DNA of 64,000 bases from Desulfovibrio cuneatus DSM 11391 (GCF_000430005.1 NZ_KE387019.1:53598-117597), one strand, 5' to 3'; numbered from the stretch's first letter, positions 1 through 64,000 are shown. Numbers and translations are program-made. Notes: generated by a model from the sequence alone, not told the origin.

Positions 1-312
1 GACGGCAGTCGCGAGCGTAGCGAGCCGTGGAGCGAGGGCGGAGGTGGCTTTGCTCGCTTTTTTTCAAGGGAGCTAACCTCAAGGTTTGCCTAGCGTTATG
101 CAAGAGCCTTCACTAAAGCCGACGGCAGTCGCGAGCGTAGCGAGCCGTGGAGCGAGGGCGGAGGGTGCGGGGGGCTTTGCTGCCCGCACATCTCCACGAA
201 GCCCGACCGCAAGAAAGACGGCAGTCGCGAGCGTAGCGAGCCGTGGAGCGAGGGCGGAGGGTGCGGGCGGCTTTGCTGCCCGCACATCTCCACGAAGCCC
301 GAGCGGAGAAAA
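1..312. repeat. R1 tandem repeat block
   Basis: Three copies of a 44-base unit beginning GACGGCAGTCGCGAGC start at 1, 121 and 217. The second and third are followed by a shared 42-base arm that contains an inverted pair (GTGCGGG...CCCGCAC), so 121-216 and 217-312 form a roughly 96-base tandem duplication. R1 recurs in the opposite orientation at 37156-37198, 61488-61532 and, diverged, 60153-60197. The repeat is open in several frames, which creates spurious long reading frames. No gene is seen before 353. Confidence 0.9.
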
Positions 313-352
313 GAAAGGGGCAAGCAACGCATTGAAGAGACAGGAGTATGTC

Positions 353-1036
353 ATGCAACAGGCCGAAATGCTGCTTCAGTATTATGCTGCCATGCACAGG
401 CATTTTGGCCCAAGCCACTGGTGGCCGGGTGAAACGCCCTTTGAGGTGGCAGTGGGGGCCGTGCTTACCCAGAACACAGCGTGGCGCAATGTGGAAAAGG
501 CCATGGGCCTGCTGCGGCAGGCAAATGCCCTTTCCCCCCTGGTCATGCATGAACTTTCTTTGCCAGAGTTGGAAGCATGTTTGCTTCCTTCCGGGTTTTA
601 TCGTATGAAAGCACAGCGTCTGCGGGCGCTTCTGGCATTTTTTGCCAGGGTGGCAGGGCAGGCTTCCCCGCCAAATGACCCCAGCCTTGCCTTTTTGCGC
701 CACCTGGAAACAGAGACCCTGCGCCCCATGTTGCTGGAAATTAACGGCATTGGCCCGGAAACGGCAGATTGTATTTTGCTGTATGCCTTGCAACGCCCGG
801 TGTTTGTAGTAGATGCCTACACAAGGCGCATGTGCAGCAGGCACGGGGTTGTGCCACCAAAAATAAACTACCATGAATTGCAAGCCTTTTTCAGTGATGT
901 TTTGCCACAGGAAACAGCCCTTTTTAATGAATACCATGCACTTATTGTACGCACAGGCAAGGAGTTTTGCGCAAAAAGCAAACCCCGCTGTAAGGAATGC
1001 CCTTTGGGGGGCTTTCTTGAGCGTGCCGTGGAATAG
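353..1036 (+). CDS. HhH-GPD DNA glycosylase, MagIII/endonuclease III-like
   Basis: A 227-residue base-excision-repair glycosylase. The helix-hairpin-helix is at residues 128-147 (EINGIGPETAD) and the catalytic Asp is D154 in VVDAYTRR. The Lys that makes endonuclease III a bifunctional lyase is Glu here (E136), as in monofunctional alkylpurine glycosylases such as Helicobacter MagIII, so removal of 3-methyladenine-like lesions is the likely role. The C-terminal iron-sulfur loop keeps three cysteines (C206, C213, C216) but has Leu at the expected fourth position (222). The start at 353 is chosen because AGGAG lies 6 bases upstream and the frame further upstream is only R1 repeat. Family call is firm; substrate is inferred. 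Confidence 0.85.
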   Translation: MQQAEMLLQYYAAMHRHFGPSHWWPGETPFEVAVGAVLTQNTAWRNVEKAMGLLRQANALSPLVMHELSLPELEACLLPSGFYRMKAQRLRALLAFFARVAGQASPPNDPSLAFLRHLETETLRPMLLEINGIGPETADCILLYALQRPVFVVDAYTRRMCSRHGVVPPKINYHELQAFFSDVLPQETALFNEYHALIVRTGKEFCAKSKPRCKECPLGGFLERAVE

Positions 1037-1043
1037 CAAGGCC

Positions 1044-2192
1044 ATGCCCCCCATGTGCTGGGGGGGATTGGCTGCCAGGGTGGCAGCACGGGGTGTGCTG
1101 TGCTCCTTGGCCGTGTGCCTTGCCCTGTTTTGGGGAGCTGGGCAGGGGGAATGCGCTGTTCGCCTTGGGGACGTGAAGGCCACATTGGAAAAAGAGCAGG
1201 CAAGAGCGCAGCAACGCAAGGAAAGCCTGGAACGCCTCACAACCGAAGAGCGCACCCTGGATAAAGGCCTTGCAGCCGCAGAAGCGCGCATTCTGGCCAT
1301 TGAAGAAGGGCTTGAAAATTACCAGAAAAAGCTGGAAGACCTGGTGGTACACGATGAAACTGAACGTGTTGCCTATGAGCAGCTTTTGCTGGAAAAAGAA
1401 AAAACGGAAAAAGCTCTGAAGGAAACAGCCCATTTTTTGTGGGAACTTACGGGAAGGCACATCAGCACCGGGGGGCGGGAGCTGTATGACTGGGCCCGCA
1501 TGGACCGGGAGCATGCATGGTCTGTGGCCTTGTTCAGTGCGCTGGAACAGCACCGGACCTTGCTGGACAAACAGGAAGAAGATTTGGCCCAGGCGCTTGG
1601 GCGGCGCAAGAAAATTTCTGACGAGGTGGCGGAAAACCTGCAAGCGGCAGAGCTTGAAAAGGCAAAGCTGTTGCAGGCCAGGGTGCGGTACGGGCAGCAG
1701 CTTGACAGCCTGCGGGAAAAGCGGGTTGATGCTGAAGAAGAATTGGCCACCACCATGAAGCTTATTGAAAGCCTGCACTTTCAGGTAAAAACCTATGAAA
1801 CCGACCTGAAAACGCTGAAAGGGCGCATTCCCTGGCCCGTGAACGGGCGGGTGGAAAAAGCGTTTACCCCCGGCAGCACGCCCCCTTACAGGGGGGTTGG
1901 CCTGCGCACGGTTGAAGGGGAACCGGTAAAAGCCGTGGCCGCTGGTACAGTGGTGCATAACGATATTTTGCGCGGTTTTGGCCGGGTGGTTGTGCTGCAA
2001 CACGGGCAGGAGTATTATAGCCTGTATGCCTTTTTGCAGGAAAGCCCCATGGAAGTGGGCACTTCTATTACCGCCGGAACACAGGTTGGCAAAGCAGGCA
2101 TGTATCCTGTGGTGGAAGGGCCGGGCATATATTTTGAATTGCGTTTTCATCAAAAAGCGATTAACCCCCAAGAGTGGCTCGTTCAACGGTAG
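1044..2192 (+). CDS. EnvC-like murein hydrolase activator (coiled coil + LytM)
   Basis: A 382-residue secreted protein starting 7 bases after the glycosylase stop. Order: signal peptide (about 1-32), long Glu/Lys/Arg-rich coiled coil (about 33-260), C-terminal M23/LytM domain (about 270-382). The zinc-site positions are degenerate: the usual H-x-H segment reads LYAFL and the final LHFE-type segment reads IYFEL, so it should not hydrolyse peptidoglycan itself. This is the pattern of EnvC, which activates N-acetylmuramoyl-L-alanine amidases at the septum. It is followed by ctpA and a YibQ-like gene; envC and yibQ are also neighbours in E. coli. Start is ATG 1044 or ATG 1053; no strong ribosome site separates them. 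Confidence 0.82.
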   Translation: MPPMCWGGLAARVAARGVLCSLAVCLALFWGAGQGECAVRLGDVKATLEKEQARAQQRKESLERLTTEERTLDKGLAAAEARILAIEEGLENYQKKLEDLVVHDETERVAYEQLLLEKEKTEKALKETAHFLWELTGRHISTGGRELYDWARMDREHAWSVALFSALEQHRTLLDKQEEDLAQALGRRKKISDEVAENLQAAELEKAKLLQARVRYGQQLDSLREKRVDAEEELATTMKLIESLHFQVKTYETDLKTLKGRIPWPVNGRVEKAFTPGSTPPYRGVGLRTVEGEPVKAVAAGTVVHNDILRGFGRVVVLQHGQEYYSLYAFLQESPMEVGTSITAGTQVGKAGMYPVVEGPGIYFELRFHQKAINPQEWLVQR

Positions 2193-2275
2193 CGCCTTTT
2201 GCTACGGTGGCGGGTTTTTCTGAGTTGCTCAACATGTAGTTTCCACAGCATATTCCGTATAACATGGAGGAATCA

Positions 2276-3616
2276 ATGCGCCTTTTACCTCGCATTGCAT
2301 TGGTGGCATGCCTTGCCTTAGTGGCTCAATCTGCCTGGGCAGCCCCTGCAAAGAATGAAAATCAGTACGACGCCATGAAGCGTTTTTCCAATGCATATGA
2401 TCAGGTACGGCGTACCTACGTGCGTGATATGGGAAATGACGAGCTGATGGATGGTGCCATTAAAGGTATGTTGCAAAGCCTGGACCCGCATTCTACATTT
2501 CTGAATAAAAATGATTACAAGGAAATGAAGGAAACTACACAGGGCGAGTTCTTTGGCATTGGCATTGAAATTTCCATGGAAAATAACCAGCTTATTGTGG
2601 TTTCCCCCATTGAAGATACCCCGGCCTACAAAGCTGGGCTGAAAGCAGGGGATGCTATTTTGGGTATTGATGGCCTGCCAACGCAAGATATGTCGTTGCA
2701 GGAAGCCGTTTCCAAAATTCGCGGGGCCAAGGGCTCTCCCGTGGAACTGCTTATTCTGCATAAAGATTCCAAGGTGCCGGAAGCTGTGACCATTGTGCGT
2801 GATACCATTCCCCTTATCAGCGTCAAGTCGCGCTTTTTGGATGAAGACGGGTACCTGTGGCTGCGTTTAACCCGTTTCAGCAGTAAAACAACCGATGAAT
2901 TGGACGAGGCCCTGGCCGCTGCCCAGAAAAAGGCAAATGTCAAAGGCATTGTGCTGGACTTGCGCAACAACCCTGGCGGCCTGCTGAACCAGTCTGTTTC
3001 CGTGACGGAACGCTTTTTGAAAAGCGGCACCGTGGTGAGCATGCGCGGGCGCGGCGGCGAAATTATGGAAAAGTATGATGTGAGCAATGGCCGCAACATT
3101 CCCAAAATGAATGTGCCCATGGTGGTGCTGGTGAACTCTGGCACGGCCTCTGCTTCTGAAATTGTGGCAGGCGCCCTGCAAGACCACAAGCGGGCGTTGC
3201 TGGTGGGTGAACGTTCCTTTGGCAAAGGCTCTGTGCAGAACCTTGTGCCCCTGGGGGACGACACCGCCATCAAGCTGACCATTGCCCTGTATTACACCCC
3301 CAGCGGGCGTTCCATTCAGGCTGAGGGCATTGTGCCGGACATTGAACTGCCCTTTGAGGTGATTAAGGAAGATGAAAAGGATGCCAAGCTGGCCCGCTTC
3401 CTGAACACCAGGGAAAAAGACCTTTCCGGCCACCTGGAAAAGAACGCCACCAAACAGACGGAAGCTGCCCCCACCAATGGCACTGCCAAAGAAGCCAAAA
3501 AAGCGAAGCTTGTGGAAGAAGAAACCCGCAAGATTCTTGGAAAAGACAACCAGCTCCGCATGGGCTTGCAAATGGTGCGTGGTTTGCCCCGTATTTCTGA
3601 AATAAAGTCTGAATAA
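2276..3616 (+). CDS. ctpA: C-terminal processing peptidase, S41 family
   Basis: A 446-residue periplasmic serine protease. It has a signal peptide (about 1-22, cleavage after AWA), a PDZ domain (about 90-180) that presents the C-terminal tail of substrates, and the S41 catalytic core. The nucleophile is Ser in NSGTASASEIVAG, with the partner Lys in SFGKGSVQ about 25 residues later. The C-terminal 100 residues are Lys/Glu/Ala-rich. ATG 2276 is preferred to the in-frame ATG 2264 because GGAGG (2266-2270) sits 5 bases before it. CtpA-type proteases often act on peptidoglycan-remodelling enzymes, which fits the flanking EnvC-like and YibQ-like genes. Confidence 0.93.
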   Translation: MRLLPRIALVACLALVAQSAWAAPAKNENQYDAMKRFSNAYDQVRRTYVRDMGNDELMDGAIKGMLQSLDPHSTFLNKNDYKEMKETTQGEFFGIGIEISMENNQLIVVSPIEDTPAYKAGLKAGDAILGIDGLPTQDMSLQEAVSKIRGAKGSPVELLILHKDSKVPEAVTIVRDTIPLISVKSRFLDEDGYLWLRLTRFSSKTTDELDEALAAAQKKANVKGIVLDLRNNPGGLLNQSVSVTERFLKSGTVVSMRGRGGEIMEKYDVSNGRNIPKMNVPMVVLVNSGTASASEIVAGALQDHKRALLVGERSFGKGSVQNLVPLGDDTAIKLTIALYYTPSGRSIQAEGIVPDIELPFEVIKEDEKDAKLARFLNTREKDLSGHLEKNATKQTEAAPTNGTAKEAKKAKLVEEETRKILGKDNQLRMGLQMVRGLPRISEIKSE

Positions 3617-3630
3617 CGGGTTTGCACGAA

Positions 3631-3691
3631 TGTGGCCTGGGGGCAACCCCAGGCCACATGTTTGAGAGGCCTGTTTGGACAGGCCTCTTTT
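3631..3691 (+). terminator. tandem hairpins after ctpA
   Basis: A perfect 12-bp stem closed by a GCAA loop (3631-3658) is followed by an 8-bp stem, GAGGCCTG/CAGGCCTC (3666-3687), and a T4 tract (3688-3691). The second is a classic intrinsic terminator; the first may protect the 3' end of the mRNA. Confidence 0.85.
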
Positions 3692-3739
3692 AGGTTGAAT
3701 TCTATCCACTGAGAAAGTTGTACAATTGAAATTATTGCA

Positions 3740-3979
3740 CTTTCCCTGGGAGGCTCTTCCTCCACAGTCCCCTCCGCCAAGGGCATGATTGACTCGGTCT
3801 TTCTGAACCTTGGCTTTCGGCTACCGCCCTGCGGGCGATTCCCAATTGTGCTTCCTGCACAATTGTCTTCTTCGAACTCGCATCAGCGTTCATTTTCCCG
3901 CTCTGCGGGAAAATGAACGCAAATGGGGGGTCAAGGGGAATCATTCCCCTTGCAGGGGCTGGGGGACAGCGTCCCCTAA
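3740..3979. repeat. decayed A-R1-C composite repeat
   Basis: The stretch before the YibQ-like gene holds a degraded hairpin A (GGGAGGCTCTTCCTCC, 3750-3765), a hairpin with arms CATTTTCCCGC/GCGGGAAAATG (about 3892-3916), and a tail-C copy (3921-3979) with nested palindromes AAGGGGAATCATTCCCCTT and GGGGACAGCGTCCCC. The same tail is found at 37274-37335 and 61603-61664. No gene is supported in 3617-4048. Confidence 0.75.
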
Positions 3980-4048
3980 GAAAAGTCAATAACATTTATT
4001 TTGCAATGGTCTCTCCGATTGCGAGCAAAAAGAGTAGTGTTGGCCCAT

Positions 4049-5656
4049 ATGTCTGCAAAAGGAACTTCCCCCAAAAAAACGGCAAAAGCCGCAGGCACAA
4101 AACCTGCTGCGCCCCGTAAGCCCAGCCGCGCCAGCAGCCCCAGTGGCAAAAAGCGCAGTAAGGCCCGCAAGGGAAAGAATACGCACTGGCGGTTTACCAG
4201 CATTTCTCCGGCTATTACGGCATTTTTGGCAGGCTCATTGCTGACCTTGTTTGTGGTGGTTTTTCTTTCGCAGGAATTTTTTGAAAAACGCATGCAGCGC
4301 GGCACCGCAACCAAGGAAACAACTCAGGTTGCCAAGGTTCAGCAAAAAACCAAAAAAACTGCACGTCAGGGCAATGCCTCGGTTGGGGAAAAGGCTTCCA
4401 CCCCGCAGGTTGTGGCAGACAAAAAACGCAAGGAAGCAGAAAAGGCCGCACCCCCTGCCACCGGGCCTGAAAAGGCACCTGTGGAGACCGCACCATTCCC
4501 CGCCTTCCGCTTGCCACGTATTGAACCACAGCCCTCTCCTGCCTCTGTTGCTTCCAGTTCTTCGTCTGCCGCTTCCCCTGTCGCTTCCTCTACAGTAGCC
4601 TCTTCTGGCTCTCCCGCAACAGCCACGGGTGGTACTTCTTCTTCTGTTCCTGCTGCTCAGGCAGAAGGGGCAGTACGCGGCCTGGTGGGCGGGGCCAATG
4701 GAACGTCTGCCAGCTCTGCTGTGGCTGCTCCTACCGCCGGGAAAGAGGTGCCGCGCGATGTTTCTTCCGCTCCGGCCGCAGAAGGCATGGCTTCTTCTGC
4801 ACAAGGCGGGGCACCCCAGGCTATTCCACCGCAAGGCGAGGTTCCGCAGGCGCTTTCCTTTAAAACACAGTCTGAAGTACAGGCAGCGCTGCAAGAGTTG
4901 CAGGCCTTGCCCTATGAGGAAGATCTGACACCAGAGGTGGGCCGCCAGCCCGTAGGGGAAGGCAAAGAGCGCGCTATGCCCCGCAGGCAGCCTGGGCAAA
5001 CCCCCATGGTGGTGGTGGTGATGGATGACCTGGGCATGGGCATTGCTCCGGTAAAGCGTTTAATTGACCTGAATTTTCCCGTCACATTTGCCTTTTGGCC
5101 CCATGGCAGCCACACCCAGGAAGGGGCAACCATGGCCCACCGGGCAGGGGAAGAAGTGCTGGTGCATTTTCCCATGGAACCTGTGAGCTACCCCAAAGTA
5201 AAGCCCGGCCCCAATGCCTTGCTGCGTACCATGACAGCCCAGGACGTTGCCGTGGCCGTGCAGGAAGGGCTGGCAAAAGTTCCCCACGCCGTGGGCCTGA
5301 ACAACCACATGGGGTCGCGCTTTACCCAAAGCAGGCCAGGGGTACAGGCTGTGCTGGATGTATTGCAGCGTAACGGCTTGTTCATGCTGGACAGCCTTAC
5401 CCACCCCCGCAGTGTGTTTTATGCTGAAGCGGTACGCCGGGGTATGCAGGCGTATTGCCGTAATGTGTTCCTGGATGTGCGCCACGACAGAAAAAGCATT
5501 CTTGCCCGCTTGCGTCAAACAGAGGCAGAGGCAAAACGCTATGGAGTTGCCATTGCCATTGGGCACCCCCTGGCGGAAACCCTGGCAGCCCTGGAAGAAT
5601 GGCAGCATACGCGGGATGCGGGGGTGAGGGTTGTCCGGCTTCAGGACCTCCCCTAA
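4049..5656 (+). CDS. divergent polysaccharide deacetylase, YibQ-like
   Basis: A 535-residue membrane-anchored protein. A very basic cytoplasmic N-terminus (Lys/Arg/Ser/Pro-rich, 1-47) leads into one transmembrane helix (about 55-75), then a long low-complexity Ala/Ser/Pro/Val linker (about 90-305), and a C-terminal divergent polysaccharide deacetylase domain (DUF610, about 320-535). Family motifs visible are MVVVVMDDLG, NNHMGSRFT and IAIGHP. E. coli yibQ lies beside envC; here the pair is separated by ctpA and repeats, and a cell-wall role is inferred. Start is uncertain: ATG 4049 is used, but in-frame TTG 4001, GTG 4037 and TTG 4040 are possible and none has a strong ribosome site. Confidence 0.82.
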   Translation: MSAKGTSPKKTAKAAGTKPAAPRKPSRASSPSGKKRSKARKGKNTHWRFTSISPAITAFLAGSLLTLFVVVFLSQEFFEKRMQRGTATKETTQVAKVQQKTKKTARQGNASVGEKASTPQVVADKKRKEAEKAAPPATGPEKAPVETAPFPAFRLPRIEPQPSPASVASSSSSAASPVASSTVASSGSPATATGGTSSSVPAAQAEGAVRGLVGGANGTSASSAVAAPTAGKEVPRDVSSAPAAEGMASSAQGGAPQAIPPQGEVPQALSFKTQSEVQAALQELQALPYEEDLTPEVGRQPVGEGKERAMPRRQPGQTPMVVVVMDDLGMGIAPVKRLIDLNFPVTFAFWPHGSHTQEGATMAHRAGEEVLVHFPMEPVSYPKVKPGPNALLRTMTAQDVAVAVQEGLAKVPHAVGLNNHMGSRFTQSRPGVQAVLDVLQRNGLFMLDSLTHPRSVFYAEAVRRGMQAYCRNVFLDVRHDRKSILARLRQTEAEAKRYGVAIAIGHPLAETLAALEEWQHTRDAGVRVVRLQDLP

Positions 5657-5665
5657 GAACCGCGT

Positions 5666-5787
5666 AGTTTCCCGTTTGGCGGCGCCGCTTCGCTTTTTTT
5701 ACAAAGGGGCAGGGCCGAAGAAGCCCAGCCCCCCCGCCACAAAAGCGTGCGCCTTGCCAGCGGCTTGTTTCGCCTAGCTCTTTTACC
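5666..5787. repeat. diverged family B repeat
   Basis: TTTCCCGTTTGGCGGCG...GCCTTGCCAGCGGCTTG resembles the inner arms of the family B palindrome (GTTTGGC.../GCCTTGCC...) but with altered ends and a changed core. Confidence 0.45.
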
Positions 5788-5791
5788 AAAG

Positions 5792-5833
5792 AAAAACAGA
5801 GGAACGCACCTGTAAGTGTGTTCCTCTGTTTTT
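5792..5833. terminator. bidirectional terminator between yibQ-like gene and cstA
   Basis: AAAAACAGAGGAACGCAC (5792-5809) pairs with GTGTGTTCCTCTGTTTTT (5816-5833). The A/T ends give a T tract on both strands, so it can end the plus-strand envelope operon and the minus-strand transporter gene. Confidence 0.88.
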
Positions 5834-5867
5834 TAGTTGCTTTGCGTGGGGCAGCGCCCCATTGTTG

Positions 5868-7655
5868 CTACTCTTCCGCAGGGGTATTTTCCGGGGCAGG
5901 TGCGTTGCGATATTGGCGGAAGGCTTTTGCAGCCATAATCACCACGCCCACGGCAAGGCCAATGCACAGCACGTCCATTACCAGCAAGGTAATGGGGCCG
6001 CTCAGGTTTTCGCCTGTCTGGATTTTACCGATAAACGAACGCAAGAGCAGCAGCAGTGCCCCAAGGGTAGTCGCCACCATGAACAGGGCCGGGAAAATGG
6101 TAAACCAGGCTTGGCGGCGGCGTTTAAGCAACCAGGAAGAAACCGCCAGCAGGGTAAGGGCAGCAAGCAACTGGTTGGTGGTGGCGAACAGGGGCCACAG
6201 GGCAGTGAAGGAGTTGTTCCACGCCAGCCACAGCATAAGCACCACGGCAAGGCCGGAGTTAAACCAAATGCTGCGCATAAAGGCAGGCGCGTTGCCTTTC
6301 AGCATAACGTTCCACAGTTCTTCAAACAGGTAACGGTTGAGGCGCACGGCGGCGTCAAGGGTGGTAACCACAAAGCCTTCCACCAGCAGAATGCCAAATA
6401 CGCTGCCATAATAGACCGGAAAGTTCAGGGTTTTATTAAGCATAAGGCCCATGCTCAGGGCAAATGCCAGAATGGGGTTGGAACTGCCAGCGCCGGGGGC
6501 AGGCCACACAATGCGTAAATACTGTTCCTGGCTTAGTGCGGCACCAACAATAATAATGGTGCCCACCGCAAGAATGCCTTCCAGGATCATGGCGTTATAG
6601 CCCACTTTGCGTGCTTCGGATTCTTTGCTTAACTGCTTGGCCGTGGTGCCAGTGGAAACAAGGGAGTGGAAGCCAGAAACAGCCCCGCAAGCCACGGTAA
6701 TGAACAGAAACGGCCAAATGGCCCCCAGTTTGGCATTGCCCGTTTCAATGGCCACAGCCGGGGTTTGTAGGGTAATGCCTTGAAAACCCCCCACAATAAT
6801 GGCAATGAAAATAGCAATAAGACCCACGTACAGAATTTGTACGTTGGTAAAGTCGCGGGGCTGCAAAATAAGCCATACAGGCAAGGCCGAAGCAAGGGTT
6901 ACGTAAACAGAAAGTACCAGCATCCATATTTGGGGGTCCAGGGCAATGGGGTAATTCATGCCCACCTTAATGGAACCCAGCGCCACCACTGCGGCAAAAA
7001 TATAGCCAAGGGTGGTGCTCAAATTACGTTTGTAAATAAGGTAGCCCAGCAGTGGGGCGAACAGGGTAATGATAATAACGGAAGTGGAGGCAATGCCCCC
7101 AATTACCCCGTGCAATACCCCATTTTTATCAATGGTGTTCAGAATGGTTTGGTCTGCTCCAAGGCCCAGCAGTTCCAGGGGGGCGGTGCTGGTAAGCGAC
7201 TGCACCGTCATGCTTAAAAAGGCAGAAGTGACCAGCATTAGCAGCAGAATGGCAAAGCAGATAAACAGAAAAAAGCCCGTGGTTCCTAGGGAGGTACGGG
7301 TAATTTCGGCAATGGATTTACCGCGTTCACGCAGGCTGATGAACAGGGAAACAAAGTCGTGTACGGCACCCACAAGTACACTGCCCACAAGCACCCAGGC
7401 CCAAACCGGTAAGTAGCCAAACAGCACGGCTACGGTGGGGCCAACAATGGGCCCAGCCCCGGCAATGGCGGAAAAATGGTGCCCAAATACAATATTCATG
7501 TTGGTGGGTACGTAGTCTTTACCATCGTTAATTTCCACAGCAGGGGTGGGGCGGGTGGGGTTTTCCCCCAGCCAGCGGGCCACCAGCGGTCCGTAAAACT
7601 TTGCCCCAAGGTAAAAAACCGCCAACGAAATACAGAGCACAAGAAGGATGTTCAT
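5868..7655 (-). CDS. cstA: CstA family carbon-starvation/peptide transporter
   Basis: A 595-residue inner-membrane protein with about 15 hydrophobic segments. The N-terminal half carries the CstA signature regions, including PTNMNIVFGHHFSAIAG, GAGPIVGPTVA and VGAVHDFVSL. Family members (CstA, BtsT/YjiY) import peptides or pyruvate; this protein is about 100 residues shorter than E. coli CstA, as in many bacteria outside the enterics. ATG 7655 has AAGG about 7 bases upstream. It is a single gene between the bidirectional terminator and an M48 protease. The substrate, peptide or pyruvate, cannot be decided from sequence alone. Confidence 0.9.
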   Translation of the reverse strand: MNILLVLCISLAVFYLGAKFYGPLVARWLGENPTRPTPAVEINDGKDYVPTNMNIVFGHHFSAIAGAGPIVGPTVAVLFGYLPVWAWVLVGSVLVGAVHDFVSLFISLRERGKSIAEITRTSLGTTGFFLFICFAILLLMLVTSAFLSMTVQSLTSTAPLELLGLGADQTILNTIDKNGVLHGVIGGIASTSVIIITLFAPLLGYLIYKRNLSTTLGYIFAAVVALGSIKVGMNYPIALDPQIWMLVLSVYVTLASALPVWLILQPRDFTNVQILYVGLIAIFIAIIVGGFQGITLQTPAVAIETGNAKLGAIWPFLFITVACGAVSGFHSLVSTGTTAKQLSKESEARKVGYNAMILEGILAVGTIIIVGAALSQEQYLRIVWPAPGAGSSNPILAFALSMGLMLNKTLNFPVYYGSVFGILLVEGFVVTTLDAAVRLNRYLFEELWNVMLKGNAPAFMRSIWFNSGLAVVLMLWLAWNNSFTALWPLFATTNQLLAALTLLAVSSWLLKRRRQAWFTIFPALFMVATTLGALLLLLRSFIGKIQTGENLSGPITLLVMDVLCIGLAVGVVIMAAKAFRQYRNAPAPENTPAEE

Positions 7656-7723
7656 AGTGTACCTTGCTACATCAGGTTACGCGGGAAAAAGGAAATCCAG
7701 GTGCTTGCCAATTGCTACAACGC

Positions 7724-7755
7724 TGTATGCCCACAGGAAAACCCATGGGCATACA
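7724..7755. other. perfect 10-bp hairpin between M48 gene and cstA
   Basis: TGTATGCCCA (7724-7733) and TGGGCATACA (7746-7755) form an inverted repeat 48 bases past the M48 protease stop. There is no T tract on the minus strand, so this may be an RNA-stabilising or rho-linked structure rather than an intrinsic terminator. Confidence 0.5.
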
Positions 7756-7802
7756 AATGAAACAGGGAATGGGTACGTGTAAACGCTGTCCGTATATGCC
7801 AG

Positions 7803-8540
7803 TTACTTACCCAGTTCTTTAGCTATGCGTGCAGCCCTGTCTTTTGGGTTGGGGTGGCTGGCAATTATGCCCCCACCAGCGCCACCGCTGAGGGCCGCAA
7901 GTTTGTTCAGGCCAGTTACAGCAGCTTTGGGGTCGGCCTTATGGCGCTTCATAAAGGCCACGGCGTAGGCGTCTGCTGCGTATTCCTGCTTTTGGGAATA
8001 CTGGGCATTTATAACGGCCTCAAAAATGTCACCCAACTGGGAGTCGCTCAGGGCTGAAGCAGGGCCGCCAGCAGCGCCAGCGCCTTTGCGGGCAGCAGAG
8101 GCAAGAAGGGCTGTGCGCATACTTGCAAGGCCGTCGCCACCTTTAACGTGACCAATTTCGTGCCCAATAACATACAACAATTCATCGTCAGTATACATAT
8201 CCATAAGGCCAGCATGTACCCGGATAGAACCATCTGGCATGGCGTTGGCATTGGGTTCTTTTACCAGGTATACCTTGTAGTTCAGGTTCAGGCCGTCTTC
8301 TTTTTCCAGGCCTTTGGTCAGTTTTGCAAGGCGCTGGGCATACTTGTCACTTGCAGGGGCGACATTGTTCATTTGGTCGCCCTTTTTGCGGGCATCACGG
8401 GAAGCTTTTACTAGGTCTTCATTGGTCAACGTGGCCGCACTTACTGCGTCTGAGCCAGCATCAAGGGCTCTGCCCACCTGAAGCTGAAACCCGCACAACA
8501 GGCCCACCATACACACAGCTAAAGCAAAACGTTTTAACAT
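7803..8540 (-). CDS. M48 family metalloprotease
   Basis: A 245-residue exported zinc protease. The signal peptide spans about 1-25 (MLKRFALAVCMVGLLCG); the Cys there is not in a good lipobox. The zinc site HEIGH is at 127-131 and the third ligand is probably the Glu in QEYAADAYAV. The C-terminus ends with SHPNPKDRAARI, common in the LoiP/YggG type of M48 enzymes, which degrade damaged envelope proteins. The start at 8540 is set by GGAGAG 7 bases upstream and by the signal peptide; the open frame extends much further upstream but looks non-coding. It forms a single-gene unit. Confidence 0.88.
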   Translation of the reverse strand: MLKRFALAVCMVGLLCGFQLQVGRALDAGSDAVSAATLTNEDLVKASRDARKKGDQMNNVAPASDKYAQRLAKLTKGLEKEDGLNLNYKVYLVKEPNANAMPDGSIRVHAGLMDMYTDDELLYVIGHEIGHVKGGDGLASMRTALLASAARKGAGAAGGPASALSDSQLGDIFEAVINAQYSQKQEYAADAYAVAFMKRHKADPKAAVTGLNKLAALSGGAGGGIIASHPNPKDRAARIAKELGK

Positions 8541-8929
8541 ACAGTGTCTCTCCGGGTAAAAAAGTGAAAAATGGGGTGCTTTGTTCGCAGTTATTGCACC
8601 AATCTCTCCAGTGCGTTCATGGGCAGCCATAAGGGCGTGCACCGTGAAAACCTCCAGTGAGCCTGCCTCAATGCCCCGATGAACAGGGCGTTTTAAGGAA
8701 CCGCTATGCAACGAGTGATTTCTTACCTTTTTCGCTGCATCATCAAGCAGTTTTTTATTGCCATAAGTACTACAAAAAAGCAAAAAACTATTTGCTGCCG
8801 TACAAGAAAATTGAGGACGTTTGCGGCGCGTGGGCAGCGCCTGCGCACAACCCCGCGGCCATAGCCATGGGCAGCGCCACAAGATTATGTTTGTGCCTTG
8901 CCTGCCATGCAGAAGAGGATAAAACACAA

Positions 8930-8962
8930 ACTGCCTTTTCGGGGTATAACCGAAAGGGCAGT
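8930..8962 (-). terminator. terminator of tag
   Basis: ACTGCCTTTTCGG (8930-8942) pairs with CCGAAAGGGCAGT (8950-8962), 13 bp with one G-T pair. Read on the minus strand it is followed by TTTGTGTTTT, fitting an intrinsic terminator about 95 bases after the tag stop. Confidence 0.7.
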
Positions 8963-8980
8963 AAAGATAGCCAGTTGCGT

Positions 8981-9048
8981 TAGGGAAACGCTGCCAAACA
9001 AAATAACTGCGCGTTTCCCAAAGGCCACGTAATCAGTGTTTTTCTAGG
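8981..9048. repeat. family B repeat, internally deleted copy
   Basis: Starts TAGGGAAACGCTG and ends ATCAGTGTTTTTCTAGG, matching both ends of the full element at 33706-33863, but the central 80-90 bases are missing. Confidence 0.75.
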
Positions 9049-9055
9049 TTTTTAC

Positions 9056-9694
9056 TCAATATGTTTCCCCCCTGCCGCAGGCTATTTCCACTTTTTCATA
9101 ACAGTGGCACCCCGGTAGGTGGTCGTTTACCATGCCTGTGGCCTGCATAAAGGCATACATGGTGGTGGGCCCAACAAACTTGAACCCCAGTTTGCGCAAG
9201 TCGCGGGAAAGGGCGTGCGATTCCGCACTGGTGCTGGGAATGTTGTCAGGCTGCAACGGCGTGTGCTGCTTGGGTGCGTAGCTCCACAGAAACTCTGTGA
9301 GGCTCCCTTCCTGGGCAAAACGCTGGGTTACAAGCTGGGCGTTGTGGATAACGGCTTCAATTTTGCCCCGGTGGCGAATAATGCCCGCATCCAGCACCAG
9401 GCGTTCTACATCCGCTTGGGTGAAGGCAGCCATTTCTTCTGCTACAAAGCTGGCAAAGGCCGTGCGAAATGCCGGGCGCTTGCGCAAAATGGTTATCCAT
9501 GAAAGGCCCGCCTGAAACCCTTCCAGGCACATTTTTTCAAACAACCGTACCGGGTCGCGCTGGGGCATACCCCATTCTTCGTCGTGGTAGGCCATATACA
9601 AAGGGTCTGTGCCGCACCAGGAACAGCGGGCAAGGCTGTCTGCACCCTGTTGCAGTTGTATGGTAAATACGGGTTTTTCTTTCTGTTCTGGCAT
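9056..9694 (-). CDS. tag: DNA-3-methyladenine glycosylase I
   Basis: A 212-residue alkylation-repair enzyme that excises 3-methyladenine. It has the Tag zinc-site pattern: Cys and His in RCSWCGTDPLYMAYHDEEWG near the N-terminus and NDHLPGCHCY near the C-terminus. SWITILRKRPAFR matches the family's SWxTILxKR core. The start at 9694 has AGGA 5 bases upstream; the longer frame upstream lacks family similarity. With the MagIII-like gene at 353-1036 the window encodes two unrelated 3-methyladenine-type glycosylases. Confidence 0.95.
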   Translation of the reverse strand: MPEQKEKPVFTIQLQQGADSLARCSWCGTDPLYMAYHDEEWGMPQRDPVRLFEKMCLEGFQAGLSWITILRKRPAFRTAFASFVAEEMAAFTQADVERLVLDAGIIRHRGKIEAVIHNAQLVTQRFAQEGSLTEFLWSYAPKQHTPLQPDNIPSTSAESHALSRDLRKLGFKFVGPTTMYAFMQATGMVNDHLPGCHCYEKVEIACGRGETY

Positions 9695-9811
9695 AACGTT
9701 CCTGAGGTGTTGGTGCTTGCTGGGGAAATAGGGAAGGAATACATGCTGGTGGTAGTGCCGAAAACAATAATTCAGTGTTCTCTTTATGAACTGCTGATGA
9801 AGTAACTTTTT

Positions 9812-9938
9812 GGAAACGCTGAGTTTTTCGTTTGGCAAGGCACGAGTTTTTTTGAAGCAGGAGTGGACTCTTCCGTCCTCGACTGTTTCAAAAAAAGCGA
9901 AGTAACGTAGCCAAACGGAATAACTCAGCGTTTCCTAA
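9812..9938. repeat. family B repeat, near-complete copy
   Basis: GGAAACGCTGAG (9812-9823) and CTCAGCGTTTCC (9924-9935) are exact inverted ends, followed inward by CGTTTGGC/GCCAAACG and a core TTTTTTTGAAGCAG.../...TGTTTCAAAAAAA. The whole can fold as one long hairpin. The right edge CCTAAGG contains the TAG stop codon of the pps-like gene on the minus strand. Confidence 0.9.
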
Positions 9939-12508
9939 GGTAGTTGCATGGGGGGACGGCGTGCCAGCACCACCATATCTTCCAGCATTTGCAGGCGTTT
10001 AATGGTAAGTGCCTGTTCGTCTGTCATAATCATGTCAAGCTGGCGGGTGTGCATAACAAGGTAGCCAATAACCCGTAAGGTGCTGAGCAGTTGTTCTTCT
10101 TCCCCACCTTCCATCCGAGCTGTCAGGGTGTCGCCCACAATTTCCGTGGAGCAGTCAAACTGGGCCAGCAGTTCTGCCACAAAATGCACGCGGCGTATGC
10201 GTCTGCTCAGGTTGGCAGCGCCTCCCTTGAACTGGAACACAATGAAGCGTTCCCGCGGGCGGCTGCTTAAAAAGCAGTCCAGGGAAAGAAAGTGGAAGCC
10301 AAAACGGCAGCGCATGCTGCAAAACTGGCGGGAAATAAGGAATGTATTTTTTTCTGAATAGTGGCTTGCGCCAGAGGCCGGGTCCAGGTTGGGGTTTTGG
10401 GTAGCCTCAAACAGCACGGAAAGAAAGCCCTTGGCATCAAGTTGTGGCGGGCCATCCCAGGGTTTGTCGGAAAAGCCTTCCCACAGGGTGCGCATGGGCA
10501 AGGAAGCGATTTCTTCCAGCTTTACCGCAGGGCCTTTAATGTCGCCATAAAAGCCGTCTTCCAGGTTAATAATCCAGAACTGTTTGGGCACATCGCACAC
10601 CAGTTGCTTTGCCGGTACGTGGGCAGATTTGCTGGAGGTGCCATGGCGGAACATTTCGCGCACGGCGTGGTCGTGGCAATAGGCCAAAAAGTCGTGAAAC
10701 GTAGTGCAGTTCTCTGCCCGGAAGTCCAGGGCGTCGGAATCGGGTATGGAAAGGCTGGCCACAAGGGGGGCAAGGTTGCGGGCCATAATGGCAATGTCGC
10801 TGCCGGAAAGCCACAGGTAGCCCTGGTCGGTGCTGTGCCCTTTGCACTGGCGTGCTTTATAGTCTTGGGCAAGTTGGCACAGGCTGTGCACGGTAGGCAG
10901 GGTGCACTCTTCCAGCCCTTCCCCCGGGCAGGTGTTCTCCCCTTTGGGGCAGGGCCGCAAGCCGGAATTGCCGTGGGGGTTGGCAATAAGCAATAATTCA
11001 GTATCCGGGTCAATGGCTTCCAGTACCTGTGGGCACTGCAACAGGGTTGGCCTGCCATAGCGGCGCGCCGTAAGGGCAAAGGGGCCAGCGCCGGAGCCGT
11101 CGCAGGCAATGGCACCAGAGGCAAAATCCAGCAAAAATGTCCAGCGCGGTGCCGCCTGTTGCAGCACCAGTATGCCCCCAATGGGAAACAGCAGGGCGTC
11201 ATTAAAATTACGCACCAGGTGGGGCTTGCCATAGGCTACTCCAGGGTAGTTGGCGCTGCCCCCGGCAATAAACCCCTGGTCTGCTGGCAGGGTAATGTTC
11301 AGGGTTTCCGCGTCCGGGTCTGGCAGGGCCATGGCCCCCAGCACGGCAAAGGTGCCGTCTTCCCCCACAACCCAGTAAATTTCATGGCGGTTGCCTGGCA
11401 CCGGGGCGTCGCTTAGGCACACCAGGGCTTCCAGGCTTTTTTGGCGCAACTCTTCCAGCATGGAGCCGGGCAGGCTGCTTACGTCCAGGGTGGATTCTCC
11501 TTCCGCACAGGTATAGTTGCGGCGAAGGTGCACTTCCACTTCATTGGCAAGGGTGCCGGGCACCATCGGGCGGTGGGCGCTGCCACGGGCCTGCTGGGCG
11601 GAGTGAACGGAAAAGCACACGCAAAAAGGCATGGCCCGGTCGCGAATGCCCAGCTTGAGCCGGTAAAGCATGGCGCGGGGGCGGTAGGGCAGGGTAAAGG
11701 CACGCAGCAGGCAGTCGTACAGGGCGGTGCTGCTGGTAATGGGGGTGTTTATAACCTGTTCCGGCAGGCGCAGGGCGCTGTGTTCAGTGCGCACAGGCAG
11801 GCAGCGAATAAGCAGGCACTTGCCAGGGGCAGCCAGTTCTTCCCTGAGCTGTTCAAAGGCAGCGTCCAGTTCTTCTTTCAGGTTGTCTGGCAGGCTAAAG
11901 GAAGAAAGAATGCGCTCGCGTATGGCCATAGCCGCTTCGTGGTAGCTATTGGGGTCTTCTTGGGAAATAAGCATGATGCGGTCAATTTCATCATGCAGGG
12001 CAGGGTGCTGCACAAAATTCCACCATGCCGCACCAGTTACAATAAACCCGCTGGGTACGTATTCAGGGTGCTGCTTTGTAATGGCCGAAATTTTTGTCAC
12101 GCTTGCAGAAATAATAGGGGTGTGCTCTTCCGTCACGGCGGGGTAGGGCACAACCAGTGGCCCTTGCAGGGGCCAGGTGCTGGCGTTCAGTTGTTGCTGA
12201 ATTTTGGCCCGCAACGCATTAAAGGGCTCATTCAGGCGGGCAAAGGCAGGGCCGCCAAGGGCTTGCACGTGCATAATGCACTGCATGGTGGCAATGCCAA
12301 GGCGGGCGGTACAGGCCCGCAAAAAAGGCATGCCAACGGGCACTTCGCTGGCAAGGCGCTCTTCAAAGGTCATCATTTCGCTGTAGGCATCAATGTGGGC
12401 ACTTAAAAACAGCTTGAAACGATGAAAGCGTGAGGCAAACGATTCTTTTTGCGGGGCAGGGACTTCAGGTAAAACCCCTTTGAACATGCGGCGCAGCAGG
12501 CTTAGCAT
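9935..12508 (-). CDS. PEP-synthase/PPDK-like protein lacking the catalytic His
   Basis: An 857-residue cytoplasmic protein. Residues about 110-430 resemble the PEP/pyruvate-binding (ATP-grasp) domain, including VPSGFIVTGAAWW, but the usual RSSAT-type segment reads IRCLPVRTE. Residues about 440-520 resemble the swivelling phosphohistidine domain (GGILVLQQAAPRW, then TARRYGRPTLL), but the segment normally G-G-x-T-(S/C)-H-A-A-I is GSGAGPFAL, so Pro stands at about 475 where the phospho-His should be. The PEP-binding barrel is not recognised; instead there is an unfamiliar C-terminal region (about 640-857) containing RPRERFIVFQFKGGAA. It overlaps the response-regulator gene by 7 bases, so the two are translationally linked. 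A regulatory rather than enzymatic role is inferred. Confidence 0.7.
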   Translation of the reverse strand: MLSLLRRMFKGVLPEVPAPQKESFASRFHRFKLFLSAHIDAYSEMMTFEERLASEVPVGMPFLRACTARLGIATMQCIMHVQALGGPAFARLNEPFNALRAKIQQQLNASTWPLQGPLVVPYPAVTEEHTPIISASVTKISAITKQHPEYVPSGFIVTGAAWWNFVQHPALHDEIDRIMLISQEDPNSYHEAAMAIRERILSSFSLPDNLKEELDAAFEQLREELAAPGKCLLIRCLPVRTEHSALRLPEQVINTPITSSTALYDCLLRAFTLPYRPRAMLYRLKLGIRDRAMPFCVCFSVHSAQQARGSAHRPMVPGTLANEVEVHLRRNYTCAEGESTLDVSSLPGSMLEELRQKSLEALVCLSDAPVPGNRHEIYWVVGEDGTFAVLGAMALPDPDAETLNITLPADQGFIAGGSANYPGVAYGKPHLVRNFNDALLFPIGGILVLQQAAPRWTFLLDFASGAIACDGSGAGPFALTARRYGRPTLLQCPQVLEAIDPDTELLLIANPHGNSGLRPCPKGENTCPGEGLEECTLPTVHSLCQLAQDYKARQCKGHSTDQGYLWLSGSDIAIMARNLAPLVASLSIPDSDALDFRAENCTTFHDFLAYCHDHAVREMFRHGTSSKSAHVPAKQLVCDVPKQFWIINLEDGFYGDIKGPAVKLEEIASLPMRTLWEGFSDKPWDGPPQLDAKGFLSVLFEATQNPNLDPASGASHYSEKNTFLISRQFCSMRCRFGFHFLSLDCFLSSRPRERFIVFQFKGGAANLSRRIRRVHFVAELLAQFDCSTEIVGDTLTARMEGGEEEQLLSTLRVIGYLVMHTRQLDMIMTDEQALTIKRLQMLEDMVVLARRPPMQLP

Positions 12509-12897
12509 GCGCTATCCTGCCCGGCCAGTTGTTTCTGGGTGTAGGTATCTTCAATTTTATGCAAGAGAACCTCAAAATTAACAGGTTTCAGCAGGTAATG
12601 GCTTGCGCCCAGTTCCAGCCCTCGCGCGGCGGAGTCCATGTCGGCATGGCCAGAAATAATGATAACGCCCATTTGTTTGTATAATGCGGCTATGTGAGCA
12701 AGCACTTCCAGCCCGTCCATACCAGGCATTTTGACGTCAAGAAGAACAATATCTACCGGGGTAGTTTGCAAAAAGGTAAGGCCTTTTTCCCCGCTGGAGG
12801 CATAGTGTGTTTCCATGCCACGGCGGTTCAAACGCATGCTTAGAATCTCTCCGGAGTCTGCCTCATCATCAATGATGAGCAGTCGAATGGGTTTCAT
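12502..12897 (-). CDS. single-domain response regulator (CheY-like)
   Basis: A 131-residue receiver domain with no output domain. All key residues are present: acidic pair D10-D11 (LLIIDDEAD), phospho-acceptor D54 (VLLDVKMPGMDG), the Ser/Thr position in IIISGHAD and Lys in LLKPVNFE. GGGGAGAGG lies 5 bases before ATG 12897; the in-frame GTG at 12903 is less likely. Its 3' end overlaps the pps-like gene, which is probably its output partner, and a histidine kinase is transcribed divergently from 13434. Confidence 0.93.
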   Translation of the reverse strand: MKPIRLLIIDDEADSGEILSMRLNRRGMETHYASSGEKGLTFLQTTPVDIVLLDVKMPGMDGLEVLAHIAALYKQMGVIIISGHADMDSAARGLELGASHYLLKPVNFEVLLHKIEDTYTQKQLAGQDSAC

Positions 12898-13433
12898 AAA
12901 CACCTCTCCCCGGCGGGGCAGTTTCTAGGTTGTGCAACAGGCTGGGCTTTGGGCAATTCAGCTATTTGCGTTTGGCCCTTATGTTTTGGCTTGCCATTTG
13001 CCTTGGGCTGTTTGCCCGCACACTATGGTTCCTGGCGTTGAAGCTGTTCCAGGTAAGTACAGGCGCATAGAGAATGAACACCCGTGAGTGTATCCAATTC
13101 TCGGCAAAACGCCAAGAGGTTTGCTTGTGCATTCTGTAACAATTATTGCATATTGTGAGGGGAGCAGATGCATTGCCCGCAGCGTTATTGTGGTTTAAGA
13201 TTATTGCGAAATAGTCTTAAGGTGGCTTCCCGCAGGAAGGAAGCTCCAAAACACACCCATAGGGGAGAGTAATTTTCCCGTAAAATGAGTGTTTATTGTA
13301 ATTTAGGGCCTGTTTCGGTATGTGCAGCCAGGACGAAATATGATGGAAAAGCACGCAAAACGTAATTTTCCCATGGTTTAGGTTGAGAGCATGTGCACGT
13401 TGCATATGTTTTAGGAAGAGAAAAGGACACGGT
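12898..13433. other. divergent control region of the two-component locus
   Basis: 536 bases between the response-regulator and kinase starts. It must hold promoters for both directions. It is AT-richer than flanking genes, but no sigma-54 element, operator palindrome or terminator is recognised with confidence. Confidence 0.5.
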
Positions 13434-14555
13434 ATGAACTATTCTTTTTTACGGCTGTTGCCCATGCCTGTACAGCTTGGGGCACGGCTTGCCTTCAGCT
13501 TGATATTTATTGCCCTGGCCTGTGCAGCAGTTGCTACCCTGGCCTTACTGGAAATAACGTCCTTTGCCCCGGCCAATTCCGGCAAAATGTTTGCCTGGGC
13601 TGTGCTGGTGCTTGTGGGAAGCGTGCTTGTTATGCTTGCCCTGCTGTGGAGCATTGTTTCGCGGGAAGTGCTGCGTCCCCTTGAAGCCATTGCAGAAGGT
13701 ATGGAGCAGGAAGGCATTCCCCACTCTCCCCTTGGGCGTGTGGCTGCCAGGGTGGAAGCGTTGCGCGAACAGGTGGAAAGAAAACAGGTGGAGCTGGATG
13801 AAAGTCACCAAACGTTGCGCCAAGTGGAAAAACTGGCCATGGTGGGTAAGCTGGCTGCCGGGGTGGCCCACAGCGTGCGTAACCCCTTAACGGCTGTGAA
13901 GCTGCGCCTGTTTTCCCTGGAGCGCACTATGGAAGTTGGGGCAAAGCAGCAGGAGGATTTTCGGGTAATTACCGATGCCATCAGCCATGTGGACAGCGTG
14001 GTGAGCAATTTTCTGGAATTTTCACGCAGGCCCAGGCTGCAATTGCAGCGCACCAGCCTGTGGTCCGCACTGGACGCCTGCCTGCGTCTTTTGGAAAACA
14101 GACTGGCGGCCTTTCCGGTAAGCACCACTGTGCGCCGCTATGCCAACATGCCAGGCATAGAAGCCGACCCGGAACAACTGCGGGAAGTGATTATGAACCT
14201 GCTGCTGAACGCTTGCGAAGCCATGGATTATAGCGGCAACCTGGTGCTGGAAGAATTTGTGCATGAAGATGGCAAAGGTGCCCTGTTCGCCTGCCTGCGT
14301 ATTACCGATTCCGGCCCCGGCATTCCCGCAGAAAAGCTGGACGTGGTGTTTGAGCCTTTTTACAGCTCCAAGGAATACGGTACCGGGCTGGGCCTACCCA
14401 TTGCCAAAGGAATCATTGAAGAACATGGGGGCGACATTGTGGTAGAATCCTGCCCGCGCAGGGGCACCATGTTCACCATTATGCTGCCAGTGCCTGCCAC
14501 GGAACAAGAGCACAGCCGCATTGCCGGGCGGGGGAAGAGCCCTTATTTACACTAA
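13434..14555 (+). CDS. membrane sensor histidine kinase with HAMP
   Basis: A 373-residue kinase. Two transmembrane helices (about 18-40 and 52-75) are separated by only about 12 residues, so there is no periplasmic sensor domain. HAMP and coiled coil follow (about 76-135), then the dimerisation domain with H146 in GVAHSVRNPLTAVK, and the ATPase domain with N box (NLLLNACEAM), G1 (DSGPGIP), F box (FEPFYSSKEYGTG) and G2 (GLGLPIA). AGGA lies about 7 bases before ATG 13434. It is divergent from the response regulator at 12502-12897, its most likely partner. With no external domain it probably senses a membrane or cytoplasmic cue. Confidence 0.93.
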   Translation: MNYSFLRLLPMPVQLGARLAFSLIFIALACAAVATLALLEITSFAPANSGKMFAWAVLVLVGSVLVMLALLWSIVSREVLRPLEAIAEGMEQEGIPHSPLGRVAARVEALREQVERKQVELDESHQTLRQVEKLAMVGKLAAGVAHSVRNPLTAVKLRLFSLERTMEVGAKQQEDFRVITDAISHVDSVVSNFLEFSRRPRLQLQRTSLWSALDACLRLLENRLAAFPVSTTVRRYANMPGIEADPEQLREVIMNLLLNACEAMDYSGNLVLEEFVHEDGKGALFACLRITDSGPGIPAEKLDVVFEPFYSSKEYGTGLGLPIAKGIIEEHGGDIVVESCPRRGTMFTIMLPVPATEQEHSRIAGRGKSPYLH

Positions 14556-14570
14556 GCAACCGCTTTGCCC

Positions 14571-14604
14571 CAATGCTGTCCGGCTTTTTTGCCGGGCAGC
14601 ATTG
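14571..14604 (+). terminator. hairpin D after the kinase gene
   Basis: CAATGCTGTCCGGC (14571-14584), loop TTTTTT, GCCGGGCAGCATTG (14591-14604): 14 bp with one G-T pair. There is no T tract after it. The same arms occur at 23441-23473 with a different loop, so this is also a small dispersed repeat. Confidence 0.6.
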
Positions 14605-14715
14605 AACCGGAATATTGCATTATAGACAGATATATGTAACTGTATGGTAGTGTTATAGTAACTATTTGGGCGCCTGTTTTTATGGGCATATGCCAGAAAA
14701 ACTCCGGAGCTTCCT

Positions 14716-17574
14716 ATGAAGAAGGAACGTAACTCTGTTTCTTTAAAAATTCTTGTGCTTTTTTCCGTAGTGGGCAGCATGGTTCTTCTTGCTTCTCTAT
14801 TACTCTACCAAGGGTTTAAAAATACCGAACGCAACTTGCTTAATGCCACTTCCATTACGGCAAAGCATCTTGCCAACACAGCCAATTTCAGCATTAAGGC
14901 AACCCTTGATCCCGCCATGCTGACCATGCGCATGTTAAGCCACCATAGCCTTGCTGAGGCAACAACACTGGAAGAACGGTTACCAAGCCTGCCCATGCTG
15001 GCTGAAATTATTAAAAGTAATGATTTGTTCAACGCTATCTATGTGGGCTACAAGAACGGTGATTTTTTCATGTTGCGCCAGTATGCAGGTGAAATTCCCC
15101 TTCTTACACAGCCCGTGCCGGAACGCACCGCCTATCTTGTCCAGTCTGTGGAGCGTGATGCAGCAGGCGAGGCAAAAGGCACGTTACTGCTTTACAGTGC
15201 TGGCCTGCAATTGCTGGAAACGCGCCCCTTGCCAGAATATCGCTTTGACCCGCGCGAGCGAAGCTGGTTCAAGTTAGCCAATGCTTCGGAAACCATAGAA
15301 ATTACTTCGCCTTACCTGTTTTATTCCACCAAAGAAATAGGCCTGACCATGGCCTTACAGGCAGAGGGCAGAAACGCTGTTTTTGGTCTTGATTCCACCA
15401 TAGAAAACCTGGGTAAATTGCTGGAAACGTTGCGCTTGAGTACCCATGCAGAAGTTGCCATTGTTGACCCCCATGGCAGGCTTGTTGCCTACCCAGACAC
15501 GGACCGCCTGTTGGTGCAAAATGGCGATTCCCTGCAACTGGCAGACCTGACAACGTTGAATGTTCCCATTTTGACTAAGCTCAATAGCCAAAAAGATGAA
15601 GCAGGGCAGCTCACCTTCAGGCTGCATGATGGCAACCAGGAGTGGTTTGGTTTTAAAGAAACTATCAGCGCGTTGGAAACAGATGATATTACCATGCTGG
15701 TGGCAATACCTGCACGGGAATTGCTGGCCCAGGCCTGGACCAATGTATACTTCCAAATGGCTGTTGCGGCGGGGCTTGCCCTGGTTGTTACGGCCCTTAG
15801 CATGTTCTTTAGCCGTGCTGTTATTATCGACCCCGTAACCAGATTGCGCAACCAGATAAGCGCCCTGGAAAATTTTGACTTTACGCAGCCAGTGGGTGTT
15901 ACCACTGTGGTGCGTGAAGTGCAGGAGCTTGGCAAGGTGCTGGGCAACATGGCTGCTGCCATTGGCAGTTTTCAGGCCATTTCCCTTGCCTTGAACAAGG
16001 AACAGAACCTGGAAAAAATGCTGCTTTCCGTTCTTGACCAGCTCATAACCCTGACCAAACAAGAATACGGCGCTGTATACCTGCTGGATGACAGTGGCAA
16101 CCAATTGGTGCCCTTTGTGCATAAGGGTGGGCAGCCGCTGGACGCTATTTTGCTGCCTGGCGCAAACCCCGGCGACGAAGAATTGCTGGCATCCATTCAG
16201 CAAAACAAGCTCGGTTCGGATATTCACGTTATTCTGCGTAACCGCGAACAGGACCTGACGGGCCTGCTTGTGCTGGGAGGCGGGCAGGAAGGCACTGCCC
16301 TGCGGGAAAAACTGCTCCAGTTTACCCACAGAATTGCCGGTTCCGCCGCTGTTGCCATTGAAACCCGGCAGCTTATTCTGGCTCAAAAAGCCCTGCTTGA
16401 TTCCATTATTAAACTGGTGGCAGATGCCATTGATACCAAGTCGCAATATACAGGGGGGCATTGCCAGCGTGTTCCCGTGCTTGCTACCATGCTTATGGAC
16501 AGCATTTGCACTTCGCAAAATCCTGTGTTTGGTGGTTATGGGCTTACTGCCATCCAGAAAGAAGAGTTCCGCATTGCCGCCTGGCTGCATGACTGTGGTA
16601 AAATTACCACCCCGGAATATGTGGTGGACAAAGCCACTAAGCTGGAAACCATTTACAACCGCATTCATGAAATACGCATGCGCTTTGAGGTGCTGCACAG
16701 AGACGCCGCCATGCGCAGCCTGGAAGCCATTCAGGCTGGCGTGCCACAAGCGCAGGCGCAAGAAGAATGCGCACGGGAACAGCAGGCACTTCAGGAAGAA
16801 TACGCCTTTATCGCCAAATGCAATATTGGTGGTGAGGCCATGTCTGATGACGATGTGGCCCGTTTGAAGAGTATTTCTGGCAGAATCTGGATGCGTTACT
16901 TTGACGACCGTCTTGGGCTTTCTCGCGATGAGTTGCTGCGCACCCCCGCCCATGCGGAAGACGCACCCCTGCCTGCGCCGGAAATGCTGCTGGCAGACAA
17001 ACAGTCGCACATCATTCCCTGGGGTGAGCGTATTCCCCCTGTGCAGCCTTCAGACCCGCGCAATAGCCTTGGGTTTGACATGAAACTGCCTGCCTGCATG
17101 TATAACTATGGCGAGGTGTATAACCTGAGCATTCGCCGTGGCACCCTGACGGAAGAAGAACGCTTTAAAATTAACGACCATATTGTGCAAACCATTTGTA
17201 TGCTTTCTGCCCTGCCCTTGCCAAAAACCATGAAGCGTTTGCCGGACATTGCTGGCAACCACCATGAAAAAATAGATGGTACAGGCTACCCCCGGCGGCG
17301 CAAGGGCAGTGAAATGAGCATTGCGGAAAAAGTGATGGTGCTAGCAGATATATTTGAAGCCCTTACGGCTTCAGACAGACCATACAAAGACGGAAAAACC
17401 CTTTCCCAGGCTATGACCCTGCTGGCAAAAATGGCTCAAGAACAGCATGTGGACGTGAATATCTTCAACCACTTCCTGCAATCAGGTATTTACCTGGAGT
17501 ATGGGAAAAAGTACCTGAAAGAAAAACAGGTTGATGCTGTGGATGTGGAACGTTTTTTCATTCAAACAACGTAA
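14716..17574 (+). CDS. membrane receptor with Cache-like, HAMP, GAF and HD-GYP domains
   Basis: A 952-residue putative cyclic-di-GMP phosphodiesterase. TM1 is about 10-32, the periplasmic double-Cache-like sensor 33-350 (with RFDPRERSWF), TM2 about 351-373, HAMP 374-425, GAF-like 430-560 and HD-GYP 570-940. Catalytic motifs are present: GGHCQRV (His about 581), WLHDCGK (about 624), KINDH (about 821), GNHHEKIDGTGYP (about 848-860). About 165 extra residues separate HDCGK from KINDH, far more than in standard HD-GYP domains. ATG 14716 has GGAG 7 bases upstream. It follows the kinase after 160 bases and hairpin D. Diguanylate hydrolysis is inferred from the family. Confidence 0.88.
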   Translation: MKKERNSVSLKILVLFSVVGSMVLLASLLLYQGFKNTERNLLNATSITAKHLANTANFSIKATLDPAMLTMRMLSHHSLAEATTLEERLPSLPMLAEIIKSNDLFNAIYVGYKNGDFFMLRQYAGEIPLLTQPVPERTAYLVQSVERDAAGEAKGTLLLYSAGLQLLETRPLPEYRFDPRERSWFKLANASETIEITSPYLFYSTKEIGLTMALQAEGRNAVFGLDSTIENLGKLLETLRLSTHAEVAIVDPHGRLVAYPDTDRLLVQNGDSLQLADLTTLNVPILTKLNSQKDEAGQLTFRLHDGNQEWFGFKETISALETDDITMLVAIPARELLAQAWTNVYFQMAVAAGLALVVTALSMFFSRAVIIDPVTRLRNQISALENFDFTQPVGVTTVVREVQELGKVLGNMAAAIGSFQAISLALNKEQNLEKMLLSVLDQLITLTKQEYGAVYLLDDSGNQLVPFVHKGGQPLDAILLPGANPGDEELLASIQQNKLGSDIHVILRNREQDLTGLLVLGGGQEGTALREKLLQFTHRIAGSAAVAIETRQLILAQKALLDSIIKLVADAIDTKSQYTGGHCQRVPVLATMLMDSICTSQNPVFGGYGLTAIQKEEFRIAAWLHDCGKITTPEYVVDKATKLETIYNRIHEIRMRFEVLHRDAAMRSLEAIQAGVPQAQAQEECAREQQALQEEYAFIAKCNIGGEAMSDDDVARLKSISGRIWMRYFDDRLGLSRDELLRTPAHAEDAPLPAPEMLLADKQSHIIPWGERIPPVQPSDPRNSLGFDMKLPACMYNYGEVYNLSIRRGTLTEEERFKINDHIVQTICMLSALPLPKTMKRLPDIAGNHHEKIDGTGYPRRRKGSEMSIAEKVMVLADIFEALTASDRPYKDGKTLSQAMTLLAKMAQEQHVDVNIFNHFLQSGIYLEYGKKYLKEKQVDAVDVERFFIQTT

Positions 17575-17612
17575 TTGGAGACCATTGTACAATTGCTAGT
17601 ATTGCATTGAAT

Positions 17613-17643
17613 TTGGGGAGGCTCTGCCTCCCCAAACTTTTTT
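17613..17643 (+). terminator. hairpin A with T tract after the HD-GYP gene
   Basis: TTGGGGAGGCTCTGCCTCCCCAA (17613-17635) is a near-perfect palindrome followed closely by a T6 tract (17638-17643). It is one of at least five copies of hairpin A in the window and works plausibly as an intrinsic terminator. Confidence 0.75.
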
Positions 17644-17711
17644 CCGCTTGGGCTTCGAGGAAATGTGTAACGAGTACCCTAGATTACATAACTGCGATAG
17701 GAACACGAAAA

Positions 17712-17914
17712 GAAAGGGGTGAGTTTTTCGCTTGGCTAGGCATGACTTTTTTTTGAGGCGGATGCTGACAATTCCGCAGGAAAGCGGAATTGGGAACCGC
17801 CCAAAGGGCGGGAGCCGAAGGCCGAGGCCCAGGACGGGCCGAGTCAATTCTTATACCCTGCCCCCCTCCCAAAAAAGCAAGCAACGCCGCCAAACGAAAA
17901 AAGACACCCCTTTC
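17712..17914. repeat. family B repeat, long form with inserted core
   Basis: Outer arms GAAAGGGGTGAGTTTTT and AAGACACCCCTTTC with inner CGCTTGGC/GCCAAACG mark the ends. The centre carries an extra module of about 80 bases starting GACAATTCCGCAGG and ending GGACGGGCCGAGTCAA, almost identical to that in the copy at 25071-25326. Its right edge is the TAG stop codon of sdaA. Confidence 0.8.
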
Positions 17915-19284
17915 TAACTGCAACCGACAAGATCGACGTTAGCCAGCCCCCCCTGGGCCGTTTCCCGGTACTTGGCGTTCATGTCTTTACCTGTCACAAA
18001 CATGGCTTCAATAACTTTATCCAGGGAAACCGCCGGGGTGGAGGAGCGCTTTAACGCCATGCGTGCTGCATTAATGGCTTTAACAGCGTTAATGGCGTTG
18101 CGTTCAATGCAGGGAATTTGTACTTGCCCGCCCACCGGGTCGCAGGTAAGGCCCAGGTTGTGTTCCATGCCAATTTCCGCAGCCACACAGGTTTGCTGGG
18201 GGGAGGCCCCCATAAGTTCGGCAAGGCCTGCCGCTGCCATGGAACATGCCACGCCCACTTCCCCCTGGCAGCCCACTTCCGCCCCGGAAATGGAGGCATT
18301 CATGCGGAACAACAGGCCAATGGCCCCGGCAGTAAGGAAAAAGCGGGTGCGCTCTTCTTCCCCCAGGGGGCACACAAATTTATTGTAGTAGGCCATGACA
18401 GCCGGAATAATGCCACATGCCCCGTTGGTGGGGGCCGTTACCACCCGCCCGCCTGCGGCGTTTTCTTCACTTACAGCCAGGGCAAACAGGTTTACCCAGT
18501 CCATGGCCAGCAAGGGGTCTTCCCGCAAATCCGTGCGGCTTGCCAGCAGGCGGCGCAGGTTGGGGGCACGGCGGCCCACGCGCATGGGGCCGGGCAGCAA
18601 TCCTTCTGTTTGCATGCCTCGCTGCATGCACTGCTGCATTATTTCCCAAATATGGGTGCAGTAATTTGTCACCTCTTCCTTGCTACGCAGGCTGCATTCA
18701 TTCTTCATGACCAAACTGGCAAGGGAAAGGCCTGTTTCCTGGCAATGGCGCAGCAAATCTTCGGCAGAGGCAAAGGGGTAGGGGAAAATGTGCGTGTCTG
18801 GCACAGGCTTGCCAAACTCTTCACGCCGCACCACCACGCCGCCCCCGACGGAATAATACTCTTCCTGAAACAGCAACCCGCTGGCGGAGAAGGCTTGCAG
18901 TTGCATGCCATTTTCATGCAGTGGCAGTACTGTTTCATGGAAGCATATGTCGGCTTCCAGGGAAAAGGGGACACAGGCAGCCCCGTTTGCCAGGGCAAGG
19001 GTGTGGCTGGTGGCAAGGGCCTGCATCCGGGCGGGAATGGTGTCTATGTCTACAGTGCCCGGTTCTTCCCCCATCAGGCCAAGCACAATGGCCTGGTCAG
19101 TTTGGTGGCCTTTGCCCGTAAGGGAAAGGGAACCGTACAGATTGACCACAACCCGCACAACCTGCGGTAACAGATTTTGTGCCTGCAAGTGCAGGACAAA
19201 GTCTTTGCCAGCCTTCATGGGGCCAAGGGTGTGGGAACTGGAGGGGCCAATGCCCACCTTGAACATTTCCAGGGCGCTTATCAT
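17914..19284 (-). CDS. sdaA: L-serine ammonia-lyase, iron-sulfur type
   Basis: A 456-residue single-chain enzyme that converts L-serine to pyruvate and ammonia in the cytoplasm. The N-terminal regulatory domain starts with FKVGIGPSSSHTLGPM; the C-terminal catalytic domain holds the 4Fe-4S cysteines in GCQGEVGVACS and LTCDPVGGQVQIPC. Length matches E. coli SdaA (454). It starts 6 bases after the stop of the ABC ATPase gene with little ribosome site of its own, so translation is probably coupled to that operon. The stop TAG lies on a family B edge and the last residues are VDLVGCS. Confidence 0.95.
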   Translation of the reverse strand: MISALEMFKVGIGPSSSHTLGPMKAGKDFVLHLQAQNLLPQVVRVVVNLYGSLSLTGKGHQTDQAIVLGLMGEEPGTVDIDTIPARMQALATSHTLALANGAACVPFSLEADICFHETVLPLHENGMQLQAFSASGLLFQEEYYSVGGGVVVRREEFGKPVPDTHIFPYPFASAEDLLRHCQETGLSLASLVMKNECSLRSKEEVTNYCTHIWEIMQQCMQRGMQTEGLLPGPMRVGRRAPNLRRLLASRTDLREDPLLAMDWVNLFALAVSEENAAGGRVVTAPTNGACGIIPAVMAYYNKFVCPLGEEERTRFFLTAGAIGLLFRMNASISGAEVGCQGEVGVACSMAAAGLAELMGASPQQTCVAAEIGMEHNLGLTCDPVGGQVQIPCIERNAINAVKAINAARMALKRSSTPAVSLDKVIEAMFVTGKDMNAKYRETAQGGLANVDLVGCS

Positions 19285-19290
19285 AATAGG

Positions 19291-19995
19291 TTACTCATTG
19301 GGGGCGTGTGCAATGCCCACGATGCGGCCATCCTGCATGGTCACCATGCGCTGGGCCTGCCGGGCATACTCGGGGTTGTGGGAAACCATAATTACCGTAA
19401 CCCCCTGCTTGTTCAGGGAGTGCAGCAGTTGCATAATGGCGTCGCCTGTAACAGAATCCAGGCTTCCTGTGGGTTCATCGGCAAACAGCACTTTGGCCCC
19501 ACGGGCCAGGGCCCTGGCAATGGCCACGCGCTGCTGTTCCCCGCCGGAAAGGGTGCCGGGGCGGGAGTTTTCTTTCCCTTGCAGGCCAACATTTTCCAGC
19601 ATGTCCAGGGCCGCTTGCCGCTGGGCTTTGGTCACATGCCCAAGTCCCCCCATGAAGGGGAGCAGCACGTTTTCCAGGGCCGTTAAGTAGGGTAGCAGGT
19701 GGTGCTGCTGGAATACCATGGCAAATGTATGGCTGCGCAGGCGGTTGCGTTCTTTTTCTTTGACCTTGCAAATGTCTGTTCCTTCCATATAAATACTGCC
19801 GGAGTCGGGCAGTACCAGGGAGGAAAGGGTGTTGAGCAGGGTAGACTTGCCAGAGCCGGAACGCCCCAGAATAGCCAGGAATTCACCGCGCTGCACTTGC
19901 AGGTTCACGTCTTCCAGCACGGGCTTGACAGCACCTGGGTAGCGCTTGCTTACCTGCACGGCTTGAATGAAGGGGGAAGTGTGTGTTTTTTGCAT
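19291..19995 (-). CDS. ABC transporter ATP-binding protein, MacB/LolD type
   Basis: A 234-residue ATPase with Walker A GRSGSGKST, Q loop MVFQQHHLLPY, signature LSGGEQQRVAIARALA, Walker B VLFADEPTGSLD and switch His in MVSHNPEYA. The LTALENVLLP and DEPTGSLD segments are typical of ATPases that serve FtsX-like permeases. It starts 2 bases after the stop of the interrupted permease gene and precedes sdaA by 6 bases. The cognate permease at 19998-21167 contains a stop codon, so the complex may not be functional. Confidence 0.93.
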   Translation of the reverse strand: MQKTHTSPFIQAVQVSKRYPGAVKPVLEDVNLQVQRGEFLAILGRSGSGKSTLLNTLSSLVLPDSGSIYMEGTDICKVKEKERNRLRSHTFAMVFQQHHLLPYLTALENVLLPFMGGLGHVTKAQRQAALDMLENVGLQGKENSRPGTLSGGEQQRVAIARALARGAKVLFADEPTGSLDSVTGDAIMQLLHSLNKQGVTVIMVSHNPEYARQAQRMVTMQDGRIVGIAHAPNE

Positions 19996-19997
19996 TG

Positions 19998-21167
19998 TTA
20001 TACCGCCGCCAGCGAATCGGCTGGTTCAACCAGCGAAGCTTTCCAGGCAGGGAATGCGGCGGCCAGGGCCGCAGCGCCTGCCACAAGCGCGGTTGTGGCT
20101 AAAAGATGTTGCAGGGAAAAAAGCTGTACCGGGCCTTCTGTCAGGTGCAGGCTTGCCAGCACATAGGTTGCCAGAAAGCACCCCGCCACATAGCCTAGCA
20201 GTCCTGCCAGGGCTCCAATGCCCAAGGCTTCGGAAACAAACACGGCAAATACGCTGCTGCGGGAAAAACCCACAGCGCGCATGATGCCGATTTCTTTTTT
20301 GCGCTCGTTCACCGAAGAAAGCATGGACATAATAATCATGGCAAGGGCTGTAACCAGAATAACCAAGCTGACATAAAAGGCCAGGTCCTGGGCAAAATGT
20401 ACGGCATACATACGGCTTTCCGCCACCTGACGCAGGGCTTTTACCTCTGTGCCGGGCAGGGCTTCCTGCAATTGCAGTACAATATCTTCAATGGGGCAGC
20501 CGGAACACAGGGCCGCCACTTCCAGGAAGGTGGCTTGGTCTTGCTTGCCTGCCATGGTTTGCACGGCAGCAAGGGGGGCAAACAACACAGCATCGTCGTC
20601 GCTGCCTGTGGGCAGTAGTACCCCGCGTACCGTAAAATCCTGGCCTTGTACCTGTATGGTTTGGCCGGGGGCAATGCCCAAACTTTGGGCCAGGCTGGCA
20701 CCCACCAGGGCATCATGGGTGGCGGTGGGGGAAGGGAACTCCCCGTGCACTTCCCAGTAGCCTTTCAGGGCAAGTTCTTCCTGCCAGTCTACCCCCACCA
20801 CGGCGCTGGCCTTGCCGTGTATTTTGGCTGTGGCTATAAGCTTGGGGGCGATAATGGCCACATTGGCGCGCAGGGGCATGGCATTAATACCTTGCATGGC
20901 CTTGGTAAGGGGAATTCAGTGTTCCTCAAGGGTAACGTCCCCAAGGGTATAGCCGCCGTAACTTACGGTAAGCACTTCACGCTTGGGGGTAACCAGAATA
21001 TTGGCTCCATAGCTGAGGAGTTTTTTTTCCAGGCTTTCCCCCACGGCCTGGGAAACCTGATGCAAACCGGTCATGGAGGCAACACCAAGGGCAAATATGG
21101 CAACCAGCAGCAGGGTGCGCAGCCATTTCGCCCTGGCATAACGTACAGGAAGGGTAAGCAGGTTCAT
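19998..21167 (-). pseudogene. FtsX/MacB-type ABC permease interrupted by in-frame TGA
   Basis: Two open segments in the same frame together make one permease of about 389 residues. The first (21167 to 20919) has TM1 and ends at GGYTLGDVTLEEH; a TGA (20918-20916) follows; the frame then continues with IPLTKAMQGI through a periplasmic domain (with VAALCSGCPIED) and three C-terminal helices of an FtsX domain (KKEIGIMRAVGF). No frameshift is needed. TGA is a normal stop elsewhere (for example tag), so a Trp-to-stop mutation is the simplest reading; selenocysteine, readthrough or sequence error are alternatives. A restart at ATG 20897 has weak AAGG upstream. ATG 21167 overlaps the DUF2318 stop (ATGA). 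Confidence 0.8.
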
Positions 21168-21625
21168 CGGGCATTTCCAGGGAAATAGCCAGCACCGTCC
21201 AGCAGTACCTGGGCTTGAATGGTGACGGTATTTTCAGCCACGGTAAAGGCCACGGGGTGGGGGTTGCAGCCGCCGTGCACCTGCCCGATGCGGTTGTAAG
21301 CAAACTTCTGCCCGCAGTTAACGCAGACCATGCCCCCGTCTTTGTTGATGTAGCCTTTGTCTTCACGCCAGCACACGTCGCAGGCGTCCAGGGCTACGCG
21401 CAGGGTCCCCTGGTTGTCACGCACAACAAAAAAACGGATGGTTTTACCGTTTTCCTTCAATCGGTAATGTTGTGACTGCCCCTTTTCAAGGCCGGAAGCA
21501 TCAAGGGTAACAACACCGTTGGCAGGGGAAACATTTTCAAAGCTGCCGCCAAAAAGGTTGCCAAATGCCAGGGCAGGGGTTGCCCCAAGCACGGCAAAAA
21601 GGAATATGGTTGCCAGTAAACGCAT
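21164..21625 (-). CDS. DUF2318 domain protein, exported, Cys-rich
   Basis: A 153-residue protein with a signal peptide (about 1-20, ending ALA). The DUF2318 region has LDACDVCWREDKGY, MVCVNCGQKF and GGCNPHPV, five conserved cysteines suited to metal or Fe-S binding. In Campylobacter jejuni a DUF2318 protein lies beside FtsX-like permeases and an ATPase in the P19/FTR1 iron-uptake region, so a role in iron transport is inferred; FTR1 and P19 themselves are not in this window. It is the first gene of the unit DUF2318, permease, ATPase, sdaA. AGGA sits 7 bases before ATG 21625. Confidence 0.85.
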   Translation of the reverse strand: MRLLATIFLFAVLGATPALAFGNLFGGSFENVSPANGVVTLDASGLEKGQSQHYRLKENGKTIRFFVVRDNQGTLRVALDACDVCWREDKGYINKDGGMVCVNCGQKFAYNRIGQVHGGCNPHPVAFTVAENTVTIQAQVLLDGAGYFPGNAR

Positions 21626-21740
21626 GACAATGTCCTGTGGTTGGAATGGTATGGGGGAATAATAGGCGACTTATTTAGTATGCATTCGTGTTACCACAGC
21701 TTTGTCCATTTGAATAGTCCTGCGGGGGCGATTTTTTACA

Positions 21741-21773
21741 AGACAAAAGGCGGCTGTATGCCGCCTTTTGTCT
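21741..21773. terminator. terminator of the persulfide operon
   Basis: AGACAAAAGGCGGC (21741-21754), loop TGTAT, GCCGCCTTTTGTCT (21760-21773): a perfect 14-bp stem 17 bases beyond the hydrolase stop on the minus strand. The plus strand also ends in TGTTTTGTT. Confidence 0.85.
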
Positions 21774-21790
21774 GTTTTGTTGGAGAGTCG

Positions 21791-22660
21791 CTACAGCATA
21801 TTCACCGGGAGTTTCACAAACTGCACTCCATTAACAGCTTCTCCAAACTGGCCCGCCCGCAGGTTGGCCTGGATGGAGGGCAACAGCAGGTGAGGCACAG
21901 GTTTGCCTGTGTCGTCTGCATTGCGCCGGGCAATAAAGCTGTGTTTGTCCACCGAATAGGAAAGGCGGTTGTTCGTTTGCTGCTGCTGGTCAATGGTTGC
22001 CATACAACGTGGGCCTCGCATGCCTTCTGGCGGGTAGTCATGGCCCACATACATGCGGTAGTCACCCGGCAGGGCAAGGAGCTTGCGGGAAGAATCGTAG
22101 GCATCTTCCGCGCTTCCGCCCGGGAAGTCACACCGGCCAGACCCTACATCGGGCAGGAACATGGCATCGCCCACGAACACGGCATTGCCGATAATGTACG
22201 AGGTATCTGCCGGGGTGTGGCCAGGGGTGTACATGATTTTTGCGGGAAGGTCGGCAATGGTAAATTCTTCATCATCTTCAAACAGGTGGTCAAACTGCCT
22301 GCCGTCCTGGGGGGTGTCTGCACTGTTTTGGAAGTAGGCCTCCCACGTGTGCACAATAGCCAGAATGTGCTTGCTTATGGCAATTGTGCCCCCCAGCTTT
22401 TGCTGTAGGTAATGGGCCGCCGTAATGTGGTCAGCATGAATGTGTGTTTCCAGTATCCACTGCAAGCTTAAGCGCTTTTCCTGGATAAAGTCGATAACAG
22501 CATCGGCAGAGGTGGTTTTGGTGGTGCAGGAGTAAATGTCGTAATCCAGCACGCTGTCAATAACGGCGCATTGGGCCACGGCGTTATTAGTAGACCAGAC
22601 AACGTATGTCCAGGTGGCAGTGGCTGGGTCAAAAAAACCGCGAACATTGGGTGTGTGCAT
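21791..22660 (-). CDS. ETHE1/persulfide dioxygenase-like MBL-fold hydrolase
   Basis: A 289-residue metallo-beta-lactamase-fold protein. Motifs: ETHIHADHITAA, TPGHTPADTS, VFVGDAMF and VGHDYPP. The segment VGSGRCDFPGGSAEDAYDS and the C-terminal FVKLPVNM follow the ETHE1 / sulfur dioxygenase pattern (GxGRxDFxxG...). Such enzymes oxidise glutathione-type persulfides to sulfite with O2. AAGGAGG lies 6 bases before ATG 22660. The gene starts 11 bases after the rhodanese gene, consistent with a sulfur-transfer and persulfide-removal pair. In an anaerobe the O2 requirement is odd; it may serve oxygen-exposed conditions or have another substrate. Confidence 0.85.
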   Translation of the reverse strand: MHTPNVRGFFDPATATWTYVVWSTNNAVAQCAVIDSVLDYDIYSCTTKTTSADAVIDFIQEKRLSLQWILETHIHADHITAAHYLQQKLGGTIAISKHILAIVHTWEAYFQNSADTPQDGRQFDHLFEDDEEFTIADLPAKIMYTPGHTPADTSYIIGNAVFVGDAMFLPDVGSGRCDFPGGSAEDAYDSSRKLLALPGDYRMYVGHDYPPEGMRGPRCMATIDQQQQTNNRLSYSVDKHSFIARRNADDTGKPVPHLLLPSIQANLRAGQFGEAVNGVQFVKLPVNML

Positions 22661-22671
22661 GGGAAACCTCC

Positions 22672-23286
22672 TTACTGGCAGCTTGCGCCGGGTTTGTTGG
22701 CACCGCCGATGGAACAGCTACTGCCAGAACAGCTTTGCTGTTTATTCCACGGGGCTTTGGCAAGTAAAAATGCCAGGCCGCAGCGGTTAAGTATTGCGCT
22801 TGCCACAAGGCCCACACTGAACAGGAAGGCCAGCACACTGAATATTGGATGTACCCAGCACGCCAGTGCTGTGATGAAAACGAACAGAATACCAATGGCA
22901 ATGCGCAACTGGCGCTCCAGTGGAATACCCTTGCCCTGCTCCTTGCGGGTGGCACCAGGGCCGGCCAGTGGCACCTCAACGCCCTTCAGGGCTGTAATGC
23001 CGCCCTGCACCAGGGCAACACGGGTAAACCCGGCTGCCAGCAGGGCTTCCCCTGCTTTGCGGGCACGTGCCCCACTGGCACACAACGCATACACCGGGGT
23101 GTCGCGGGTAATGCCATACTGCAACAGCAGTTGCTCTGGGTCCAGGGTATCAAGGGGCATAAATGCATGGGGGCCAGCAAGGCGAATGTCGGCATATTCC
23201 GGTGCCGTACGTACATCCACCACCAGTGTTCTCAGGTGGTCAAGGTACACCACTTCGCTGGCAGGAAGTTCAGATAGTTGTGACAT
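22672..23286 (-). CDS. rhodanese domain protein with DUF2892-type membrane tail
   Basis: A 204-residue protein. Residues about 1-105 form a rhodanese domain with the active loop ALCASGARARKAG, whose Cys carries the persulfide. Two transmembrane helices follow (about 130-170) in a DUF2892-like region, then a short Cys-rich tail (SCSGSSCSIGG). Tethering a rhodanese to the membrane through DUF2892 is a known arrangement. It is the first gene of a two-gene operon with the persulfide dioxygenase-like protein. AAGGAGAG lies about 7 bases before ATG 23286. Confidence 0.9.
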   Translation of the reverse strand: MSQLSELPASEVVYLDHLRTLVVDVRTAPEYADIRLAGPHAFMPLDTLDPEQLLLQYGITRDTPVYALCASGARARKAGEALLAAGFTRVALVQGGITALKGVEVPLAGPGATRKEQGKGIPLERQLRIAIGILFVFITALACWVHPIFSVLAFLFSVGLVASAILNRCGLAFLLAKAPWNKQQSCSGSSCSIGGANKPGASCQ

Positions 23287-23760
23287 GACTTTCTCTCCTT
23301 GTACCGTTGTCAGCCCGCACACACTGTTGCGGTACATATGTGCGTTGGTTGATTATGTCGCAATGTGGTAAATAACAACTTTATGTATATAGCGTATAGG
23401 AAAAAAGTCTACATATTTTGCTCTTGGTTTACCCGGTAGTCAATGCTGTCCGGCTAAAAACCGGATAGCATTGGGGCGATTTTGCTCGCAAAATTACCCA
23501 GCGCAGCGTGTCGCTTGCCTTTATAATCATCTCTTTTTGCCTACTCTTTTACGGCAATGCTTGGCAGAGAAAAAAAGATAGCCGGACACTATTACCCGGC
23601 AGTTTGTATTTGACGTGTACCTGGCCAGCAGGTAAGGCTTGGGGTATAGGCGTATGCTTGTGGCTTGCGGGTTGTCTCATGGCAAGAAGGTGTGTGGACG
23701 TATTTTTTCCAGCCAGGCACAAGCTGGCCTGAACAGTGTAACCTTGTATGGGTAAAATGT
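23287..23760. other. divergent intergenic region, rhodanese / MFS
   Basis: 474 bases with promoters for the sulfur operon (minus) and probably the MFS gene (plus). It contains hairpin D at 23441-23473. The AT-rich stretch 23340-23420 is the likely minus-strand promoter area but no operator is certain. A 74-codon frame at 23508-23732 has no supporting features. Confidence 0.5.
23441..23473. repeat. hairpin D, second copy
   Basis: CAATGCTGTCCGG (23441-23453), loop CTAAAAA, CCGGATAGCATTG (23461-23473). The arms match the hairpin after the kinase gene (14571-14604); both are next to GGGG/CCCC runs. Confidence 0.65.
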
Positions 23761-24990
23761 ATGCATAGTCCAGGCGTGCAACCTGTGAAAGCTGCTGCCC
23801 AGCCCGCAGGAATTACGAAAAAAACATTTGCCCTGCTCAACACCTACCATGTGCTTGTGGATGGCCTGTATGATTCAGTTCCGGTGTTGCTGGCATTTGT
23901 GGTGCTGGCCTTTGGCGCAGGGGAAAAAATGGTAGGCAGTGTTGTTTCTGCAGGGCTTATGGCAAGCACTGCGGCGGGGCTGTGGGCTGTGTGGTTTTCC
24001 CGTCGTTTGAGCACAGCCGGGGCGCTTGCCCTGGTTGCCCTGTGCTATGGCATGGGGTTTGTGGTGGCATCATGCAGTGCCAGCATGTTACTGGTTGGGG
24101 CATGTTTTGTGTTTGCCATTGCCGGGCATGGGGTGTTTCATACCCTGGCTTTTTCCTGGATAGCCCAGGAAACCCCCAAGACCGCCCTTGGCAGAGCGTT
24201 AAGTGACTTTACCGCCATTGGCGACATAGGCCGCATTCCTCTTGTTTCCCTGGCGGGTTTTGCTGCGGCGCTGCCCATTGCCGGAATAGCTGGCTGGCGT
24301 GTGGTATGTGCCAGTTATGGGACTCTTGCCTTGCTCGCCGGGGGGTGGCTTTTGTGGCAATCGCGCCGAAAAGTCCGGTTCTGCCGCCCAGCCGGGAACG
24401 CAGCCCATGGGCGGGTGTTCCCTTCCCTTGCTTTGCTTAAGGAGAAAAAAATGGCCCTTGCCTTAAGCGCTACTGTGCTGAATACCATTGGCAGTGACCA
24501 TATTTTTACATTCATGCCCTTGCTGTTGCTTGGTAAAGGCATTGCCCCGCAAATTATGGGGGCTTTTGCCCTTGGATTTACTGTGGGGTGTTTCGCAGGC
24601 AAGGTGCTGTGCGGGAGGCTGGTGGATTTGTGGGGTGCCCGGTCTGTGTTTGTTGGGGCAGAGGTGGTGCAGGCAGGCCTGCTGGTGCTGCTGGTGGGGC
24701 AAAGTGCCCCAGTGGGCATAGTGGCCACGGCCCTTGCCTTGGGTATGGTAACCAAAGGCACTGTGCCTGTAGTGCAAACCATTCTGGCCGGGGCCGTGGT
24801 GCCTGGGCAGTCCTATGAAGAAGTTTTTGCTGGCAGTTCTTTTGTGCGCGGCTGCGTGAACATGACGCTACCCCTGCTGTTTGGTGCCCTGGCAGCCATA
24901 ACCAGCATGGAACTGGTGTATATTCTTATGGGTGCGGCAGCGCTGGTGGCCGTGGTGCCTGTGCTGTTGCCTGTAGCAGAAAAGGCGTGA
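23761..24990 (+). CDS. MFS transporter
   Basis: A 409-residue permease with about 12 predicted transmembrane helices. The A-loop-type motif between helices 8 and 9 reads GRLVDLWGARSVF. No substrate-specific motif is recognised. Start is uncertain: ATG 23761 (MHSPGVQP) leaves a short N-terminal tail before helix 1, but the ribosome site is weak; an upstream in-frame start at 23665 would add 32 unlikely residues. It is a single gene, ending 11 bases before a hairpin A copy. Confidence 0.82.
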   Translation: MHSPGVQPVKAAAQPAGITKKTFALLNTYHVLVDGLYDSVPVLLAFVVLAFGAGEKMVGSVVSAGLMASTAAGLWAVWFSRRLSTAGALALVALCYGMGFVVASCSASMLLVGACFVFAIAGHGVFHTLAFSWIAQETPKTALGRALSDFTAIGDIGRIPLVSLAGFAAALPIAGIAGWRVVCASYGTLALLAGGWLLWQSRRKVRFCRPAGNAAHGRVFPSLALLKEKKMALALSATVLNTIGSDHIFTFMPLLLLGKGIAPQIMGAFALGFTVGCFAGKVLCGRLVDLWGARSVFVGAEVVQAGLLVLLVGQSAPVGIVATALALGMVTKGTVPVVQTILAGAVVPGQSYEEVFAGSSFVRGCVNMTLPLLFGALAAITSMELVYILMGAAALVAVVPVLLPVAEKA

Positions 24991-25000
24991 CGTTTCTTGT

Positions 25001-25023
25001 TTGGGGAGGCTTTGTCTCCCCAA
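25001..25023 (+). terminator. hairpin A after the MFS gene
   Basis: TTGGGGAGGCTTTGTCTCCCCAA is a hairpin A copy with two loop-proximal changes, 11 bases after the MFS stop. It is followed by an R1-arm fragment (ACATCTCCACGAAGC, 25031-25045). Confidence 0.65.
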
Positions 25024-25050
25024 GCCCTGCACATCTCCACGAAGCTTGAG

Positions 25051-25326
25051 CGGAATAACTACGCGCTTCCCTAGGGAAGCACTGATTAAACAACAGTTTG
25101 GAAACGCGCAGTTCTTTCGTTTGGCAAGGTCGGGGACACAGGCCCTGTGCGCAAGCTTTTTTTGAAGCAGGAGTGACAATTCCGCAGGAAAGCGGAATTA
25201 GAAACCGCCCGAAGGGCGGGAGCCGAAGGCCGAGGCCCAGGACGGGCCGAGTCAACTCTTCCGTCCTCGACTGTTTCAAAAAAAGCGAAGCAACGCCGTC
25301 AAACGGAATAAATCAGCGTTTCCCTA
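25051..25326. repeat. family B repeat, long form joined to a half copy
   Basis: A right-half fragment (CGGAATAACTACGCGCTTCCCTAG, split here as 25051-25070 and CTAG) abuts a long copy that starts GGGAAGCACTGATTAAA (about 25074) and ends CAGCGTTTCCCTAG (25326). The long copy contains the same extra core of about 80 bases as 17712-17914. The last bases are the TAG stop of the LuxR-type regulator on the minus strand. Confidence 0.85.
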
Positions 25327-27807
25327 GCTATTGAGTTCCCGCCATTTCTGCACTGCTGCCACCCGGTTTTTTACGCCAAGTTTGGCATACACACGGGTAA
25401 GGGTTTTACCCACGGTAATGGGTTTAATCCCAAGGGTTGTGGCAATGGCTGCGTTGCTTTCCCCCAGCAGGGTAAGTTCCAGCACTTCCTGTTCCCTGGG
25501 GGCCAATTTGGGCTGCGGGTTGTGGGTTTTGGCGTGCTTTTTGGCAAGGCCGATAATGGCCGTAATGTAGGAGTCGCGTTCGCCTTCACCAGCCAGTTGG
25601 CGCAGCAACGGCTCCAGGTGTCTGCCATATTCGGCAATGGAGGTGAGAATATGGTCGGGTTTGGCAAGCTTCAGCGCTTTGCGAAGCAAGGTTTTTGCCT
25701 TTTGCTCTTTTTCGAAGTGTTGGGCAGCCAGCGCTTGCAGCAGGTAGGCATGAATGAACCCCATCAGGTTTTGGTAGGGTTCGAAAAGCTTTGGCAGGTC
25801 TTCAGCCATGGCTTCCAGTTGGGCCCACTGGCCTGTGGCAAGCAAGGCTTTTGCATGCACAAGGTACGCAAAGCCTTTGCTTTGGTAAAAGGCATGTCCT
25901 TTTTCCAGGTCGCCCTGGCGTAGCCACAGGGGAATGGCTTCGGGCATGTCCAGTACGGCGGCAATGTAGCCTTGAAACAGGTCGGCAGTGTTTATAAGAA
26001 GAGGATTTGTGGTTTTTGCCACCTGGCTCGCCACTTCTTGCATAAGTTGCACGGCTCGCTCGGAACGTTCCTGGGCAATGTCAAGGCGTGCCTGGGTAAA
26101 ATTGACCCCTATAACAACTGCATGTTGTTCCTTCAGTGTTGCGCGGTAGTTTGATTTCATGAGGAAATGCTCTACCCGCTTTACGCTGCCCGTTTCCAGC
26201 AGAAATTCCGCACGGGTTAGGTCTTGGGCCCCAGCCCCGCACCCGTTGCTCAGTTCCTGGTAAATGTGCAAATGTTTTTCGGCGTTGTCCACTATGCGGG
26301 CATAGGTGCCGGGGGTGCGAAGGTATAAAAATGCCACATGAGGGCAGCAAAAGTTCCAAATATTGTCGCGCCGGGCAATGCTGGAGGATTGTTTTTTCAA
26401 TAAGGCGTAGGCCTTCATATGGTATTCACGCATGGCAACCAGGTCGTTGAATGCGTCCACAGAACGCAGCAACTCAATTTCTCCCAAAACTTTTCCTTTG
26501 ATGGGTTCACTCAGGCTGTCTGTTGCCGTGAAAATTTCTTCCGCTTCGTCTAGCACCGTGCCCATGGGAGAATTTTCCACATGAGCCATGTAATGGTATA
26601 AAAAAGTTAAGTATCCCATGGGGCAACGAATGCGCACCCGCCATGGAATGGCGTTTACCATGGCGGTGACCCGTTCTGGGTCTAATGGTAAATAGGTAGT
26701 TGTTTCCTTGTTCTCAAATAATTGCAAAATTCTCACCAGGGCATCGTCGGTGCCGGCACGGGTAAAAAATTGCATGGCAAGCAGGGGGTCGTCTGCGCCT
26801 GCAAACCAATTGCCAGTGCGCAGGTATAGGGCACCTTTATCAATGGTTGCCGCCGCAGCAGAAACCCCTTCTGCAAGACGACGCTGTAGAATGTCGCGCA
26901 GAATGCTGTGCATGCGGTACGTTTCAGTGCCTGGGTCAAAATTGATAAATGCGTTCTTTTCCAGGAGGGCACGTAAACGGCGCGGGGTGGCCGGGTCTTG
27001 CATAATGAAAGCAGCCTGCTGGGGAGTAAAGCTTGGCAGGGGGGAAGTGGCAAGCATCAGGCGGCGTTCTTCCATGTCAAGGGAAAGGAGAAGGGTGGCT
27101 TCCAGCAGGTGTTCAATGTCACTTGTGGGGCATAAGGCCCCTGTCGCTTGAAAATTGCATAGGCTTAACCATAATGCTGCGGGCCAGCCTTCGCTTTCTT
27201 TCCAGGCTTGTTTTGCCGCACGGTTGTTGGAAATGCCTTGTGCCTTGAACAGGTTGATGGCGTCTTGTTCTGAAAAAGCGAGCAGGTCTTGGGTGAACAG
27301 GGCTGCCAGGCCTTTAAGGCGAAAATCTTCCAGGGGCAAGCCTGGGCGGCTGCGGGAAAGCACCAAAATGTGCAGGCTGGGAATGCGAAGGCGCACAAGG
27401 CCTGCTAAAAATTCACTAATCTCCGGGGCTGTAATTGCCTGGTAGTCGTCCAGCACAAGCAGGGTAGGGTGGTTGGCCAGGGCTTCGCACCATTGTTCCA
27501 GCATGCGTTGCAGTTGCGTGCTGTTGGCAGGGAACCCCATACGGAGCATGTTTTCTGCCAGTTCTGCGCCTTGGGCATGCAATTGGCTGCACAGGCGTTC
27601 CCATTGGTAGGCAAGGCTTTGTGCTTCAAACGGGGCGGTAAGGAAAAAAGTTTTATAGGACAAATGCTCGGCCAGCTCTTGGGCTGCTACTGTTTTGCCG
27701 TAGCCTGTGGGGGCAGTAATGACAACCAGGGGGTGCTGGGCGACAGCTGCACTAAGCAGCTCGGTAATGTGTTCTCGATGGAGGATGTGTTGCGCTCTAA
27801 GAGGCAT
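25324..27807 (-). CDS. MalT/LAL-type LuxR family transcriptional regulator
   Basis: An 827-residue ATP-dependent activator. The N-terminal STAND ATPase has Walker A TAPTGYGKT (about 30-38) and Walker B TLLVLDDYQ. The middle (about 350-740) is helical and repeat-rich, TPR-like, and probably binds an inducer. The C-terminal LuxR helix-turn-helix is LAPREQEVLELTLLGESNAA through KLGVKNRVAAV. MPLRAQHILHREH is chosen as start (27807) because GGAG lies 8 bases upstream; 53 extra codons upstream have no family similarity. A symporter gene lies 675 bases upstream on the same strand and could be a target. The TAG stop coincides with a repeat edge. Confidence 0.9.
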   Translation of the reverse strand: MPLRAQHILHREHITELLSAAVAQHPLVVITAPTGYGKTVAAQELAEHLSYKTFFLTAPFEAQSLAYQWERLCSQLHAQGAELAENMLRMGFPANSTQLQRMLEQWCEALANHPTLLVLDDYQAITAPEISEFLAGLVRLRIPSLHILVLSRSRPGLPLEDFRLKGLAALFTQDLLAFSEQDAINLFKAQGISNNRAAKQAWKESEGWPAALWLSLCNFQATGALCPTSDIEHLLEATLLLSLDMEERRLMLATSPLPSFTPQQAAFIMQDPATPRRLRALLEKNAFINFDPGTETYRMHSILRDILQRRLAEGVSAAAATIDKGALYLRTGNWFAGADDPLLAMQFFTRAGTDDALVRILQLFENKETTTYLPLDPERVTAMVNAIPWRVRIRCPMGYLTFLYHYMAHVENSPMGTVLDEAEEIFTATDSLSEPIKGKVLGEIELLRSVDAFNDLVAMREYHMKAYALLKKQSSSIARRDNIWNFCCPHVAFLYLRTPGTYARIVDNAEKHLHIYQELSNGCGAGAQDLTRAEFLLETGSVKRVEHFLMKSNYRATLKEQHAVVIGVNFTQARLDIAQERSERAVQLMQEVASQVAKTTNPLLINTADLFQGYIAAVLDMPEAIPLWLRQGDLEKGHAFYQSKGFAYLVHAKALLATGQWAQLEAMAEDLPKLFEPYQNLMGFIHAYLLQALAAQHFEKEQKAKTLLRKALKLAKPDHILTSIAEYGRHLEPLLRQLAGEGERDSYITAIIGLAKKHAKTHNPQPKLAPREQEVLELTLLGESNAAIATTLGIKPITVGKTLTRVYAKLGVKNRVAAVQKWRELNS

Positions 27808-28482
27808 GGGTGCGCTCCGTTTTTCTGAACATTGTTGTCTATAATGTACAAATTTGAAAAAAAACGTGAAAGAAAAACAAGAAAAGCAAGTGAGCTTGGG
27901 GCACCCTTTGTTTACACTTGGTACATTTAGCCGATAAAGGTACGTTGGATGCCAGAAGCAAAACACCTACAAAATATAATCACCAGTTTTTTCCGTTTGC
28001 CACGTTTGTTGAGTAAGGGAATGGGGGTTCCGCGAATTTGAACTCCTAATCATTCTCTTAGTATATTGCACTTGCGAAACTGAACAAGCAGTATGCAGAA
28101 TTAATTTCGGTTTGGCAAGATATATAAGTCTATACTAGGTGTGTGAAAAAATGGACAACACTGCCCGCAGGAAAATTGCGACGTATTACTAGATATTTAG
28201 TCCGGTTTGCCCGATGTATTCACCACAGGGGTATTCAGTGTTACCCCTGTGGCTTTTTTGTTTCATACAAATTGGGTAATGCTGTGCGCACGGTGCTGCA
28301 AAGGCAAAGTGCTTACCTGTGTTTTACCTACCATACGCTTTCCAAGTAAAAGGCGTTTCCCCTTGGGGAGCGGCGAACACGGCGCAACCGCTTTGCATCT
28401 TTAAAAAATTGGTTTTGGCGCCTGTCTGCACAGGCTGTGTAATACCAATTCTCGAGTATTATCATATGATTGGCAGTATCGC
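27808..28482. other. intergenic region upstream of the LuxR-type regulator
   Basis: 675 bases, AT-rich near the regulator start. It holds a candidate small RNA (28131-28259) and a short inverted repeat GCCTGT/ACAGGC (28420-28435) that may end symporter transcripts. No protein gene is supported. Confidence 0.5.
28138..28259 (+). ncRNA. candidate small RNA with strong terminator
   Basis: TATACT (28131-28136) is a good -10 element with no clear -35. About 80 bases on, CCACAGGGGTA (28223-28233) and TACCCCTGTGG (28242-28252) form a perfect 11-bp stem followed by CTTTTTTG, a textbook intrinsic terminator. No plus-strand gene lies upstream for it to serve, so a short transcript of about 120 bases starting near 28140 is inferred. 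No family is recognised. Confidence 0.45.
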
Positions 28483-29670
28483 CTACACGCCAGTTTGCAG
28501 GTTTTTTGCTTCCGGGTTGAAAATGCCGTCCAGCATAAGGGCAATGGCTCCGTCGCCGGTTACGTTGCAGGCGGTGCCAAAGCTGTCTTGCAGGGCAAAA
28601 ATAGCCAGTAACAAGGCCACACCAGCAGCGTCAAAACCCAGCACCGTGGTAACAATACCAAGGGAGGCCATAACCGTGCCCCCTGGCACGCCAGGGGCAC
28701 CCACGGCAAATATGCCCAGCAGCAGAATGAACAGTACCATGGTGCCAAGGCTTGGCAGTGCCCCGTAAAGCAGCAGGGAAATAAGCATAACAAACAACGT
28801 TTCAGTAAGAACAGAACCGCACAGGTGAATGGTGGCCCCAAGGGGTACGGCAAAGTCGGCTATGTCGCGGCGCACCATGGTAGACTTGCGGATGCAGGAA
28901 AGGGAAACAGGCAGCGTGGCGGCGCTGGACATGGTGCCTACAGCCGTGAGGTAGGCAGGACCATAGTGGCGCACCACCTGCCAGGGGCTGCGCCGGGAAA
29001 TAATGGCGGCAATAGCATACAGTACGGTCAGCCACACAAGGTGGCCTGCCAGAGCCAGCAGAATAACCACCAGGAATACAGGGGCCTGCCTGGTAATACT
29101 GCCTTCAAAAGTCAGTTCTGCAAAGGTGGTGGCAATGAAAATAGGCAAAATGGGCAGCACCAGCTTTTGTACCACCAGCATCATAATGCGTTCAAATTCG
29201 TCCAGCAGGCTTTCCATCGTTTTGGCCTGGGTAATTAAGGTGGCAATGCCCAAAATAAGGGCGGTTACCAGGGCTGTCATAACGGGCATAAGGGGAGGAA
29301 TATTGAACTTGAATACCAGTTCCGGCAGTGCTTGCAGCCCGGCTACCTCTGTGGGAACGGTAAGGTGCGGGAGAATGGTGTAGCCGGTAACCATGGCGAA
29401 AAAGGCAGCGCCAATGGAAGAGGTGTAGGCAATGACAATAGCTGCGGTGAGCATTTTGCTGGCGTTTTGCCCAAGCTTGGTAATGGAAGGAGCTACAAAC
29501 CCGATAATAACCAGGGGAACAGCATAAAAAATTAGCTGCCCGCAAATGTGCTTGATGGAACCTACCACTTGCATGGTGTTCAAACCTGCCACACTTCCTA
29601 TGGCAACGCCTGCGGCAATGCCCAAAAGCAGCCTGAGGATGAACCCGAAATCGCTTTTGCTTTGTGTCAT
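28483..29670 (-). CDS. dicarboxylate/amino acid:cation symporter (DAACS)
   Basis: A 395-residue secondary transporter with about 8 helices plus the two re-entrant hairpins of the family. Signatures: the Ser-rich hairpin GTMSSAATLPVSL, the unwound TM7 motif GATIHLCGS (usually NMDG), and TM8 ACNVTGDGAIALML. It imports a C4-dicarboxylate or an acidic/neutral amino acid with Na+ or H+; the His-Leu-Cys in place of the common Asn-Met-Asp suggests an unusual cation or substrate preference. AAGGAG lies about 10 bases before ATG 29670. It is a single gene. Confidence 0.92.
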   Translation of the reverse strand: MTQSKSDFGFILRLLLGIAAGVAIGSVAGLNTMQVVGSIKHICGQLIFYAVPLVIIGFVAPSITKLGQNASKMLTAAIVIAYTSSIGAAFFAMVTGYTILPHLTVPTEVAGLQALPELVFKFNIPPLMPVMTALVTALILGIATLITQAKTMESLLDEFERIMMLVVQKLVLPILPIFIATTFAELTFEGSITRQAPVFLVVILLALAGHLVWLTVLYAIAAIISRRSPWQVVRHYGPAYLTAVGTMSSAATLPVSLSCIRKSTMVRRDIADFAVPLGATIHLCGSVLTETLFVMLISLLLYGALPSLGTMVLFILLLGIFAVGAPGVPGGTVMASLGIVTTVLGFDAAGVALLLAIFALQDSFGTACNVTGDGAIALMLDGIFNPEAKNLQTGV

Positions 29671-29916
29671 AACAAAACACTCCTTCCCTGATGTGGTTAC
29701 ATGGTAAAACCTTTATTGGCCTGGTGTGCTGGTTAGTGAATACGTCTGCATTGTTCAGGAAACGCTGGTTATGTGTTTTTCTGAAAGGACAGCCTTATGC
29801 GCAACGGTGGGCCACATGGTGCTATGCGACCTTATTATGCTGCACACACACTATACCGAAAGCATTTCCTACAAGCAAGGGAAAGGGCAGTAGCGGGCGT
29901 GCACGGCAATGGTGGT

Positions 29917-30843
29917 TTAGCGGGAGCGTTTTTTGCCCTTGGTTTTTGCTTTGGTTGCTTGTTGCGGCACAGGCAGTTGCCCCATAAGGGCATCGGCTAC
30001 GTTTTGCGCAAGGCGCTGCAAGGCAAGTTTTTGTGTGGTGGCCCCAAGTGTGGCCTGTGTTTCCTGTTCTTGGGTAAAAGGAATGTGCAGGGCAGCCGCC
30101 CCTTGCTTTTCCCCGCGCAGGAGCATGGCCTTGCTGCCCGGTATTTCCAGTAATATGGAATACCGCAGGGTGGCGGCCGCTTCGGCCCGCAGGCGCCGCT
30201 TCTCTTTTTTCTTGGCTTCCGGTTCCTGGGCAATAAGCAAGGCAGGCGTTATTTCCAGTTCCCCCCCCAATGTGCCAGTGCCGGGCAGCGGGGTGGGTAC
30301 TTCGGGGGCTTTGTGCTTGGTGGCGGCCTGTTTGGCCTCTTTGGGCAGGGCAAGGGCTTTGTTTTGTTCGTCGCGCACGTCACGCAAGGGGGGCAGGGGC
30401 ATGGCTTCCGTGGTGGTTGCAGCAGTGGGTACAGCCATTTCAGCCCGCAGGCCCCTTTCTGCCAGCGTTTCCATGAGTATGGCTATAAACTGCTGTTCCA
30501 GGGCTGCGGCAGGCTGTGCCATGGAAGAATTTATGGGAGGCACCGCCTGTGCTGTGGCTTCAGCTGTTTCTTGTGGCGCGGCTTTGGGGGCTGGGCTCAT
30601 CAGCACGCGCAGTGGGGCCAGCAGTATGGTTTGCCCAGGTTGCATCGGGTTGGCCGAAGCTTTTGGGGGTGTATTCGTCACTCTCTTTTTAGGCGTTGTT
30701 TTGGCGGCATCTGTGTAGTCGTCATAGTCCAGCATGCTTTGGTTTACTGGGGCAGCCAGCGCCAGGGCCGGGGAACACAGCAGAAAAAGGCCAGCATACA
30801 AGGCGAAGCAGGCGGGGCGTAGCAGCAGAAAGAGTGCATTCAT
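29917..30843 (-). CDS. secreted Ala/Pro/Lys-rich protein of unknown function
   Basis: A 308-residue protein with a signal peptide (about 1-31, hydrophobic FALYAGLFLLC, cleavage after LAA). The middle is low-complexity (Ala, Pro, Thr, Glu, Lys). Two segments look folded: about 60-140 (TILLAPLRVLM...QQFIAILMETLAERGLRAEM) and about 215-295 (YSILLEIPGSKAMLLRG...LALQRLAQNVADALMG), a pattern seen in outer-membrane-linked lipoproteins, but there is no lipobox. It ends in a basic tail (KAKTKGKKRSR). No family is recognised. It is divergent from panB. The ribosome site is weak. Confidence 0.7.
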   Translation of the reverse strand: MNALFLLLRPACFALYAGLFLLCSPALALAAPVNQSMLDYDDYTDAAKTTPKKRVTNTPPKASANPMQPGQTILLAPLRVLMSPAPKAAPQETAEATAQAVPPINSSMAQPAAALEQQFIAILMETLAERGLRAEMAVPTAATTTEAMPLPPLRDVRDEQNKALALPKEAKQAATKHKAPEVPTPLPGTGTLGGELEITPALLIAQEPEAKKKEKRRLRAEAAATLRYSILLEIPGSKAMLLRGEKQGAAALHIPFTQEQETQATLGATTQKLALQRLAQNVADALMGQLPVPQQATKAKTKGKKRSR

Positions 30844-31109
30844 GCGTAGGTACCAGGGTTAAGGGGGCAGGTGGTGGCAGGCCATGCCAGTACAGGCTGC
30901 CAGTACAGGCTGCCATGGCTTGCAGGGCATGTAAGTATACCAGGAAATGGAAAGGAAGGAAATGGTGGTGCAGCCATTCATTTTTGCGGGTAACTAAATG
31001 AGCGGTCCGCTTCAGGTCTTTACCTTCCTGCCTGGGTGGGGTATGGGTGGGCTTAGGGGTGAATCTCCTCCTTGCTATTTTTCTTCCATTCTTCCATAAG
31101 GATAAGCCC

Positions 31110-31973
31110 ATGAGTGTTCCCGTAAAGCCGCGCAGCAGCGCTTTAGCTATTCGGCAGGCCAAAGGCCAGCGTAAAATTGCCATGCTTACGGCGTATGATT
31201 TTCCTTTTGCCAGCCTTGTGGACGGCAACGGGGTTGATATTGTTCTTGTAGGCGATTCCCTGGGCATGGTGGTGCTGGGGGAAGCCGACACCCTGAGCGT
31301 AACCCTGGATGATATGATTCGCCACACAAAAGCCGTAGTGGGGGCTGTGCAGCATAGCCTTGTGGTGGCAGATATGCCCTTTATGACCTATGAAGCCGGG
31401 GTGGAAGCAGCCCTTGCCAACGCCGCCCGCCTTGCCCAGGCCACAGGGGTGCGGGCAGTAAAGCTGGAAGGCGGTGCCCACATTTTGCCCCAGGTGCGGG
31501 CGCTGGTGCAAAGCGGTATTGCTGTAATGGGGCACCTTGGCTTAACCCCCCAGCGGGCCGCTATTTTTGGCGGGTTCAAGGTGCAGGGCCGCACGGCAGC
31601 TTCTGCCAAGGCCATGCTGGCGGACGCAAAAGCCCTGGAAGAAGCCGGGTGCTTTGCCCTGGTGCTGGAAGCAGTGCCCAGTGTGGTGGCAGAGTATATT
31701 ACCCAGCGCATTGGCATTCCTACCATTGGTATTGGTGCCGGGGCCGGGTGCGACGGCCAAGTGCTGGTGCTGCACGACATGCTTGGGCTTACCAGCGGGC
31801 ATATACCCAAATTCGTCAAGCAGTATGCCAACTTGAAAGACCAGGTGGCCCAGGCTGTGAGTGCCTATGTGGCAGACGTGCAGCAGGGCCAGTTCCCGGC
31901 AGAGGAACATGGGTTTGCCATGCCGGAGGCGGAACGCACCCTTTTGCTAGGGAATGACAAAAAAAAAGGTTGA
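31110..31973 (+). CDS. panB: 3-methyl-2-oxobutanoate hydroxymethyltransferase
   Basis: A 287-residue enzyme, the first step of pantothenate synthesis: 2-oxoisovalerate plus methylene-tetrahydrofolate gives ketopantoate. Motifs: VGDSLGMVVLG (metal Asp), DMPFMTYE, VKLEGGAHI, MGHLGLTPQ and IGIGAGAGCDGQVLVLHD. AAGGA lies about 8 bases before ATG 31110; upstream in-frame starts add only non-family residues. It ends within the -35 box of the trp promoter: the panB TGA (31971-31973) is inside TTGACA. panC and panD are not in this window. Confidence 0.96.
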   Translation: MSVPVKPRSSALAIRQAKGQRKIAMLTAYDFPFASLVDGNGVDIVLVGDSLGMVVLGEADTLSVTLDDMIRHTKAVVGAVQHSLVVADMPFMTYEAGVEAALANAARLAQATGVRAVKLEGGAHILPQVRALVQSGIAVMGHLGLTPQRAAIFGGFKVQGRTAASAKAMLADAKALEEAGCFALVLEAVPSVVAEYITQRIGIPTIGIGAGAGCDGQVLVLHDMLGLTSGHIPKFVKQYANLKDQVAQAVSAYVADVQQGQFPAEEHGFAMPEAERTLLLGNDKKKG

Positions 31974-31999
31974 CAGCCCTTTCCTTTTGCTTTTATAAA
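31970..31999 (+). promoter_or_regulatory. trp operon promoter
   Basis: TTGACA (31970-31975) and TATAAA (31994-31999) are separated by 18 bases, close to the sigma-70 consensus. Transcription should start near 32006, 30 bases before the leader-peptide start codon. The -35 box overlaps the panB stop codon. No Trp-repressor operator is recognised. Confidence 0.75.
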
Positions 32000-32035
32000 A
32001 ATAGAAATTATTTACACACAGCTTTGGATAATACC

Positions 32036-32158
32036 ATGACTACCCAGATTGAACAGACCATTTCCACCGCACGCTCCTTGAGCTTCGCCCCGCAATGTGG
32101 CGTTGCTTTTGGTCGTTGGTGGCAAGGCGCTCTTTCTGCGGGATTGGTTCGCGTCTAG
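32036..32158 (+). CDS. trpL: trp operon leader peptide
   Basis: A 40-residue peptide from ATG 32036 to TAG 32156-32158. Tandem Trp codons TGGTGG (32117-32122, residues 28-29) lie in GRWWQGALSAG, just before the attenuator. Stalling at these codons when charged tRNA-Trp is scarce would cover the arm at 32126-32131. The peptide is longer than the 14-residue E. coli TrpL; an internal start is possible, since the ribosome site (GGAT) is weak. Confidence 0.8.
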   Translation: MTTQIEQTISTARSLSFAPQCGVAFGRWWQGALSAGLVRV

Positions 32159-32216
32159 CGCTGTATCGTTACACAAAAACCAAAGGGCCGCAGGCATATG
32201 CTTGCGGCCCTTTTTT
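32117..32216 (+). promoter_or_regulatory. trp attenuator (antiterminator and terminator)
   Basis: The terminator is GGGCCGCAGGCA (32185-32196) paired with TGCTTGCGGCCC (32199-32210), followed by T6 (32211-32216). An alternative pairing joins CTGCGG (32136-32141) to CCGCAG (32188-32193), which would break the terminator. A protective stem GGCGCT (32126-32131) with AGCGCT (32157-32162) encloses CTGCGG. The arrangement matches ribosome-mediated attenuation: stalling at the Trp codons opens the protective stem and allows the antiterminator. Confidence 0.8.
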
Positions 32217-32270
32217 GTATTTGCCAGGGGGGCCGCAGCAAGGCCCGCGTCCTTACTAAAGGAGCCCCCC

Positions 32271-33707
32271 ATGGCACTTCTTTTGGCACAACATGCCACG
32301 CTTTTGGAAAGCGACCTGGAAACCCCGGTGGGACTTTTTATCCGCCAGGTGGGTGAAAAACAGGGTATTTTATTGGAAAGTACAGATGTAGACGGGCGCT
32401 GGGGCCGTTACAGCGTTATTGCTGCGGACTTTTTGCTTACTGCCCGGTGCCAAAATGGTGTGCTGGAATTAACCACGGCAGACCCACGCCTTGCTCCCCT
32501 GCATTCCCATGCGGGCAAACCCTACTTTGAAGGCGTGCGTGGCCTTATGGAATCGCTGGAAGTGCAGCCCCCCCAAGGGTTGGACTTGCCAGCCATTACC
32601 CGTGGGCTGTATGGCTACCTTGGCTATGGGGCTGCCGGGCTTTTGGAACCAGCCCTAGCCCCGGTGTTGCCCCCGCAAGAAGCGGAAGCCTGCCTTGTGT
32701 TGCCCGGCACCCTGACCCTGTTTGACCACGTGTATAATCGTATTATTCGTCTTACCCCCTACCTTGAAGGCGGCCCCCTGCAACCCTTGCCGGAAACGGT
32801 TGCTGCCCAGGGCCAGCATGAAACCCGCCCCCCCGCCACGCTGCCGGGGAAAGAAGCCTATACCGCTGCCGTTGCCAGGGTGAAAGAACAGATTGCCCAG
32901 GGTGAAGCGGTGCAGGTGGTGCTTTCCACTTCCTTTTCCGCGCCCTTGGCGGAAAGTCCTTTTTCCTTATACCGCAGGCTGCGCCGGGTAAATCCTTCCT
33001 CTTACATGTTCTACATGCGCCTGCCGGGCATGGTGCTGCTTGGTTCCTCCCCTGAAGTGCTGGTGACGTGCGAAGGGGGAACCCTGCGCCTGTGCCCCAT
33101 TGCAGGCACCCGCCCCCGCAGTAAAGATGCCGCAGAAGATGCCATGTTCGGCGACGACCTGCTGCAAGACCCTAAAGAAAAAGCAGAGCATGTGATGCTG
33201 GTGGACCTTGGCCGCAACGACCTTGGCCGGGTGGCTGTACCCGGTTCTGTGTGCCTTGAGCGGTTCATGGAAGTGGAGCGCTTTTCCCATGTGATGCACC
33301 TGACTTCACGCATTGGGGCAGAGCTTGCACCGGGCAATGATGCCATTGACGTGCTGGCAGCCACTTTCCCCGCAGGCACAGTAAGCGGTGCCCCCAAGGT
33401 GCGGGCCATGCAGATTATAGCAGAGGAAGAAGCCGCCCCCCGTGGCCCCTATGCCGGGGCCATTGGCTGGCTTGGGCTGGATAAAAGCGCTGTGCACCTT
33501 GATTTTGGCATTACCATTCGCAGCATGTGGGTGCGCCAGGGCCAGGTGCGCTGGCAGGCCGGGGCTGGCATTGTGTATGATTCTGTTCCTGAAAAGGAAT
33601 GGGCGGAATGCCAGGCCAAAGCCGCTGTAATTCGCCAGGTGGTGTTGGGGGAAGAACCGCAGTGTTCTGCTGCTTCCTCCCGTTGTGTACCCAGCCCAGA
33701 GCTTTAG
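32271..33707 (+). CDS. trpE: anthranilate synthase component I
   Basis: A 478-residue chorismate-utilising subunit that makes anthranilate with ammonia supplied by TrpG. Motifs: N-terminal Trp-feedback region ATLLESD, LLGSSPEVLV, PIAGTRPR, MLVDLGRNDLGRVA, MHLTSRIGAEL and FPAGTVSGAPKVRAM. AAGGAG lies 6 bases before ATG 32271, 55 bases past the attenuator T tract. The frame is open upstream but that stretch is the leader region. The TAG stop (33705-33707) lies at the edge of a family B element that separates trpE from trpGD. Confidence 0.96.
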   Translation: MALLLAQHATLLESDLETPVGLFIRQVGEKQGILLESTDVDGRWGRYSVIAADFLLTARCQNGVLELTTADPRLAPLHSHAGKPYFEGVRGLMESLEVQPPQGLDLPAITRGLYGYLGYGAAGLLEPALAPVLPPQEAEACLVLPGTLTLFDHVYNRIIRLTPYLEGGPLQPLPETVAAQGQHETRPPATLPGKEAYTAAVARVKEQIAQGEAVQVVLSTSFSAPLAESPFSLYRRLRRVNPSSYMFYMRLPGMVLLGSSPEVLVTCEGGTLRLCPIAGTRPRSKDAAEDAMFGDDLLQDPKEKAEHVMLVDLGRNDLGRVAVPGSVCLERFMEVERFSHVMHLTSRIGAELAPGNDAIDVLAATFPAGTVSGAPKVRAMQIIAEEEAAPRGPYAGAIGWLGLDKSAVHLDFGITIRSMWVRQGQVRWQAGAGIVYDSVPEKEWAECQAKAAVIRQVVLGEEPQCSAASSRCVPSPEL

Positions 33708-33863
33708 GGAAACGCTGATTTATTCCGTTTGGCGTCGTTACTTCGCTTTTTTTGAAACAGTCGAGGACGGAAGAGTCCACTCCTGCTTCAAAAAAAACTC
33801 GTGCCTTGCCAAACGAAACAACTGAGCGTTTCCCAAATGCCATTTAATCAGTGCTTCCTTAGG
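33706..33863. repeat. family B repeat, complete copy inside the trp operon
   Basis: About 158 bases from AGGGAAACGCTGATT to CAGTGCTTCCTTAGG. The inner arms are CGTTTGGCG/TGCCAAACG and the core arms TTTTTTTGAAACAG/TGCTTCAAAAAAA, enclosing GTCGAGGACGG. The left edge contains the trpE stop; the right edge provides the AGGAG ribosome site (33861-33865) of trpGD. Confidence 0.92.
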
Positions 33864-33871
33864 AGCTAGAT

Positions 33872-35572
33872 ATGTTTTTGCTCATAGATAACTACGATTC
33901 GTTTACCTACAACCTGGTGCAGGCTTTTTACCAGCTTGGGCGCACCCCTGTGGTGGTGAAGAACGACGACCCTTCCCTGCTGCAACTGGCAGAAAACCCG
34001 GAATTGGCCATGGTGTGCATTTCCCCCGGCCCAGGCAGGCCGGAAAATGCCGGGCAGTGCCTTGCTTTTTTGCAGCGCTTGCCCAAGCAGGTACCTGTGC
34101 TGGGGGTGTGCCTGGGGCACCAGTTGCTTGGGCATTTTGCCGGGGCACCGGTGGAGGTAACAACCCCTGCCCATGGCAAGCAGTCCCCCATAGTGCATGA
34201 AGGCACGGGTATGTTCAGTGGTGTTACCTCCCCCATGCAGGTGGGGCGCTATCATTCGTTGGTGGTGCGGCCCAAGGGCAATGAACCACTGCACGTGACT
34301 GCCCGCACGGAAGATGGCGAGGTTATGGGCCTTGTGCTGAACAACAGGCCATGGGCCGGGGTGCAGTTTCACCCGGAATCTGTGCTTACGCCGGAAGGCA
34401 TGCGCCTTCTGGCCAATTTCCCCTCCGGCCTGCTCACCGCCCAGCCGGAGCTGACCTTTGCCGCCCGCACCGCCCTTGGCAAGCAGCACGTGGGCGTTAG
34501 CGGAACCATGCAGGGGAGCGCGGGGCCAGCCCCCATACAAATGCCAGCCATTATTGAACAACTGGCCCAAGGGGAAGACCTTACGGCCCAGCAGGCAGCC
34601 GAAGCGTTTACCCGCCTGATGGAAGGGGAGTTGACTCCTTCCCAGGCCGGGGCGCTGCTTTTGGGGCTGCGGGCCAAAGGCGAAACCCCGGAAGAAGTGG
34701 AGGCCGCCGTGAATGCCGTGTTGGCAAAGGCCGTGCCTGTGCCGCCTGTTGCCGGGGTGGCGGTGGACATTGTGGGCACCGGGGGCGACAACAAAAGTTC
34801 CTTTAACTGCTCCACCGCCACAGCCCTTACCCTGGCAGGCATGGGGCACAAAGTGCTCAAGCACGGCAACCGTTCTGTTTCGTCCCGTTGCGGCAGTGCC
34901 GACGTGCTTGAACGCCTGGGCCTGCCCCTGGATACCCCGCCGGAAAGTGTGCCCGCCACCCTGGAGCGTGAAGGGTTTGTGTTTTTGTATGCCCCGCGCT
35001 ACCATCCTTCCTTCCGCCATGTTATGCCTGTGCGGCGGGAACTGGGTGTGCGTACCCTGTTCAACATTCTTGGGCCATTGGTGAACCCTGCCCGCCCCAC
35101 CCACCATGTGTTTGGCGTGGCACGGCAGGCGCATCTTTCCCTGGTGGCAGCCACATTGGCCCGCGACCCCCGCGCCACAGGCGTGGTGGTGCATGGTGCC
35201 GGGGGCTACGATGAAGCAACTCCCCTGGGAGAATGCGCCCTTATGTTTGTGCGCGGTGGCACCGTGCGCCCTGGCACTTTGAACCCCGCCCTGCTGGGGG
35301 TAGCCCCCTGTACGGAAGCAGACCTTGCCGTGGAAGGGCCGGAAGAGGCAGAAGCCGTGCTCCGCCTTATTTTGCAAGGCAAGGGCCCCAAAGCCATGCA
35401 GGAAATGGTGGCCCTGAACCTGGCCCTGGCCGTGTACCTGCTTGGGCTGGACACCGGGGAAGAACACATAGACCCTGCTTGCGGGTTTGACCCGCAACGT
35501 ATGCAGGAGGCCATGCAGCAAGCCCGCGCCGCCGTGCAGGCTGGTGCAGGGGGGAGGTATGTGCATGCTTGA
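33872..35572 (+). CDS. trpGD: bifunctional TrpG-TrpD: glutamine amidotransferase and anthranilate phosphoribosyltransferase
   Basis: A 566-residue fusion. Residues 1-190 are the class I glutamine amidotransferase (ISPGPGRPENAG, nucleophile Cys in GVCLGHQLLG, His/Glu in VQFHPESVLT) feeding ammonia to TrpE. Residues about 225-560 are TrpD, which joins anthranilate to PRPP: DIVGTGGDNKSSFN, KHGNRSVSSRCGSADVLE and NILGPLVNPARP. The same fusion is known in E. coli, while some Desulfovibrio have separate genes. AGGAG lies 6 bases before ATG 33872 and belongs to the repeat edge. The 3' end overlaps trpC by 8 bases. Confidence 0.95.
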   Translation: MFLLIDNYDSFTYNLVQAFYQLGRTPVVVKNDDPSLLQLAENPELAMVCISPGPGRPENAGQCLAFLQRLPKQVPVLGVCLGHQLLGHFAGAPVEVTTPAHGKQSPIVHEGTGMFSGVTSPMQVGRYHSLVVRPKGNEPLHVTARTEDGEVMGLVLNNRPWAGVQFHPESVLTPEGMRLLANFPSGLLTAQPELTFAARTALGKQHVGVSGTMQGSAGPAPIQMPAIIEQLAQGEDLTAQQAAEAFTRLMEGELTPSQAGALLLGLRAKGETPEEVEAAVNAVLAKAVPVPPVAGVAVDIVGTGGDNKSSFNCSTATALTLAGMGHKVLKHGNRSVSSRCGSADVLERLGLPLDTPPESVPATLEREGFVFLYAPRYHPSFRHVMPVRRELGVRTLFNILGPLVNPARPTHHVFGVARQAHLSLVAATLARDPRATGVVVHGAGGYDEATPLGECALMFVRGGTVRPGTLNPALLGVAPCTEADLAVEGPEEAEAVLRLILQGKGPKAMQEMVALNLALAVYLLGLDTGEEHIDPACGFDPQRMQEAMQQARAAVQAGAGGRYVHA

Positions 35573-36359
35573 GAAATTTCGTAAAGCCAAGGCAGCGGAA
35601 ATTGCCATGCTTGAGGCGCAGGAAGCAGCAGGCACCCTGCCTGCACCCTTTGCCGGGCCGCGCCCATCCTTTTCCGGTGCGTTGCTTGGGGGTAGGTCCC
35701 CGGTAGTCATTGCCGAATATAAGCGGGCTTCCCCCTCCCTTGGAAACATCAATCTGGCCCTGGAGCCGGAAGACGTTGCCGCAGCCTATGCCGCTGCCGG
35801 GGCCAGTGCCCTTTCCGTGCTCACTGAAGAAGAGTGGTTTAAGGGCAGCCTTGCCTTTTTACCCCGCATGCTTGGCCCCGGCCTGCCGCTGCTGCGCAAA
35901 GATTTTATTTTGCACCCGCTGCAAGTGGTACAAACCGCCGCCACGCCCGCTTCTGCCTTTTTGCTTATTGTGCGTATGCTGCCCGGTGACTTGCTAGAAG
36001 AATTGCTGGCCTTGGGCACACATTATGGGCTGGAAGCCGTGGTGGAAGTATTTGATGCCGCAGACCTTGCCAGGGCCCAGGCTGCCGGGGCAAGCATTAT
36101 TCAGGTGAACAACCGCGACCTGGACACCCTGAAAACCGATACCGCTGTTTCCCATGCCCTTATTGCAGCCAAGCGCCCCGGTGAATGCTGGATAACAGCC
36201 AGCGGCATCAGTAATGCAGAGCAGTTGCAAAGTCTTCTGGCCCTTGGGTATGACGCGGCCCTGGTGGGTAGTGCCCTTATGGCAGGCGATGCTCCAGGCG
36301 GGAGCGGAGCAGCGTTGCGCGGGGGCCTTGCCGCCTTGCGCGGGGCCAGCCATGGGTAA
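35565..36359 (+). CDS. trpC: indole-3-glycerol phosphate synthase
   Basis: A 264-residue TIM-barrel enzyme that closes the indole ring from CdRP. Motifs: VIAEYKRASPS (catalytic Lys), SVLTEEEWFKGS, LLRKDFILH, QVNNRDLDTLK, WITASGIS and ALVGSALM. It is not fused to TrpF. ATG 35565 is chosen because GGGGAGG (35551-35557) is 7 bases upstream; ATG 35559, in frame, is only 1 base from it. It overlaps trpGD by 8 bases and trpF by 8 bases, so translation is coupled. Confidence 0.95.
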   Translation: MLEKFRKAKAAEIAMLEAQEAAGTLPAPFAGPRPSFSGALLGGRSPVVIAEYKRASPSLGNINLALEPEDVAAAYAAAGASALSVLTEEEWFKGSLAFLPRMLGPGLPLLRKDFILHPLQVVQTAATPASAFLLIVRMLPGDLLEELLALGTHYGLEAVVEVFDAADLARAQAAGASIIQVNNRDLDTLKTDTAVSHALIAAKRPGECWITASGISNAEQLQSLLALGYDAALVGSALMAGDAPGGSGAALRGGLAALRGASHG

Positions 36360-37059
36360 TGCACTTGGGCAACAAGGGCCGTGTGGGGTTGGGGCTTCGT
36401 GCCAGCACAATACCCTTATTAAGGTGTGCGGCCTTACCCGGCCCCAAGATGTGGCCCTGTGCTGCCAGCTTGGTGTTCATTTTGTGGGCTTTATCTTTGC
36501 CCCCAAAAGTCCACGCCGGGTCACGCCTGCCCTGGCAGCAGCGTTACGTTCCTGCGAGCCCGTCCAAAGCATTTCGGTTTCTCCCACTCCTCATTCTGCC
36601 CCCCGGCGGGTGGGAGTGTTTGTGGGGGCCACGGTGGAGGAAGTGCAAACTACCATGCAGGAAGCGCACCTTGATTTTGCCCAGTTGCACGGAGGGGAAG
36701 ATGAAGCCTTTTGCCGTGCCGTTGGCCCGCAACGGGTCATTAAAGTCTTGTGGCCTGAACGGCTGGGGTGGCAAGGGTTGGAGCAGGAACTTGCCCGGTT
36801 TGCCCCGGTGTGTGCCATGTTCTTGCTGGAAGCAGGCGCAAGTGGCGGTGGCAGCGGCAAGGCTATGAACTGGGAGTTGCTGGCCGGACTAAAAGTACCC
36901 CGCCCGTGGCTGCTGGCTGGGGGGCTTGGCCCCCATAATGTGCGCGAAGCCATTGCTGCCTGCTGCCCCACCGGGGTGGATATGAATTCCGCCCTGGAAA
37001 CAGCCCCAGGCATTAAAGACTATGCCCTTTTGCACGCTGCTGTTGTTTGTGTTGGGTAG
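36352..37059 (+). CDS. trpF: phosphoribosylanthranilate isomerase
   Basis: A 235-residue isomerase converting phosphoribosylanthranilate to CdRP. Motifs: IKVCGLTRPQDV (catalytic Cys), VHFVGFIFAPKSPRRV, VGVFVG, AQLHGGED, LAGGLGPHNV and GVDMNSALETAPGIKD, where the usual D-x-N/S-S-G/x-V/L-E segment carries DMNSALE. An N-terminal extension of about 20 residues precedes the core; ATG 36352 overlaps trpC, and initiation nearer the core cannot be excluded. Confidence 0.93.
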   Translation: MGNALGQQGPCGVGASCQHNTLIKVCGLTRPQDVALCCQLGVHFVGFIFAPKSPRRVTPALAAALRSCEPVQSISVSPTPHSAPRRVGVFVGATVEEVQTTMQEAHLDFAQLHGGEDEAFCRAVGPQRVIKVLWPERLGWQGLEQELARFAPVCAMFLLEAGASGGGSGKAMNWELLAGLKVPRPWLLAGGLGPHNVREAIAACCPTGVDMNSALETAPGIKDYALLHAAVVCVG

Positions 37060-37072
37060 AATAACGATGCTT

Positions 37073-37335
37073 TTGGGGAGGCTCTGCCTCCCCAAGCCCT
37101 CCCTTTTTCCGCTCGGGTGTCGTGGAGATGCTCCGACGGCTAAGCCGCCTACGCCCTCCGCCCTTGCTCCACGGCTCGCAATGCTCGCGACTGCCGTCGG
37201 CTTAAAGGAAGGCTAGCGACGGCTTTCGGCTCAAAGGACATGATTCCTTGGAACCCCTATCAGTGGGCAAGGCAAATATGGGGGTCAAGGGGCGTCACGT
37301 CCCTTGCAGGGGGCTGGGGGACAGCGTCCCCCAAT
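37073..37335. repeat. A-R1-C composite repeat between trpF and trpB
   Basis: Hairpin A (TTGGGGAGGCTCTGCCTCCCCAA, 37073-37095), then an inverted R1 copy (37156-37198) and tail C (37274-37335) with GGGACGTGACGCCCC-type and GGGGGACAGCGTCCCCC palindromes. The order and spacing are the same as at 61405-61664. It splits the trp operon; hairpin A could attenuate transcription into trpB. No gene is present in 37060-37381. Confidence 0.88.
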
Positions 37336-37381
37336 AAAAGTCAATTAAATTTACTGTTAATTACTTACTAAGGAACCAGCC

Positions 37382-38575
37382 ATGAAAAAAGGATACTTTG
37401 GGGAATTTGGGGGGCAGTTTGTGCCGGAACTCCTGGTACCGCCCCTGCGTGAACTGGAAGAAGCGTGTGAAACCATTGTGGCCTCCTCTGATTTTCAGGA
37501 AGAGTTGGGCGATTTGCTGCGCAATTTTGCGGGCAGGCCAACGCCCTTAACCCGGTGCGACAACCTTTCCAGGGATCTGGGCTTTACCCTGTGGCTGAAG
37601 CGTGAAGACCTGCTGCATACCGGGGCGCATAAGGTGAACAACACCCTTGGGCAGGCCCTGCTGGCAAAGCGCATGGGCAAAAAGAATTTGCTGGCAGAAA
37701 CGGGCGCAGGCCAGCACGGGGTGGCCACAGCCGCTGCCGCTGCCAAAATGGGCCTTGGCTGCACCATTTTTATGGGGGCAACCGACGTTGTGCGCCAGGC
37801 CCCTAACGTGGCCCGCATGAAGCTGTTCGGGGCCACGGTTGTGCCTGTGCACAGCGGCACCAGCACGCTGAAAGATGCCATTAACGAAGCGCTGCGGGCC
37901 TGGATTGCCCGGCAGGACGACACCCTGTACTGCTTTGGTACAGCGGCAGGGCCGCACCCTTTCCCCACCCTGGTGCGTAACCTGCAAAGCATTATCGGGC
38001 AGGAAACCAAAAAACAGGCAGCAGAACGCATGGGCAGGCTGCCGGACGCCGTGGTGGCGTGCGTGGGGGGCGGTTCCAACGCCATTGGCATGTTTTACCC
38101 CTTCGCTTCAGACGATGCTGCCAAGGGCGTGCGCCTTATTGGCATTGAAGCTGGCGGCACAGGGGAGCCGGGGTGCTATAATTCTGCCCCCATTAACCTT
38201 GGTACGCCGGGTGTACTGCACGGCCAGCATAGTATGCTCTTGCAAGATGCCTTTGGGCAGGTGCAGCCTTCTCATTCTGTTTCCGCAGGGCTGGACTACC
38301 CCGGCGTAGGGCCGGAGCATTCCTACTTTGCCCAGGTGGGCCGGGTACACTACCGGGTGGTGTACGATGCCGAAGCGTTGCGGGCCTTTGAAACTCTGGC
38401 CCGGCGTGAAGGCATTATTCCTGCCCTGGAATCTTCCCACGCCCTGGCTTTTGTGCTGGAACATCGTGAAGAGTTTACCCCCGGTTCCCATGTGGTGGTG
38501 AACCTTTCCGGCAGAGGTGATAAAGATATGGGTATAGTGGCAGGGCTGCTTCCTTCCCTGCAAGGAGATGCGTAA
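37382..38575 (+). CDS. trpB: tryptophan synthase beta chain
   Basis: A 397-residue PLP enzyme that condenses indole with serine. Motifs: [28 protein letters not shown] (Schiff-base Lys), [49 protein letters not shown] and LSGRGDKDM. This is the TrpB1 type that pairs with TrpA. AAGGA lies 8 bases before ATG 37382. Its TAA overlaps the trpA ATG by one base. Confidence 0.97.
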
Positions 38576-39345
38576 TGGGAAAAAGCACATTGCAGCAACG
38601 TGTGGAGCAGGCCAATAAGGCCGGGCGCATTGCCCGCATTCCCTTTATTACCGCCGGGTTCCCCACCAAAGCAGAGTTTGTAGGCATTTTGCGTGAACTG
38701 GACGCCCATGGGGCCGATGTTATTGAAGTGGGCGTGCCGTTTTCCGACCCCGTGGCAGACGGCCCGGTGGTGGAGGCGGCTTCGCGCGTTGCGCTGGAGC
38801 AGGGCGTAACCCTGCCGTGGATTTTGGAACAGCTTGCCGGGCTTACCCCGCGCCTGAAGGCCGGAGTGGTGCTTATGGGCTATTACAACCCCTTCTTGCA
38901 GCATGGCCTGGAACGGCTTGCCGCTGATGCCGCCAAGGCCGGGGTGGAAGGCTTTATTGTGCCAGACCTGCCCCTGGGGGAAGATGCCCCCATGCGGGCC
39001 GCCCTGCGTGCACACAGCATAGACCTTATTCCCCTGGTGGGGCTGAACACCAGTGAAGAGCGCATGCGTGAATACGCTGCCACGGCATCTGGCTATGTGT
39101 ATGTGGTTTCCGTCATGGGCACCACTGGGGGGACTAACAGCATGAATGCCACGGTGGAAGATGCCCTGGAACGGGTGAGCCGTGTGTTTTCAGTTCCTGT
39201 GGCCCTTGGCTTTGGCATTCATAGCCCCCAGCAGCTTGCCAGCCTGCGGGTAAAGCCCCAGGCCGCTGTGTTTGGCAGTGCTTTGTTGCGCCACCTGGAA
39301 GCAGGGGGTACGGTCGCCGAGTTTATGAAGCCATGGGTAAGTTGA
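38575..39345 (+). CDS. trpA: tryptophan synthase alpha chain
   Basis: A 256-residue TIM barrel that cleaves indole-3-glycerol phosphate and channels indole to TrpB. Motifs: IPFITAGFPT, VIEVGVPFSDPVADGPVV (catalytic Glu and Asp), GYYNPFLQ, GFIVPDLPLGED and VYVVSVMGTTGGTN. It starts in a TAATG overlap with trpB, with AAGGAG about 7 bases upstream. It is the last gene of the operon. Confidence 0.96.
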   Translation: MGKSTLQQRVEQANKAGRIARIPFITAGFPTKAEFVGILRELDAHGADVIEVGVPFSDPVADGPVVEAASRVALEQGVTLPWILEQLAGLTPRLKAGVVLMGYYNPFLQHGLERLAADAAKAGVEGFIVPDLPLGEDAPMRAALRAHSIDLIPLVGLNTSEERMREYAATASGYVYVVSVMGTTGGTNSMNATVEDALERVSRVFSVPVALGFGIHSPQQLASLRVKPQAAVFGSALLRHLEAGGTVAEFMKPWVS

Positions 39346-39359
39346 TGATATGAAACTTT

Positions 39360-39414
39360 GCAGGGGAAGGGGGAAAACCCCTTTTATAAAAGGGTTTTTT
39401 CCCCCTTCCCCTGC
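39360..39414 (+). terminator. trp operon terminator
   Basis: A very long interrupted hairpin: GCAGGGGAAGGGGGAAAA... pairs with ...TTTTCCCCCTTCCCCTGC. Nested in it, AAAACCCCTTTTA/TAAAAGGGTTTT is followed by T residues, giving an intrinsic terminator 15 bases after trpA. Confidence 0.88.
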
Positions 39415-39600
39415 ACCCCATCCCCTTTCCTCAACATTTTGATACGAAATAACGCAACGCAACCAAAGGAAATTAAATAGCGTTTCCACAACTTGGTTGC
39501 TTGCCAGTTGAGAATGCCTCCGTTAATACTCTTGCGAGCGAATCAACTACAGGTGCATTGTTTCCTGCTGTCTGTGCTTATTGAACCATGAGGGCAAAAA

Positions 39601-40362
39601 ATGGCCATAAAAAATTTACGAGTAACGGTGGAAGAAGTACGGGGCTTTTGTGACATGCCCATGCGCCCTGGCGACTATTTTGAGTTGCGTTCCGGCGCAT
39701 TGGTATTTCCGCAAGGGGGCAGGTTTTGCATGTGGGCCATGCAAAGCGTTATGCCCTTTTTGCCTGCCCGCCAGCGGGCAACCGACGACCCCAACGACTG
39801 GGTTCCCCGCGTGGAGCGGTTTATTTGTCCCGACCCAGACGGCGGGGTGGTGATGAAAATAGAAGTGATTGATGACGATGGCAGCGTGACCGCTGCGCCG
39901 GGCACTTCAGCATTGTCTTCTGCCAAGGCTGCTGTGCCACTTGCCAATGCCAAGCGGCTGGTGGCAGACCCCTTGAAGTGTACCGGGTGCCGGGCCTGTG
40001 AACTGGTGTGTTCCTATACCCACTTCAAGGAATATTTGCCGCATCAGGCCCATATTCAAATTGTTACGGACGACGAAGCCTGCACCGACACCCCCATGAC
40101 CTGCCACCAGTGCGGGCATGCCAAGTGCCTTGCGGCCTGCCAGTTCGGGGCTATTTCCCGGCATGAAAGCGGCGGTATTTTGATTGATACCCAAGCCTGC
40201 ACAGGGTGCGGTGCCTGTGCGGCAGCTTGCCCCTTCACAGCCATGAAGCTGCGTAATGGCAAGGCATCAGTGTGCGATTTATGCTTGGGCAAGCCTGCTT
40301 GCATTGAGCGCTGCCCCACAGGGGCCCTCAGTTTACGATCGTTAAAGGGGAAGGGAGAGTAG
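39601..40362 (+). CDS. TIGR04076-like domain fused to a 4Fe-4S ferredoxin, AOR partner
   Basis: A 253-residue cytoplasmic electron-transfer protein. Residues 1-95 resemble the small TIGR04076 family (RPGDYFELRSGAL, FCMWAMQSVMPFLPA). Residues about 115-250 form a polyferredoxin with cysteine groups CTGCRACELVC, CHQCGHAKCLAAC, CTGCGACAAAC and CDLCLGKPACIERC, enough for about four 4Fe-4S clusters, like the HycB/DmsB type. It is 2 bases from the AOR gene and so almost certainly carries its electrons. The fusion is the notable feature. The start ATG 39601 has little ribosome site (GAGG further upstream). Confidence 0.82.
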   Translation: MAIKNLRVTVEEVRGFCDMPMRPGDYFELRSGALVFPQGGRFCMWAMQSVMPFLPARQRATDDPNDWVPRVERFICPDPDGGVVMKIEVIDDDGSVTAAPGTSALSSAKAAVPLANAKRLVADPLKCTGCRACELVCSYTHFKEYLPHQAHIQIVTDDEACTDTPMTCHQCGHAKCLAACQFGAISRHESGGILIDTQACTGCGACAAACPFTAMKLRNGKASVCDLCLGKPACIERCPTGALSLRSLKGKGE

Positions 40363-40364
40363 CC

Positions 40365-42218
40365 ATGTTGGGATATGCCGGGAAAACACTCCGTATTAAC
40401 CTGACCAACCAGACGTATTCTGTAGAACCAACCCCCACGGAACTTATGCGCGGCTTCATTGGCGGGCGCGGGTTTAACATGTGGCGGCTGTATTATGAAA
40501 CACCGCAGCAGGCTGGCCCGCTGCATGAAGACAACAACCTGTACATAGGCGTTGGCCCGTTAAACGGTACTTCCTGGCCGGGGGCTGCCCGTGTGAACTT
40601 TAGCGGGCGCTCCCCGCAAACAGGGAACCTGGGCGACTCTAACGTGGGCGGTGCCTTTGGGCCGGAAGTAAAGTATGCTGGCTATGACCAGGTCATTATT
40701 CAGGGGCAGGCGGAAAAGCCTGTATGGCTGTTCATTCACAACGGCAAGGTGCAGTTTAACCCCGCTGCGCATTTACAAGGCCTGGATGTGGTGGAAACCC
40801 AAGCCTCCATTAAAAAAACTCTGGGTACACCGCGGGTGCAGGTGGCGGTGGCTGGCCCTGCTGCCCATGCCGGGGTGGTGTTTACGGGCATTTTCTGCTC
40901 TGGCGTGCGGGCAGCAGGCCGTACGGGCATGGGGCGCTTGTTGGCCTCCAAAAACGTGAAGGCCGTGGCCGTGCTGGGGCACACTGCGGTACGCGCTGCC
41001 CACCCGGAAAAATTTGAAGCCATGGTGTGTGACCTCATTACTAAAATCAAGCAGCACCCCCAATATGCTGGTCGTTTGCAAATGGGCACCACCTTTTTAA
41101 TGTCTGCCCTGAACAACATGGGGGCGTTGTCTTCCAAGCATTTTCAGGAAGGCACCATGGGCACTATAAATCAGGTGAGTGGTGAAGCCCTGGCCGAGCG
41201 GGTGAAAGTGAAAAACCGGGGCTGTTTTTCCTGCACGGTGCCTTGCAGCCGAGTGTATAAAACAGAGTACAAAGGGCGCAAAATGGTAGGGGAAGGGCCG
41301 GAATTTGAAGGGCTTATGGGCTTTTCCGGCAGGGTAGGGGCGAGCAGCCTGGAGTTTTCCCTTTCCTCCTGCAACCGCTGCAACCGCCTGGGGCTGGACG
41401 TGATTACCACGGCGGAAGTGATTTCCTTCTGCATGGAACTGCACCAGCGGGGTATGCTGACCAGTGCTGAGGCCGACGGCCTGGATTTGAGCTGGGGCAA
41501 TGAAGCCACCATTGCGGCCCTGATTGAAAAAATTGCCAAACGCGAAGGCTTTGGTGACGTGCTTGCCGACGGCGTAGACGAAGCCGCCCGCAAGCTGGGC
41601 CGGGGCCGTGAATACTGCATGTCGGTAAAAGGGCTGGAGTTGTTCATGGCAGACCCACGGGGCCTGAAAGGCTATGCCGCAGGCCTTGCTGTGGCCAGCC
41701 GCGGGGGTGACCATTTGCGTTCCGAGCCTTCCTTCGAGTTTTCCAACGACCATGAAGAAGGTATACGGCGCTACGGTGCGGCAGAGTCGGCCAACCGATT
41801 GGCCCACAAGGGAAAAGGGCGTTTGCTGAAAGATTTTGAAGAGCGCTGCGCCCTTTCGGATTCCCTTAATGTATGTAAAAATACCCTGGTGAACATGGAA
41901 ATTATGCTGTGGGATGAAACCGCGCAGCTTTTGGAAATGCTCACCGGGGAACCTTGGCATGGTGACGAAGTGCGCCTTGCTTGCGAACGTATAGTGAACG
42001 TGGAGCGCCTGTACCTGGCCCGCCTGGGCATGGGCCGCAAAGACGACACCCTGCCAGACCGTTTTTTGAAAGAGTCGCTGCCCACAGGGGAATCTGCCGG
42101 GCAAGTGGTGGACCTGGATTCCATGCTGGATGAATACTACACCGCCAGAGGCTGGGATGTAGCAAACGGATTGCCCACACAAGCAAAACTTGATGAGTTA
42201 GGCCTGAGAAAGTGTTGA
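40365..42218 (+). CDS. aor: aldehyde ferredoxin oxidoreductase, W/Mo-pterin type
   Basis: A 617-residue enzyme oxidising aldehydes to acids with ferredoxin as acceptor. N-terminal bis-pterin domain: LMRGFIGGRGFNMW, GPLNGTSWPGAARVN and GDSNVGGAFGPEVKYAGYD. The 4Fe-4S ligands are GCFSCTVPC and a fourth Cys in SLNVCKN. Length matches the AOR family (about 605-620). AAGGGAGAG lies about 6 bases before ATG 40365. It follows its ferredoxin partner and is ended by hairpin A. Beside an amino-acid permease it may process aldehydes from amino-acid breakdown; the substrate is not determined. Confidence 0.93.
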   Translation: MLGYAGKTLRINLTNQTYSVEPTPTELMRGFIGGRGFNMWRLYYETPQQAGPLHEDNNLYIGVGPLNGTSWPGAARVNFSGRSPQTGNLGDSNVGGAFGPEVKYAGYDQVIIQGQAEKPVWLFIHNGKVQFNPAAHLQGLDVVETQASIKKTLGTPRVQVAVAGPAAHAGVVFTGIFCSGVRAAGRTGMGRLLASKNVKAVAVLGHTAVRAAHPEKFEAMVCDLITKIKQHPQYAGRLQMGTTFLMSALNNMGALSSKHFQEGTMGTINQVSGEALAERVKVKNRGCFSCTVPCSRVYKTEYKGRKMVGEGPEFEGLMGFSGRVGASSLEFSLSSCNRCNRLGLDVITTAEVISFCMELHQRGMLTSAEADGLDLSWGNEATIAALIEKIAKREGFGDVLADGVDEAARKLGRGREYCMSVKGLELFMADPRGLKGYAAGLAVASRGGDHLRSEPSFEFSNDHEEGIRRYGAAESANRLAHKGKGRLLKDFEERCALSDSLNVCKNTLVNMEIMLWDETAQLLEMLTGEPWHGDEVRLACERIVNVERLYLARLGMGRKDDTLPDRFLKESLPTGESAGQVVDLDSMLDEYYTARGWDVANGLPTQAKLDELGLRKC

Positions 42219-42252
42219 GTGTTTAGTTTGCTCTAAATTACTAATTTACTAT

Positions 42253-42275
42253 TTGGGGAGGCTCTGCCTCCCCAA
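42253..42275 (+). terminator. hairpin A after the AOR gene
   Basis: TTGGGGAGGCTCTGCCTCCCCAA, 34 bases after the AOR stop, identical to the copy at 17613-17635. The T tract is absent (ATATAACG follows), so termination may be partial. Confidence 0.6.
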
Positions 42276-42319
42276 TATAACGAAAAAATTGCCACACACA
42301 TTTAACGAAGGATAATGGT

Positions 42320-43675
42320 ATGTCGTCATCTGAAAGCACAACCACCGGCGTTGCCGGGTTAAAAAAGGCCCTTGGCAAGCTGGAGAGTTATGCCACCTTG
42401 GTGGGCATTCTTGTTGGTTCAGGTATATTTGTTGTGGTGGGGCAGGCGGGTGCGCTCACGGGGCCTTCAGTACCACTGGCCTATTTGGCGTTGCTGCCCA
42501 TAGTGCTTGCCACTGCCATGGGGTATATTGTGTTCATGAGCACGCCGCTGGGCAACTGCCCTGGCGGTGCGTATACGCATATTTCCAGAACTTTTGGGGC
42601 CATATTTCCCGCGTTCATGGCGGTGTGGCTGCAAGGGGTTGCCTACATGGGGGCCTTGGGGCTTTTGGCTACTGCCATGGGGGAGTATGTGAAGTTTATT
42701 TTCCCGGAAGTTGATCCCCTCGTAGCGGGTTCTGTTGCGCTCATATTTTTTGCGGGTATCCAGTTTTTTGGCATCAACATTTACGGGCGTATCCAGGTGG
42801 GTATGTTTGTCTTGTTGTTGCTCGCCATTGTACTGCTTGTAGGGCCGGGGCTGTTTGCTATCAAGCTGGAAAACTTCACGCCCCTGTTTCCCTTTGGGCT
42901 GAAGGGCTTTATGGCAGCTATTCCGCCTTTGTTCATTTCATACGCTGCGTTTGAAAGCTTGGCCCAAAGCGCCGGGGAAACCAAGGAAGCGCAAAAAAAT
43001 CTGCCCATGATATTTGTGCGCGGTCTTGTGGCCACAGTGGTCATTTATTTCTTCATGTCCCTGGTGGCGTTTGGCGTGTTGCCCTACCAGGCGGCGGCGG
43101 CTTCTAACACCGTAATGGCAGACGCTGCGGCCCAATACCTGCCTGTAGGTGGTTCGCTTATTGTGGCCATTGGGGCCATTATGGCCTGCACCACATCTAT
43201 TAACGCCACCATGATGGTACCGCCCCGGTTACTGCTGGTTCTTTCCGATGACCATTTAACCCCCAAAGTGTTCAGCAAGTTGCACCCTGTGTACAAAACT
43301 CCGTATATTGGGCAAATAATTACACTGGTTATGGCGCTGCTCCTGATGTGGACACGTACTTTGGACGCCATTCTGGCCGTTACCTTGCAAGCCATATTCC
43401 TGCTGTATATTATTCACGGTGTTGCGCTTATTTGCCTGCCTTTTGCCAACCGCAAGCTATACGACCAGGCACTGGTAAAGCCCCCTGTATGGTTTACGGT
43501 ACTGGGTGGCTGCGTTTCTGTAATAGCACTTATCTACTGTAGTTATTCAATGCTGCTGAATAGCTGGAAGGTTATTCTTGCCTGGGCGGTGGCTGGCACA
43601 GGTATTTATTTTGTCGCTGTTATGCAGGCGCGTTTGCGCAAAATCGACTTGAAGCAAATGCTCATGGACCAGTAG
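42320..43675 (+). CDS. APC family amino acid permease
   Basis: A 451-residue transporter with 12 predicted helices. Helix 1 has the APC motif GILVGSGIFVVVGQAG, and helix 6 reads PPLFISYAAFESLAQSAGETKEAQKNLP, the conserved family segment with Phe and Glu. Substrate class (amino acid or polyamine) is inferred only from family. AAGGA lies 7 bases before ATG 42320. It lies 101 bases after the AOR gene with hairpin A between, so co-transcription is possible but not certain. Confidence 0.9.
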   Translation: MSSSESTTTGVAGLKKALGKLESYATLVGILVGSGIFVVVGQAGALTGPSVPLAYLALLPIVLATAMGYIVFMSTPLGNCPGGAYTHISRTFGAIFPAFMAVWLQGVAYMGALGLLATAMGEYVKFIFPEVDPLVAGSVALIFFAGIQFFGINIYGRIQVGMFVLLLLAIVLLVGPGLFAIKLENFTPLFPFGLKGFMAAIPPLFISYAAFESLAQSAGETKEAQKNLPMIFVRGLVATVVIYFFMSLVAFGVLPYQAAAASNTVMADAAAQYLPVGGSLIVAIGAIMACTTSINATMMVPPRLLLVLSDDHLTPKVFSKLHPVYKTPYIGQIITLVMALLLMWTRTLDAILAVTLQAIFLLYIIHGVALICLPFANRKLYDQALVKPPVWFTVLGGCVSVIALIYCSYSMLLNSWKVILAWAVAGTGIYFVAVMQARLRKIDLKQMLMDQ

Positions 43676-43732
43676 AATATGTCGTAGGGAATACTGTTCG
43701 TATTGTAATAATGCAGTGTTTTTCTAAGGAAG

Positions 43733-43878
43733 CCTGAATAAACGGTATGTTGGAAACGCTCAGTTTTTTCGTTTGGCAAGGCACGAGCTTTTTTTGACGC
43801 GGGTGCTGGACTCTTTGGTCCTGCCCCGCTTCAAAAAAAACGAGAAACGCAGCCAAATGGAAAAAATCAGCGTTTCCA
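43733..43878. repeat. family B repeat after the APC permease
   Basis: From CTAAGGAAGCCTGAATAAA to ATCAGCGTTTCC. GGAAACGCTCAG and inner CGTTTGGC/GCCAAATG arms are retained; the core reads GCTGGACTC...GGTCCTGCC. Oriented opposite to the copy at 33706-33863. Confidence 0.88.
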
Positions 43879-43889
43879 CCAAAATTACG

Positions 43890-43920
43890 ACAGCGGGGCT
43901 GCATAGTGCAGCCCCGCTGT
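43890..43920. terminator. terminator of rubredoxin gene
   Basis: ACAGCGGGGCTGCA (43890-43903), loop TAG, TGCAGCCCCGCTGT (43907-43920): a perfect 14-bp stem 23 bases beyond the rubredoxin stop on the minus strand, with AATTTT further on. Confidence 0.78.
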
Positions 43921-43943
43921 GTTTCATTAAGGAAATGGTGGAA

Positions 43944-44123
43944 TTACCCCATGCATTGGAATTTGCTTGGGCTTGCCCCGCATACCGGGCATTTCCAGTC
44001 TTTGGGCAGGTCTTCAAACTTCACGCCTTTGGGAACTTTGCCTTTGCGGTCACCGCGGTCGGGGTCATAAATATATCCGCAGTTGGCAACAGGGCAACGC
44101 CACATATCTTTGGGTTCGCTCAT
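43944..44123 (-). CDS. rubredoxin with C-x4-C first knuckle
   Basis: A 59-residue one-iron electron carrier. Iron ligands are C-P-V-A-N-C (C-x4-C instead of the usual C-x2-C) and CPVC, with the family's YDPDRGD, FEDLPKDWKCP and aromatic residues in place. The C-x4-C variant is known for rubredoxin-2 of Desulfovibrio desulfuricans. An additional Cys lies near the C-terminus (FQCMG). AGGAG lies 6 bases before ATG 44123; the frame extends upstream without similarity. It is a single gene. Possible roles are electron transfer to oxygen- or superoxide-reducing enzymes, which are not in this window. Confidence 0.95.
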   Translation of the reverse strand: MSEPKDMWRCPVANCGYIYDPDRGDRKGKVPKGVKFEDLPKDWKCPVCGASPSKFQCMG

Positions 44124-44801
44124 AACAACTCCTGGGTGAAGGTGTGGTGGAACAGAATCCAGAGCGTACTCCCTATGCTTCAAGAAGTCATTGCGGAAAA
44201 TGGCTCTGGGAAGGTTTTTTTTGCAGGCACCCGCCACAGTATGTCTTGTACAAACAGCGGCTTAGATGAGAATGCTCTATCTATGGGGGGGGGAGCCGGG
44301 CGTGCAACGGGTGCCAATTACAGTAGTAAGACTTTTTTTGCCCGTGGCAAGGGTTTGCCATGGGAAATTTTCTGAGTCATGGCAATGTAATACCCTTTTC
44401 AGCTTGCTTTGTTGCGTATTGGCTTGTGGGGCAACTCTAAAAAACGCCTGAGGAATGGAGAAGGGAAACCGAATGCTGTAAAGTGGACTTGCTTTGCATT
44501 ATTTTTACCGTAATAGCAACGTTGACGGAAGGTTGCGCCCTTTGTTACCATGCGATATTGCTTATACACACATGCTAGTAGCGTAACCATTGTCTGCCTT
44601 TTTGCTACCAATAAATAGGGCTATTACAGTAGGCCTTTTTCTGTTGCCGCTGGTAGCGGCGATGTGTTTTTGCTTGGTGCACGGTGCATGGTTGTAGAGA
44701 GCAGGAATACTGATTTTTTGCAGCCGCTTTTACAGCGGCATGGAAATAGGGGTTGTTCCCCTACAATTGAGTAACCTGGTGAATTTTGCATGGAGAATAA
44801 C
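44124..44801. other. long divergent region upstream of dmsA
   Basis: 678 bases. It includes a hairpin CCCGTGGCAA/TTGCCATGGG (44341-44364) and, close to dmsA, three short hairpins: GCCGCT/AGCGGC (44646-44660), GCCGCT/AGCGGC (44723-44739) and TAGGGG/CCCCTA (44747-44763). No protein gene is supported and no FNR- or Moco-RNA consensus is recognised. Confidence 0.55.
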
Positions 44802-47243
44802 ATGAAGAAGAACCACAGCAACCATGGGGCACACTCGGTAAGCCGGCGTAATGTGCTTAAGTTTGGTGTTGCTTCTGGCGCAATGGCTTCCGTGGGTTCC
44901 TTGGGCCTTGGCTCTATTTTTTGCCCTGCTGCTCAGGCGGCCCCGGCCTTGCCGCATGAAGATTTTTTAACATCTGTCTGTGCCAACAACTGTGGCAGCA
45001 CCTGCATTTTGCGCCCCGTAGTGCAAGAAGGCCGCGTGATGCGGGTAGACACAGACAACTCCGTGGAAGACAACTGGCAGGAAGGGATATTTCAGGTGCG
45101 GGCATGCCCCAGGGGCCGTTCCATGCGCCGCCATATGTATGCCCCCAACAGGCTGCAATACCCGCTGAAGCGCACGGGCGAGCGCGGTAGCGGCAAGTTT
45201 GAGCGCATTTCGTGGGAAGAAGCGCTAGGCACCATTGCTGGCAAGCTGGTGGAATGTAAAACCAAGTATGGCAATGAATCCATATGCAGCCTGTATGCTT
45301 CCGGCGTGCAGGTGGGTGCATTGATGCGCCGGGAATCGTTCTACCGCCTCATGAACCTTATGGGCGGCTTTGCCCTTGGCACAAGCGACTACAGCTCTGC
45401 TCAGAACCAGTACGGCATGAAGTACCTGTATGGGCAAAGCGGGTATTCCGGTAACCCTACCAGCGACATTGCCCACACCAAGTTGGCAGTGTTTTTTGGG
45501 TTGAACATTACGGAAACCCGTATGAGCGGCGGCGGCTTGCAGTATGAAGTGCTGGAAGCAAAACGCAAGGGCAACACCCGGGTTATTGTTATTGACCCTC
45601 GCTACACCGACACCTGCATAACCATTGCGGATGAATGGATTCCCATTCGCCCCGGTACAGACGCAGCCCTGGCTTCCGCCCTGGCCTATGTGCTGATTAC
45701 CGAGAATATGGTGGATAACGACTTTGTGCGCACCCATGTGCAAGGGTTTGACGCCAGCTCCATGCCGGAAGGGTTTGCCCCCAACCTTTCCTACAAAGAT
45801 TATATTTTGGGCACAGGGGAAGACGCCACCCCCAAAACACCCCAGTGGGCGGCTGCCCTAACGGGCATTCCCGCAACGCGCATCATTCAGCTTGCACGGG
45901 AAATTGGCGGGGCAAAGCCGTGTTACATTACCCAGGGCTGGGGCTTGCAGCGCCAGGCCGCCGGGGAAATGAATACCATGGCCGTGGCTGCCCTGGCGGC
46001 ACTAACGGGTAACGTTGGCCTGCGCGGCGGCAACAATGGCGACTTGGACGGCTACAGCCCCGGCGTTAGCCCCCGCCTGCCAGCGGGCACGAACCCGGTT
46101 AAGGCACGCTTTCCCACATTTTTGTGGCTGCGTGCCGTGGAGCGCGGCACGGAAATGACTGCTCTGCGGGACGGCATTCAAGGGGCAGACCGTTTTCCTG
46201 CCAACATCAAGTTTATTTGGAACTATGCAGGCAACTGCCTGGTGAACCAGCATTCCGACATTAATGAAACCCGCCGGGTGCTGAGCGATACTTCCAAGTG
46301 CGAAATGATTGTGGTGATGGACACCCACATGACAGCCAGCGCCCAGTGGGCAGACATTGTGCTGCCTTCTGCCAGCTACCTGGAACAGCCAGACATTGTG
46401 GGGCCAAGCTATGCCATGAATACAGACTGGCTGGCCTTTACCACCCCGGTAAAACCGTTTTTTGAATCGCGCCCGGTGTATGACGTATGCGTTGACCTGG
46501 CAAAACGCCTGGGCATTGAAAAAGAGTTCACCGAAGGGCGCAGCCGGGAAGACTGGCTGGAATACCTGTATGAAACAAATTGCCGGAAAAACATGCCCAC
46601 CTTGCCGGAAACATTGGCAGAAGCCCGTAAAGTAGGGCTTTTCATGCGGGCCAAAAACAGGGATGCCTTGCCTGTGCGTTTTGCGGACTTCCGCAACGAC
46701 CCCGTGGCAAACCCGCTGAAAACTCCTTCCGGAAAAATAGAACTGTTCTCCCCGGCGTTGCACACCATTGGCAAAACCTGGGAACTGGAACCCGTGCTGG
46801 GCAACAGAATTCCCCCCAGCCCGCAGTATGTGGCTACCTGGGAAGGGTTTGAAGACAAGGAAGGCAAGGCCAAATTCCCGCTGCAAATGATTACCTCACA
46901 CTACAAGGGGCGCACCCACTCTCACTATGCTTCTGTGGACTGGCTGCTGGAAGTGATGCCCCAGGTGCTTTGGATGAACCCGCTGGACGCGCAAAAGCGC
47001 GGCATTGAGCACAACGAAATTGTGCGGGTGTTTAACGGCAGGGGCGAAGTGCGCATTGCGGTTAAGGTCACGCCGCGCATTATGCCTGGCGTTGTTACCA
47101 TGCCGCAAGGGGCCTGGTATAAGCCAGACGCCAACGGGGTGGACCATGGCGGGTGTGCCAACACCCTTACGCTGTACCGTCCTTCCCCCCTGGCAAAAGG
47201 CAACCCACAGCACACAAACCTTGTGGAAGTTTCCAAGCTGTAA
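44802..47243 (+). CDS. dmsA: DMSO reductase-type molybdopterin catalytic subunit
   Basis: An 813-residue Tat-exported enzyme. The twin-arginine signal is SRRNVLKFGVASG (about 14-26) with cleavage after AQA. The first cluster site is CANNCGSTC followed by ACPRG, then bis-MGD-binding domains. The region around GTSDYSSAQ probably carries the Ser ligand to Mo seen in DmsA. Together with dmsB, dmsC and the chaperone it forms a quinol-linked terminal reductase; DMSO is the family substrate, but other S- or N-oxides are possible. ATG 44802 is preferred over ATG 44790 because GGAG (44792-44795) lies between them. Confidence 0.88.
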   Translation: MKKNHSNHGAHSVSRRNVLKFGVASGAMASVGSLGLGSIFCPAAQAAPALPHEDFLTSVCANNCGSTCILRPVVQEGRVMRVDTDNSVEDNWQEGIFQVRACPRGRSMRRHMYAPNRLQYPLKRTGERGSGKFERISWEEALGTIAGKLVECKTKYGNESICSLYASGVQVGALMRRESFYRLMNLMGGFALGTSDYSSAQNQYGMKYLYGQSGYSGNPTSDIAHTKLAVFFGLNITETRMSGGGLQYEVLEAKRKGNTRVIVIDPRYTDTCITIADEWIPIRPGTDAALASALAYVLITENMVDNDFVRTHVQGFDASSMPEGFAPNLSYKDYILGTGEDATPKTPQWAAALTGIPATRIIQLAREIGGAKPCYITQGWGLQRQAAGEMNTMAVAALAALTGNVGLRGGNNGDLDGYSPGVSPRLPAGTNPVKARFPTFLWLRAVERGTEMTALRDGIQGADRFPANIKFIWNYAGNCLVNQHSDINETRRVLSDTSKCEMIVVMDTHMTASAQWADIVLPSASYLEQPDIVGPSYAMNTDWLAFTTPVKPFFESRPVYDVCVDLAKRLGIEKEFTEGRSREDWLEYLYETNCRKNMPTLPETLAEARKVGLFMRAKNRDALPVRFADFRNDPVANPLKTPSGKIELFSPALHTIGKTWELEPVLGNRIPPSPQYVATWEGFEDKEGKAKFPLQMITSHYKGRTHSHYASVDWLLEVMPQVLWMNPLDAQKRGIEHNEIVRVFNGRGEVRIAVKVTPRIMPGVVTMPQGAWYKPDANGVDHGGCANTLTLYRPSPLAKGNPQHTNLVEVSKL

Positions 47244-47267
47244 CACTGTGAGCAGAGCGAGACTATT

Positions 47268-47888
47268 ATGAAAAAATCATATGCTTTTTATATGGACGCA
47301 AGCCGCTGCATGGGCTGCAAAGCATGCGTCATTGCCTGTAAAGACGGGCACGACCTGCCCCTTGGCCTGAACTGGCGGCGGGTGCCGGAATGCACTGGCG
47401 GCGCATGGGCAGAACATGCGGATGGCACGTATACCCAAAACGTGTTTTCTTACTACCTTTCCGTTGCCTGCAACCACTGTGAATCGCCTGTGTGTGTAAA
47501 GGCCTGCCCCACAGGGGCCATGCACAAAACCGAAGATGGTATTGTGCAGGTGGATGCAACACGCTGTGTAGGCTGCAACAACTGTGCGTGGAACTGCCCG
47601 TATTCTGCCCCGCAACTGGACAAAAGCAAAAAGCACATGACCAAGTGCAACTTTTGCCGTGAACGGCTGGAAGTAGGGCAAAAGCCCTTGTGTGTGGCAG
47701 CCTGCCCCGCCAGGGCGCTGGATTTTGGCCCACGCGAAGAGCTTATTGCCAAATACGGCAGGGCCAACATTGCCCCCCTGCCGCCTGCCAGCATGACAGA
47801 GCCAAACCTTGCCGTTGTGGCCCACAAAGACGCACAGCCAGCAAACACACGCAAACCCTTTTTGGCCAATAAAGAGGAACTGTCATGA
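47268..47888 (+). CDS. dmsB: DMSO reductase iron-sulfur subunit
   Basis: A 206-residue four-cluster ferredoxin: CMGCKACVIAC, CNHCESPVCVKAC, CVGCNNCAWNC and CNFCRERLEVGQKPLCVAAC, 16 cysteines in the DmsB order. It carries electrons from the quinol-linked DmsC to DmsA. It has no signal peptide and is likely co-exported with DmsA. It lies 24 bases after dmsA and overlaps dmsC by 4 bases (ATGA). Confidence 0.93.
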   Translation: MKKSYAFYMDASRCMGCKACVIACKDGHDLPLGLNWRRVPECTGGAWAEHADGTYTQNVFSYYLSVACNHCESPVCVKACPTGAMHKTEDGIVQVDATRCVGCNNCAWNCPYSAPQLDKSKKHMTKCNFCRERLEVGQKPLCVAACPARALDFGPREELIAKYGRANIAPLPPASMTEPNLAVVAHKDAQPANTRKPFLANKEELS

Positions 47889-48691
47889 TGCACTATGAAT
47901 TTGCTCTTGTGCTGTTTACCGTGCTTATCCAGTTTTGCGCTGGGCTTGCCCTGCTTGTGTGGCTTGCCGGGGTGCACAATTACCCTGCCCTGGAAAAGCG
48001 CCTGTGGCGTGTGATTTTGGCATGTGGTGTTGTGGCCCTGGGCGGGTCAACCATGCACCTTGCCAACATTATGCATGCCCCCTTTACCCTTACCCAGGTG
48101 GGCACGGCGTGGCTTTCACGGGAAATTGCTTCAGTAAGCTTTTTTGGCCTGCTGGTGCTGCTGCGTGTGCTTAATGTGGGGGGCAACAAGCTGAACCCGG
48201 TTATTGCCCTGGTGGGCTTAGGCACTGTGTACGTTGTCAGCCAGGTGTACCGTGTGCCTGCTGTGCCCTTTTGGAACACCATCGGCACGGAACTGGGCTT
48301 TTTTGGCACTGCCCTGGCCCTTGGCGGGGCCGGGCTGGCTGTGTTCCTGCATGACTCCAAGGAAGCGGAAGATGCCCCGCGGGCTCTTTCCCTTGCGGCC
48401 GGTGTGTGTGTGGCAGGTATCATGCTTTCCCTGGTGCAGCCCTTGCTTGCCTTGCAGGGCGGGGCTGCGGCCCTGCCGGAAGGTTCCCTGGTGCAAACCC
48501 TGAATATAGCACATGGCCTTGGTCTGCCCCGCTTGCTGGCAGCCGTGCTTGGTGGATTTATTCTGTGTTATGGCCTGGTGCGCGGGTGCAAATGCAACGC
48601 CATGGTGCTTATTGGCTTTGCCCTGATTGCTGTGGGTGAAGTTGCCGGAAGAATGCTGTTCTATGCAGCCAACATCCGCATAGGCATTTAA
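47885..48691 (+). CDS. dmsC: DMSO reductase membrane anchor subunit
   Basis: A 268-residue protein with 8 predicted transmembrane helices. Family segments GGSTMHLANIMHAP and AWLSREIASVSFFG match the DmsC pattern around the quinol site. It anchors DmsAB to the membrane and oxidises menaquinol. Start ATG 47885 overlaps dmsB; ATG 47888 is an alternative. Confidence 0.9.
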   Translation: MMHYEFALVLFTVLIQFCAGLALLVWLAGVHNYPALEKRLWRVILACGVVALGGSTMHLANIMHAPFTLTQVGTAWLSREIASVSFFGLLVLLRVLNVGGNKLNPVIALVGLGTVYVVSQVYRVPAVPFWNTIGTELGFFGTALALGGAGLAVFLHDSKEAEDAPRALSLAAGVCVAGIMLSLVQPLLALQGGAAALPEGSLVQTLNIAHGLGLPRLLAAVLGGFILCYGLVRGCKCNAMVLIGFALIAVGEVAGRMLFYAANIRIGI

Positions 48692-48693
48692 GC

Positions 48694-49332
48694 ATGCAGG
48701 CCATGCTTCAAACAGGAGTTTCCCTTGGGGGGACTTCGCTGTTTTCCTGTCTTGGTATGTTGTTATACCGCTTTCAGGGTATGAATGCGGCTGCCCTTGC
48801 TGCCCACAGTGCTTCCCTGCCACAATGGGAAGCGCTGTGCGCCAGCGAGGCAGACAAAGCCACCCTGCGGGCCTTTGCTCAAATGCTGCATACTGCTGGC
48901 ACCAATGAAGAAGAATACAAAACAGCCACAGCAGAGTATGCCGGGGTGTTCCAGAACCCAACGGCCCCAGTACCCCTTTGGGAATCGTTTTGGGTTTCTT
49001 CCGAACACCTGTACTTTACCCAGGAAACGCACGAAGTATTGCAATGGTACAGAACGTTCGGCCTTGAGCTGGTTGCCCAGAACGAGCCAGCAGACCACAT
49101 AGGGCTGGAAATGCTGTTTGTGGCTATTCTGCTGCAAGGCGCGGCAAAAGGCAGCCCCCAGCATGGGGAAGCCATGGTGCTTTTCTGGCAGGAACACATT
49201 GGGGTGTGGGCTGGCCCGTGCCTGGAGGCGTTGCAAAAAACGGTGGAAACAGCCTTTTGGCAGGCCGTTGTTGCGGCAGGGCAGGTGGCGGTGAAGGGCA
49301 TGACGCATTCAATGCAATTTGATGAGAAGTAG
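48694..49332 (+). CDS. TorD/DmsD-family chaperone
   Basis: A 212-residue all-alpha protein. EPADHIGLEMLFVAIL is the TorD-family signature (E/Q-P-x-DHI-x-x-E). Such proteins bind the Tat signal of the catalytic subunit and help cofactor loading before export. It follows dmsC by 2 bases, supporting a dedicated role for DmsA. ATG 48694 is used; ATG 48703 is an alternative with AGG upstream. Confidence 0.85.
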   Translation: MQAMLQTGVSLGGTSLFSCLGMLLYRFQGMNAAALAAHSASLPQWEALCASEADKATLRAFAQMLHTAGTNEEEYKTATAEYAGVFQNPTAPVPLWESFWVSSEHLYFTQETHEVLQWYRTFGLELVAQNEPADHIGLEMLFVAILLQGAAKGSPQHGEAMVLFWQEHIGVWAGPCLEALQKTVETAFWQAVVAAGQVAVKGMTHSMQFDEK

Positions 49333-49430
49333 AATTGCCGTTTGACGAGTAAATGTTCCAGCGCCTGTAGGCACGGAGTATTTTTACTGTAACGGAGAAA
49401 AACTGGAGAGTAAGCGTAAACGTTTTTCAC

Positions 49431-49466
49431 AAAAGAACCGCTATTCGATTGAACAGCGGTTCTTTT
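49431..49466. terminator. terminator of dms operon
   Basis: AAAAGAACCGCT (49431-49442) pairs with AGCGGTTCTTTT (49455-49466), 98 bases after the chaperone stop. The A4/T4 flanks allow use from either strand, including for the small gene at 49480-49689. Confidence 0.85.
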
Positions 49467-49479
49467 GTTGTCTTTACAT

Positions 49480-49689
49480 TTATTTCATCAGCGCAGTCCA
49501 CGTTGTCTTCACGTTATCCATAAAAGAAGCCTTTGGGGACTGCTTGCATTCCGTACTACTGAGTGGGGTAATTGTTTCCACTTCTGCCACGTCAAAAATG
49601 TCTGTCCCAGAGTTTGCGGTGCCACCAGCTATTCCCACAACAACAGGAAAGTAGGATTCGTCCAGCAGCAAAAACTTTTCGTCTGTCAT
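49480..49689 (-). CDS. small protein of unknown function
   Basis: A 69-residue frame from ATG 49689, placed between the hldD terminator and the shared terminator at 49431-49466, as expected for an independent gene. It is acidic at the N-terminus (MTDEKFLLLDESYFPVVV), has a Gly/Ala stretch (GIAGGTANSGTD) and one Cys. No family is recognised and the ribosome site is weak, so the call is tentative. Confidence 0.4.
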   Translation of the reverse strand: MTDEKFLLLDESYFPVVVGIAGGTANSGTDIFDVAEVETITPLSSTECKQSPKASFMDNVKTTWTALMK

Positions 49690-49722
49690 CTTGGTCACAG
49701 CTTGTTTCGTTGGCTGACACCT

Positions 49723-49759
49723 AAAAAACACCCACCACCCGCATGCGGGTGGTGGGTGT
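49723..49759 (-). terminator. terminator of the LPS operon
   Basis: A perfect inverted repeat of 16 + 16 bases, ACACCCACCACCCGCA/TGCGGGTGGTGGGTGT (49728-49759), followed on the minus strand by T6. It lies 61 bases past the hldD stop. Confidence 0.92.
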
Positions 49760-49820
49760 GGGCATATGCTCTGTTTGGGCTGTTGCCACAGGCACATCAT
49801 TTTTACCGTGCTGGTTGTGC

Positions 49821-50792
49821 TTATTCCAAGTGTGGGCAGGCTGTGGCGAGATAGTTGGTGACATAGTCACGCACGCCGTCTTCCAGGCTTGTCATGGGGG
49901 CAGTATAGCCAGCGGCCCGCAAGGTGTGCATGGGGGCTTCTGTAAAGTTCTGGTACTTGCCCAAAAGGTGTTCCGGCATGGGAATAAAATCGATGTTGGC
50001 AGGCTTGCCCATGGCAGAGAATACGGCAGTGGCAAGGTCTACCCAGGTGCGGGCCGTGCCCGTGCCCACGTTGAACACCCCCCCGGCGGCGGGGTTTTGC
50101 AGCAGCCACCACATAATGTCCACGCAGTCTTTGATATACACAAAATCCCGCATTTGGCAGCCATCGGCAAAATCCGGGTGGCAGGAGCGGAACAGGCTTA
50201 CCTTGCCTGTGGCGGCAATGGTGTGAAAACTTTTGTTCACCACGCTGCGCATGTCGCCCTTGTGCTGTTCGTTTGGCCCGTAAACATTGAAAAATTTCAA
50301 GCTGGCAAGGTGCGGCAAAAAGCCTTTGCGCTGCGCCCACAGGTCGAACAGGTGCTTGGAATAGCCGTACATATTCAAGGGGCGCAGGGTGTGCAGGTTG
50401 GCTGTATCGCTGAACCCTAGCGAGCCGTCACCATAGGTAGAAGCGGAACTGGCGTTGATAAACCGAGCGCCGCGCTCAAAGGCAAAGTGGCACAGGGATT
50501 TTGCATATTCCAGATTGTTCTGCATTAAAAAGTCGGCGTCTCGTTCCGTGGTGGCGGAACAGGCCCCCATGTGGATAATGGCGGTAATGGCACCTTTCAG
50601 GCCATCCCCGCGCACTTTTTCAAGAAACTCGGTGCGGTGCATATACGCATTGTAGCGCAAGGGCACCAGGTTTTTCCACTTTTCGGTGCAGGCCAGGTTA
50701 TCCACCACAAGAATATCGTCAATACCAAGGGTATTGAGCTTCCATACCATGGCGCTGCCAATAAAGCCTGCGCCGCCGGTTATAATATACAT
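49821..50792 (-). CDS. hldD: ADP-L-glycero-D-manno-heptose 6-epimerase
   Basis: A 323-residue short-chain (extended) epimerase, the last step of ADP-heptose synthesis for LPS inner core. Motifs: MYIITGGAGFIGSAMVWKLN (NADP site), HMGACSATTERD, NASSASTYGDG, YGYSKHLFD (Tyr-x3-Lys) and KFFNVYGPNEQHKGDM, all typical of HldD. GGAG lies 7 bases before ATG 50792. It is the last gene of the cluster and is followed by the terminator at 49723-49759. Confidence 0.95.
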   Translation of the reverse strand: MYIITGGAGFIGSAMVWKLNTLGIDDILVVDNLACTEKWKNLVPLRYNAYMHRTEFLEKVRGDGLKGAITAIIHMGACSATTERDADFLMQNNLEYAKSLCHFAFERGARFINASSASTYGDGSLGFSDTANLHTLRPLNMYGYSKHLFDLWAQRKGFLPHLASLKFFNVYGPNEQHKGDMRSVVNKSFHTIAATGKVSLFRSCHPDFADGCQMRDFVYIKDCVDIMWWLLQNPAAGGVFNVGTGTARTWVDLATAVFSAMGKPANIDFIPMPEHLLGKYQNFTEAPMHTLRAAGYTAPMTSLEDGVRDYVTNYLATACPHLE

Positions 50793-50815
50793 TTCTCCAC
50801 TCCGTCGTGTGTTTC

Positions 50816-51904
50816 CTAACGTAAATACAGAAGGGCCTGAATGAGTTTTTCCATGCTATCCGCTTCACGCGCAGCTATTCGCACATAGCCATTGGGCATG
50901 CCGGGAATGCTGTCGCAGTTGCGCACCAGCATATGCTGGCGCAGCAGGGCTGTGGTAACGGCCTGGGTATTTGCAGGTTCGCGCAGGCGGGCTGTGACAA
51001 AGCTTACCCCTTCCCACACATCTTCCGGGCTGAACAGGGCAAGGCGGCGCAGTTCACGCCCCAGGTGGGCCACTGCCCCGCGCAGGGTGGGCAGGGTGGC
51101 GCGGTAGTCTGCCATGCGGGCCAGGAATGTTTCCCCCATCATCAGGGCAAAGGGGCTCACTGTCCAGGAAGGGCGCTTTACTTCCAGCCGGGCAATGGCG
51201 GGCCTGTCGCCCATAACGTAGCCAAGGCGTATGCCTGGGCAGCAGAAAAACTTGGTAAAGCTGTGCAGGGTGAACAAGGAAACACCAGGGCGCAGGCAGC
51301 GTTTATAGGCCGCATGGCTGTTTTGTTCGTAGGCAGGCTCCCCGGCCAGAAATTCCCGGTAGGTGCTGTCAATAAGCACTCTGGGGGCGGCTGTCATTTG
51401 CAGCACTTCCGGCATGTTTTCATACACCGTGCCCGCAGGGTTGTTGGGGCTGCACAGCACTACAAGGTCGGCGTCCGTGCGCCACAAGGTGCCCAGTTCC
51501 GTTGCACCGGGGGCAAAGCCATGTTCGGCCGGGGGGGTGACAATGGTGTAACGTATGCCCAGGGCCTCACAGGCCGTGATATATTCTGAAAAAGCCGGGC
51601 CAACAAACAGGACATGGCTGGGGGCAAGGCGGGAAAGCAGGTACCATATAAGCTCGGCCGAACCATTGCCCACCAGGACGCGGTCATCTTCCACCCCTTC
51701 AAAGGTGGCAAGCTGGGCGCGCAAGGCGCTGGCCCCGCTATCCGGGTAATGTAAAAAGGGGTAGGGGGTGCGCTCCACCAGTTCCTGGGTAAGGGGGGCA
51801 GCAAACATATTCACGTTGCTGCTAAAATCCAGCAAGTGTTCTGGTGCTGTTTTCAGCTTGCGTGCCAGGGCATACACTTCCCCCCCGTGGCGTTCCCCAT
51901 GCAT
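50816..51904 (-). CDS. CobD-like PLP enzyme (threonine-phosphate decarboxylase / HisC family)
   Basis: A 362-residue fold-type I PLP enzyme. It opens with RHGGEVYALARKLKTAPEHL and LDFSSNVNMFAAP, the pattern of L-threonine-O-3-phosphate decarboxylase, and has VGNGSAELIWYLLSRL, CSPNNPAGT and the Schiff-base Lys in SFTKFFCCPGIRLGY. The known CobD product, aminopropanol phosphate, joins the cobamide nucleotide loop. Here it starts in a 1-base overlap with a glycosyltransferase stop and precedes hldD by 23 bases, so it is in the LPS operon; either a cobamide gene is carried along or an amino-alcohol is made for a surface glycan. HisC activity is an alternative. Confidence 0.8.
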   Translation of the reverse strand: MHGERHGGEVYALARKLKTAPEHLLDFSSNVNMFAAPLTQELVERTPYPFLHYPDSGASALRAQLATFEGVEDDRVLVGNGSAELIWYLLSRLAPSHVLFVGPAFSEYITACEALGIRYTIVTPPAEHGFAPGATELGTLWRTDADLVVLCSPNNPAGTVYENMPEVLQMTAAPRVLIDSTYREFLAGEPAYEQNSHAAYKRCLRPGVSLFTLHSFTKFFCCPGIRLGYVMGDRPAIARLEVKRPSWTVSPFALMMGETFLARMADYRATLPTLRGAVAHLGRELRRLALFSPEDVWEGVSFVTARLREPANTQAVTTALLRQHMLVRNCDSIPGMPNGYVRIAAREADSMEKLIQALLYLR

Positions 51905-52983
51905 CAGGCAAGCCCGCGTTGGTGTAATGCTTCGGTATAAATGGTTTCCAGGGTTTGCAGGCGGGTGGCAGGGCTGTAATTTTTGGCCTGCTCCACTGCG
52001 GCAGCTTTAAAGCGGATGCGCAAGGGCGAGTCGTGCAACATGCGCACCATGGCAGCCCCTAATGAGGCAACATCGCCCGCTTCCACGCAAATGCCGCATG
52101 TGTCTATAATATCAGGTACTGCCCCCACTTTGGTGCCAATGCAGGGCAGGCCCATGCGCACCGCTTCCAGCAGGGTGTTGGGCATGGATTCTGAAAGGGA
52201 AGGCAGCACAAAGGTGTCCATGCCGCCAAGCAGGCTGGCCACATCTTCCGTGGGGGGGATGAGCATTACTTTATCCAGCACGCTCATGGTGCGGCACAAT
52301 GGTTCCCACAGGGAGGGGTTAATGCCGATAATGGCCAGGCGAGCCTGGGCAAACTTGGGCTTAATGGCAACGTATTTGGCAAAGGCGGTAATAAGCTGCT
52401 CAATGCCTTTTACCGGGTTGTTGTTGGCAATGCAGCCAAACAAAAAATTATCCGGGCCAATGCCCATGCTGCGGCGGGCTTCTTCGCGGGGGAGCTTGGG
52501 GGTAACGCGTTCATCGGGCACGGCATTGGGCACCACGCGCAACCGCTTGGCGGAAAGGCCAATGCCGCGCAGCACGCTGGCGCAAATTTCCGAATTCACC
52601 ACAAAGCGGGCAATGCCGGGGCTCCAGTAAGGGAGCGGGTTTTTAGGGCGGAACAACACCCCGCGGTGGGCCACCACCACGGCTTTTTTCCACCACAAAA
52701 GGCCCCACCACGCGGCTTTTTTTACCGCAGCGTTATGGAAGGCATGTACCACACAGGGGGTGCCGTCTTTGGGCATGGCGGCTTCCAGGCTGGCCTTCCA
52801 GGTGTTTTTTTTGCCAAGGCGCACAAAGCCGGTAAACTGGGGGGCAAGTTCAGGCAGTGGGGAGTTTTGCGGAATGAAAAAGGTCACCACGTGCCCGCGT
52901 TCTGCCAGACCCTGGGCAAGGTATAACGCCTGGCGGGCCCCGCCGCTACGGTTACTGGCAGAGGTGATAATAAGTATGTTCAT
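51904..52983 (-). CDS. GT4 family glycosyltransferase
   Basis: A 359-residue GT-B enzyme. N-terminal acceptor domain starts MNILIITSASNRSGGARQAL; the C-terminal donor domain has VVPNAVPDERV, NNNPVKGIEQLI and the EX7E motif in LPSLSESMPNTLLEAVRMG. It transfers a sugar from a nucleotide-sugar during LPS or capsule assembly at the cytoplasmic face. It overlaps the CobD-like gene by one base. A 145-base gap separates it from the O-antigen ligase gene; the ribosome site is weak. Confidence 0.9.
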   Translation of the reverse strand: MNILIITSASNRSGGARQALYLAQGLAERGHVVTFFIPQNSPLPELAPQFTGFVRLGKKNTWKASLEAAMPKDGTPCVVHAFHNAAVKKAAWWGLLWWKKAVVVAHRGVLFRPKNPLPYWSPGIARFVVNSEICASVLRGIGLSAKRLRVVPNAVPDERVTPKLPREEARRSMGIGPDNFLFGCIANNNPVKGIEQLITAFAKYVAIKPKFAQARLAIIGINPSLWEPLCRTMSVLDKVMLIPPTEDVASLLGGMDTFVLPSLSESMPNTLLEAVRMGLPCIGTKVGAVPDIIDTCGICVEAGDVASLGAAMVRMLHDSPLRIRFKAAAVEQAKNYSPATRLQTLETIYTEALHQRGLA

Positions 52984-53128
52984 GGCGAAAAAATACTTTG
53001 CCCAAGGGCACTCTTATATGGTGGTGTGCGTTGCGCAGGGTGGGAAAAAGCGCACGGTTTTTGCTGCCGTTGCTATAGCACTGTGCTTCTTGTCTGACAA
53101 GTGGCAGGGAAATGCTTGCGCTGCGTAT

Positions 53129-54376
53129 TCATGCTCCGTTGGGCAGGCGAGGAAATTGCCCCTTTACGGGGTGGTTTGCGCCATAGCCCAGTGCCGCAGC
53201 GGCAAGTAGCAGTATGTAAGAATCGTTCATGCGCCACAGGGGGTCATCCACCAGCCCTATACCCAGGTAAAACACCAGCATGGCGGCAACCCAGGCAATG
53301 TCTTTTCTGCGCCATGCAGCGCACGTGCCCCAAAGGTAAAACACCAAAAAACCCGCCGTGCCCAGCGCCCCTGCCTCCACAAGTCTGCCCAGCACAAGGT
53401 TGTGTGCGGCTTTTACTGTTTCTTCATGGGAGGGGTATTCTTTTTGCCAGCGGGCAAGGTTTTCTTCGCGGTATTCCTTATGCAGGCGTTTGTAGCTGTG
53501 TATGCCGTTGCCCAGCACAGGCGATTTGGTGAATGCAGCCCACCCTGCTTCCCAAATGGGCAGGCGTGAAACAAAGGTTTCGTCATTACGCAGGTTAACC
53601 ACGGCTGAGATGAGCCGTTGGGTGGCAGGGGATTCTTTGGTAAGCCACAGGCCGCAGGCCAGCACTGCCGCCAGCACGGCCCCCAGCGCCATGAGCTTTC
53701 CTTTTTTTTGGGAAGGCAGCGCCAGTAGCAGCACAACAATGCCTGCGGGCAGCATAAGCACCAGGGCCCGTGTGTTGCTAAGTACAATAAGCCCGCCACA
53801 TAACAGGGCAAGCGCCCCGGCCCCGGCAATGGTGCTTTTTTTTGTGGCAGTCATGGCCCAGTGCAGGGCAAAATAAAAACCCGTGGCAGCATACAGGGCC
53901 AGGCGGGAAGGGTGCACGGCAAACAGTTTCAGCCTGTCACCCTGCATAATGCTGTCGTGGGCGCCTGCAAGGTAATAGCCCGCGCCCAGCACGGCACTAT
54001 ACACCAGGGCCATAAGCAACGCACCGGCAAACAGGAATTTATGGTGGGGGAATATGCGGCTGGCACACAAGCCAATAAGGACGCATGCCAACCAAAGGCC
54101 CACGCGGGGCAGGGCGCGCAGTGTGTCTGCATTGAAAAGGGAACTGGCAATAATCACGACCAGAAATACCCCAAAGGCCATGCTTGCCGGGGTAAGCAGA
54201 AAGCGCGGGGAAATGCCTTCCTTATATATGGCCCATAAGCCAAAAGCGCAGGTAATAAGCACTGTTGCTGTGCAGTCTGCCTGCAAGGGGAGCAGGAAAA
54301 AAAGCATACACAGGCTGAGGAAGAACAGCTTTGAAGCCATGGGGGCTTGGCGGAAAAATGAAGAAGAGGCCAGCAT
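53129..54376 (-). CDS. O-antigen ligase family protein (WaaL-like)
   Basis: A 415-residue polytopic membrane protein with about 11 helices. The large periplasmic loop contains PIWEAGWAAFTKSPVLGNGIHSY and ends in AAHNLVLGRLVEAGALG, the Wzy_C/WaaL pattern with the conserved His (H-x-x-x-L...E-x-G). It joins undecaprenyl-linked glycan to lipid A-core, or polymerises O units. ATG 54376 overlaps the Stealth gene stop by one base (TAATG) and AAGGA is about 10 bases upstream; a longer upstream frame lies inside the Stealth gene and is rejected. Confidence 0.88.
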   Translation of the reverse strand: MLASSSFFRQAPMASKLFFLSLCMLFFLLPLQADCTATVLITCAFGLWAIYKEGISPRFLLTPASMAFGVFLVVIIASSLFNADTLRALPRVGLWLACVLIGLCASRIFPHHKFLFAGALLMALVYSAVLGAGYYLAGAHDSIMQGDRLKLFAVHPSRLALYAATGFYFALHWAMTATKKSTIAGAGALALLCGGLIVLSNTRALVLMLPAGIVVLLLALPSQKKGKLMALGAVLAAVLACGLWLTKESPATQRLISAVVNLRNDETFVSRLPIWEAGWAAFTKSPVLGNGIHSYKRLHKEYREENLARWQKEYPSHEETVKAAHNLVLGRLVEAGALGTAGFLVFYLWGTCAAWRRKDIAWVAAMLVFYLGIGLVDDPLWRMNDSYILLLAAAALGYGANHPVKGQFPRLPNGA

Positions 54377-55380
54377 TAGCGTATTTCCTTGTGTTCCCAG
54401 GGGGAGGCAGTGGGAAAATAGGTGGACAAAAAATGGGCCAGGGAGTTTTTGTCTTGCTGTTTCGCCCCTGGGGAGTCGTTCAAACAAAAGGTGCGGGGCC
54501 GTAGCCAGCGTATGGCCCGCATCTTTTTTTGCACGTTGGCATCCCCAAGGGAGGCACCAATGTGGGCAATACCCCTTGGGGCGTCTAGCAATTGGTGCAC
54601 GCCGTTTACAGGGCGCATGGTGCCTGCCCCGGTAAGCAGTGTGTGCAGGGGGTAAAGCATGGTCATGGTGATGTCTGTTGTCGCGCGAAAGCGCGAATGC
54701 AGGGTTTGCTCCACAGCTTCCGGGTAGGCTTGCCATGCGGCTTCTGCCGTGGAAACCGTCATGGTTTTAGGAAAATGGCGCATGGTGATGGGAAGCGTTT
54801 TGCCAAACTTGCCCAGCACTAATTTATGGGAGGCTGCCACCGCCGTAATGTGGGAATTTTCGTGTGCCCGTTCTAACAGGCGGTGCATGGTTTTTTTGCC
54901 GCGCTGCACAGCCCAAATGCGCGGGGTGCCTGCCGGGGTGAAAAAGTCTGTGGGGCACAGGGCCCTGCCCAGCATAAAATCATCGTTAAAATACAAAAAG
55001 TGTTCTGCCAGGCCGGGAATGCGGTGGGCGCACAGCTCTATTGGCCTGTTGCTGAAAACGGGCAGGGGAATATGGGAGGGGAAAATAGCCTCATGGAACA
55101 CCAGGTTGGCAGCGCTGGTATTGAGCCATGTGGGGGTTTGCCCTGCAGTAATAATATGCACCTTGCGTACCCAGGGGGCATATGCCGCAATGGAGCGCAG
55201 GGCAAAGCGCAGTTCCTGGTTGTCTTGGAAGCGTGCCTGTTCCAGTGCTTCTGCGGCAGGGGCCATGGCAGGAGAGCCCAAAAGGGCGTTGCGCTGGGCA
55301 AGCCAGTGGGGGTCGTTGCCGTCTACCCACGTGAACACGGCATCAATGGGAAAAGAGAGGGGGGAGGTGGGGTGTGCCAT
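54376..55380 (-). CDS. Stealth family hexose-1-phosphate transferase
   Basis: A 334-residue glycan phosphotransferase. Stealth conserved regions are visible: CR1 IDAVFTWVDGNDPHW (about 12-26), CR2 RFQDNQELRFALRSIAAYAP followed by VRKVHIITAG and HFLYFNDDFMLGR (about 50-140), CR3 around SHKLVLGKFG...MRHFPKTM, and CR4 FCLNDS near the C-terminus. The family moves sugar-1-phosphate units onto capsular or LPS glycans, as in bacterial capsule and eukaryotic GNPTAB. It is the first gene of the LPS cluster. The ribosome site before ATG 55380 is weak. Confidence 0.92.
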   Translation of the reverse strand: MAHPTSPLSFPIDAVFTWVDGNDPHWLAQRNALLGSPAMAPAAEALEQARFQDNQELRFALRSIAAYAPWVRKVHIITAGQTPTWLNTSAANLVFHEAIFPSHIPLPVFSNRPIELCAHRIPGLAEHFLYFNDDFMLGRALCPTDFFTPAGTPRIWAVQRGKKTMHRLLERAHENSHITAVAASHKLVLGKFGKTLPITMRHFPKTMTVSTAEAAWQAYPEAVEQTLHSRFRATTDITMTMLYPLHTLLTGAGTMRPVNGVHQLLDAPRGIAHIGASLGDANVQKKMRAIRWLRPRTFCLNDSPGAKQQDKNSLAHFLSTYFPTASPWEHKEIR

Positions 55381-55756
55381 GGTGGTTCAGGGGGTTGCGG
55401 GTGGCGTTACTATGGATAAACAGGCTGAATAGACGAGTATGGGTAAAAGAGCAAGGCCTGTGGTGTGTTGCTGTTGGCAAAGGGGGAAGAATTTATGTGG
55501 TGCTTGCACAGCAAAACACTCCTGCAACAATGCCCTCAAAATAGCAGAAGACCAAGGGTGCAGGCGGCACGCCGCACAACCTCCGCCGCAGGAACGCAAG
55601 AAAACCGCGGCTTGTGTTCTTGTCTTGTTCTGTGATAGAGAAACACATGAAAGCACCAGCGGCTTGGTATTTCCTTAGGAAGTACAGATTTTATGGCTTT
55701 TGGGAACGCTGAGCGCTTCCACGAAAAACGCTTTTTTGAGGTGAACAATAACAGCT
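55381..55756. other. intergenic region between LPS cluster and sigma-54 regulator
   Basis: 376 bases between divergent genes. 55674-55730 is a partial family B copy (CTTAGGAAGTACAGATTTT then GGGAACGCTGAG). Nothing else is recognised in 55381-55670. Confidence 0.55.
55674..55730. repeat. family B repeat, partial copy
   Basis: CTTAGGAAGTACAGATTTTA matches the outer end GGAAGCACTGATTAAA and GGGAACGCTGAGCG matches the inner start; the core and the other arm are missing. Confidence 0.65.
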
Positions 55757-57232
55757 ATGCAAGAAACGCGTATTCTTTTTTTGGCCCCTGCCCATACAGT
55801 CACCCGCATCTTTCCCCAAATGAAAGAGGCGGGCATTGAAGTTGGTATAGCGGAAAATATTAAAGGGGCCTCGGCGTTTATTCGCAAAGGGGTGCCAGCC
55901 CTTATTCTTTCGCGCCCCACGCTGCCAGGGTATACCATTGAAGATTTACTTGCCGTTGGGCAAGAAGACCCTGAATTCCCTTCTGTTATTGTGTTTTCCG
56001 AAAGGCCCACCCCGGATGAAGCCACACGTATGCTGGAACTGGGGGCCAAAGATTATTGGGTAGAGCCCCTGACCTTTGAAAAAATCAGCGCTGCTATGCC
56101 CACCAGCCAGCCCACAGCCCCAGTGCCGGCAAGTACCACCCTTGGGGGGCGCAGCCCAAAGCCGGAAGTGGCAGGCCCCACCATTGTAGGCACCCACCCT
56201 GTTATGCGCCGGGTGTTGGCCCTTGCCCGGCAGGTAGCTAATTCCAAAGCCACGGTGCTTATTTCTGGTGAATCCGGCACGGGTAAGGAAATGTTTTCCC
56301 GCTACCTGCATGCCCATAGCGACAGAAAAGACAAGCCGTTTATTGCCGTAAACTGCGCCGCCCTGCCAGAACACTTGCTGGAAAGTGAATTGTTCGGCCA
56401 TGAAAAAGGCGCGTTTACCGGGGCGATTGCCCGCAAGTTGGGCAAGTTTGAAATGGCTTCTGGCGGCACCTTGCTGCTGGACGAAATTTCTGAAATGGAC
56501 CTTGGCTTGCAAGCTAAATTGTTGCGTGTATTGCAGGAAGGGGAAATAGACAGGGTGGGCGGCGCTGAAACCCTGAAGGTGGATGTGCGCGTGCTTGCCA
56601 CTACTAACCGCAACCTGGAAGGCTGGGTGCAGGATGGCAAGTTCCGCCAGGATTTATATTTCCGCCTGAACGTTATTCCCTTGCGCTTGCCTTCTTTGAA
56701 AGAACGCGGGGAAGACACCCTGAGCCTTGCCGCCTTTTTTATGGGTATGTATGTGCGCGAATACAATTTGCCCCCGGTTACCCTTTCGCCGGAAGCCGTT
56801 ACCTGGGTAACAACCTATGAATGGCCGGGCAACGTGCGTGAATTGCAAAATATGATGGAACGTGCCGTGCTGCTGTGTGGTGGTGGCACCATTACCCCTG
56901 CCCACTTTTTGCTGGAATCAGACGAGTGGCCCCTGTTTCAGGACCTTGAAGAGGATGAAGAGGAAGGAAATGGCGCAGCCGGGGCCAACTTTGAAGATGT
57001 CCTGCAAGCCCAGGGGCAAACAGCCTTGCCAGGGGCAGCACAGCTTGGGGCCGCTCTGGCTGGCGGGGTTATTCCGCTGCATGAAATGGAACGCATCATG
57101 ATCCAGAAGGGGCTGCTGGAAACCAATGGCAACAGAACCCAAGCCGCGGAACTTTTGGGTATTTCCGTGCGTACATTGCGTAATAAATTAAATGAATACA
57201 GGGAAGCTGGAAACCCGTTAGAAGGGGTGTAG
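55757..57232 (+). CDS. sigma-54-dependent activator with degenerate receiver
   Basis: A 491-residue NtrC-type regulator. The N-terminal domain (1-120) has the receiver fold pattern but lacks its active residues: the phospho-Asp segment reads ALILSRPTLPG, the acidic pair is missing (ILFLAPAH) and the Lys segment reads VEPLTFEK. The AAA+ domain (about 142-375) is intact: Walker A GESGTGKE, ELFGHEKGAFTGA for sigma-54 contact, GGTLLLDEISEMDLGLQ and an Arg finger region. A Fis-type helix-turn-helix ends the protein (NRTQAAELLGISVRTLRNKL). Control is therefore probably not by phosphorylation. ATG 55757 lacks a close ribosome site (GAGGT is 14 bases away). Its targets are not evident. Confidence 0.9.
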   Translation: MQETRILFLAPAHTVTRIFPQMKEAGIEVGIAENIKGASAFIRKGVPALILSRPTLPGYTIEDLLAVGQEDPEFPSVIVFSERPTPDEATRMLELGAKDYWVEPLTFEKISAAMPTSQPTAPVPASTTLGGRSPKPEVAGPTIVGTHPVMRRVLALARQVANSKATVLISGESGTGKEMFSRYLHAHSDRKDKPFIAVNCAALPEHLLESELFGHEKGAFTGAIARKLGKFEMASGGTLLLDEISEMDLGLQAKLLRVLQEGEIDRVGGAETLKVDVRVLATTNRNLEGWVQDGKFRQDLYFRLNVIPLRLPSLKERGEDTLSLAAFFMGMYVREYNLPPVTLSPEAVTWVTTYEWPGNVRELQNMMERAVLLCGGGTITPAHFLLESDEWPLFQDLEEDEEEGNGAAGANFEDVLQAQGQTALPGAAQLGAALAGGVIPLHEMERIMIQKGLLETNGNRTQAAELLGISVRTLRNKLNEYREAGNPLEGV

Positions 57233-57575
57233 CCTGCCCAACTGTGTTTTGGGTTCCTCGTTCACACGGGGTTCCTTGTAAAAGTAAACTTTGAGAACGC
57301 CGCTTCTTAACGTTTACTTGTTTTATTTCACCCTTCCCTGGGCAAAGAGCTGGTTACAATTGACGGCAGCTAGCTTTCTGTCGTAAAGTTCTTTTTTCAC
57401 GCATTCTCCCTGTTGTGGGGGGGTGCCCCAACTTTGTCTGCACCGGAGTTATTCTTCATGGGAAACACTGAGCTTCAGCGTTTTCAATGGTGCAGCCTTC
57501 TGCTAATTCTGCCACAACGCATACAGGCAGAGTGGTATTTTCACACCAACGTTGTTCCACCACCGGAGAATGTGC
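57233..57575. other. intergenic region between sigma-54 regulator and ppiD-like gene
   Basis: 343 bases. An inverted pair AAGTAAAC (57282-57289) / GTTTACTT (57312-57319) followed by GTTTTATTT may end the regulator mRNA. TTGACG (57360-57365) with a weak -10 near 57383 may drive the foldase gene. No gene is seen. Confidence 0.45.
57282..57328 (+). terminator. possible terminator of the sigma-54 regulator
   Basis: An 8-bp stem AAGTAAAC/GTTTACTT with a 22-base loop, then GTTTTATTT. The stem is AT-rich, so the call is weak. Confidence 0.45.
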
Positions 57576-59498
57576 ATGCTTGATCGTTTCAGAGGCAAGT
57601 CATCGTCGCTGTTCACACAGATAATTTTTGGCATTATCATCCTTTCCTTCATTTTTTTGGGGGTAGGCAGTTTTTCTGGTGGTCCTAGCAGCGGTGCAGC
57701 CACGATAAATGGGGTTTCCATTGCGCTGGAAGAGTTTGCCCAAACAGCCCACCAGGTGTACCAGCAGGAAATACGCAATAACCCGGACATGGGCAGTTCC
57801 CCAGAAGCCCTGGAGCAGTTGAAGCGTCAGGTACTGAACCAGATGATTCTGGAGCAAGTTAAAATGCAGGAAGCCCAGCGCCTGGGTATTTTTGTCACCC
57901 CGCAAGAACTGCTTCAGGTAATTGCCAACATCAGCCTGTTTCAAGATGACCAGGGAAAGTTTGACCCCAAGCGCTATACTGAAGCCTTGAAGCAAATTGG
58001 CCAGACCCCTGCCCAGTTTGAAAAAGGTTATAAAGAAAGCCTGCTGGGTTCCAAGCTGCTTGCCGCTGCCACCATGGGGGTAAGCGCCACAGAAGCAGAA
58101 GCAAAAAACTTTTTCGACTTCCAGCTTGAGCAGCGTGTTGCAGAATATGTGCTGTTTGCCAGCAAAGATTTTGCTGGCAAAGTGACGGTAACCGACGCAG
58201 ACTTGCAGGCTTATTTTGATGCCAATAAGGCCAGCTTTATTGAGCCAGCCCGCATGAACCTGGACTTTGCCCTGGTTACCCCTGCTGCCCTGGCCGACAA
58301 AATTACAGTGGACGATGCAGACGTTACCGCTTTTTACGAAAAAAATAAGGAACGTTTTGCCCTTCCGGCTGAATACCGCCCCCGCCACATTCTTGTGCGC
58401 GCTCCGGCCCCTGGTTCTGCGGACAAAGACGCCGAGGCTGCCTTTGCCAAGGCCGAAGAGCTTATGCTTGGCATCCAGAAAGAACTGAAGGCTGGCGCTT
58501 CTTTTAATGAACTGGCGATAAAATATTCGCAAGACCCAGGCTCTGCCCCGCAAGGTGGCGACCTAGGCTGGCTGGAAGAAAATGCCCCCCTGGTGCCAGA
58601 ATTTAAAACAGCGGCCCTGGCCCTGAAGCCCGGCGAAGTAAGCCCCATAGTGCGTACCCAGTTTGGCCTGCACCTTATCAAGCTGGAAGACAAGCATCCT
58701 GACAGAATCCTTACTTTGCAGGAAGCCCGCGATATCATCCGTAAGGACCTTGCCCTGGAAAGAGCTGGGGCAGAAGTGGATAGCCTGCGTAAAAAAGTGG
58801 TGGCCGAACTGAACGAAGGGGCCACGTTTGATGATATTCTCAAGAAGTTTGGTCTGAAAAAAGAAAATACCGGGGTTATGAACAAAAGCAGTGTGGCAGG
58901 GCGTCTTGAATTACATAAAGATGGCATGACCGTGCTGGAAAACGTTGCCGCAGGCGAAATGGCCCCCATGCCGCTGGATGTGGCTGGTGGTGTTGCCCTG
59001 ATACGTGTTGTTTCTGCCACAGCAGAACGTACCCCGGAACTTGCTGAAGTGAAAGACACTGTGCGCCAACAAGTTGTGGCCAAAAAATCGGCTGAGCTTG
59101 CCAAGGCCGCTGCGGATGAAGCCCTTGCTTCCTTCACTGGCAACACCGTGCCAGCGGCTTTTAAAGGGAAAGTGCAAAAATCGCAAAGGTTTTCCCGCGC
59201 AATGCCCCTTATTATGCCCCTTGGTACTGTGCCGGGCCTTGCGGATGCCCTGAACTCTCTGCCTGCCGGGCCATGGGCTGCCCGCACCTTTGAAACGGCT
59301 GACGGCGCTGTTATTGCCCGTGTGGCCGAGGTCATTCCTGCTTCCCAGGAAGACTGGGAAAAGCAGGGGTCCATGGTGTATCAGGCTCTTGTGCAGGGCG
59401 CACAGGGTGAAATGATGCAACTGTACATGGAACGCCTGCTGCTGAAAAGTGATGTGCAGGTGAATGAAGAGGCTGTTCAGGCTGTGCGTTTCCGGTAA
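57576..59498 (+). CDS. PpiD/SurA-like membrane-anchored peptidyl-prolyl isomerase
   Basis: A 640-residue envelope foldase. One N-terminal transmembrane helix (about 12-35, SLFTQIIFGIIILSFIFLG) anchors it; a SurA-N-like chaperone region follows (about 45-240); a parvulin domain lies at about 265-365 (PRHILVRAPAPG, YSQDPGSAPQGGDLGW, VRTQFGLHLIKLED); the rest is PpiD-like. It assists folding of outer-membrane and periplasmic proteins at the periplasmic face. ATG 57576 is chosen because GGAG is 7 bases upstream, whereas ATG 57570 is 1 base away. The overlapping start context ATGTGCATGCTTGA is identical to that of trpC. Confidence 0.92.
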   Translation: MLDRFRGKSSSLFTQIIFGIIILSFIFLGVGSFSGGPSSGAATINGVSIALEEFAQTAHQVYQQEIRNNPDMGSSPEALEQLKRQVLNQMILEQVKMQEAQRLGIFVTPQELLQVIANISLFQDDQGKFDPKRYTEALKQIGQTPAQFEKGYKESLLGSKLLAAATMGVSATEAEAKNFFDFQLEQRVAEYVLFASKDFAGKVTVTDADLQAYFDANKASFIEPARMNLDFALVTPAALADKITVDDADVTAFYEKNKERFALPAEYRPRHILVRAPAPGSADKDAEAAFAKAEELMLGIQKELKAGASFNELAIKYSQDPGSAPQGGDLGWLEENAPLVPEFKTAALALKPGEVSPIVRTQFGLHLIKLEDKHPDRILTLQEARDIIRKDLALERAGAEVDSLRKKVVAELNEGATFDDILKKFGLKKENTGVMNKSSVAGRLELHKDGMTVLENVAAGEMAPMPLDVAGGVALIRVVSATAERTPELAEVKDTVRQQVVAKKSAELAKAAADEALASFTGNTVPAAFKGKVQKSQRFSRAMPLIMPLGTVPGLADALNSLPAGPWAARTFETADGAVIARVAEVIPASQEDWEKQGSMVYQALVQGAQGEMMQLYMERLLLKSDVQVNEEAVQAVRFR

Positions 59499-59500
59499 TT

Positions 59501-59557
59501 GCGGAAACGCTGAGTCATTCCGAGCGTTACCAAAACGCCATCTAATCAGAAATAAGG
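59501..59557. repeat. family B repeat, deleted copy
   Basis: GCGGAAACGCTGAGTCATTCCG joined to CCATCTAATCAGAAATAAGG: both outer ends of family B with the core missing. The right end provides the AAGG ribosome site of the gpt gene. Confidence 0.65.
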
Positions 59558-59568
59558 GATAGAAGCTC

Positions 59569-60057
59569 ATGAGTGGAGCGGAACGATATACGCAACAGTA
59601 TCCTGTTTCCTGGGCACAATTGCACCGGGATACAAAAGCGCTGGCTGCGCGTTTGGTGGAAATGGGGCCATTCAAGGGTATTATTGCTGTCACCAGGGGG
59701 GGGCTTGTGCCCACTGCTGTTGTGGCCCGGGAACTGGAAATTCACATGATTGAAACCATGTGTCTGGTGAGCTACGACTGGCAGTCGCAAAACGACGGCT
59801 GCACCATTTTGAAAACGGTAGAAGGTGACGGCAAAGGCTGGCTTGTGTTGGACGATCTCGTAGACACCGGAAAAACTATGGCTGTGGTGCGCGAACTGCT
59901 GCCAGAAGCTACCCTGGCAGCTATTTATGCCAAGCCAGGTGGCGTGAATTCTGTGGATGTCTATGTTTCAGAAGTCAGCCAGGACACGTGGATACTGTTC
60001 CCGTGGGATGTGGAAGCGCAATACGTCAAGCCGTTGGTGGCGCGCTGCGAAAAATAA
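59569..60057 (+). CDS. gpt: xanthine phosphoribosyltransferase
   Basis: A 162-residue type I phosphoribosyltransferase of the Gpt type, salvaging xanthine and guanine with PRPP. The PRPP loop is LVLDDLVDTGKTM, the N-terminal pyrophosphate loop VTRGGLVPTAVVAREL and the C-terminal purine region DTWILFPWDVEAQYV. Length is close to E. coli Gpt (152). AAGGG lies about 9 bases before ATG 59569. A BMP-type nucleoside importer follows, which supports a purine-salvage role. Confidence 0.92.
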   Translation: MSGAERYTQQYPVSWAQLHRDTKALAARLVEMGPFKGIIAVTRGGLVPTAVVARELEIHMIETMCLVSYDWQSQNDGCTILKTVEGDGKGWLVLDDLVDTGKTMAVVRELLPEATLAAIYAKPGGVNSVDVYVSEVSQDTWILFPWDVEAQYVKPLVARCEK

Positions 60058-60069
60058 CTTTGGCCCGGT

Positions 60070-60260
60070 TGCCGGCCTTCCTTCGGGGGGTCGGCGTTTT
60101 TTTTCCGCTCCGGCGGCGGGTTATATGCTCCGGCGGGCGGGGCCGCCTACGCCCCACCTTGTCGCTTCACGGCTCGCTACGCTTGCGACTGCCGTGGCAG
60201 GGAAGTGCTTGCAGACCGTATGTTTTAAGGGTAACTGAAAGGGGCGTCACGTGCCTTGTA
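60070..60260. repeat. diverged R1/C repeat region
   Basis: The 265-base gap before the BMP gene contains GGCCGGTTGCCGGCC- and CCGGCGGCGGG-type inverted segments, a diverged inverted R1 copy (60153-60197, TTCACGGCTCGCTACGC...GACTGCCGTGG) and a tail-C scrap GGGGCGTCACGTGCC (60241-60255). Hairpin A is not present. Confidence 0.6.
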
Positions 60261-60322
60261 TATGATGAGGCAGTGCCTCCCATAACAAATCATATCATTT
60301 CACTATCATTCAGGAGGATTCC

Positions 60323-61393
60323 ATGCGTGCAATACTACTGGCCCTTATGCTGACCTTGGGGCTGTGTGCCCCGGCAGTGGCTGCGGAAGGCAAGCCCAAG
60401 GAAAAGTTGAAAATAGGGTTTGTGTATGTTTCCCCCGTTGGGGATGAAGGCTGGTCTTACCAGCATGATCTTGCCCGCAAGGAGCTTGAAAAAGACCCCA
60501 ACATTACCACCACCTTTGTGGAAAGTGTGAAGGAAGGGGCGGACTCCGAACGGGTTATTTTGAACATGGCCCGTAAAGACCACGACATTATCATTACTAC
60601 CAGCTTCGGGTTTATGGACCCCACCATGCGCGTGGCGTCCCAGTTCCCCAACATTACGTTTCTGCACTGTTCCGGCTATAAAATGTCGGAAAACGTCAGC
60701 AACTATTTTGGCCGCATGTATCAGGCCCGTTTCCTTACGGGTGTGGTGGCTGGTCGCATGACCAAAAGCAATATTATTGGTTATGTTGCGGCCTTCCCCA
60801 TTCCGGAAGTGATTCGCGGCATCAACGCTTTTACCTTGGGTGTGCGTTCCGTAAACCCTAAGGCTGAAGTGCGCGTGGTGTGGAGCAAAACATGGTACGA
60901 CCCACTGGTGGAAAAAGAAGGGGCTAAAAGCCTGCTGGATGTTGGTGCAGACGTGATTACCCAGCACCAGGATTCTCCCGGCCCACAAGTGGCTGCGCAG
61001 GAAAAAGGCGTGTACTCCATTGGGTATAACACCGATATGACTAAAGTTGCTCCCAATGCGCACCTTGTGGCTGCTATTTGGAACTGGACCCCCTTCTATA
61101 AAGATATGGTGGAAAAAGTACGCAAAGGCCAGTGGAAGTCCGGCTCTTTCTGGCCCGGCATGGAATCAGGCATAGTGGATATTTCCGGCTTTGGCCCCAT
61201 GGTGCCCAAAGCAGTGCAGGAAGAAGCCCGTGCCCGCCGCCAGGATATTATTGACGGCAAGCTCGTGGTGTTTAAAGGCCCGGTGCTGGACCAAAGCGGT
61301 GCCGTGCGCATTCAGGACGGCGCACTGCCCACCGACAAAGAACTGCTGGAAATGAACTGGTTTGTGCAGGGTGTTGTTGGCTCACCAAAATAA
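60323..61393 (+). CDS. BMP family (PnrA-like) ABC substrate-binding protein
   Basis: A 356-residue periplasmic binding protein with a signal peptide (about 1-21, ending AVAA; no lipobox). Family segments: KIGFVYVSPVGDEGWSYQHD, IITTSFGFMDPTMRVA, NYFGRMYQARFLTGVVAG and TQHQDSPGPQVAA. BMP proteins such as Treponema PnrA bind purine nucleosides. AGGAGG (60312-60317) is 5 bases before ATG 60323. Two permeases and an ATPase follow, and gpt precedes; import of purine nucleosides is the likely function. Confidence 0.92.
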   Translation: MRAILLALMLTLGLCAPAVAAEGKPKEKLKIGFVYVSPVGDEGWSYQHDLARKELEKDPNITTTFVESVKEGADSERVILNMARKDHDIIITTSFGFMDPTMRVASQFPNITFLHCSGYKMSENVSNYFGRMYQARFLTGVVAGRMTKSNIIGYVAAFPIPEVIRGINAFTLGVRSVNPKAEVRVVWSKTWYDPLVEKEGAKSLLDVGADVITQHQDSPGPQVAAQEKGVYSIGYNTDMTKVAPNAHLVAAIWNWTPFYKDMVEKVRKGQWKSGSFWPGMESGIVDISGFGPMVPKAVQEEARARRQDIIDGKLVVFKGPVLDQSGAVRIQDGALPTDKELLEMNWFVQGVVGSPK

Positions 61394-61404
61394 AGAAGTA
61401 CTCA

Positions 61405-61664
61405 TTGGGGAGGCTCTGCCTCCCCAAACCCCTCTTTTCTTCGCTTGGGCGTCGTGGAGATGTGCAGGGCAGCAAAGCTGCCCTGCACCCTCCGCCCTCA
61501 CTCCACGGCTCGCAACACTCGCGACTGCCGTCGGTTGAAGGACATGATGCCCTTGGAGTCCCACATACGGGTTAAGTTTTTCGCGGGGCGAAAAGCTTAA
61601 CGCAAATGGGGGTCAAGGGGCGTCACGCCCCTTGCAGGGGGCTTGGGGGACAGCGTCCCCCAAG
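61405..61664. repeat. A-R1-C composite repeat between BMP gene and permease
   Basis: Hairpin A (61405-61427), an R1 arm palindrome GTGCAGGGCAGC/GCTGCCCTGCAC (61462-61488), inverted R1 (61488-61532), a further hairpin TTAAGTTTTTCGC/GCGAAAAGCTTAA (61573-61600) and tail C (61603-61664). Order and length match 37073-37335. Hairpin A lies 11 bases after the BMP stop and could reduce expression of the permease genes relative to the binding protein. Confidence 0.88.
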
Positions 61665-61707
61665 TAAAAACAATCATATTCTTAATTACCATTTTTGCGA
61701 GGCTCCT

Positions 61708-62802
61708 TTGCGAACCTGGAAAGTTACAAGAAGAACGGAGCCCCTGGGCTGGGGCTCCTTTCTTCTTTTCATCATGGCGTTTGGCATTTCCTTGGCTATC
61801 AGCGGGTTCCTGTTGTTTTTGCAGGGCAAACCGGGGCTGGGGGGCATTTTGCTGCTGCTTGAGGGGGGCTTTGGCCACGGCTACAGCCTGGAAGATACCT
61901 TCTTGAAAGCCATCCCCATTTTCTTGTGCGCCGCTGGCGTGGCGGTGTGCTTTCGTATGCAGGTGTGGAACATTGGGGTAGAAGGGCAGTATGTGATGGG
62001 CGCTGCCGGGGCTACATGGGTGGTGCTTACCTTCCCTGATGCCCCCATGTGGGCCATGCTGCCTGCCATGGGCATTGGGGCCATGGTGGCAGGGGGCCTG
62101 TGGGCCAGCCTGCCTGCCTTGCTGCGCCTGTATGCCCACATGAACGAAATCATTTCTTCCCTTATGCTGAACTACATCGCCCTGGTTATTTTGCAGCGCC
62201 TTGTGTATGGCCCCTGGAAAGACCCGGACGGTGCAGGCTTCCCCCACACCATGGTATTCCCGGACCCTGCTGTTATTGGCACGTTTCTGGGGCGCATCCA
62301 CTATGGGCTGTTGGCCTGCCTTGTGTGCGGCCTGGGGCTGGTGTTTTTTTTGAAGCGCACCCGCCTGGGGTTTGAAGTGACCGTTGGCGGGGAAAACGCC
62401 ACGGCTGCGCGGTATGCAGGCATGCCTTATGCCCGGCTGGTGCTGTTCGTTTTTGTGGTGTGCGGGGCGCTGGCTGGCCTTGCCGGGGGTATTGAAACTT
62501 CCGCTGTGCTGCACCGCCTGAGCATGAATATCAGCGTGGGGTATGGCTACACCGCCATTGTGGTGGCCTGGCTTGCCCGCCTGCGGGTGGGGCGCATTGC
62601 CCTGTTCGCCTTTTTGCTGGCTGGCCTGCGGGTGGGTGTGGAAAATTTACAGCTTGAACTGGGCGTTCCTGCTGCGTTTGCTGGCATGATGGAAGGCTGC
62701 ATTTTGCTTACGGTGCTGGCGGCCCAGTTTTTTGACAATTACGCCCTGCGGCGTGTGCAGGCCCAGCCTGCCGCTGCGGGCCAGAAAGGAGCAGGGGCAT
62801 GA
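61708..62802 (+). CDS. BMP-type ABC transporter permease 1
   Basis: A 364-residue inner-membrane subunit with about 10 helices. VWNIGVEGQYVMGAAGA carries the EAA-like family motif of nucleoside/simple-sugar permeases, and VTVGGENATAARYAGM is also conserved. TTG 61708 is proposed as start: GAGG (61699-61702) is 5 bases upstream and the protein then begins MRTWKVTRRTEPLG, whereas the frame further upstream runs into the repeat tail C. It overlaps the next permease by 4 bases (ATGA). Confidence 0.9.
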   Translation: MRTWKVTRRTEPLGWGSFLLFIMAFGISLAISGFLLFLQGKPGLGGILLLLEGGFGHGYSLEDTFLKAIPIFLCAAGVAVCFRMQVWNIGVEGQYVMGAAGATWVVLTFPDAPMWAMLPAMGIGAMVAGGLWASLPALLRLYAHMNEIISSLMLNYIALVILQRLVYGPWKDPDGAGFPHTMVFPDPAVIGTFLGRIHYGLLACLVCGLGLVFFLKRTRLGFEVTVGGENATAARYAGMPYARLVLFVFVVCGALAGLAGGIETSAVLHRLSMNISVGYGYTAIVVAWLARLRVGRIALFAFLLAGLRVGVENLQLELGVPAAFAGMMEGCILLTVLAAQFFDNYALRRVQAQPAAAGQKGAGA

Positions 62803-63722
62803 CCTTTGCGCTGTTTTTAAAGGTGCTGTTTTCTGCCATTGAGCAGGGCACCCCGTTGTTGTATGCCACCCTTGGTGCCATTATTACGGAACGCTCCGGG
62901 GTGCTGAACCTGGGGGTGGAAGGCATGATGATTGTGGCGGCCTTTGCAGGATTTTTCGGCCTGCACCTAACGGGCAACCCGTGGCTTGGCCTACTGGCTG
63001 CGGGCATTGCTGCGGCCTTTATGGGCAGCCTGCACGGGGTGGTGTGCCTTGTGTTTCAGGGCAACCAGGTGGTTTCCGGCTTGGCCCTGACCATTTTGGG
63101 CCTGGGGCTGGCAGACTTTTTGGGCGCGCCCTACATTGGCACTGTCACCAAAGGGTTCAACCCCATTGCCTTGCCGTGGCTTTCTTCCCTGCCCGTACTG
63201 GGGCCTGTGCTGTTTACCCATGATGTGCTGGTGTACATTTCCTTTCTGCTGGCCCCTGCGGCCTGGTTTGTGCTTACCCGCACCCGCTGGGGATTAGCCC
63301 TTTGCGCCACAGGGGAAAACCCCCAGGCCGTGGCTGCGGCGGGCCTTTCCCCCCTGGCGTGGCGCTGGGTGGGCATTGTGGTAGGGGGCTTCCTTATTGG
63401 TTGCGGCGGGGGCTACCTTTCCCTTGCTTCCAGCCATGAATGGACCCACAGCATCAGCGCCGGGCGCGGCTGGATAGCCATAGCCCTGGTTATTTTCTCC
63501 TTTTGGCGGCCTGGGCGGGCTGTGCTGGGGGCTTATCTGTTCTGCGGGGTCAGCGCCTTCCAGTTGCGCCTGCAATCTGCCGGGGTGCTGCAAATTCCTA
63601 CATGGCTGCTGGATATGTTCCCGTATTTGCTTACCCTGCTTGTGTTGCTGCTGTCTTCTGCCAGGGGCAAGGGCAGGGCAGCGCCCAAGGCCCTTGGGGT
63701 AAACCTGGAGCCAGGAGCCTAA
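62799..63722 (+). CDS. BMP-type ABC transporter permease 2
   Basis: A 307-residue permease with about 9 helices. TPLLYATLGAIITERSGVLN and LGVEGMMIVAAFAG are the hallmarks of the second permease of nucleoside importers (NupQ/YufQ type); CATGENPQAVAAAGL matches the conserved cytoplasmic loop. It overlaps the first permease by 4 bases and precedes the ATPase by 1 base. Confidence 0.93.
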   Translation: MTFALFLKVLFSAIEQGTPLLYATLGAIITERSGVLNLGVEGMMIVAAFAGFFGLHLTGNPWLGLLAAGIAAAFMGSLHGVVCLVFQGNQVVSGLALTILGLGLADFLGAPYIGTVTKGFNPIALPWLSSLPVLGPVLFTHDVLVYISFLLAPAAWFVLTRTRWGLALCATGENPQAVAAAGLSPLAWRWVGIVVGGFLIGCGGGYLSLASSHEWTHSISAGRGWIAIALVIFSFWRPGRAVLGAYLFCGVSAFQLRLQSAGVLQIPTWLLDMFPYLLTLLVLLLSSARGKGRAAPKALGVNLEPGA

Positions 63723-63723
63723 T

Positions 63724-64000
63724 ATGCATACAACGCAGCCCTTGGTGAGTCTTGAAGGCATTTGCAAGTCGTTTGGCCCGGTAAAGGCCAACAACAATAT
63801 TTCCCTGAACTTTTACCCCGGCCGCATCAAGGCCCTGTTGGGGGAAAACGGGGCAGGCAAAAGCACCCTTATGTCCATGCTGGCAGGTAGCTTGCAGCCC
63901 GATGCCGGCACCATTCGGGTGCTGGGCACGCCTGTGCGCTTCACTTCCCCTCGTCATGCCCACAACGCGGGCATTGGCATGGTGTACCAGCATTTTAAGC
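63724..64000 (+). CDS. BMP-type ABC transporter ATP-binding protein (partial)
   Basis: The first 92 residues of an ATPase cut by the window end. It starts MHTTQPLVSLEGICKSFGPV, has Walker A LLGENGAGKST and the Q loop GMVYQHFK, both as in the double-ATPase (RbsA/NupO-like) subunits of nucleoside importers, which are normally about 500 residues. It starts one base after the stop of permease 2. Confidence 0.93.
   Translation, partial: MHTTQPLVSLEGICKSFGPVKANNNISLNFYPGRIKALLGENGAGKSTLMSMLAGSLQPDAGTIRVLGTPVRFTSPRHAHNAGIGMVYQHFK

Follow-up and report, generated by a model that had tools for sequence, protein, structure and literature searches.

A histidine-less PEP-synthase-like protein encoded beside a single-domain response regulator in Desulfovibrio cuneatus and its family in the Desulfobacterota

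The 857-aa PEP-synthase-like protein encoded in a 64,000-nucleotide stretch of Desulfovibrio cuneatus DSM 11391 DNA (the window, taken as a whole) is a member of a large unnamed family of the Desulfobacterota (DVU0246 type), and it is without the catalytic residues found in most members, a feature that is typical of the family but not defining for the clade of His-less proteins. Judged from its pattern of substitution, this protein, referred to here as the pseudo-dikinase, is a constrained pseudo-enzyme and not a decaying gene. The recruitment of the PPS fold into two-component signalling is supported, the linkage to single-domain response regulators (RR) recurring across the Desulfobacterota. 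As to function, we put roughly even trust in the explanation that the pseudo-dikinase is a regulatory, non-catalytic partner of an intact paralogue, under RR control and in a pathway probably linked to anion transport. The features of the locus are listed in Table 1.

Table 1. Genes, domains and diagnostic codons of the pseudo-dikinase locus (positions counted from the first base of the window)
Feature	Position	Strand	Basis
Pseudo-dikinase gene, 857 aa	9935-12508	-	ORF call
Pseudo-dikinase layout (residues): N-helical ~1-110; degenerate ATP-grasp 116-400; degenerate swivel 411-521; linker; C-terminal domain 566-850			
C-terminal domain, residues 566-851	9956-10813	-	family alignment
Pro476 codon, swivel phospho-histidine position	11081-11083	-	coordinate computed from residue number
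R235 codon, start of broken RSSA segment (R-C-L-P), ATP-grasp	11804-11806	-	computed from residue number
Single-domain RR, 133 aa from GTG	12502-12903	-	ORF call and PF00072
Divergent histidine kinase (HK), 375 aa	13428-14555	+	ORF call

The pseudo-dikinase and RR reading frames share 7 bp (bases 12502-12508), the overlap that a sequence-only reading of this DNA had reported, and an alternative ATG is found two codons after the GTG start of the RR. The RR matches PF00072 with 97.6 bits over residues 9-117 of 133, its acidic pair, phospho-acceptor Asp (LLDVKMPG) and Lys (LLKP) are all intact in the alignment, and there is no output domain, so that it is a single-domain (CheY-like) response regulator. 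Reading of its sequence gives the divergent HK two likely membrane spans, separated by a short loop; position 13433, where the sequence-only reading ended its feature, falls inside this gene. No TauE gene is present in the window locus.

In the full-length alignment the pseudo-dikinase shows the family order of N-helical region, ATP-grasp, swivel and family C-terminal domain, and its catalytic positions are lost. The swivel His column is occupied by P476 (GSGAGPFALTAR compared with GS.AGHLANVARE in the family alignment) and the ATP-grasp R-S-S-A has become R235-C-L-P, which bears out the earlier observation of a Pro in place of the catalytic His and a broken RSSAT segment; further ATP-grasp losses are K136S, E241T, D242E, E378Y, Q391G, and R393M. 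Two Pfam families are still matched, PPDK_N at residues 151-298 only (35.3 bits, cut-off 27) and PEP-utilizers at residues 444-504 (27.5 bits, cut-off 23.1). Both matches barely exceed their cut-offs, and that to PPDK_N is to the first part of the model only. Full-length matches are found neither to the PEP synthase model TIGR01418 (52.8 bits, cut-off 739.75) nor to RIF_Ptrans_rph with its rifampin-binding domain (33.4 bits, cut-off 999), and a search of PDB sequences with the window protein alone gave weak matches, to PEP synthases only. For the PEP/pyruvate-binding barrel there is no Pfam match in the C-terminal part, where the predicted fold is mixed alpha/beta and not an alternating eight-fold barrel. 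In intact members of the family the match covers the PEP-synthase model from the start and breaks off near position 466 of 784; the PEP barrel has thus been replaced, and its absence, asserted earlier for the window protein, holds. That the protein is an active PEP synthase or related dikinase with its His elsewhere is scarcely credible: the two Pfam families do exceed their cut-offs, but the ATP-grasp catalytic residues are lost, the barrel is absent, and the PEP synthase score is a small fraction of what that model demands. The earlier suggestion of a sensor of ATP, PEP or pyruvate is also unlikely for the window protein, as the ATP-site residues are gone and there is no PEP/pyruvate barrel. 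No defence-family match was returned by PADLOC for the dikinase proteins.

In the predicted structure of the window protein (mean pLDDT 81.7) a helical N-terminal region precedes the ATP-grasp and swivel pair, and the C-terminal domain stands apart behind it. Model residues 115-521 superpose on the rifampin phosphotransferase 5hv2 with Z 27.3 (rmsd 4.8, 368 residues) and on the PEP synthase 2ols with Z 23.7 (rmsd 4.7, 333 residues), and Enzyme I N-domain entries reach Z values of about 10-15 against the window model. The predicted fold of this segment is that of an ATP-grasp plus swivel pair, closest to rifampin phosphotransferase.

The C-terminal region had been described as new. It is not specific to this protein, being the best-conserved part of the whole family. 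No relative of the domain was found among PDB sequences (E up to 10) or in NCBIfam, and no Pfam family was matched reproducibly across 70 members. The domain is modelled as mixed alpha/beta (pLDDT 86.4) with weak fold matches (Foldseek best E 0.02, VIA best Z 5.9); a weak match to this predicted model does not prove a new fold. The family invariants of the domain are C601, H605, D606, H612, H739, R773, D793, R822, and D825, of which the conserved C-x3-HD-x5-H together with His739 suggests a metal site or an active site. An alternative explanation arises here, that the pseudo-dikinase is an enzyme of altered chemistry in which the swivel carries no phosphate, no dikinase step is needed, and the C-terminal domain is itself catalytic and possibly metal dependent. 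The retention of C601/H605/D606/H612 and H739 across the His and His-less clades alike would fit such an enzyme, and the weak fold matches leave room for catalysis by an unrecognised fold; we nevertheless consider it unlikely, since the domain shows neither the motif nor the fold of a known enzyme and, among the 26 His-less rows, 2 deviate at H605 and 4 at H612.

The family was found in 39 of the 59 relatives searched, and the C-terminal domain in 89 of 247 genomes of the phylum, i.e., in about one third of the sampled Desulfobacterota genomes, where it is usually encoded near two-component genes; the number of copies in some genomes is several to many. Labels attached to these proteins in the searched family libraries are names of metabolic enzymes, or there is none. 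Most members are intact (164 His-bearing against 26 His-less rows examined). Among the His-type rows K136, S236/S237, E241, E378, Q391, and H476 are near-invariant, and in the His-less rows the ATP-site and His residues are lost wholesale with unrelated residues in their place, the His position being Arg in 17, Gln in 4, Leu in 2, and otherwise Pro, Tyr or Met. The same 26 rows retain C601, D606, H739, G762/763, and R773. Score alone does not sort out the His-less copies, as the copies of three genomes (G311, G339, and G359) score as high but keep the His, and classification was therefore by sequence and tree.

In trees built on the C-terminal domain alone, from which the lost residues are thereby excluded, the His-less proteins form one clade with SH-aLRT support of 98 (22 rows in one tree, 28 in another). 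On this phylogeny the loss of the His is a single event in one clade and is later than the linkage of the family to response regulators. Most His-bearing members are also RR-linked, hence it was not through losing the His that the fold entered signalling. A comparison of the window protein with its sister-species orthologue gave dN/dS ratios of about 0.11 (C-terminal domain), 0.22 (N-helical region), 0.37 (ATP-grasp) and 0.32 (swivel), compared with 0.22 (ATP-grasp) and 0.16 (swivel) in the intact paralogue, all of these being rough pairwise values with dS high and near saturation. They place the C-terminal domain under purifying selection. The higher ATP-grasp and swivel ratios, one truncated copy (L238) and one split copy (L037) are what a decaying pseudogene would show; this explanation is very improbable, however, as an open frame of ~850 aa is kept in many genera, dN/dS is well below 1 in every domain, the C-terminal invariants are intact, and there was one old loss, not scattered losses.

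A single-domain RR is encoded within 2.5 kb of 93 of the 115 members with enough flanking sequence (~80%) and within 300 bp of 72 of 157 members, while none was found near the true PEP synthases (PpsA) of the same order (0/12 within 2.5 kb, 0/13 within 300 bp); the family samples were gathered by similarity, so that the frequencies cannot be taken as unbiased, but PpsA stands in large contrast. Within the same 2.5 kb a histidine kinase is found for 68 and a TauE-type permease for 49 (~40%) of the 115 members. A layout seen repeatedly consists of HK, one to three RR, TauE, a 230-aa protein that belongs to no Pfam family, and the dikinase. In the genome of the window (G000) the TauE/230-aa pair is located on another contig than the window locus. 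The pair of RR and degenerate dikinase, the conservation of which the sequence-only reading had proposed to check, is kept in the genus of the window and in one further genome (G031). That reading had also counted the divergent HK into the system; the gene is real, but no homologous HK adjoins the same pair in the sister-species loci (L034, L035, and L036), and its status as the cognate kinase is therefore not to be assumed.

A His-less member is present in 44 of 247 family genomes (39 identified by score and 5 by reading of the sequence, one of these a fragment), and in 44 of these 44 an intact-clade partner is found as well, one being cut by a contig end and seen by sequence; these genomes are phylogenetically clustered in a handful of genera. 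The intact partner genes form a clade of their own (support 98, 31 rows). The reverse is inexact, in that a few genomes carry the intact clade alone. One cluster with the gene order pseudo-dikinase, HK, RR, active dikinase is present in gut Desulfovibrio, in Nitratidesulfovibrio with its relatives, and in another genus (G309, G338), some of these clusters having the TauE and 230-aa genes alongside. In the window's genome the partner (L088) has its own RR and lies on a different contig, the geometry of the contigs putting it at least ~100 kb away; the rpoN-hpf-rapZ neighbourhood of this paralogue was considered as a clue to function and dropped, not being common to the other loci. Within the genus, 4 species have both genes and 11 have neither, a both-or-neither pattern that speaks for partnership though the genes are unlinked in the window's genome; several of the 11 genomes without either gene are incomplete, and one joint loss could explain them.

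A stand-alone ligand sensor or output would need no partner: phosphorylated RR would bind the N-terminal part, the C-terminal domain would bind a ligand or target, and co-occurrence with the paralogue would reflect shared operon ancestry. In G031 and in the genus of the window the RR pair is kept by itself and the paralogue lies elsewhere, and no part of the protein is more constrained than the C-terminal domain, both as expected for such a sensor, whereas the 44/44 co-occurrence with the intact clade and the one-operon arrangement in several genera are not, and we regard this reading as doubtful. In the partnership that we prefer, the intact enzymes would transfer a phosphoryl group from ATP to the swivel His and on to an acceptor, which the C-terminal domain would handle, by analogy with rifampin phosphotransferase, and phosphorylated RR would gate this transfer by binding the dikinase. 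The window protein would then act as a competitor or as a non-catalytic subunit, binding both its own RR and the C-terminal ligand or target, and may thereby tune the intact paralogue (G000:C2); the output of the pathway is probably the control of a TauE-type anion transport system.

The family resembles PEP synthase (pyruvate, water dikinase, TIGR01418) in having an ATP-grasp followed by a phospho-His swivel in the same order, and differs from it in the missing PEP/pyruvate barrel, the extra N-helical region and the new C-terminal domain; the window clade has lost the swivel His and the ATP-site residues in addition. Pyruvate phosphate dikinase and Enzyme I of the PTS also possess the swivel phospho-His domain, and in both the C-terminal end is a PEP-binding barrel. 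Rifampin phosphotransferase (RPH) likewise combines PPS-like ATP-grasp and His machinery with another acceptor domain, but in RPH this domain lies between the ATP-grasp and His domains and the His is intact; we know of no RR link for RPH. In pairs of pseudokinases and active kinases, a dead paralogue is kept beside the active one as its regulator. The comparison with the window protein is an analogy of working only, as the fold is unrelated and regulation in the window case is putative.

Among the closest known systems is the Desulfovibrio 'nitrate cluster' DVU0251-DVU0245 / Dde_0597-0605 (PMC4001038), and one gene set of the family matches this cluster as it stands in D. vulgaris. Transposon insertions in DVU0251 (TauE-like), DVU0247 (RR, 360 bp) and DVU0246 (PPDK-like) gave the same nitrate resistance, and a leaky thiosulfate transporter was suggested by the authors (Korte et al. 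2014, PMC4001038). The neighbours are those of the family, namely a TauE-like permease, an HK, a single-domain RR (360 bp), and a PPDK/PEP-utilising-domain protein. Loci with the layout PtxB-like gene, HK, 119 to 121-aa RR and dikinase-like gene encode family members in which both the His and the C-terminal motif are intact, and in loci of the cluster's layout (L240, L242) the C-terminal domain is the same as in the window protein; from this locus layout and the published domains we infer that DVU0246 is a family member. Unlike the window locus, loci of this layout encode a distant dikinase-like member with the swivel His kept, and the cluster has PtxB and phosphatase genes, whereas the window protein is His-less and accompanied by an RR only. 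The genetics, taken with the family members in loci of the same layout, suggest a common pathway for regulator, dikinase and permease in at least one family member; they concern a distant, intact member type outside the His-less clade, and insertions in an operon may have had polar effects. Of the earlier proposal that the PPS fold was turned to signalling, the recurrent RR linkage and this published gene pair in one pathway uphold the substance, but not the route through loss of the His.

Beyond Korte et al. 2014, no report of an RR paired with a PPS-like protein was found in the literature searched, and term searches of Rajeev 2011, a paper on G20 energy and a review of sulfate transporters gave no mention of it. 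Against that literature we advance, as a tentative proposal, an undescribed two-component output in which output-less RRs control a dikinase made of an intact and a dead subunit that phosphorylates an acceptor, or modifies it in some other way, via the new C-terminal domain, gating the transport of an anion (sulfate, thiosulfate or nitrate-like) in sulfate reducers. If true, PEP-synthase-type phosphotransfer serves sulfate reducers as an output of signalling, and the protection of Desulfovibrio against nitrate by inactivation of a 'PPDK-like' gene would be explained, which matters for souring control; the intact/dead pair would be a clean system for learning how a dead phosphotransferase regulates a live one. 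The intact paralogue accompanying every His-less copy and the association with TauE permeases are both additions to the sequence-only reading.

The intact paralogue in the window's own genome, which keeps the swivel histidine, and its response regulator are directly adjoined by rapZ, an hpf-like gene and rpoN, surroundings that are a frequent site of PTS-Ntr genes; this neighbourhood was absent from the other loci examined. Three family genes stand in tandem in a single genome, two of them very divergent, with long branches. The His-less gene is split into two overlapping frames at L037 and shortened to 365 aa at L238 (one genome each), as a result of either assembly errors or local decay.

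Coordinates of the features described
Feature	Locus	Positions
Intact paralogue, regulator and neighbours	G000:C2, L088	7298-13632
Tandem family genes	L067	5495-13486
Split His-less gene	L037	442-3170
Shortened His-less gene	L238	6214-7311
230-aa protein	L134	3385-4074
TauE/230-aa pair	G000:C14, L264	
~1,200-aa frame	G000:C27	24526-26040
952-aa protein	window	14716-17574

In the family clusters, a TauE-type permease is nearly always followed by a 230-aa protein, hydrophobic at its ends, which together with its homologues fell into no Pfam or NCBIfam family and is present in 28 of the 59 relatives; the window's genome holds such a pair.

An open frame of ~1,200 aa, longer than PpsA, occurs in almost every relative; its PEP synthase match begins at about model position 58 and scores below the cut-off, and it is possibly the true or a fused PEP synthase. 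The divergent histidine kinase in the window is adjoined by a 952-aa protein with an HD_5 domain and a weak dCache match.
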